From a virus: a stretch of DNA of 21,122 bases. The position numbers and the translations under genes were made by a program. The first letter of the stretch is position 1; every line of letters begins with the position of its first letter. The notes beneath the pieces were generated by a model. That model saw nothing but the letters and a program-made list of their open reading frames with translations, was not told the origin of the DNA and did not search any database. The stretch covers positions 1-21,122 of IMG/VR virus record IMGVR_UViG_3300020193_000166. One strand, 5' to 3'. This document shows positions 1 through 21,122 of the stretch, piece after piece.

Positions 1-1087
1 TGCCTGAACCCGATATACCCCCTAATCCTGCTAATGTATAAGTAGGAACATTTAATGTATTAGAAACAAATGTAGCCGAACCACTTGAACCCGTTGTGGT
101 TAAAGTGATTGCTGATTGTTTGTTATTAAAAGTACTCCAATCCGTAGAAGATAAAGCACCTCTATTCGTAGCACTCGCAGTAGGTACATTTAAAGTAATT
201 ACAGGAGTTGTTGTACTATTAGCCACCGATGAACTTAAATCCGTTCCTGTTGTTCCTAATGTCAAAGCTGCCACCGAAGTAACAGTTCCACCACTTGAAG
301 GACTTGAATTTGTGATAGTAAAATTTGGATATGTGCCACTAACACTAATTCCTGTTCCTGCCGTCAAAACAACTGTCTGGTCTGGAGCAGTATTTGTTAT
401 CGTTAAAGTGCCACTTGAAGTAATCGGAGAACCCGAAACACTTATTCCTGTACCACCCGTAGCAGCAACGGAAGTAACTGTGCCTGTATTGTCATCAGTC
501 CAAGACGCTGTGATTGTTCCTGCATCTTGTTGTGTAAGTGTTAATGTCTTTGTTGTTGTACCCGAAACCGCAGCACTTACAATCATATTATCGTAAGCAC
601 TATTCCAATTCGTTGAGTTGTCGGTTAAATAAGAAATCGTACCACCTGTGCTTTTAACAATCCCTGTACCACTCAAAACCGCTTGGTATTGAGGTATATT
701 TAATGTATTTCCTACGAGTGTAGCCGCTCCCGAAGTTCCTGTTGTTGTTAAAGTTAAAGTACCTTGCCCACCGATATCCGCTAACAATTGCGCTCCTGTT
801 CTGTAATTAACAACATTTGCACTCGTTAAAGTTAAAAATTTGGTTTGCGCAGAAGAAGCATTTGATACACTCGTTAAAGTAAGGTTATTACTAAAGGTCT
901 TTGCCCCACTTATTGTTTGTGCAGTTCCTATTGTGACAAATCCATCCGCAATATCTGTTTCTATGATAGTAGCCAAAACAGTAACAGTACACTTGTAAGA
1001 ATATCCCGATGATGGGTCTCCCACTATCATCAAATCACTTAATGCTGGTGTCCTGTTTTGGAGTTCAGATATCTTCCGATTAGCCAT
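1..1087 (-). CDS. Tail fibre / receptor-binding protein, N-terminal part (runs off the window)
   Basis: The minus strand is open from an ATG at 1087 to the window edge: 362 codons with no stop, so the C-terminus is missing. The protein starts MANRKISELQNRTP and soon becomes rich in Ser, Thr and Gly. Several short blocks recur: GTVTSVA at residues 202-208 and 267-273, GTGISVSG at 213-220 and 244-251, and a longer unit (LTTTG.SG.AT.V.NTLN.P.Y) at about 113-134 and 329-350. This low-complexity beta-repeat style is typical of trimeric phage fibres that bind the host surface. It is the last structural gene visible in the leftward unit, just after the tail terminator-like gene. TCTATTTA lies 14 nt upstream of the start. 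The plus-strand frame over it is an antisense shadow. The fibre class is well supported; the receptor cannot be read. Confidence 0.8.
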   Translation of the reverse strand, partial: MANRKISELQNRTPALSDLMIVGDPSSGYSYKCTVTVLATIIETDIADGFVTIGTAQTISGAKTFSNNLTLTSVSNASSAQTKFLTLTSANVVNYRTGAQLLADIGGQGTLTLTTTGTSGAATLVGNTLNIPQYQAVLSGTGIVKSTGGTISYLTDNSTNWNSAYDNMIVSAAVSGTTTKTLTLTQQDAGTITASWTDDNTGTVTSVAATGGTGISVSGSPITSSGTLTITNTAPDQTVVLTAGTGISVSGTYPNFTITNSSPSSGGTVTSVAALTLGTTGTDLSSSVANSTTTPVITLNVPTASATNRGALSSTDWSTFNNKQSAITLTTTGSSGSATFVSNTLNVPTYTLAGLGGISGSG

Positions 1088-1101
1088 TGTACTTTTTTAA
1101 A

Positions 1102-1109
1102 TAAATAGA
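1102..1109 (-). promoter_or_regulatory. TCTATTTA element upstream of the tail fibre
   Basis: The transcribed strand reads TCTATTTA here, 14 nt before the fibre ATG, in the short gap after the previous stop codon. The same octamer precedes four other genes (see 4528, 6714, 7420 and 14605). Its role as a promoter or translation element is inferred only from this recurrence. Confidence 0.4.
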
Positions 1110-1119
1110 ATTACCAGTA

Positions 1120-1560
1120 CTAATATACATACGTTGTTGGAACTACACACCTATTAGCTGTATTTAGGAGTTCGATAGTAACATTAGCTTTTACCCCAGC
1201 TAATAAATCGGGGGTATCTTCAGTAAAAAAAGTCAATACAGAAGTTAGCCCTACATTGAACTCGAAATTATTATGCCTTAATTGAGCAATAATATCTTGG
1301 CACACGCCTAATTGGTCGCTTAATACTTCCGTTTCGTTGGAGTTCTCTGCCAACATTCTATCAAAAAAATACAAAGAAAAATTCAATGTAACACTCCTTT
1401 CACCAACAATACCATCCATTAAATCAAAAAAAAGCGAAGGATAAATATTCTCCACCCCCCTTGAAAGGTAATCGGATAGGTCACCGAAGTAAACGCTTTT
1501 TATCTGCTTGTGTGCGTTTCCGAGATTTGTTATTTGCGTTACTAACTGATTCAGAGTCAT
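1120..1560 (-). CDS. Tail terminator / tail-completion-like protein
   Basis: This 146-residue protein has no obvious enzyme motif and no membrane segment. It begins MTLNQLVTQITNLGNAHKQI. Its middle is rich in aromatic residues (SLFFDLMDG, LNFSLYFFDR) and it ends in a beta-rich stretch. Size, composition and position (after portal and connector, before the fibre) fit the small neck proteins that cap the tail tube or join it to the head. The role rests mainly on context. It starts 56 nt after the previous stop and has no recognisable ribosome binding site. It could instead be a head-closure protein. Confidence 0.5.
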   Translation of the reverse strand: MTLNQLVTQITNLGNAHKQIKSVYFGDLSDYLSRGVENIYPSLFFDLMDGIVGERSVTLNFSLYFFDRMLAENSNETEVLSDQLGVCQDIIAQLRHNNFEFNVGLTSVLTFFTEDTPDLLAGVKANVTIELLNTANRCVVPTTYVY

Positions 1561-1616
1561 TTTGTTGTTTTTGTAAGTAAAGCCGTAGCTTCTTTTGATT
1601 TTTTAGTGAATATGTT

Positions 1617-2201
1617 TTATTCGCCACAACAACGATTTATATTACCTTGATATTTATCTTCAAAATTCATCTTGCCATCTTCGCTACCCAACCAGACAGA
1701 AGAAGTATAGGCTTGTCTTTCGGGAACAATCGTATCGTAAGTAGAACCCGGATTATTGTATTGTGGAAACGTATTAAAACCACTTCTGTCAATTAAATAC
1801 TTTACCAATCTTTGTTTGTAAAACTCCGCTCTTGTTTTATACCTATCGGCTACGTCAATAAGTTCTGCAGCAGATGGATTTTCTTGCCCTTCACCCGATT
1901 TACGAATAATCCCCTTATTGTAGAACTGATAGCTTAACCCCATTGGCAATTCACTCATCACATAATAAACCAATGTCGGAGTAATGTAGGTATCTAAAAG
2001 AGTAGTTTCCGAAGCGTTTAGATTACTATTCGCAATCGCATCTTGTAATCTTTCATACAATGCCGTTCCCAAAGCGGGAAGGATATACATATCTTGAGCC
2101 GTTAAGATTTCTGGATTGACTAACTTTTCATCCGTATTGAAATGCAATCCAGTTCTTTCTTTAATTGTATCAACGGAAATAAATAGTATGTTTCTGCTCA
2201 T
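1617..2201 (-). CDS. Head-tail connector / adaptor-like protein
   Basis: This is a 194-residue, mainly helical protein. It contains AQDMYILPALGTALYERLQD and later a helical part (YKTRAEFYKQRLVKYLIDR, about residues 121-139). An early segment that places a protein at a layer, followed by a helical bundle, is typical of phage adaptor proteins that bind under the portal. I recall similar Bacteroidota phage proteins under the label DUF6712, but could not check this. The gene follows the portal stop by 3 nt, as expected for a connector. The C-terminus ends NRCCGE with two adjacent cysteines, whose role is unknown. The role is inferred from fold style and position. Confidence 0.55.
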   Translation of the reverse strand: MSRNILFISVDTIKERTGLHFNTDEKLVNPEILTAQDMYILPALGTALYERLQDAIANSNLNASETTLLDTYITPTLVYYVMSELPMGLSYQFYNKGIIRKSGEGQENPSAAELIDVADRYKTRAEFYKQRLVKYLIDRSGFNTFPQYNNPGSTYDTIVPERQAYTSSVWLGSEDGKMNFEDKYQGNINRCCGE

Positions 2202-2204
2202 TTT

Positions 2205-4148
2205 TTATTTTTTTACAACAACCATTGAAACCCACCTATGCCGACACGAAGGCGAATCCCCCCACCAGCCACCGCCTCTATCAAATACGGAATATCCTAA
2301 ACGATGAGAAAGTGTTTCAATTTCACTCCTTGACCAAAACTTATCCAACTCCCTTATACGTTTACAGAAAGGTCTTGAAGGATGCTCAAGAGTATCTCTC
2401 TCTCTAACGGGAACATCAGGTTTCCATTCATAAGCATAACGAATCAAAAAAGTTTTTTTTATCGGCTTATCAATAATCTCACTCAACGGCTTTAATAGTT
2501 TAGGAATATTTGTTTTTACTTTCAAATATTCCAACTCTACCAGCTTATTAATTCTTTCATTTACTACATCAACATCGGCTTTAACTATTTTTGCGATATC
2601 TTTTATTGCGATGTCTTTGTTTTCGGAGATAGCGGATAATATCTTTTTATCTAAAGTGTCATCAATCACTTCGGCAAACATTTGCATTTCTTCATCGGCA
2701 CTAAAAACATTTCTTGTCGCTAATACTAAAAACTTTTCCGACTTTTCCCCGTATTCATCAAAAATAGAAATAACGGAATCCACATCATCAAACCTTTGTT
2801 CATAAGATTCATCCCCAAGCCAAGTGGAAATTGCTTCATCATCTAATCCGTAACCACCCTTCAACATCTGAATTGCTTGTTCCCTCGTTATCTCTCCCTT
2901 ATTATACTTACGAATAATGCGTTGGAAGTTTTGCCACTCCCTACCTTTCATTCCTTTTAAATGCTCGTTAACGAGTGCCTGTGTAGGCTCTGGAGTGGTT
3001 TGATATTTAGTCATATCAACACCAATCTTTTCTAAAATCCATTCTTTAGGGGCAACTTGAGCAATAGTACTTTCGCTAAACTCAAAATTGATTGGCTCAA
3101 CAGGTTTAATATACAAATCGGAAACAACACCATTGATTTTTGCCAAGCCATTAAAAACACTCTCTAAATATTGCTGCTTGTCATTAACGTAAGTGTTCTT
3201 GAACACTTCGTATCCATCTCTAATTTCGGAACGAGTACCCAAAGAACCTTCCACTAAAATCCCAAACAATGAAGGCGTGGTTACTTGGTGTCCCGCAAAA
3301 ATGTTTTGCTGAATCATATTATCCACCCTTCCAAAATCCTCTTTCGTTAAATCACTCGCACCTAAATCATCAACGGCGGGTTTCTTCGCTATGTCTTGAA
3401 CAAATGAAAGAATAAACTTCTTACCATCACTACCCGAAAATCTTTCAGTAAACCTTCTTTCAATGTTTCTTTTCTCATCGGGTGAAGGCTCACCATTAGG
3501 TAGCGTAATTAATTTACTTGCGCTAAAACCCGTTTGTGCGTTACCTAAAACGTGCTTACTAACCTCTATATCGCTTTCAATGTAATTTAACGCACCCATA
3601 TATCCCGGCAAGGCATAGGTATCTAATCCGGGTCTATATTCTTTGATATAAAGAATTTGCTTACCCTCTTTTACCTCCGTATTGTAACCAATGACTACTT
3701 CCGCTTCCGCTTTTCTATCACTCCAATCCTTAATCCAAAATTGTGTGTTTTCTTTATTAGAACGAACTTTTGTGTAGTCAATATGACAAATAGATGCTAT
3801 TTGCCCACCTATCTTACTCCAGATGATTTCTAAATACGCACCACCAAAAATCTCCAAATCAACAGAGACTTTACGAGTTAAATCCGTTAAAGATTCGTAT
3901 GGGTTTATTTTATTGATAAACTCTTCCGCTCTCGCATCTTGCTCTTTTGTTGCCCAGCCATTACCAATAATGTAATTAACCTTTCCTTTAACGATAGCAT
4001 TGTGTTTCGCACTCTTATTAAAAAGGCTTAACAAATAGTTCGGATAGTCATTCCTATCACCGAACTCAATATATCCTACACCTTTTTTCTCCCGATATTC
4101 GGGTTGCTTTGCCTCTGCAAAACTTAATATAACAAGATTGTCTATCAT
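2205..4148 (-). CDS. Portal protein fused to a winged-helix-like segment and a MuF-like C-terminal domain
   Basis: This 647-residue protein would form the dodecameric ring through which DNA enters and leaves the capsid. The portal-like core spans about residues 1-400: it opens with a FGDRNDYPNYLLSLF region, then FGGAYLEIIW (101-110), and a helical region up to EVFKNTYVNDKQQYLESVFN (314-333), typical of portal clip and stem regions. Residues 401-445 carry a helical motif (KGEITREQAIQMLKGGYGL). Residues 501-545 look like a winged helix: DIAIKDIAKI, DVVNERINKLVELEYLKV. The last 65 residues hold a Cys/His set (RDTLEHPSRPFCKR, then SPSCRHRW at 632-639), like the end of MuF-type head morphogenesis proteins. 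No separate MuF gene is present, so the fusion probably replaces it. The start overlaps the upstream stop as ATGA. The portal call is strong; the domain limits are approximate. Confidence 0.82.
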   Translation of the reverse strand: MIDNLVILSFAEAKQPEYREKKGVGYIEFGDRNDYPNYLLSLFNKSAKHNAIVKGKVNYIIGNGWATKEQDARAEEFINKINPYESLTDLTRKVSVDLEIFGGAYLEIIWSKIGGQIASICHIDYTKVRSNKENTQFWIKDWSDRKAEAEVVIGYNTEVKEGKQILYIKEYRPGLDTYALPGYMGALNYIESDIEVSKHVLGNAQTGFSASKLITLPNGEPSPDEKRNIERRFTERFSGSDGKKFILSFVQDIAKKPAVDDLGASDLTKEDFGRVDNMIQQNIFAGHQVTTPSLFGILVEGSLGTRSEIRDGYEVFKNTYVNDKQQYLESVFNGLAKINGVVSDLYIKPVEPINFEFSESTIAQVAPKEWILEKIGVDMTKYQTTPEPTQALVNEHLKGMKGREWQNFQRIIRKYNKGEITREQAIQMLKGGYGLDDEAISTWLGDESYEQRFDDVDSVISIFDEYGEKSEKFLVLATRNVFSADEEMQMFAEVIDDTLDKKILSAISENKDIAIKDIAKIVKADVDVVNERINKLVELEYLKVKTNIPKLLKPLSEIIDKPIKKTFLIRYAYEWKPDVPVRERDTLEHPSRPFCKRIRELDKFWSRSEIETLSHRLGYSVFDRGGGWWGDSPSCRHRWVSMVVVKK

Positions 4149-4522
4149 CGTACTATGTATGTGTTATTCGTTTGATATTTTGTGAACGAAAAAGTAGTTG
4201 AATCGTTAAGCCGCATAATACCTGTTTCCAATAAACTTGTAGCATTGGCGGGGTTTACATTAGAGGAAGATGTTTGCTCATAGATTTGATACCCCCACTC
4301 ACCAGAGTCATAGTTAGCGAAGTAAGTATTCGTGACAAGCGAAAACTGATTGAACCTCTCTTTATGAAGTGAAGTATCTTGGTTGTTTAAAAGCACAAAC
4401 TTTACCTCTACATTACTACCCCTATGCGTGAATACAAAAAGATAATTAGGCGTAGAAAGCGTTTGCTTTTCCTTTAATGTAAGGATAATCTCACTCGTTA
4501 CTCCCTTCGTTAAATATACCAT
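4145..4522 (-). CDS. Small structural protein of unknown function
   Basis: This is a 125-residue, beta-rich protein beginning MVYLTKGVTSEIILTLKEKQ. It carries the pattern GEWGYQIYEQ near residues 75-84 and ends with TTFSFTKYQTNNTYIVR. There are no enzyme motifs, signal peptide or membrane segments. Its stop overlaps the portal start by four bases (ATGA), so translation is probably coupled. It is the first gene after an intrinsic terminator and has TCTATTTA 5 nt before its ATG, so it may open a new transcription unit carrying portal, connector and tail terminator. A minor head or baseplate decoration role is possible, but I do not recognise it with confidence. Confidence 0.6.
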   Translation of the reverse strand: MVYLTKGVTSEIILTLKEKQTLSTPNYLFVFTHRGSNVEVKFVLLNNQDTSLHKERFNQFSLVTNTYFANYDSGEWGYQIYEQTSSSNVNPANATSLLETGIMRLNDSTTFSFTKYQTNNTYIVR

Positions 4523-4527
4523 ACTAC

Positions 4528-4535
4528 TAAATAGA
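4528..4535 (-). promoter_or_regulatory. TCTATTTA element upstream of the 125-residue gene
   Basis: The transcribed strand has TCTATTTA followed by exactly five bases and the ATG. It lies between an intrinsic terminator and the gene, where a new start signal would be needed. The function is inferred from its repetition. Confidence 0.45.
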
Positions 4536-4554
4536 AAATACTCAAGATTTTACC

Positions 4555-4585
4555 AAAAGAAAAAGCCACCCCCAAAGGGATGGCT
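4555..4585 (-). terminator. Intrinsic terminator after the tube-like gene
   Basis: Read on the minus strand, AGCCATCCC and GGGGTGGCT form a 9-bp stem with one T-G wobble and a 4-nt loop. The stem is followed at once by TTTTTCTTTT. It lies 32 nt past the stop of the tube-like gene and before the next start. This is a classic rho-independent signal; leftward strand use is clear because the T-run is only on that side. Confidence 0.8.
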
Positions 4586-4617
4586 AATCTACCTACCTAT
4601 AACGAACCACGAAAGCC

Positions 4618-5130
4618 TTATGCGGTTAGACCTGCGATGATGTTGCTATTAACTTCGGGAGCAAGTTGTTTCTCATTTCCCGTAAATGTTAACGCATATC
4701 CATTGCGGTCTCCATTTGCCGTTCCTGTTGTAGCAGTACCACCCGTAACATCAGCACCAGCAACACGCCCAAGTAGCCAATATTTGTCATTAGCATCTTG
4801 AACAACCACCATTAAAGTAGCTTGAGCAAGAAGCAAAATTTCATTGCGTGTGTTCGCTTGAAGTTTGTTAAGAACGATAGAAAGTTCTTGAGCATAAAAC
4901 ACAGTACCATTCTCAACAGAAGTAGTAATTGTTTCTGTCAATGAACCCGTATTTTTTACTAATTCATATTTGTAGAATACCTTACCTACTGCTTTAGTGA
5001 TAGCCGAAACGATACCAGAAGCCTCCGTAACCGCAGTCACGTTTGCGTGGTTAATCAACCACATAGCTTTGATACCGCCTAAACTATCTTTGCAATCAAG
5101 TAAGTATCCTTGTGTTAAAGCACAAGCCAT
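4618..5130 (-). CDS. Probable tail tube (major tail) protein
   Basis: This 170-residue protein begins MACALTQGYLLDCKDSLGGI. Central strands (AMWLINHANVTAVTEASG, then FYKYELVKN) are followed by a helix-like part (FYAQELSIVLNKLQANTRNEILLLAQ) and a C-terminal strand region rich in Gly and Thr. That layout, a beta sandwich with one helix, fits the tail tube fold of siphoviruses. The gene comes right after the major capsid gene and is followed by a strong terminator, as expected for a very abundant structural protein. The start is the first ATG, 50 nt after the capsid stop. It could also be a capsid-decorating protein. The structural call is good; tube identity is moderate. Confidence 0.6.
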   Translation of the reverse strand: MACALTQGYLLDCKDSLGGIKAMWLINHANVTAVTEASGIVSAITKAVGKVFYKYELVKNTGSLTETITTSVENGTVFYAQELSIVLNKLQANTRNEILLLAQATLMVVVQDANDKYWLLGRVAGADVTGGTATTGTANGDRNGYALTFTGNEKQLAPEVNSNIIAGLTA

Positions 5131-5180
5131 TTTATTAAAGTTTAAAAGTTATGAGTGAACATTTCTACCCACCCAATTTA

Positions 5181-6122
5181 TTAAATAATGAAAGAAGCAA
5201 TCTCATCCAAAAAGGCAACATTCACCCCCATCTTAAACTCACTAACGAATCTCACTTGGTCAGCCTCTTTTGCATAGAATAACTCAAATTTCTCTTCTTC
5301 ATTTAGCAAATCAGTACCCAAGAACATATTGCTCAAACGAATAGCATAGAGTTTTGTTACACCATTTAGACCCGGAGTGGCTACCACTTTAATAGAAGTA
5401 CCGGGCAAGTAGAACTCGCTATCAGCCTTACCATCAAAAGAGTAGTTGAACATATTTGCATTTTTCAACGCAATTGTGTAAGTACGGAATACATCTTGAC
5501 CACACCAAATAGTCATATCATCTTTTGATACAACACTTGCAGGTATTGCCTTATAAAGAGCATCAAAGATAGCTACTACGTTAGCAGAAGTGATTGAAGT
5601 GGCTGGAGTACCATAATAAGTTGTGTTGTTTGACTCAACGGCAGAAGCACCAATCAAAGCAACCAATCCCTGAAACTTATTTAGGTTTACGTTAGCCGAA
5701 CCTGTTGCACCTTGCCAGATAGCAGTCTCCAATTGAGCAGCAATACGAGCCGCTTTTTTGTCCGTATAATCGGATGCGAAAGCAACGGAATCGTAACGGC
5801 TTCCCTCTGGTAAAGCCTTCTGTAAATATTTTGCTTCAAGGTCTTTAGGGCAAAGAGATTCGTTTACTTTAATCTTACCAACAGTTACAGTACGCTGCGT
5901 AAAAGTTGTAGAACCACTTGCATTGAAACCGCAAGAGCCACCACTTTGAAAGATAGCATCTGTATCCATAATGTTGATTGTCTCGGAACTTTTTACTCCC
6001 ACCATTACATTGCCTTGACTTTTAATCAAAGAGGCGGTTTTACTTCCAAGAACGGAAGAAGTTACCAATAGAGCCTCATTCTCTTTGGTATAATTTGATA
6101 ATGCTGAAACATCAAAAGCCAT
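5181..6122 (-). CDS. Major capsid protein (HK97-like fold expected)
   Basis: This 313-residue protein is preceded by protease and scaffold genes, the usual context for a capsid protein. The N-terminal part (MAFDVSALSNYTKENEALLV) is helical, as in the N-arm of HK97-type capsids. Residues about 85-115 (KIKVNESLCPKDLEAKYLQK) and the helix DKKAARIAAQLETAIWQGA match the E-loop and spine-helix regions in style. A GLNGVTKLYAIRLSNMFLGTDL strand region (about 252-273) and a C-terminal beta segment (VRFVSEFKMGVNVAFL) complete the pattern. Length is within the usual 280-400 range. Capsomers would form the icosahedral shell. The call rests on order and composition, with no sequence search, and I regard it as strong. 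Confidence 0.8.
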   Translation of the reverse strand: MAFDVSALSNYTKENEALLVTSSVLGSKTASLIKSQGNVMVGVKSSETINIMDTDAIFQSGGSCGFNASGSTTFTQRTVTVGKIKVNESLCPKDLEAKYLQKALPEGSRYDSVAFASDYTDKKAARIAAQLETAIWQGATGSANVNLNKFQGLVALIGASAVESNNTTYYGTPATSITSANVVAIFDALYKAIPASVVSKDDMTIWCGQDVFRTYTIALKNANMFNYSFDGKADSEFYLPGTSIKVVATPGLNGVTKLYAIRLSNMFLGTDLLNEEEKFELFYAKEADQVRFVSEFKMGVNVAFLDEIASFII

Positions 6123-6148
6123 TGTTATTTAATTTTAAGTTTTTAAAT

Positions 6149-6700
6149 TTATTTTGCGTAATTAGAAAGAAAGCGTGTAATCTTATCGTTTTTAGATTCA
6201 AAATGCTTTGTGAACTGTTTTGGTTGTGTAGGTGGAACGGAAGGAGTTTTTGTAAGTTCAATAACCACATCGGTCAACTCGGTGATAGCCTTTGAAAACT
6301 TGTCATTCATTTGAGCAAGGCTTTCATTCATTTTAGCTTCATTCTTAAGACCTCTCAATTCGGAGATTTGCGCCTCCATTTCGGTTACCCTTTTCTTCAA
6401 CAACTCAACTTCGGTTTCGGGTACTTCTACTTCGGGAGTTTTGATTTCAAGGATAATTCCCATTTCATCTAAAACAATAACAGAGCCATCAGCTAAAATA
6501 TGCTCACCTGCGGGTGCGGGGGCTTCTTGACCATTTTCATCTACCAAAGAAACCTTACCACCAACTTCTAACTTGTCAATCCTTACTTTTGAACCAGATG
6601 CAAGAACATACTCGGCAAATTGCGAAACGGCAACTTCGGGGACAACAACTGGTTCGGCGAACATTGCCTTTATTTTTTGTAGTGCTTCTTGTGGAGTCAT
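6149..6700 (-). CDS. Capsid scaffolding protein
   Basis: This 183-residue acidic protein starts MTPQEALQKIKAMFAEP. Residues 30-90 form short strands with Gly and Asp turns (SGSKVRIDKLEVGGKV, ADGSVIVLDEMG). A long charged coiled coil spans about 95-152 (VELLKKRVTEMEAQISELRG) and a basic tail ends KNDKITRFLSNYAK. A coiled coil between protease and capsid genes is the hallmark of a head scaffold, which is digested or expelled on maturation. The basic C-terminus could bind the capsid protein. TCTATTTA lies 13 nt upstream of the start, and a repeat-rich leader lies further up. Confidence 0.72.
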   Translation of the reverse strand: MTPQEALQKIKAMFAEPVVVPEVAVSQFAEYVLASGSKVRIDKLEVGGKVSLVDENGQEAPAPAGEHILADGSVIVLDEMGIILEIKTPEVEVPETEVELLKKRVTEMEAQISELRGLKNEAKMNESLAQMNDKFSKAITELTDVVIELTKTPSVPPTQPKQFTKHFESKNDKITRFLSNYAK

Positions 6701-6713
6701 AAATAATTTTCTT

Positions 6714-6721
6714 TAAATAGA
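6714..6721 (-). promoter_or_regulatory. TCTATTTA element upstream of the scaffold gene
   Basis: The octamer occurs on the transcribed strand 13 nt before the scaffold ATG. It lies after an intrinsic terminator and a phased repeat, in the only place where the capsid unit could restart transcription. Confidence 0.42.
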
Positions 6722-6752
6722 TTAAAAGACTCCCAATTACCACATAGAGGAA

Positions 6753-6779
6753 CTGTAACACCTGTTACACCTATTACAC
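6753..6779 (-). repeat. Phased 9-bp repeat with a dyad (possible operator)
   Basis: On the minus strand three heptamers follow each other with GG between them: TGTAATA-GG-TGTAACA-GG-TGTTACA. The last two form a perfect palindrome (TGTAACA, 2-nt centre, TGTTACA; plus positions 6754-6769). The block sits between the terminator and the scaffold gene. This looks like a protein-binding site, but no regulator can be assigned. Confidence 0.5.
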
Positions 6780-6780
6780 T

Positions 6781-6806
6781 AAAAAAGGGGGTGTAGAAAC
6801 ACCCCC
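6781..6806 (-). terminator. Intrinsic terminator after the protease gene
   Basis: On the minus strand GGGGGTGT, a 4-nt TTCT loop and ACACCCCC make a perfect 8-bp stem, followed by six T. It begins 24 nt past the protease stop. The plus strand has no T-run, so it acts on leftward transcripts. It separates the tail and protease genes from scaffold, capsid and tube. Confidence 0.85.
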
Positions 6807-6829
6807 CCTCAAACCAAAACTATGAAAAC

Positions 6830-7414
6830 CTATTTTGTTTGACGTAGAATATCTATAATATCCTTCATCATTTTTTCTTCCTTTGTGTCGGTCTTGTAGT
6901 TAAATATCCCCTCAACAGAGAATCCTTGTACCTTTCCATCTTTAATCAACTTCCACACCTCATCGTTCTCTACCTTGAAAGAACCAAACCAACTACCATC
7001 TTTTACATCCTCAAATCCCACCATTGGTTTAATCCCTCTTTTCTCATCCACTATCCAACTCTCAAACATCGTTACCCCCTCTTTGGTTTGACCGCTATCG
7101 TGCATCAAATTTACATTATTCTGATAACCTTTCTTAAAATATTTTTGAACAATTTTTTTAATAGTGGTTTTAGTAAAAATAACATAGTATTCTCCATTTG
7201 TGTCATTTCTGTAAATTGGTGTATCAGCTAAAATCAAAGCACCGCTAATAATTTTCTCTTCTTCATCTTGAATAGCAAAAGCCATACTTTTATTAAAAGC
7301 TAAAAACGCTCTTTCAATTGCTGGTCTATCCACAAGAGCAACATATTCCACTTCTACGTTGGATTCTAAATCATCAACGATATCTAATCGGTATATGGGT
7401 AATTCTTTGTTCAT
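6830..7414 (-). CDS. Head maturation protease, XkdF-like
   Basis: This 194-residue protein would cleave the scaffold or capsid precursor during head maturation. Early residues (VEYVALVDRPAIERAF, about 22-37) match the start of XkdF-like phage proteases. The likely active residues are His105 in NLMHDS and Ser166 in QGFSVEG, the latter being a typical family signature. A third residue is not clear (Glu169 is a candidate). Length fits the family. It lies just upstream of scaffold and capsid, as expected. TCTATTTA occurs five bases before the ATG, and a strong terminator follows its stop. XkdF is a predicted protease family, so activity is inferred. Confidence 0.7.
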   Translation of the reverse strand: MNKELPIYRLDIVDDLESNVEVEYVALVDRPAIERAFLAFNKSMAFAIQDEEEKIISGALILADTPIYRNDTNGEYYVIFTKTTIKKIVQKYFKKGYQNNVNLMHDSGQTKEGVTMFESWIVDEKRGIKPMVGFEDVKDGSWFGSFKVENDEVWKLIKDGKVQGFSVEGIFNYKTDTKEEKMMKDIIDILRQTK

Positions 7415-7419
7415 AATGA

Positions 7420-7427
7420 TAAATAGA
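7420..7427 (-). promoter_or_regulatory. TCTATTTA element upstream of the protease gene
   Basis: The transcribed strand has TCTATTTA, then five bases, then ATG. The spacing is identical to the elements before the 125-residue gene and the chaperone gene. Confidence 0.45.
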
Positions 7428-7430
7428 TTT

Positions 7431-9800
7431 TTAAACTAATCTTGCCGCTCTATTAATTCTTCTTATTCTTTCTTGTGAATTAGTGACATCACTTTCAAGC
7501 ACATAGGCACGATTTGTTGCTGAACCTAATTGTTGAATTGATGTTGAATCAAGTTGCGTTCTTGTGTTTACCAAAGGTGATGCTGGTGCGATAGGTGCTG
7601 CTCCACCCCCACCGACACCGCTAATACTTGAGGCACTTGTTAATTTAGCTTGATTAATAGCGTTTCTTGCTTTAAATATATTTGCTAAAACTGCTGCACT
7701 ACGAATTGCAATATCCAATATTAATTGAAATGGTGTTAAGTTAGTAGGATTCCTACTCGCTTGTCTTACAATACCTGCAATAGCAACCCCTGTATCAATG
7801 GCTAAATTAAACAAAGCTAAATTCCTTTCTTGTATAGCTTTTTTCTTTGAGAGTTCCTCGCTTTGCTTATTGTATTCCTCTTGACTTATTAACCCTTTTT
7901 CTAAATTTTGTTTTAATAGTTGTTGTTGATAATCAAGATTTTTTCCTACTTCGGTAGCTATTCCGCTAAAACTATCTTTAATTACTAAAATATTATTAAC
8001 GATAGAATCATACTTTTCTTTTTCTAATGCAATTTCCTTATCATTTAATTCTTTAACCTTCTCAAGATACTTTGTTTTATCAATAACATTATTATCACGA
8101 GCTTGTTGTACTAATGCTCTTTCTTGGTCAATTCGTGATTTTTTTTCTTTAAATGTTTTATCATTTGTAATTTTTAAAGCTGCTAAATCTTCATCTAATT
8201 TTTTCTGTGCTTCAACTTTATCTTGTTGTTGTAATGCTAATGCTTCTTGTTTTTTTAATTCAGCAAGTAAGATTATTCTTTGAAAAAATGTAAGTTTCTC
8301 ATTCTTAAGTATATCTTCCCTCTGTTTCTCATACTCATCGTGAATGGATTGTCTTGCCTTTTCATTTTCATCTTTTATCCCTTCAATACGAGTCTTTGTT
8401 CTTAACTCATTGAGCGAATCCAGAAATTCTTTTTCTCTATCCTTGCTTTCTTTTTTGTATTTATCGTCAATTTCTTTAAGTGCCTTTTGTCTCAGCTTTT
8501 CAATTAAGCCGTCATCCTTTATTCCTGCTTCTTTTAACTTCTTTGCCTTCTCATCAAACTCTTTATTTATAGCAGATTCTTTCTGCTGTCTTTCAGATAA
8601 AAGACTTATCTTTGCTTTTTCAAGTATTTCTTGTGCTTCTAATTCTTTTTTTGCATTATTAGCATTTATGGAGTTTATTGATAACTGAAAACCTGCTCTT
8701 TGCTCTTTAAAATCCTTTAATTGGTTGTCTAATGCTTTTAGTGTTTCCTTACCTTTTTTTTCTACATCAGAAGGGTCAAATATTAAATTTGCTAATCCTC
8801 CAGTAAAGGATTCTACTAATTTGAAGTTCTTATTAAAAACCTTTCCAATGGCATCAATACCAAACAATAAAGTTGTAAGTGGTGCTGTTATAAAAGCAAT
8901 AATTCCTTGTAATATTTCTTTGTTCCTTCTTTCAGCTTCAATTTGTGCTTTGATTACAATTTGCTGTTGCTTGATATTTTCTTCGGTTGCCTTAATTACT
9001 TCATCGGTTTGTTTTATTTTAAGATTTAAAATATCTTTTTCCGATTTACCCTGTAATTTTAAGCTGTTATCTTGCCGCTCTAAAGTCTCAAGTTTTTCCT
9101 TTTCCGCAGTTTGATTTTTTTGAGTTGTTTTTAATAGATTACTCTGCTGTTTTGAAACACCGCTAACCGCTTCTTTTATTTTATCCCAATAAGCAATAAG
9201 TGTTCCAATAGCAACTATTAATGCCCCGATGCCTGTTGAAATAATAGCAGCCTTTAAAATATTAAAAGCCTTACTTGTGCCAATAGTAGCTACTCCAAAT
9301 GCTCTTTGCAAACCCGTAGCTATTGAAGTAGCCATATTGTTTGCCTGTTGAAATATTGTTGTGCTTTTAATTACCGCACCTAATTGTTTAAACGAATCAA
9401 CGCTCTCTCCCAACGTCTGTAAACCTTGAGACAAAGCCATTGCGCTCTGAACTTTTAAAAGCGTTTTTTGTACATTCTCACTTTCAACACCAATCAATCC
9501 CATTGCGCCCTGCACCGCAGCAAATCCTCCAGCAACACCACTTAATGTTGCGGTGAACGCTTTAAACTTCGCATCTGGATTAAAGGCGGCGGTTAAGGAT
9601 TTAGCATCTCCAATTCGGTCTCTTAACTCTGCGGCTTTCTTGGCAGCCCCCACCGCTTCCTTTGAAGTAGCACCAAACTTTTCAGATAGTTTTGCTACAT
9701 CCGCTTCTGCTTGTCTTAGTTGTGTTTTTAATGAACCTACCGATTTAACGGCTTCACTACTATCTCCCGTAATTTTTAAACCTATGATTTCTTGTCCCAT
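7431..9800 (-). CDS. Tape-measure protein
   Basis: This 789-residue protein fits the long helical rod that sets tail length and lies inside the tail tube. The N-terminus (MGQEIIGLKITGDSSEAVKS) leads to a helical heptad region. Hydrophobic segments occur at about 182-204 (GIGALIVAIGTLIAYW) and 299-319, as expected in tape measures that enter the host membrane. Residues about 370-620 are a long, highly charged coiled coil. The C-terminal part has a hydrophobic helix and then a Gly/Ala/Ser-rich stretch. By the rule of about 0.15 nm per residue the tail would be near 120 nm long. The start overlaps the previous stop by one base. Antisense frames within it are shadows of the Lys/Glu-rich coil. Confidence 0.88.
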   Translation of the reverse strand: MGQEIIGLKITGDSSEAVKSVGSLKTQLRQAEADVAKLSEKFGATSKEAVGAAKKAAELRDRIGDAKSLTAAFNPDAKFKAFTATLSGVAGGFAAVQGAMGLIGVESENVQKTLLKVQSAMALSQGLQTLGESVDSFKQLGAVIKSTTIFQQANNMATSIATGLQRAFGVATIGTSKAFNILKAAIISTGIGALIVAIGTLIAYWDKIKEAVSGVSKQQSNLLKTTQKNQTAEKEKLETLERQDNSLKLQGKSEKDILNLKIKQTDEVIKATEENIKQQQIVIKAQIEAERRNKEILQGIIAFITAPLTTLLFGIDAIGKVFNKNFKLVESFTGGLANLIFDPSDVEKKGKETLKALDNQLKDFKEQRAGFQLSINSINANNAKKELEAQEILEKAKISLLSERQQKESAINKEFDEKAKKLKEAGIKDDGLIEKLRQKALKEIDDKYKKESKDREKEFLDSLNELRTKTRIEGIKDENEKARQSIHDEYEKQREDILKNEKLTFFQRIILLAELKKQEALALQQQDKVEAQKKLDEDLAALKITNDKTFKEKKSRIDQERALVQQARDNNVIDKTKYLEKVKELNDKEIALEKEKYDSIVNNILVIKDSFSGIATEVGKNLDYQQQLLKQNLEKGLISQEEYNKQSEELSKKKAIQERNLALFNLAIDTGVAIAGIVRQASRNPTNLTPFQLILDIAIRSAAVLANIFKARNAINQAKLTSASSISGVGGGGAAPIAPASPLVNTRTQLDSTSIQQLGSATNRAYVLESDVTNSQERIRRINRAARLV

Positions 9801-11992
9801 TATGCGTATGTTAATTCAATTACTCGTAAAAATTCACACTTCGTACTTTCGGGGTTCGTAGGATTGTAATCAATAACTTTATTTAATCTCCACAAAGCAC
9901 CATCAATATAAATTAGCTTTGAGAAATCTAAACCATAGATATCGGTTGTCTTTAAATAAACACTACAAGTAAGTAGTTTACTATCTTTATCGGTAATCTC
10001 TGCAATGTAATCACTCCAGAATCCATTGAATAGATTTGCCGAAGGATAGGATACGGATAACGAAAAATAAATCTCTTTCGCTATACCAAAGTTGATATCT
10101 GCCGTTGGTGCATCGGGGTCGTCTAAATGCCCACCATATCCGTAATAAGATAGGTTAGTTAATAGATTGCCACTATCTCCTTTGAGATTCCAATTGTTAA
10201 CACCCGTTACCTTACGCACTTGCATTATCCTAATGTTATGGTCTATCGGGTCTTCGGATTGTGTGTTCTGTGTATTAGATAACTTAAAAATTGTGGGGAA
10301 TACTTTATCCTCTCCAGCGTAACCTACTAATGGTGTTGATGAAAAGATTACTTCATTCGTTTGTTTTTCATTAGCGAACTCAAAACCCGTATCCTCAACG
10401 TGGTCACCATACCCTTGAGCATAGTGTTTCACATAGACCTCGTTGTAGTAATCGGAGTCGCTCTTATATTTAAACTCAAAGAATCTACCATTGAGTTCAG
10501 ACATTGGTTTTAACTTAAAAGATTTTGACCTATCTATTTTGTAACTCCAATCCAAATGCGAAGCCGAATAGTCATCCAATAACAAAAGGTCAAGATTATC
10601 TACTAACAATTCTTCTTCAAGGTCATTCACCTGTAGGAAGTTTGCCGTTGTAGTATAGAAGTCAATAAAAGGAACAACCTTCAAGTGCTTTCCCTTTGTA
10701 GTATCTTCAACGATATACAAATTAAACATCTTGATAATAGAGGCAATAAAATCTCTTTGATAAATCCCTCTTGGTATTCCACTATTCATAAAGATTAAAC
10801 TTCCATAAGCAAGAGCAGAGGATACTGCGGTATTTGTAGTGGATGTTAAATAACTGTCACCATAAATGTTACAAGTAGAATTACCCGATAAATTAAATAA
10901 TTCAAATTGGACAGAGAAATAATCGTTAGTTGCTAATGTTATGTTATGGGTAATTGTTCTTTGAAAATCTATTCTACCTTGAGGATTTCCAGCTATTACA
11001 GTTTGTGTGTTTACTATACTTCCATTTTTAAAGAAATTTACTCTCAAAGAACCTGTACCACCTTGAGGAATTTCTAAAGTGCCATTAATAAATAAAGTTA
11101 ATATTGGAGAAATAGAACTACTTGTCCAATATAAAACATCATAACCCCCAATCCCAAATTCATATCCTACTATTACATCAGGGTTAGGATAAGAAGCATC
11201 AGCCGTAGAACTAAAAACACTATTTATTATTAAAGCATCTATATCACCATCAAATTGTAATTTAGTATAATTACTTAATTGTTTTTGATTATTGGGTATT
11301 ACAAGCCTTTTAAATAGGTTTGTATCAAAGAAGGGTGCTTCGTAGGTGTAACCAGAGTTGGTTATTATCTTATCCAAATATTCTTTTACAAACAATGCAG
11401 GTCTAAACGCTTTGTAACTCCAATCTTTTTTCGGATGGTTTTGATTTTGGCTATATGAAACTTGCCCATAATCAATAAGTGGATAGTAGTAACCCATTCC
11501 TGATGCCGTAGTGCCAGAGGCTTGATTCCAACTATTCGTAATGTTAGTCTCATTCCAAGCGTGGTTGTAAGCACTAAAATCTAAATCTTCAATCCTACGA
11601 TTACTCAATGCAGTAACAAAGCCACCTAATTCACCGAACACCACACACTCATACTCTATCGTTCCCCTATCAAGCGTTATCTCTAATAGCCTTAAAATGC
11701 CTTTGAACATTTGTATCTTATCTACATAGATAACACAATCTGCTGTTTTGGCTGCGTTAAAGTTGTAACCCACATTATCTGCTGAATCGTTGTAAAAGTT
11801 ACTTGATGAAAACTCAAATATGTGACCGAATAGTTTGTTGTTGATTGCATTACCCGGTAAGATTATAGTTTTAGAAAAGTTAGTATTCCTTGCAGCAAAG
11901 TCCTGTATGTCATCAATAGCATAAGTAAACTCCGATGATAAATCTTTGCTTAAATCCAACCTATTATTTTCTATGTAGATTTCAGTTATCAT
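9800..11992 (-). CDS. Large tail protein, baseplate / distal tail type
   Basis: This 730-residue, beta-rich protein starts MITEIYIENNRLDLSKDLSS. An N-terminal region (NFSKTIILPGNAINNKLFGH, about 37-56) is typical of a family found in Bacteroidota phages next to the tape measure. The centre is rich in Asn, Ser, Thr and Tyr, as in surface-exposed tail-tip proteins. The C-terminus (DGALWRLNKVIDYNPTNPES) resembles the end of baseplate hub proteins. No hydrolase motif was seen. Its start overlaps the previous stop as ATGA and its stop overlaps the tape-measure start by one base, so expression is coupled. Likely role: tail tip, tail-associated or baseplate protein. Confidence 0.6.
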   Translation of the reverse strand: MITEIYIENNRLDLSKDLSSEFTYAIDDIQDFAARNTNFSKTIILPGNAINNKLFGHIFEFSSSNFYNDSADNVGYNFNAAKTADCVIYVDKIQMFKGILRLLEITLDRGTIEYECVVFGELGGFVTALSNRRIEDLDFSAYNHAWNETNITNSWNQASGTTASGMGYYYPLIDYGQVSYSQNQNHPKKDWSYKAFRPALFVKEYLDKIITNSGYTYEAPFFDTNLFKRLVIPNNQKQLSNYTKLQFDGDIDALIINSVFSSTADASYPNPDVIVGYEFGIGGYDVLYWTSSSISPILTLFINGTLEIPQGGTGSLRVNFFKNGSIVNTQTVIAGNPQGRIDFQRTITHNITLATNDYFSVQFELFNLSGNSTCNIYGDSYLTSTTNTAVSSALAYGSLIFMNSGIPRGIYQRDFIASIIKMFNLYIVEDTTKGKHLKVVPFIDFYTTTANFLQVNDLEEELLVDNLDLLLLDDYSASHLDWSYKIDRSKSFKLKPMSELNGRFFEFKYKSDSDYYNEVYVKHYAQGYGDHVEDTGFEFANEKQTNEVIFSSTPLVGYAGEDKVFPTIFKLSNTQNTQSEDPIDHNIRIMQVRKVTGVNNWNLKGDSGNLLTNLSYYGYGGHLDDPDAPTADINFGIAKEIYFSLSVSYPSANLFNGFWSDYIAEITDKDSKLLTCSVYLKTTDIYGLDFSKLIYIDGALWRLNKVIDYNPTNPESTKCEFLRVIELTYA

Positions 11993-13191
11993 CTATATTG
12001 AGAGTTGATTTGATTTCCTATTGATATATCTAACTCTAAATTGTATGTCTTATCTGCATACTTTTTCTTTTCCACCCAATTGTTTGTTTCAATTTGTACG
12101 GGTAGGAATAAACTACCTCTCTCCAAATAAACCTCTGGAGATGCTATCAATTGTTTAATCCATAAATAATCAACATAACTCAACCAATCGGAGATTAACT
12201 TATAGGTTAATTTTTGTCTTGTAGCGAATTGATTACTTCCTCCATACATTACACCATAAGCGTTTGAGCGAGTCATATAGTTACTTGCATACTCCCACTC
12301 TATACCTTCAAAGGAACTCTTTTCAATATTTCTCGTTTGTCGGTTTACCGCAGTAAAATCAAAAGTATCGTACCCACCAATGGCGTTTAAGAAATGTAAT
12401 GTAACCACATCGTTTTGTGTGCAACTCAAATACACTCTTGCGGTGTCTTTTATAACACCTGCGATTTTTATTTTGACATCATAATAAACGGAAGTGGATG
12501 AGATTGCCGTAGTACCTAAATAATTATTCAATGCTCTTGGCGAAATATCTAACAGAGCAAAATCTCTAAAGTTTACGTTTGCCCCAGTATAATTTGTTGT
12601 TGTACTCCCATTGTAAACCGATACATCTATTGAATGACTCTTCGGTATATTCTCTTCATCCGATAGGAATGAAAGAAATAAAAACCCCGTTTGCAATCTC
12701 TCTTTGTTGAAGTAGATATTTAAGTAATCACGATTAGATAAATACACGCCTTGATACTGTGTTTCGTATTCCAATGGAGTTAAGTACATCGGACTTGTTG
12801 GGGTGTATAAGTAATCTTGGACATAGTTATACGCTCTCTTTGTGGTTGTAGTTAAATCCAAATAAGTAGTGCCACCATATTCTTCGCCAAACTTTAATTC
12901 GTACTCCGTATAGATATTTGAACCTGTATAAGAGAAAGCCGTAGGTGTTACAATATTAGGTTTGAAGTACGATGCCCAATAGTTACGAACTACCGGAGCG
13001 ACATTAAAGATTCCTTTTGATGATGTAGGTTGAGGAAATGATTTCAACCTTGCTACTAAACTCCCACTAACATAGACATCACACACATACTTAAAGTTGG
13101 TCTGTGCCGTATTCGTTGAACTCAACACAAACCATAGAGGAGCGTGAAGGCTTGAATAATTGTCAGGGAAACTATTTATTGTTATTGCCAT
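11989..13191 (-). CDS. Tail-associated structural protein, function unknown
   Basis: This 400-residue protein begins MAITINSFPDNYSSLHAPLW and contains many short beta strands with Tyr, Thr, Asn and Ser. The segment NFKYVCDVYVSGSLVARLKS (about 32-51) looks like a beta-sandwich strand pair. The end is charged (VEKKKYADKTYNLELDIS). There is no enzyme motif or membrane segment. It lies between the gp10-like gene and the large tail protein and is coupled to both, through a 20-nt overlap upstream and ATGA downstream. It is most likely a tail-tip or baseplate component acting with its neighbour. I do not recognise a named family. Confidence 0.5.
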   Translation of the reverse strand: MAITINSFPDNYSSLHAPLWFVLSSTNTAQTNFKYVCDVYVSGSLVARLKSFPQPTSSKGIFNVAPVVRNYWASYFKPNIVTPTAFSYTGSNIYTEYELKFGEEYGGTTYLDLTTTTKRAYNYVQDYLYTPTSPMYLTPLEYETQYQGVYLSNRDYLNIYFNKERLQTGFLFLSFLSDEENIPKSHSIDVSVYNGSTTTNYTGANVNFRDFALLDISPRALNNYLGTTAISSTSVYYDVKIKIAGVIKDTARVYLSCTQNDVVTLHFLNAIGGYDTFDFTAVNRQTRNIEKSSFEGIEWEYASNYMTRSNAYGVMYGGSNQFATRQKLTYKLISDWLSYVDYLWIKQLIASPEVYLERGSLFLPVQIETNNWVEKKKYADKTYNLELDISIGNQINSQYR

Positions 13192-13855
13192 ATAATGATT
13201 TTATTACTAAAGAAACCTGCTTACCATAGATTTTCGCTAACCCATTAACAAAGTCTTGACCAAAAACAAACTCTACTGCATTATCAAAAAACAATGTTCT
13301 CTTCAATCCTTTCTTTTTTATTCCCGTAGCAATTGCATAAGCCAAACCTCTTTTGTTTTCCGCTTCGGTAACCATTTGAGTTAACTTTGCTCTCTTTCTA
13401 CCGAGTTTCGTTTTATTTACATTCGCCTCGTACTTATCTTTTATTCTATTTTTATTAACCCAAGAAAATATGTTTGCTGCCATTCTCCGATTCGGGAAGG
13501 CATTCTTAAATGAATATTGTGAGTTGGGTGTTCCTGATACATACCCCCTAACACCTTTGTTAACATAGTCATAGTATTTAGCAGGAGAACTTTCATTTGG
13601 ATAACCAACCGACAACTCAAACTTCATCCCTTCAGCAACAAAATCAAAAGTCAAATCTGTTGACAAATCACCAGAGGATACAAGATTATTTTTTGTGATA
13701 TTATCTCTTACCCTATCCACAAAAGATTTTGCAACTTGTAGCATATATTTATCCACACCCTTCAATGTGGCAAGTTCATATTCGCCCTTTCCCGGTGTGA
13801 GCGTATTCAAATAATCCAATACCTCCGATTCTATCTGTTTGCTACTTTTTGGCAT
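13172..13855 (-). CDS. HK97 gp10-like head-tail / tail completion protein
   Basis: This 227-residue protein has features of the gp10-like neck family. There is an early helical part (VDKYMLQVAKSFVDRVRDNI), a strand region, then YYDYVNKGVRG at residues 94-104, a pattern typical for this family. The segment YAIATGIKKKGLKRTLFF (173-190) resembles its C-terminal helix, in which a Gly and a Lys-rich turn lead to an aromatic end. The family acts in joining head and tail or ending the tail tube. The start overlaps the shifted chaperone frame by 14 nt. It lies upstream of the tail-tip genes, which is unusual for a neck gene and fits the permuted order of this phage. Confidence 0.6.
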   Translation of the reverse strand: MPKSSKQIESEVLDYLNTLTPGKGEYELATLKGVDKYMLQVAKSFVDRVRDNITKNNLVSSGDLSTDLTFDFVAEGMKFELSVGYPNESSPAKYYDYVNKGVRGYVSGTPNSQYSFKNAFPNRRMAANIFSWVNKNRIKDKYEANVNKTKLGRKRAKLTQMVTEAENKRGLAYAIATGIKKKGLKRTLFFDNAVEFVFGQDFVNGLAKIYGKQVSLVIKSLYGNNNK

Positions 13856-14120
13856 ATGCTCTTTTTAACTCTTCCGCTTCGTACTCGCTTTTTGATTTAA
13901 GGTAAGCCAAGTCATTAAGGAATTGGATTGTAGGTAACTCGTAAGTTTCTTCAAGCGTGATTCTCTCAAACGCAGCAACCAATTCGGTTTGGTATATCCA
14001 TCCATAATATCGCATAAACTTTGATACACCAACTCTGCTTGATATCTCGTTAGTGTCTTCATCATCTCCGCTATTAAATAGTCCTTCGAACTCTTTATCC
14101 AATCGTTGTACACTTGATAA
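13842..14120 (-). CDS. Tail-assembly chaperone, -1 frame C-terminal extension
   Basis: This reading frame has no ATG of its own. The nearest start would be TTG at 14102, and the frame is open back through the T9 run at 14119-14127. If ribosomes slip back one base on TTT TTT, the first 160 residues of the overlapping gene join L-S-S-V-Q-R and then 86 more, giving 252 in all. The C-terminus (RYYGWIYQTELVAAFERIT, then QFLNDLAYLKSKSEYEAEE) has the character of a conserved helical chaperone tail. The codon wobble looks natural, with third positions mostly A or T. It ends by overlapping the next gene by 14 nt, typical of genuine coupling. The alternative is a missing T in a homopolymer in the assembly. 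Confidence 0.7.
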   Translation of the reverse strand, partial: LSSVQRLDKEFEGLFNSGDDEDTNEISSRVGVSKFMRYYGWIYQTELVAAFERITLEETYELPTIQFLNDLAYLKSKSEYEAEELKRAYAKK

Positions 14121-14599
14121 AAAAAAACCACACTACCAAGCACCTGAACAATAGGTGCTTCTAAAATATCCTGCGAATACTCTTCGTGCTTACTTGCATC
14201 GTATTTTTTGACACGCCACCCGAATAGTGTTCGCTTCATTGGTAGAACCATACAAGCCGCTATTTTATGAAGATTGGCGTTTACATCTTTACCGAAGTGC
14301 TTGGTTTCAATATACCGAGCCGCAGGTATCTTACGAACATCATAGATACATTTATACCTTTTGCCTTTTAGCTTAATGTATCTTTCCGCTTTAGGCTTTA
14401 CCTCTTCGTGGATAAATGAAATACTTTTTAAAAGTGGTGTGAGGTCGGAAATAGGCAAAGAATCTATTTCGTGTTCGGTTAATCCACTACAAATAGAAGC
14501 GGCACTAATGGCTAAATCTAAGTCAGTAACATCCTTACTTTTTAAGAATAGGTCATTAAGTTGCTGCCATTGAAATACGGAGATGTCTTTCCAAGTCAT
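13865..14599 (-). CDS. Tail-assembly chaperone, unshifted frame
   Basis: This 244-residue frame starts MTWKDISVFQWQQLNDLFLK and carries LTEHEIDSLPISDLTPLLKS and TKHFGKDVNANLHKIAACMV, a helical pattern seen in Bacteroidota phage tail chaperones that help the tube form around the tape measure. Residues 158-161 are V-F-F-Y over a T9 run. Past that point, the unshifted frame becomes less natural (ending LTLNQKASTKRKS) while the -1 frame becomes convincing. Two products with a common N-terminus are therefore likely, as in the G/GT proteins of lambda. TCTATTTA lies five bases before the ATG. The gene directly follows the terminase. Confidence 0.7.
   Translation of the reverse strand: MTWKDISVFQWQQLNDLFLKSKDVTDLDLAISAASICSGLTEHEIDSLPISDLTPLLKSISFIHEEVKPKAERYIKLKGKRYKCIYDVRKIPAARYIETKHFGKDVNANLHKIAACMVLPMKRTLFGWRVKKYDASKHEEYSQDILEAPIVQVLGSVVFFYQVYNDWIKSSKDYLIAEMMKTLTRYQAELVYQSLCDIMDGYTKPNWLLRLRESRLKKLTSYLQSNSLMTWLTLNQKASTKRKS
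14119..14128 (-). other. Slippery sequence for -1 ribosomal frameshifting
   Basis: The mRNA strand reads G followed by nine T. In the zero frame this is GTT TTT TTT TAT, so the heptamer T TTT TTT allows both tRNAs to re-pair after slipping back one base. A weak hairpin (AGTTC-GAA-GGACT) lies downstream, with no strong stimulator. A homopolymer indel in the sequence is a real alternative. Confidence 0.6.
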
Positions 14600-14604
14600 A
14601 CCTA

Positions 14605-14612
14605 TAAATAGA
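14605..14612 (-). promoter_or_regulatory. TCTATTTA element upstream of the tail chaperone gene
   Basis: The transcribed strand has TCTATTTA, five bases (TAGGT), then ATG. It lies in the 30-nt gap after the terminase stop and matches the spacing of two other sites. Confidence 0.45.
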
Positions 14613-14629
14613 GAAATTCTTTAGATTGC

Positions 14630-15781
14630 TCAAGCAAAAGAATATTTGCCTTGCCCCGTATTTCGTGTGTAGTGTTGCCAAGCGAGAGCGAGAGCCATTA
14701 CGCAATCATCGTGGAAGCCTTGCGGTGCTGAATATCTTACCCCAATAGCGGAGTATCGATATTCAAATATCTCTAACTCTTCTGTTATGTGTCCTTGTGG
14801 GAATGTTATCTTTCTTTGCTGAATAGCCGAAGCCAAACCCTCCATTAGTTGTTGTTTCGATGGCGAAGTAAATTTAAACCCACTTACAGGCAAACCCTCA
14901 CGCTGTAAATCTTCAAAAATTGGGTCTCCCGCACCCGTAGAATCAATTAAGGTAGGTACTTTCGGAAGGTTACCGATTACTTGTTTGGTTTGTTTCCAAT
15001 CCTTTTGAAACCTATCAAAGTAACACACCGAGCCATTCCTATCAAGACCTATGATTACTGTAAAATCCACCGCCTTCGCCAAATCAATCCCAAACGCAAT
15101 AGGAGGTTCAAGGCTGACCTCAAAAGTACATTGCTTGATATAACTACTTCCGAAAGGATTAGCCGCATTTTCGGCAGGATTAGCCATATATTCCTGCTCA
15201 AAGACAACATTCGGTAACTGCATCCTTGCATCATCAATCTCCGTTTTGTCTATAAATGGGTTATCGTAAGTAGTGAACTTAAAGGATTGCCAATCGGGTT
15301 CTCCAGATTTCAAGAACAAAGAGTAAAAGTAATTCTTACCCTTTGGTGTTGAGATGAATAAGGCTCTCCCCTTGTAGTCGGTTAAGGTAGGTCGGATTGA
15401 GTTTAACCATCCATTCTCAAGGTCGCTAATGTAAGAGGCTTCATCTATCACTCCGAAATGGAACTTCCTACCACGAAGGTTATCTAATCGTTCACCCGTA
15501 AAGAAATACAACGCACCACCATTGGGGAATTTAATTGATAGTTCTGATTTGTTAGCCTCAAAAGGTACGCACTTAATTAGTTGGTCAAAAAATACCCTCG
15601 CCAGTTGATAGGTAGGCGTTATGTAAAATACTTGTTTGCCTTGTAAGGCGTTAATTATTATTTCAATTTGTGAGAGTTCCGATTTCCCAAATCTTCTTCC
15701 GGCGAGTACAACTCTAAATCTTGATTGGCAATCAATAATTTCTTGTTGTTTAGTATGTAAAGTCGGGAGTTCAATTCTCAT
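14630..15781 (-). CDS. terL: Terminase large subunit (ATPase and nuclease)
   Basis: This 383-residue protein cuts concatemeric DNA and pumps it into the prohead through the portal. The ATPase part shows a Walker A motif GRRFGKSE (28-35), a Walker B motif GVIDEAS with Asp113-Glu114, and STPKG (144-148) as motif III. The nuclease part shows Asp232 in FGIDLAKAVDF, Asp279 in TLIDSTGAGDP and Asp358-Asp359 in FHDDCVMALALAW, an RNase H-like acidic set. The order matches TerL and all key residues are present. It is at the short end for the family (often 400-550), with no sign of truncation. The start overlaps the small-subunit stop as ATGA. Confidence 0.93.
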   Translation of the reverse strand: MRIELPTLHTKQQEIIDCQSRFRVVLAGRRFGKSELSQIEIIINALQGKQVFYITPTYQLARVFFDQLIKCVPFEANKSELSIKFPNGGALYFFTGERLDNLRGRKFHFGVIDEASYISDLENGWLNSIRPTLTDYKGRALFISTPKGKNYFYSLFLKSGEPDWQSFKFTTYDNPFIDKTEIDDARMQLPNVVFEQEYMANPAENAANPFGSSYIKQCTFEVSLEPPIAFGIDLAKAVDFTVIIGLDRNGSVCYFDRFQKDWKQTKQVIGNLPKVPTLIDSTGAGDPIFEDLQREGLPVSGFKFTSPSKQQLMEGLASAIQQRKITFPQGHITEELEIFEYRYSAIGVRYSAPQGFHDDCVMALALAWQHYTRNTGQGKYSFA

Positions 15782-16140
15782 AGAATGGTTTTCCCATTAA
15801 CAAACACCACTTCTATTTTGGAATCAGAACTAACCTGTTGTGTTTCCTTCGGCTTTCCATAAACCCTTGTTAATAAGGTTTCTACTGAATATAAACTACC
15901 TTTCTCTAAACTCTTCCTCATTGCGTTGGCTATTGTCTTTTCAAGTATTGTCGCTTTAGGATTATCCCAAACCTCTTTGAGTTCATCTAAATCCATTTGT
16001 AGCATTACTTGAATAGTGTCATTGATTTGAGAAAGGGCATATCCTTGCTCTCTTAAAAGCGTTACATACTTCTTCGGTCTGCCGTTAGGGTTTCTAACTT
16101 CACCCTTTTTTGCTGGTATCAGATTGTGATTGTTAGCCAT
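15778..16140 (-). CDS. terS: Terminase small subunit
   Basis: This 120-residue protein begins with a polar basic part holding RNPNGRPKK (16-24), a signature of small terminase-like proteins in Bacteroidota phages (I recall the label DUF5681). A helical middle (LSQINDTIQVMLQMDLDELK) follows, and a C-terminal helix leads to KIEVVFVNGKTIL. It would recognise the packaging site and guide the large subunit. The ATGA overlap with the large subunit gives coupling and supports the pairing. It starts 20 nt after the dioxygenase stop. Confidence 0.75.
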   Translation of the reverse strand: MANNHNLIPAKKGEVRNPNGRPKKYVTLLREQGYALSQINDTIQVMLQMDLDELKEVWDNPKATILEKTIANAMRKSLEKGSLYSVETLLTRVYGKPKETQQVSSDSKIEVVFVNGKTIL

Positions 16141-16160
16141 TTCTCTAATTTCTTTCTAAT

Positions 16161-16934
16161 TTAATCCAATCCTTTGAATGCTTTTAATGGATAAAAAACT
16201 AAACTATTCCGATAGCCACCTTCTTTTAGCGGAACAATAGGTGTAACTCCGTGAACATTGCGCCACGCAGGATAAACAAGCATAGAATTATCCGAACTAT
16301 CTAATGTTGCACCATAATCTGGTACAGTAGTATTACCGCCTGTTGCATTTTCCTTTTTTGCAATTATTACATTTACACAACCCTCTAAATTTCCTGCGTC
16401 TCGATGAAAGGGTGCAGGTATATTGAAGTTTGAGATAGAACTTGTAAATAATCTTCCAAATCTCCATTTTGCTGGTATGTTTGTTTCAATAATGTTTTTT
16501 TGTCTTTCAAAGATATTCGGTGTTATTTCTCTTACAACCTCTTCGGCTTCCTTACAAGCCAATAACATTGCTTTGATAAATGTTTGTGCTGATTTAACCT
16601 GATGCACACTCGACATACTTGGATAAGGTCTACGCATATGTGGCTTCGGTGGGCAAGAACCAATGATAGTACTATATTGTTTAACTTCTGCAGAACTATC
16701 CATCAATCCGCTTGAACGCCGCATTTCGCTCTTTGGAACTCTATCAGATAACAATTCAGTATTTGCTATTTCAATGTATTGTTTTAGCTTACCTTGAATT
16801 TCTTTTATGTAAAAACCGATGGGTTCGCCATCAAAATAAAAAATGCTATCTTCTTTTACGTTAGGTTCTATGTGACCGCATATATCACCTATTTGTACGT
16901 TGTGTTGTTGCTGGATTAAATTTATTTTTTTCAT
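16161..16934 (-). CDS. Fe(II)/2-oxoglutarate dioxygenase, TET/JBP-like (putative DNA base oxidase)
   Basis: The C-terminal 100 residues form a double-stranded beta-helix core: PAPFHRDAG with His177 and Asp179 (HxD), GGNTTVP (199-205), NVHGVTP with His228, and GYRNSLVFY with Arg242. These would bind iron (His, Asp, His) and the 2-oxoglutarate carboxylate (Arg). An Arg at the last site is typical of TET/JBP and AlkB-type enzymes, while prolyl hydroxylases usually have Lys. The N-terminal part carries YSTIIGSCPPKP (82-93) and MRRPYPSMSS, which I read as a TET/JBP-style region. TET/JBP enzymes oxidise the methyl group of thymine or 5-methylcytosine in DNA. The start overlaps the GT-A gene as ATGA. 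Neighbours support base modification. The oxygenase fold is well supported; the DNA substrate is inferred. Confidence 0.72.
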   Translation of the reverse strand: MKKINLIQQQHNVQIGDICGHIEPNVKEDSIFYFDGEPIGFYIKEIQGKLKQYIEIANTELLSDRVPKSEMRRSSGLMDSSAEVKQYSTIIGSCPPKPHMRRPYPSMSSVHQVKSAQTFIKAMLLACKEAEEVVREITPNIFERQKNIIETNIPAKWRFGRLFTSSISNFNIPAPFHRDAGNLEGCVNVIIAKKENATGGNTTVPDYGATLDSSDNSMLVYPAWRNVHGVTPIVPLKEGGYRNSLVFYPLKAFKGLD

Positions 16935-17761
16935 ATCAACAGTTTTTTTCTCGCTTGTTCTATATTATTTTTACTGCCAAATATTTTTATATGGGTACCA
17001 TAATCCCATTTTGGTTTGTTAGCTATACGTACTAAAGGATTGTATTTGTATGCTAAATACAAACATTCTTTCCTTCGTAATTGTTTCCTTTCTTCGGTTG
17101 AACCAAACCCACCTTTTGTATATCTTCTAAATTCTGGTACAATCCAATTCAGAACCAAAACTTTATTATGGCGGATTAGATTTTCAGCAGTCCAAGCAAC
17201 ATCATCAATTAGTTGAGCGCGTATATCAAAATCATAAGTAGATTTTTTTACAAGCCAAAACCTGCCATCAGCCAAACCCCTTGTAGTATATCTATTTTTT
17301 AAATTTAACGGATTATCGTGTAACCCAAAACCTATCAAATGTATTCTGTTTTTTTCTGCAACCTCGATAAGTTGGGGGAAATACGAAAACATTTTTTTTA
17401 AAGATATAGCATCTTTCTTTTTTAACCTATATTGTGATTGATTATTAAAATTAATATCTATTTTTTGTGTTTTGCTTTTCAATAATTCCATAGGAACAGA
17501 TTTGATTTGTTTAAAATCATCACACAAAAAAACTGCCCATTCCCCAATATTCATCATATTCAAAGCGGTATTTCTTTGATACGCTAAACCCTTGTTATTA
17601 TTCGTAATTACAGGATTACCATAAATTGTTTTACCATTAACAAATTTTTCATAATCGCAATGTGTATGTATTAAAACATTATGCTCAATATCGTTATCAT
17701 ATAACGCTTTTGAAGTTGTCGCATCATTATATCTATTGTAAAAAAAAGTAAACACTTTCAT
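16931..17761 (-). CDS. GT-A glycosyltransferase, TET/JBP-associated type
   Basis: This 276-residue protein starts MKVFTFFYNRYNDATTSKAL, an N-terminal strand and turn typical of GT-A nucleotide-sugar enzymes. GLAYQRN (58-64) and FLCDDF (78-83, Asp81-Asp82 in place of DxD) would hold the sugar nucleotide and metal. A second acidic site, IDDVAWTAENL (185-195), may give the catalytic residue, and KGGFGSTEERKQLRR (216-230) is a basic loop. The pattern resembles the TET/JBP-associated glycosyltransferases reported from phages, relatives of the base J glucosyltransferase. It would glycosylate a hydroxymethylated base. Both ends overlap neighbours as ATGA, so the trio is translated together. By eye the gene is more A+T rich than the terminase, hinting at later acquisition. 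Substrate is inferred. Confidence 0.68.
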   Translation of the reverse strand: MKVFTFFYNRYNDATTSKALYDNDIEHNVLIHTHCDYEKFVNGKTIYGNPVITNNNKGLAYQRNTALNMMNIGEWAVFLCDDFKQIKSVPMELLKSKTQKIDINFNNQSQYRLKKKDAISLKKMFSYFPQLIEVAEKNRIHLIGFGLHDNPLNLKNRYTTRGLADGRFWLVKKSTYDFDIRAQLIDDVAWTAENLIRHNKVLVLNWIVPEFRRYTKGGFGSTEERKQLRRKECLYLAYKYNPLVRIANKPKWDYGTHIKIFGSKNNIEQARKKLLI

Positions 17762-18345
17762 AGTTTGTTCTTTTCCTCTTTCAATTTTTCAATAAGAAAA
17801 GCACCTATGTATAACTTTTTTTCTCGCCAAAACTTTACAAGCTCTTGTGCTTCTTCATAATGTTCGGGTTCAAATTCTATTTGTATCGCCTTACGAACTG
17901 AACCAGCCATAGAAGATAATTGTTCTTCAATATCAACTTCGTCTAAAACAGAATAATCTAATTCTCTTGTTACGGGTTCGAATACAGGCACATTTAACCC
18001 CCATTCGTTTAATAATTCACCATCCCACTCGTTCGCTAAAGAATCCCAATCCCATTCTCCGAATCCAACATTGTCCTTAATGATAAATTCTCTTTGTTGC
18101 TCTTCGGTTAGTTCACTTGCCTTAATGATTGGTATTTCTTTCAATCCCGCTTCTTTACAAGCTTTAAGTCGCATATTGCCACCAAGAACAATCATATCAT
18201 CATTTACCACAATAGGTCTTAACTCAAGCATTTTAGGAAACTCTTGAATTGACTTTACAAGTTTAGCAAACTTATCATCCTTAATTAATCTCGGATTGTT
18301 TGGGTTTGCTTTTACTTTACCGATTGAAATAAATTCTGCTTTCAT
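17758..18345 (-). CDS. ParB/Srx-fold protein
   Basis: This 195-residue protein has a ParB-like domain: NPNNPR (14-19), the helix KFAKLVKSIQEFPKM, ELRPIVVNDD and the signature VLGGNMRLKACKEAG (53-67). A second part carries EFIIKDNVGFGEWDWDSLAN (86-105) and a C-terminal helical segment (PEHYEEAQELVKFWREKK). In phages this domain often accompanies DNA methylases or other base-modifying enzymes; here no methylase is next to it. It may bind or locate DNA for the two downstream enzymes. It shares an ATGA overlap with the glycosyltransferase. The start follows the microprotein stop by 18 nt. The ParB fold is secure; the role is inferred. Confidence 0.8.
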   Translation of the reverse strand: MKAEFISIGKVKANPNNPRLIKDDKFAKLVKSIQEFPKMLELRPIVVNDDMIVLGGNMRLKACKEAGLKEIPIIKASELTEEQQREFIIKDNVGFGEWDWDSLANEWDGELLNEWGLNVPVFEPVTRELDYSVLDEVDIEEQLSSMAGSVRKAIQIEFEPEHYEEAQELVKFWREKKLYIGAFLIEKLKEEKNKL

Positions 18346-18363
18346 TAGTTCATTAATTTTAAA

Positions 18364-18483
18364 TCATCTTCCTTGCCCACGATAGTTTCGTTCCTTTCTA
18401 TTATGCTTATTAGTTCCCTTATTAGGTTTTCCTTTTCTTCGTTTTCCAAAAGATATATTTGCAATAGTTCCGGATTTAGCCAT
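18364..18483 (-). CDS. Small basic microprotein, 39 residues
   Basis: This short gene begins ATG at 18483, three bases after the glycosyltransferase stop, and ends TGA at 18364. The product starts MAKSGTIANISFGKRRKGKP and ends RKERNYRGQGR. More than a third of the residues are Lys or Arg, and none is Cys. The C-terminal YRGQGR is a motif I recall from tiny genes in related phages. The tight spacing and codon use make it a likely real gene, possibly a nucleic-acid-binding peptide. It would be missed by gene callers with a 60-codon limit. Function is unknown. Confidence 0.65.
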   Translation of the reverse strand: MAKSGTIANISFGKRRKGKPNKGTNKHNRKERNYRGQGR

Positions 18484-18486
18484 AAC

Positions 18487-19491
18487 TTAACTAACAGTTA
18501 TTTGATATAGTTGTTTTCTTTTTTCATTAACCTTAAAGAGATTGAAATTTTGAACTGCCCACTCAAATAACTCCAAACCCTTCTCCCTTCTATAAATAGA
18601 ATCTTCGGTAACTTTTTTAATCTCTTTGTACCAATCCCCTTGTTGATTAACTTGTATCATAGGAGAGTTTAAATAAGGCTCAATGTGACTACCGATAACG
18701 GGAATCTTTTTTGTTGCCGCTTCTAATAGCTTTAGGTTGGATTTCATTGCATTGAACTTCGTGGCTCTTAATGGGACAATAGAGCAATCGGCATCGTTAT
18801 AGAAGTTCATATACTCGGTAATAGGTAGGAATCTTCTGACATCTCCCAACTTTAAACCACAAGTAAAATTGGATACCATCCTTTGCCATATTGCCGATGA
18901 GCCTTCGCCAGAATCATCAAAGCCACATAGTTGAAAGTGTACTTTGCTTTTTAATAATGAATCGGAAGCTACTTTCTTAAACGGGAACTGGATAATCTTC
19001 AAATCTTGTTCGTGTGTAATTGAACCCGCATAGATGAATTTAATTTTTTCGCTTTTTTGTCTTACATCCGTATATTGGTCATTACCATACGGAAGAGCAT
19101 TCGGTAGGATAGCTACATTGGAGTTTATAGGTCTGATTTCATTCCATAGCTTTTCGTTGGTACAAGTTACTAAATCCGCTTCCCTTATGTGGTTGATGAT
19201 TTCTTGCGTAGGGTAAACGCTTTCTAATATGTGAGACTTATCAAGTATCCAATAATCATCAATATCACAAATGATTTTAAAGCCGTACTTCTTTTTCTTT
19301 TCCAATAAAGTTTCAAGTGATACTCCCACAATGAAACGATTAAATAATACAATGTCAAAATTTTCTTCTAATGCTTCATCGGTCATAGTATCGGTAAAGA
19401 AAGCATAGGTTTTCTCTAAATAGTAAATAGGTAGCATTAAGCGGTGATACCCAACACCAGAATTAGGAGCAGTTAATACAAGTATCCTCAT
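18487..19491 (-). CDS. GT-B glycosyltransferase
   Basis: This 334-residue protein starts MRILVLTAPNSGVGYHRLML, a first Rossmann-like strand followed by a Gly-rich loop. Residues 75-81 (CDIDDYW) form an acidic motif shared by a phage-associated glycosyltransferase group. The second domain starts near KFIYAGSITHEQD (151-163). KFNAMKSNLKLLEAA (245-259) and IPVIGSHIEPY (263-273) are typical of the GT4-like nucleotide-sugar region. Transfer of a sugar from a nucleotide-sugar donor is expected. It overlaps the preceding gene as ATGA and lies upstream of the ParB-led trio, so it could extend a sugar on modified bases. Alternatives are glycosylation of virion protein or host envelope. Fold call is good; acceptor is unknown. 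Confidence 0.72.
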   Translation of the reverse strand: MRILVLTAPNSGVGYHRLMLPIYYLEKTYAFFTDTMTDEALEENFDIVLFNRFIVGVSLETLLEKKKKYGFKIICDIDDYWILDKSHILESVYPTQEIINHIREADLVTCTNEKLWNEIRPINSNVAILPNALPYGNDQYTDVRQKSEKIKFIYAGSITHEQDLKIIQFPFKKVASDSLLKSKVHFQLCGFDDSGEGSSAIWQRMVSNFTCGLKLGDVRRFLPITEYMNFYNDADCSIVPLRATKFNAMKSNLKLLEAATKKIPVIGSHIEPYLNSPMIQVNQQGDWYKEIKKVTEDSIYRREKGLELFEWAVQNFNLFKVNEKRKQLYQITVS

Positions 19492-19784
19492 TTCTTTTGC
19501 CTACCTCTTTTTTTCTTTTCTTCTACGACTTCTTGTTGTGTATTTTCAACTATATCTTGCACATTCGGTTGTGCATTTTCAAACACTACGATTAATCGTT
19601 TGAGCATATCAAAAACACAATCTCCGCACCAATAGGTTAAGATAAACTGATTGTCTAAATAATCCCGATACATTCTTTCGTATTCCCCAAGAACATCAAA
19701 GGGAATGTTACGGGTGAAGCCGAGTTTAACGGACTCAAAATTGATTATGTGTTGTTGACAAAAGTCAAGGTCTTTTTGATTCAT
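19488..19784 (-). CDS. Hypothetical protein, 98 residues
   Basis: This protein begins MNQKDLDFCQQHIINFESVK and has a central helical motif with WCGDCVFDMLKRL (52-64), where two cysteines lie close together. The last 11 residues are strongly basic (EKKKRGRQKK), preceded by an acidic run. A zinc or disulfide role for the Cys pair is possible. It overlaps the membrane-protein gene by 20 nt and the glycosyltransferase by 4 nt, so it is co-translated with both. No family is recognised. Confidence 0.6.
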   Translation of the reverse strand: MNQKDLDFCQQHIINFESVKLGFTRNIPFDVLGEYERMYRDYLDNQFILTYWCGDCVFDMLKRLIVVFENAQPNVQDIVENTQQEVVEEKKKRGRQKK

Positions 19785-20022
19785 ATAAATTAGTTAAAAA
19801 ATTTCTAATGTAAGGTGATAACATACCAGCACCGAACACACATAAGGTGGCTTCGGTTACTTCAAAAGGCAGTAGGTACAAAAGTAAAGCAACCCAACTT
19901 GTTAAACAAAGGGTGCAGTTTAAGGGTTTAAAATCTAAATTCCATTTCTCTGGAAAGTTGTTTTGTACGATAAAGAAGAAACTAAAAAAGTTTGCTGCTA
20001 AAATGATTTCAAAGATTTTCAT
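19765..20022 (-). CDS. Small membrane protein
   Basis: This 85-residue protein has two or three hydrophobic segments: about residues 3-18 (IFEIILAANFFSFFFI), 42-56 (SWVALLLYLLPFEV) and a weaker third near 60-75 (TLCVFGAGMLSPYI). A NCTLC pair (35-39) precedes the second segment. The size and topology could fit a holin, but no lysin gene is nearby, so this is only a possibility. It overlaps the sigma-like gene by 14 nt and the next gene by 20 nt. Confidence 0.6.
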   Translation of the reverse strand: MKIFEIILAANFFSFFFIVQNNFPEKWNLDFKPLNCTLCLTSWVALLLYLLPFEVTEATLCVFGAGMLSPYIRNFLTNLYESKRP

Positions 20023-20443
20023 TGTTACGAATTTTATATTTCATTATTATTTTTGCCTTGCGAATAGTTTTCAGTAAAGAGCGATATGGTATTTTAGTAT
20101 CCCTTGAGATGGCTAAAAGGTTTTTCCCATTTGCGGAATATAATTTTAACAACTCCAATTCGTACCAATGTAAAGCTGCTAATCCCTTTTCAAGTTTTAA
20201 AAATATATCTTCCGAATATTCTTCTTTTGCAATTTCGTGGGTAGCAGAAAATTCTTGAAACATCTGTCTAAACTTTTTATAGAAATTACTCCTATCCGAT
20301 TTCACCATATTTAAAATAGTGCGCACAATGAAGTACTTCAAATAACCTTGCTCATACATTTCAAATAACCTTTGTTCATCCATTTCACAAAGAACCAAGA
20401 ACACTTCTTGGCGCAAATCTTCCTGCAATTCTATTGGTTGCAT
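20009..20443 (-). CDS. Sigma-70-like factor
   Basis: This 144-residue protein resembles short sigma factors of Bacteroidota phages. Region-2-like helices include EDLRQEVFLVLCEM (8-21) and YFIVRTILNMVKSDRSNFYK (37-56). A region-4-like helix-turn-helix ends the protein (LHWYELELLKLY, NLLAISRDTKIPYRSLLKTI, about 91-128). It would recruit host RNA polymerase to phage promoters. The listed start is the first ATG, but the frame is open for 25 codons further upstream (to 20518) with no ATG, GTG or TTG, and reads naturally as region 2 (ISELYLSKDINEAISKM). A non-standard start, or an indel in this region, is possible. It leads the leftward operon. Confidence 0.68.
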   Translation of the reverse strand: MQPIELQEDLRQEVFLVLCEMDEQRLFEMYEQGYLKYFIVRTILNMVKSDRSNFYKKFRQMFQEFSATHEIAKEEYSEDIFLKLEKGLAALHWYELELLKLYSANGKNLLAISRDTKIPYRSLLKTIRKAKIIMKYKIRNNENL

Positions 20444-20490
20444 TTTGCTAATAGCCTCGTTTATGTCCTTTGATAAATAGAGTTCAGATA

Positions 20491-20613
20491 TTATGTTTTC
20501 CCTCTGCAGATAAACGATTTACATTTACAACTAAAAAGGGGTAAGCTATGCAGGAACACAGCATTACCCCTTAACATAACCATTACCACCAATAAAGATA
20601 TAATTTTAATCAT
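20491..20613 (-). CDS. Possible 40-residue hydrophobic/Cys peptide
   Basis: An ATG at 20613 opens a 40-codon frame to TAA at 20491. The product starts MIKIISLLVVMVMLRGNAVF, hydrophobic like a signal or membrane segment, and ends with a Cys-rich basic part (CKCKSFICRGKT). Its end overlaps the open frame upstream of the sigma gene in the -1 frame. The A-rich leader fits local starts. A hairpin lies within it, which argues either for dual use or against coding. Weakly supported. Confidence 0.33.
   Translation of the reverse strand: MIKIISLLVVMVMLRGNAVFLHSLPLFSCKCKSFICRGKT
20536..20572 (-). repeat. Inverted repeat with T-run (possible attenuator)
   Basis: AAGGGGTAA at 20536-20544 pairs perfectly with TTACCCCTT at 20564-20572 over a 19-nt loop. 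On the minus strand the second arm ends in TTTTT. It would act as a weak terminator on transcripts entering the sigma operon from the right, so an attenuator is possible. The long loop makes termination uncertain. Confidence 0.45.
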
Positions 20614-20658
20614 AATATTTATTTTATTTTTCTTTTAATTATTATTCTTCTTATTATT

Positions 20659-20679
20659 ATAGGCTACCAAATAGCCTAT
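20659..20679. repeat. Inverted repeat, 8-bp arms, 5-nt centre
   Basis: ATAGGCTA and TAGCCTAT pair perfectly around CCAAA. There is no T-run after it, so it is unlikely to be a terminator and more likely an operator. The central AAATAG is shared with the next dyad. Confidence 0.5.
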
Positions 20680-20682
20680 GCA

Positions 20683-20701
20683 ATACCTATCAAATAGGTA
20701 T
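20683..20701. repeat. Inverted repeat, 8-bp arms, 3-nt centre
   Basis: ATACCTAT and ATAGGTAT pair perfectly around CAA, only three bases after the previous dyad. TATCAAAT occurs twice, 11 bases apart (20688 and 20699), about one helical turn. This fits a dimer-binding regulatory site. Confidence 0.5.
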
Positions 20702-20742
20702 CAAATGGACAATTCAACCTAAACCAATACCCATCATAACTA

Positions 20743-20755
20743 ATTGATAATCAAT
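20743..20755. repeat. Short palindrome ATTGAT-A-ATCAAT
   Basis: This is a perfect 6-1-6 palindrome about 50 bases upstream of the candidate rightward promoter. It could be a regulator site. Chance is not excluded in such A+T-rich DNA. Confidence 0.35.
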
Positions 20756-20802
20756 AATATAGAAGGTTTTGAAAAATATTTTAAAAAAAAGTTTAAGAAA
20801 TA

Positions 20803-20834
20803 TTTGGTATGTATTGAAATAGTTTGTATATTGC
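20803..20834 (+). promoter_or_regulatory. Candidate Bacteroidota-type promoter
   Basis: TTTG at 20803-20806 is followed after 20 bases by TATATTGC at 20827-20834, close to the TTTG / TAnnTTTG consensus of Bacteroidota promoters. Transcription would start near 20841, just before the ATG at 20858. It supports the short start of the 69-residue gene. Confidence 0.5.
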
Positions 20835-20857
20835 ATTATAAATCAAAACCCAAAACA

Positions 20858-21067
20858 ATGAAAAACGAAATCAAAAACACAGTAACCTGCAAAATGGTAA
20901 TTGAAGAAGCAAGAGAATTATCTTGTAAATTACAGAATACCATTTATGTAATTCAAAAAAATAACACATTATATACATTATTATCTAATGATAGAAATGT
21001 TTTAGAAGAAATAAAAGGTAAATTTAAAATCTTGGGTTCGTACAAATTAGGCAATAAAATTAGTTAA
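20858..21067 (+). CDS. Hypothetical 69-residue protein
   Basis: This rightward gene begins MKNEIKNTVTCKMVIEEARE and ends KFKILGSYKLGNKIS. It has no membrane segment or clear motif. The middle (NTIYVIQKNNTLYTLLSNDR) reads as strands, with a charged helix before and after. A longer frame with a TTG start at 20744 exists, but it would place the promoter inside the gene and its extra 38 residues are Lys/Phe/Ile filler. The A-rich leader (AAAACAATG) supports the ATG chosen. It is the first gene of a divergent unit, probably early or regulatory. Function is unknown. Confidence 0.55.
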   Translation: MKNEIKNTVTCKMVIEEARELSCKLQNTIYVIQKNNTLYTLLSNDRNVLEEIKGKFKILGSYKLGNKIS

Positions 21068-21082
21068 ATAAACAAACGAGGG

Positions 21083-21101
21083 GTGCGACTCGGTAACGCA
21101 C
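21083..21101 (+). repeat. Small hairpin in the leader of the next rightward gene
   Basis: GTGCG and CGCAC pair perfectly over a 9-nt loop. There is no T-run after it, so it is not a typical terminator. It lies between the 69-residue gene and the next start and could tune that gene. Confidence 0.35.
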
Positions 21102-21116
21102 ATTCAAACTAAAACA

Positions 21117-21122
21117 ATGATA
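21117..21122 (+). CDS. Start of the next rightward gene (two codons only)
   Basis: ATG ATA at the window edge follows the leader AAAACAATG, identical to the nine bases ending at the start of the 69-residue gene. Only two codons are visible, so nothing can be said about the product. Confidence 0.4.

What the first reader, a model, noticed from the sequence alone, without database searches (positions are those of the whole stretch)
16161..18345. Candidate DNA base hypermodification cassette: ParB-like + GT-A glycosyltransferase + TET/JBP-like dioxygenase
Three genes are joined by two ATGA overlaps, just upstream of the terminase. The dioxygenase has a full Fe(II)/2-oxoglutarate set (His177, Asp179, His228, Arg242). 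The glycosyltransferase has GT-A features (GLAYQRN, CDDF, DDVAW). Phage TET/JBP enzymes paired with such transferases are known to make glycosylated hydroxymethyl bases. Together they could oxidise thymine or 5-methylcytosine in the phage genome and then add a sugar, protecting it from restriction. No cytosine methylase is visible here, so thymine (base J-like) is the simplest substrate. This could be a Bacteroidota-phage version with its own ParB-like partner.
Basis: partly seen in the sequence, partly recalled or inferred. Interest (0 to 1): 0.85.

Follow-up and report, generated by a model that had tools for sequence, protein, structure and literature searches.

The report
Phage ParB–TET cassette with swappable gene
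This phage carries a three-gene DNA-modifying unit in which a TET/JBP-like enzyme probably adds a hydroxyl group to thymine and a neighbouring enzyme then adds a sugar, and in closely related phages the sugar gene is replaced exactly by genes predicted to add a methyl group or an amino acid instead, so one common oxidising unit seems to feed many different chemical disguises of phage DNA.

Summary
Observation confirmed. Three minus-strand genes joined by two ATGA overlaps encode ParB-like (17758-18345), GT-A glycosyltransferase (16931-17761) and a TET/JBP-type dioxygenase (16161-16934), upstream of the terminase genes. The dioxygenase passes the Pfam Tet_JBP cut-off, and its model fits TET2/NgTET1 (Z about 19) better than FTO or AlkB. 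The GT is TAGT-like (TET-associated), though this copy scores below the Pfam cut-off.

Beyond the finding: ParB precedes TET in all 107 loci with enough upstream DNA, and the gene between them is exchangeable: GT-A, other putative GTs, an FkbM methyltransferase (commonest in my sample), kinase + amidotransferase + amino acid:DNA transferase (ADDT), or nothing. Window and two relatives share DNA on both sides of the slot with breaks at its edges. TETs up to 96% identical sit with different slot genes, including ADDT, a thymidine hypermodification enzyme. With no cytosine C5-methylase or thymidylate-synthase homologue in complete ParB-TET phages, thymine is the likely base and a glycosylated hydroxymethyluracil (base J-like) the likely product; inferred, not measured.

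ParB + TET + ADDT + kinase is already described as a putative thymidine hypermodification system. The swappable slot and methyl branch look new. New variant of a known kind.

The parts
17758..18345 (-). ParB-like protein (195 aa), ParB_N domain at residues 4-92; first gene of the unit
   Evidence: Pfam ParB_N 32.0 bits over cut-off 26.3; PHROGs of phage ParB and of ParB-DNA methyltransferase type; present in 107 of 107 testable TET loci
16931..17761 (-). GT-A fold glycosyltransferase (276 aa), TAGT-like; occupies the exchangeable slot
   Evidence: phrog_842 E 1.8e-4; TAGT E 0.074 for this copy, best 1e-6 among the 12 of 23 aligned members that match; model pLDDT 92.5 matches GT-A enzymes
16161..16934 (-). 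TET/JBP-like Fe(II)/2-oxoglutarate dioxygenase (257 aa); Fe ligands H177, D179, H228; 2OG-binding R242
   Evidence: Tet_JBP 35.5 bits over cut-off 34.9; model pLDDT 93.4, best PDB matches TET2 Z 19.0 and NgTET1 Z 18.8
17758..17761 (-). ATGA overlap, ParB stop with GT-A start
   Evidence: sequence
16931..16934 (-). ATGA overlap, GT-A stop with TET start
   Evidence: sequence
15778..16140 (-). DUF5681-like small protein, possible terminase small subunit; conserved next to TET in close relatives but not part of the chemistry
   Evidence: DUF5681 below cut-off; position between TET and terminase in relatives
18487..19491 (-). GT-B type glycosyltransferase upstream of the unit; possible second transferase, role unproven
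   Evidence: phrog_7162 E 1.8e-62; kept in close relatives but not at a fixed place

Best explanation
A post-replicative thymine hypermodification unit. The TET/JBP-like enzyme hydroxylates the 5-methyl of thymine in phage DNA to 5-hydroxymethyluracil; the GT-A enzyme then puts a sugar on that hydroxyl, giving a base J-like glycosyl-hydroxymethyluracil; the ParB-like protein binds DNA and probably brings the enzymes to their sites or along the DNA. The mark would shield the genome from host nucleases before packaging. Shown by sequence: gene order, translational overlaps, family and fold of the oxygenase and transferase, exchange of the middle gene among near-identical TET backgrounds. Inferred: thymine as substrate, the glycosylated product, the role of ParB, the protective purpose.
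For: TET identity. GT. GT-A always sits with TET: 28 of 29 GT-A loci have TET next to it, the other stops at the contig end. Thymine: TETs 93.0% identical overall and 97.8% in the core sit with GT-A (L094) or with kinase + GNAT + GATase + ADDT (L034), and 96.1% identical ones with FkbM (L024) or ADDT (L034); ADDT (PF18724) and P-loop kinase3 (PF18751) belong to thymidine hypermodification and recur with ParB-TET in actinophages; that ADDT lineage is beside TET in 76 of 80 loci, the other 4 having less than 1.2 kb upstream. No C5-MTase (PF00145) in seven complete phage genomes with ParB-TET, nor in Kozie, which has TET-ADDT, and no thymidylate synthase homologue (PF00303) in 27 records. By contrast Melnitz, which has TET without an annotated ParB beside it, has a HhaI-like C5-MTase directly before TET.
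Against: No biochemical data. Five of 24 IMG/VR records (the window's among the 24) carry a C5-MTase outside the cassette, and a host could supply 5mC. The contig is 21 kb, so the rest of this genome is unseen. Position 182 is Asn as in TET2 (N1387), whose known substrate is 5mC. The Leu at 250 in place of the 5mC-binding His of TET2 cannot be used as support, since C5-MTase-linked Melnitz also lacks that His. Phage TETs characterised so far act on 5mC (Burke 2021, from memory and as cited in PMC11404850). The window GT scores below the TAGT cut-off. Three large phages with TET-like genes but no adjacent ParB (S-CBWM1, Cr30, DLP6) also lack a C5-MTase, so absence of C5-MTase is not unique to the ParB type.
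Confidence: 0.7

Rival explanations
1. Cytosine pathway: TET oxidises 5-methylcytosine made by a host or distantly encoded phage C5-methylase, and the GT glycosylates 5hmC, as in the phage TET systems already characterised.
For: Characterised phage TETs act on 5mC (Burke 2021, cited in PMC11404850); 5 of 24 IMG/VR records have a C5-MTase elsewhere; N182 equals TET2 N1387; phrog_842, the best PHROG hit of the GT, is named for a 5hmC glucoside transferase.
Against: No C5-MTase in the ParB-TET cassettes examined, and none at all in seven complete ParB-TET phage genomes including P-HS2 and Nigel. Near-identical TETs sit with ADDT and kinase, which belong to the hydroxymethyluracil pathway.
Confidence: 0.17
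2. TET makes hydroxymethyluracil but the GT acts on something else, such as a capsid or tail protein or a host surface glycan.
For: GT-A folds act on many acceptors; the window also carries a GT-B gene.
Against: GT-A is coupled by ATGA to both ParB and TET, is always beside TET, and is replaced in the same slot by enzymes of DNA hypermodification.
Confidence: 0.08
3. The middle genes are independent cargo inserted at a recombination-prone site, with no shared pathway with TET.
For: Replacements are exact and frequent, as cargo exchange would be; some loci have no slot gene.
Against: Only group-transferring or DNA-modifying families were found in the slot; the FkbM family is beside TET in all 78 loci not cut by a contig end; the order varies (TET-FkbM in HTVC112P, TET-ADDT in actinophages and marine phages) but the association stays.
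Confidence: 0.05

Closest known systems
Putative thymidine hypermodification system of Rhodococcus phage Tonitrus (PMC11955845)
   Same: ParB-like gene and Tet-like oxygenase, predicted to modify thymine in DNA
   Different: Tonitrus uses aGPT-Pplase2/ADDT and a kinase downstream of TET; the window has a glycosyltransferase between ParB and TET; its TET is about 26% identical
Phage TET + C5-methylase + TET-associated glycosyltransferase systems (Iyer 2013, Burke 2021; from memory, papers not held)
   Same: TET/JBP oxygenase paired with a GT-A glycosyltransferase of the TAGT type
   Different: No C5-methylase; ParB instead; Melnitz-type neighbourhood differs
Base J pathway of kinetoplastids (JBP1/2 plus J glucosyltransferase; from memory)
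   Same: Predicted thymine hydroxylation in DNA followed by glycosylation
   Different: The 257-aa protein is little more than the oxygenase domain, with no recognised J-binding domain; ParB partner; relation of the GT to the J glucosyltransferase not tested
5-hmdU hypermodification of phages M6, ViI, phi W-14 (Lee 2018, 2022; from memory)
   Same: Further modification of hydroxymethyluracil in DNA; ADDT, kinase, FAD and GNAT enzymes seen in sister loci
   Different: There the hydroxyl is put on dUMP by a thymidylate synthase homologue; here none was found and a TET is present

Membership tests
TET/JBP dioxygenases (PF12851) | Profile match over curated cut-off | tested here: met
   35.5 bits against 34.9
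TET/JBP dioxygenases (PF12851) | HxD...H iron triad and 2OG arginine | tested here: met
   H177, D179, H228, R242 invariant in 34 sequences
TET/JBP dioxygenases (PF12851) | Closest solved folds are TET enzymes rather than other 2OG oxygenases | tested here: met
   TET2 19.0, NgTET1 18.8, CMD1 17.0, CcTet 16.9 against FTO 14.5, AlkBH3 13.9, AlkB 13.2
TET/JBP dioxygenases (PF12851) | Oxidation of the 5-methyl of thymine or 5mC in DNA | not testable with these tools
   needs enzyme assay
TET-associated glycosyltransferase TAGT (PF20691) | Profile match over curated cut-off | tested here: not met
   window copy 13.4 bits against 27.5; 12 of 23 aligned members match at E up to 0.1, best 1e-6
TET-associated glycosyltransferase TAGT (PF20691) | GT-A fold and adjacency to TET | tested here: met
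TET-C5-methylase cytosine hypermodification | C5-methylase linked to TET | tested here: not met
   none in the window or in seven complete ParB-TET phage genomes
Thymidine hypermodification by kinase and ADDT | 5hmU kinase and amino acid:DNA transferase present | tested here: not met
   none found beside ParB-TET in the window; present in sister loci whose TETs are up to 97.8% identical in the core to GT-linked TETs
Base J pathway | Glucosyl-hydroxymethyluracil in DNA | not testable with these tools
   needs LC-MS

The most novel reading that the evidence does not exclude
ParB-TET is a general phage chassis for post-replicative thymine hydroxylation with a plug-in decoration slot, so that closely related phages carry chemically different bases, including one not known to me from DNA: O-methylated hydroxymethyluracil (5-methoxymethyl-deoxyuridine) made by the FkbM methyltransferase, in 99 of 188 sampled loci and in cultured phages P-HS2 and HTVC112P.
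Probability: 0.4. Interest if true: 0.78.

Novelty: new variant of a known kind. Interest (0 to 1): 0.58.

Why it matters
If right, one conserved pair of genes lets phages change the chemical disguise of their DNA by swapping a single neighbouring gene, which could explain how closely related phages outrun modification-sensing host defences. It predicts specific new bases in cultured phages that can be checked by mass spectrometry, and offers TET-type thymine hydroxylases and transferases for labelling thymine in DNA.

Tried and rejected
Pocket residues as a test of base choice: TET2 H1904 / NgTET1 H297 aligns with L250, but C5-MTase-linked Melnitz TET lacks the His too and ParB-linked HTVC112P shares Melnitz's Asp at the N182 position, so this does not discriminate. 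Prolyl/asparaginyl or small-molecule oxygenase: not among the best fold matches; TET enzymes are on top with FTO and AlkB below. tRNA-guanine transglycosylase, as RefSeq and PHROGs label relatives: not supported; the PHROG label clashes with the Tet_JBP profile and fold. Nucleotide-level hydroxymethylation: no thymidylate synthase homologue of the ThyA family. Search of 84,980 prokaryote genomes gave only four relatives, with two degenerate patterns, so sensitivity was limited. Sequence search of solved structures found no relative of the GT. Key papers (Iyer 2013, Burke 2021, Lee 2018 and 2022) were not held; statements about them are from memory or from citing papers. The host of the window phage was not pursued.

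Full report
Observation. They lie upstream of a DUF5681-like gene and the terminase large subunit. The record is a 21,122-base virus fragment.

Oxygenase. Pfam gives Tet_JBP above cut-off. All four quoted active-site residues are invariant over 34 sequences that include mycobacteriophage relatives at 22-26% identity. A profile of these finds only TET2 and CMD1 among 177,635 PDB sequences, although only at E 0.02-0.3. The AlphaFold model (pLDDT 93.4) has TET2, NgTET1, CMD1 and CcTet on top (Z 16.6-19.0), clear of FTO (up to 14.5) and AlkB-type enzymes.

Transferase. The model (pLDDT 92.5) is a GT-A enzyme resembling GalNAc-transferases, cellulose synthase and TarP. This copy reaches TAGT only at E 0.074, but 12 of the 23 aligned members match it, best 1e-6, and other slot transferases (L189, L193) pass its cut-off. 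I call it TAGT-like, not a member.

Neighbourhood. IMG/VR holds at least 598 relatives of the TET. Of loci with at least 3.3 kb upstream, 107 of 107 have ParB on the same strand before TET. What lies between differs: FkbM methyltransferase in 99 of 188 loci, GT-A in 35 (plus 5 loci with other TAGT-type GT-A genes), kinase + glutamine amidotransferase + ADDT in 16 plus 3 with a GNAT, other putative glycosyltransferases in 4, nothing in 12. These counts are of sampled best matches with some contigs seen twice, not a census. On a tree of 75 TETs the slot changes state at least 21 times, against 35.5 for shuffled labels (weakly supported forks make this approximate).

Exact replacement. Window and L009 (FkbM) share DNA at 80-82% identity over ParB and over TET to terminase, and not over the transferase; the homology stops within a few bases of the slot gene's ends. 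L007, with a different putative transferase, shows the same, with edges 7-14 bases off.

Which base. TETs that are 96.1% identical sit with FkbM (L024) or ADDT (L034), and TETs 93.0% identical (97.8% in the core) with ADDT (L034) or GT-A (L094). So the same oxygenase very probably makes the same product for all. ADDT and its kinase belong to hydroxymethyluracil pathways (established knowledge: Lee 2018, 2022), and 5hmdU DNA kinase is shown to phosphorylate hmU in DNA (PMC7653180). In actinophages ADDT again lies with TET: in Tonitrus and LittleMunchkin with ParB and kinase, in Kozie with an FAD oxidoreductase and a P-loop protein. In 40 marine-type loci the order is ParB-TET-GATase-ADDT, with a P-loop kinase-like gene following in the four I read. 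No C5-methylase lies in seven complete ParB-TET phage genomes or in Kozie, and no ThyA-type thymidylate synthase homologue in 27 records. In Melnitz, where no ParB is annotated next to TET, a HhaI-like methylase directly precedes it. Pocket residues did not settle the matter.

ParB. Its role is unknown. ParBc proteins are also found by cytosine carboxymethyl hypermodification genes and fused to DNA methyltransferases, function unknown (PMC12783734). A DNA-bound recruiter or sliding clamp is my inference.

Prior art. PMC11955845 already describes ParB + Tet-like + aGPT-Pplase2 + 5hmU kinase as a possible thymidine hypermodification system. I found no paper linking FkbM to phage TET or reporting methoxymethyl-uracil in phage DNA, in open-access text only. 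The exchangeable slot and methyl branch are therefore possibly new; the general principle is not.

Noticed in passing
phrog_6059; NC_020847.1 CPAG_00035 (L002:5959-6744), NC_011044.1 Nigel_2 (L004:776-1744) and others: The TET/JBP family is labelled queuine tRNA-ribosyltransferase in PHROGs and RefSeq, and as DnaJ or SNF2 protein in other phages; the ParB of MED4-184 is labelled DNA methylase. These look like propagated misannotations.
   Followed up: partly
L006:3971-4600, L009:495-1115, L085:4797-5420, L007:1-348: Close relatives have an extra GT2-like gene (Pfam Glycos_transf_2 for the L009 copy) overlapping the start of ParB; the window lacks it and has a GT-B gene further upstream.
   Followed up: partly
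L218:2649-5993 (Arthrobacter phage Lilmac1015): ParB, TET, TAGT-like transferase and a PIG-L type de-N-acetylase nearly in a row, suggesting an amino sugar on the DNA base.
   Followed up: partly
window 18364-18483, minus strand: A 39-aa very basic ORF between the GT-B gene and ParB; not seen before ParB in the relatives looked at, apart from the near-identical L005.
   Followed up: no
L034:3879-4517, L353:3597-4016: GNAT acetyltransferases inside ADDT-type cassettes, which could acylate the attached amino acid.
   Followed up: no
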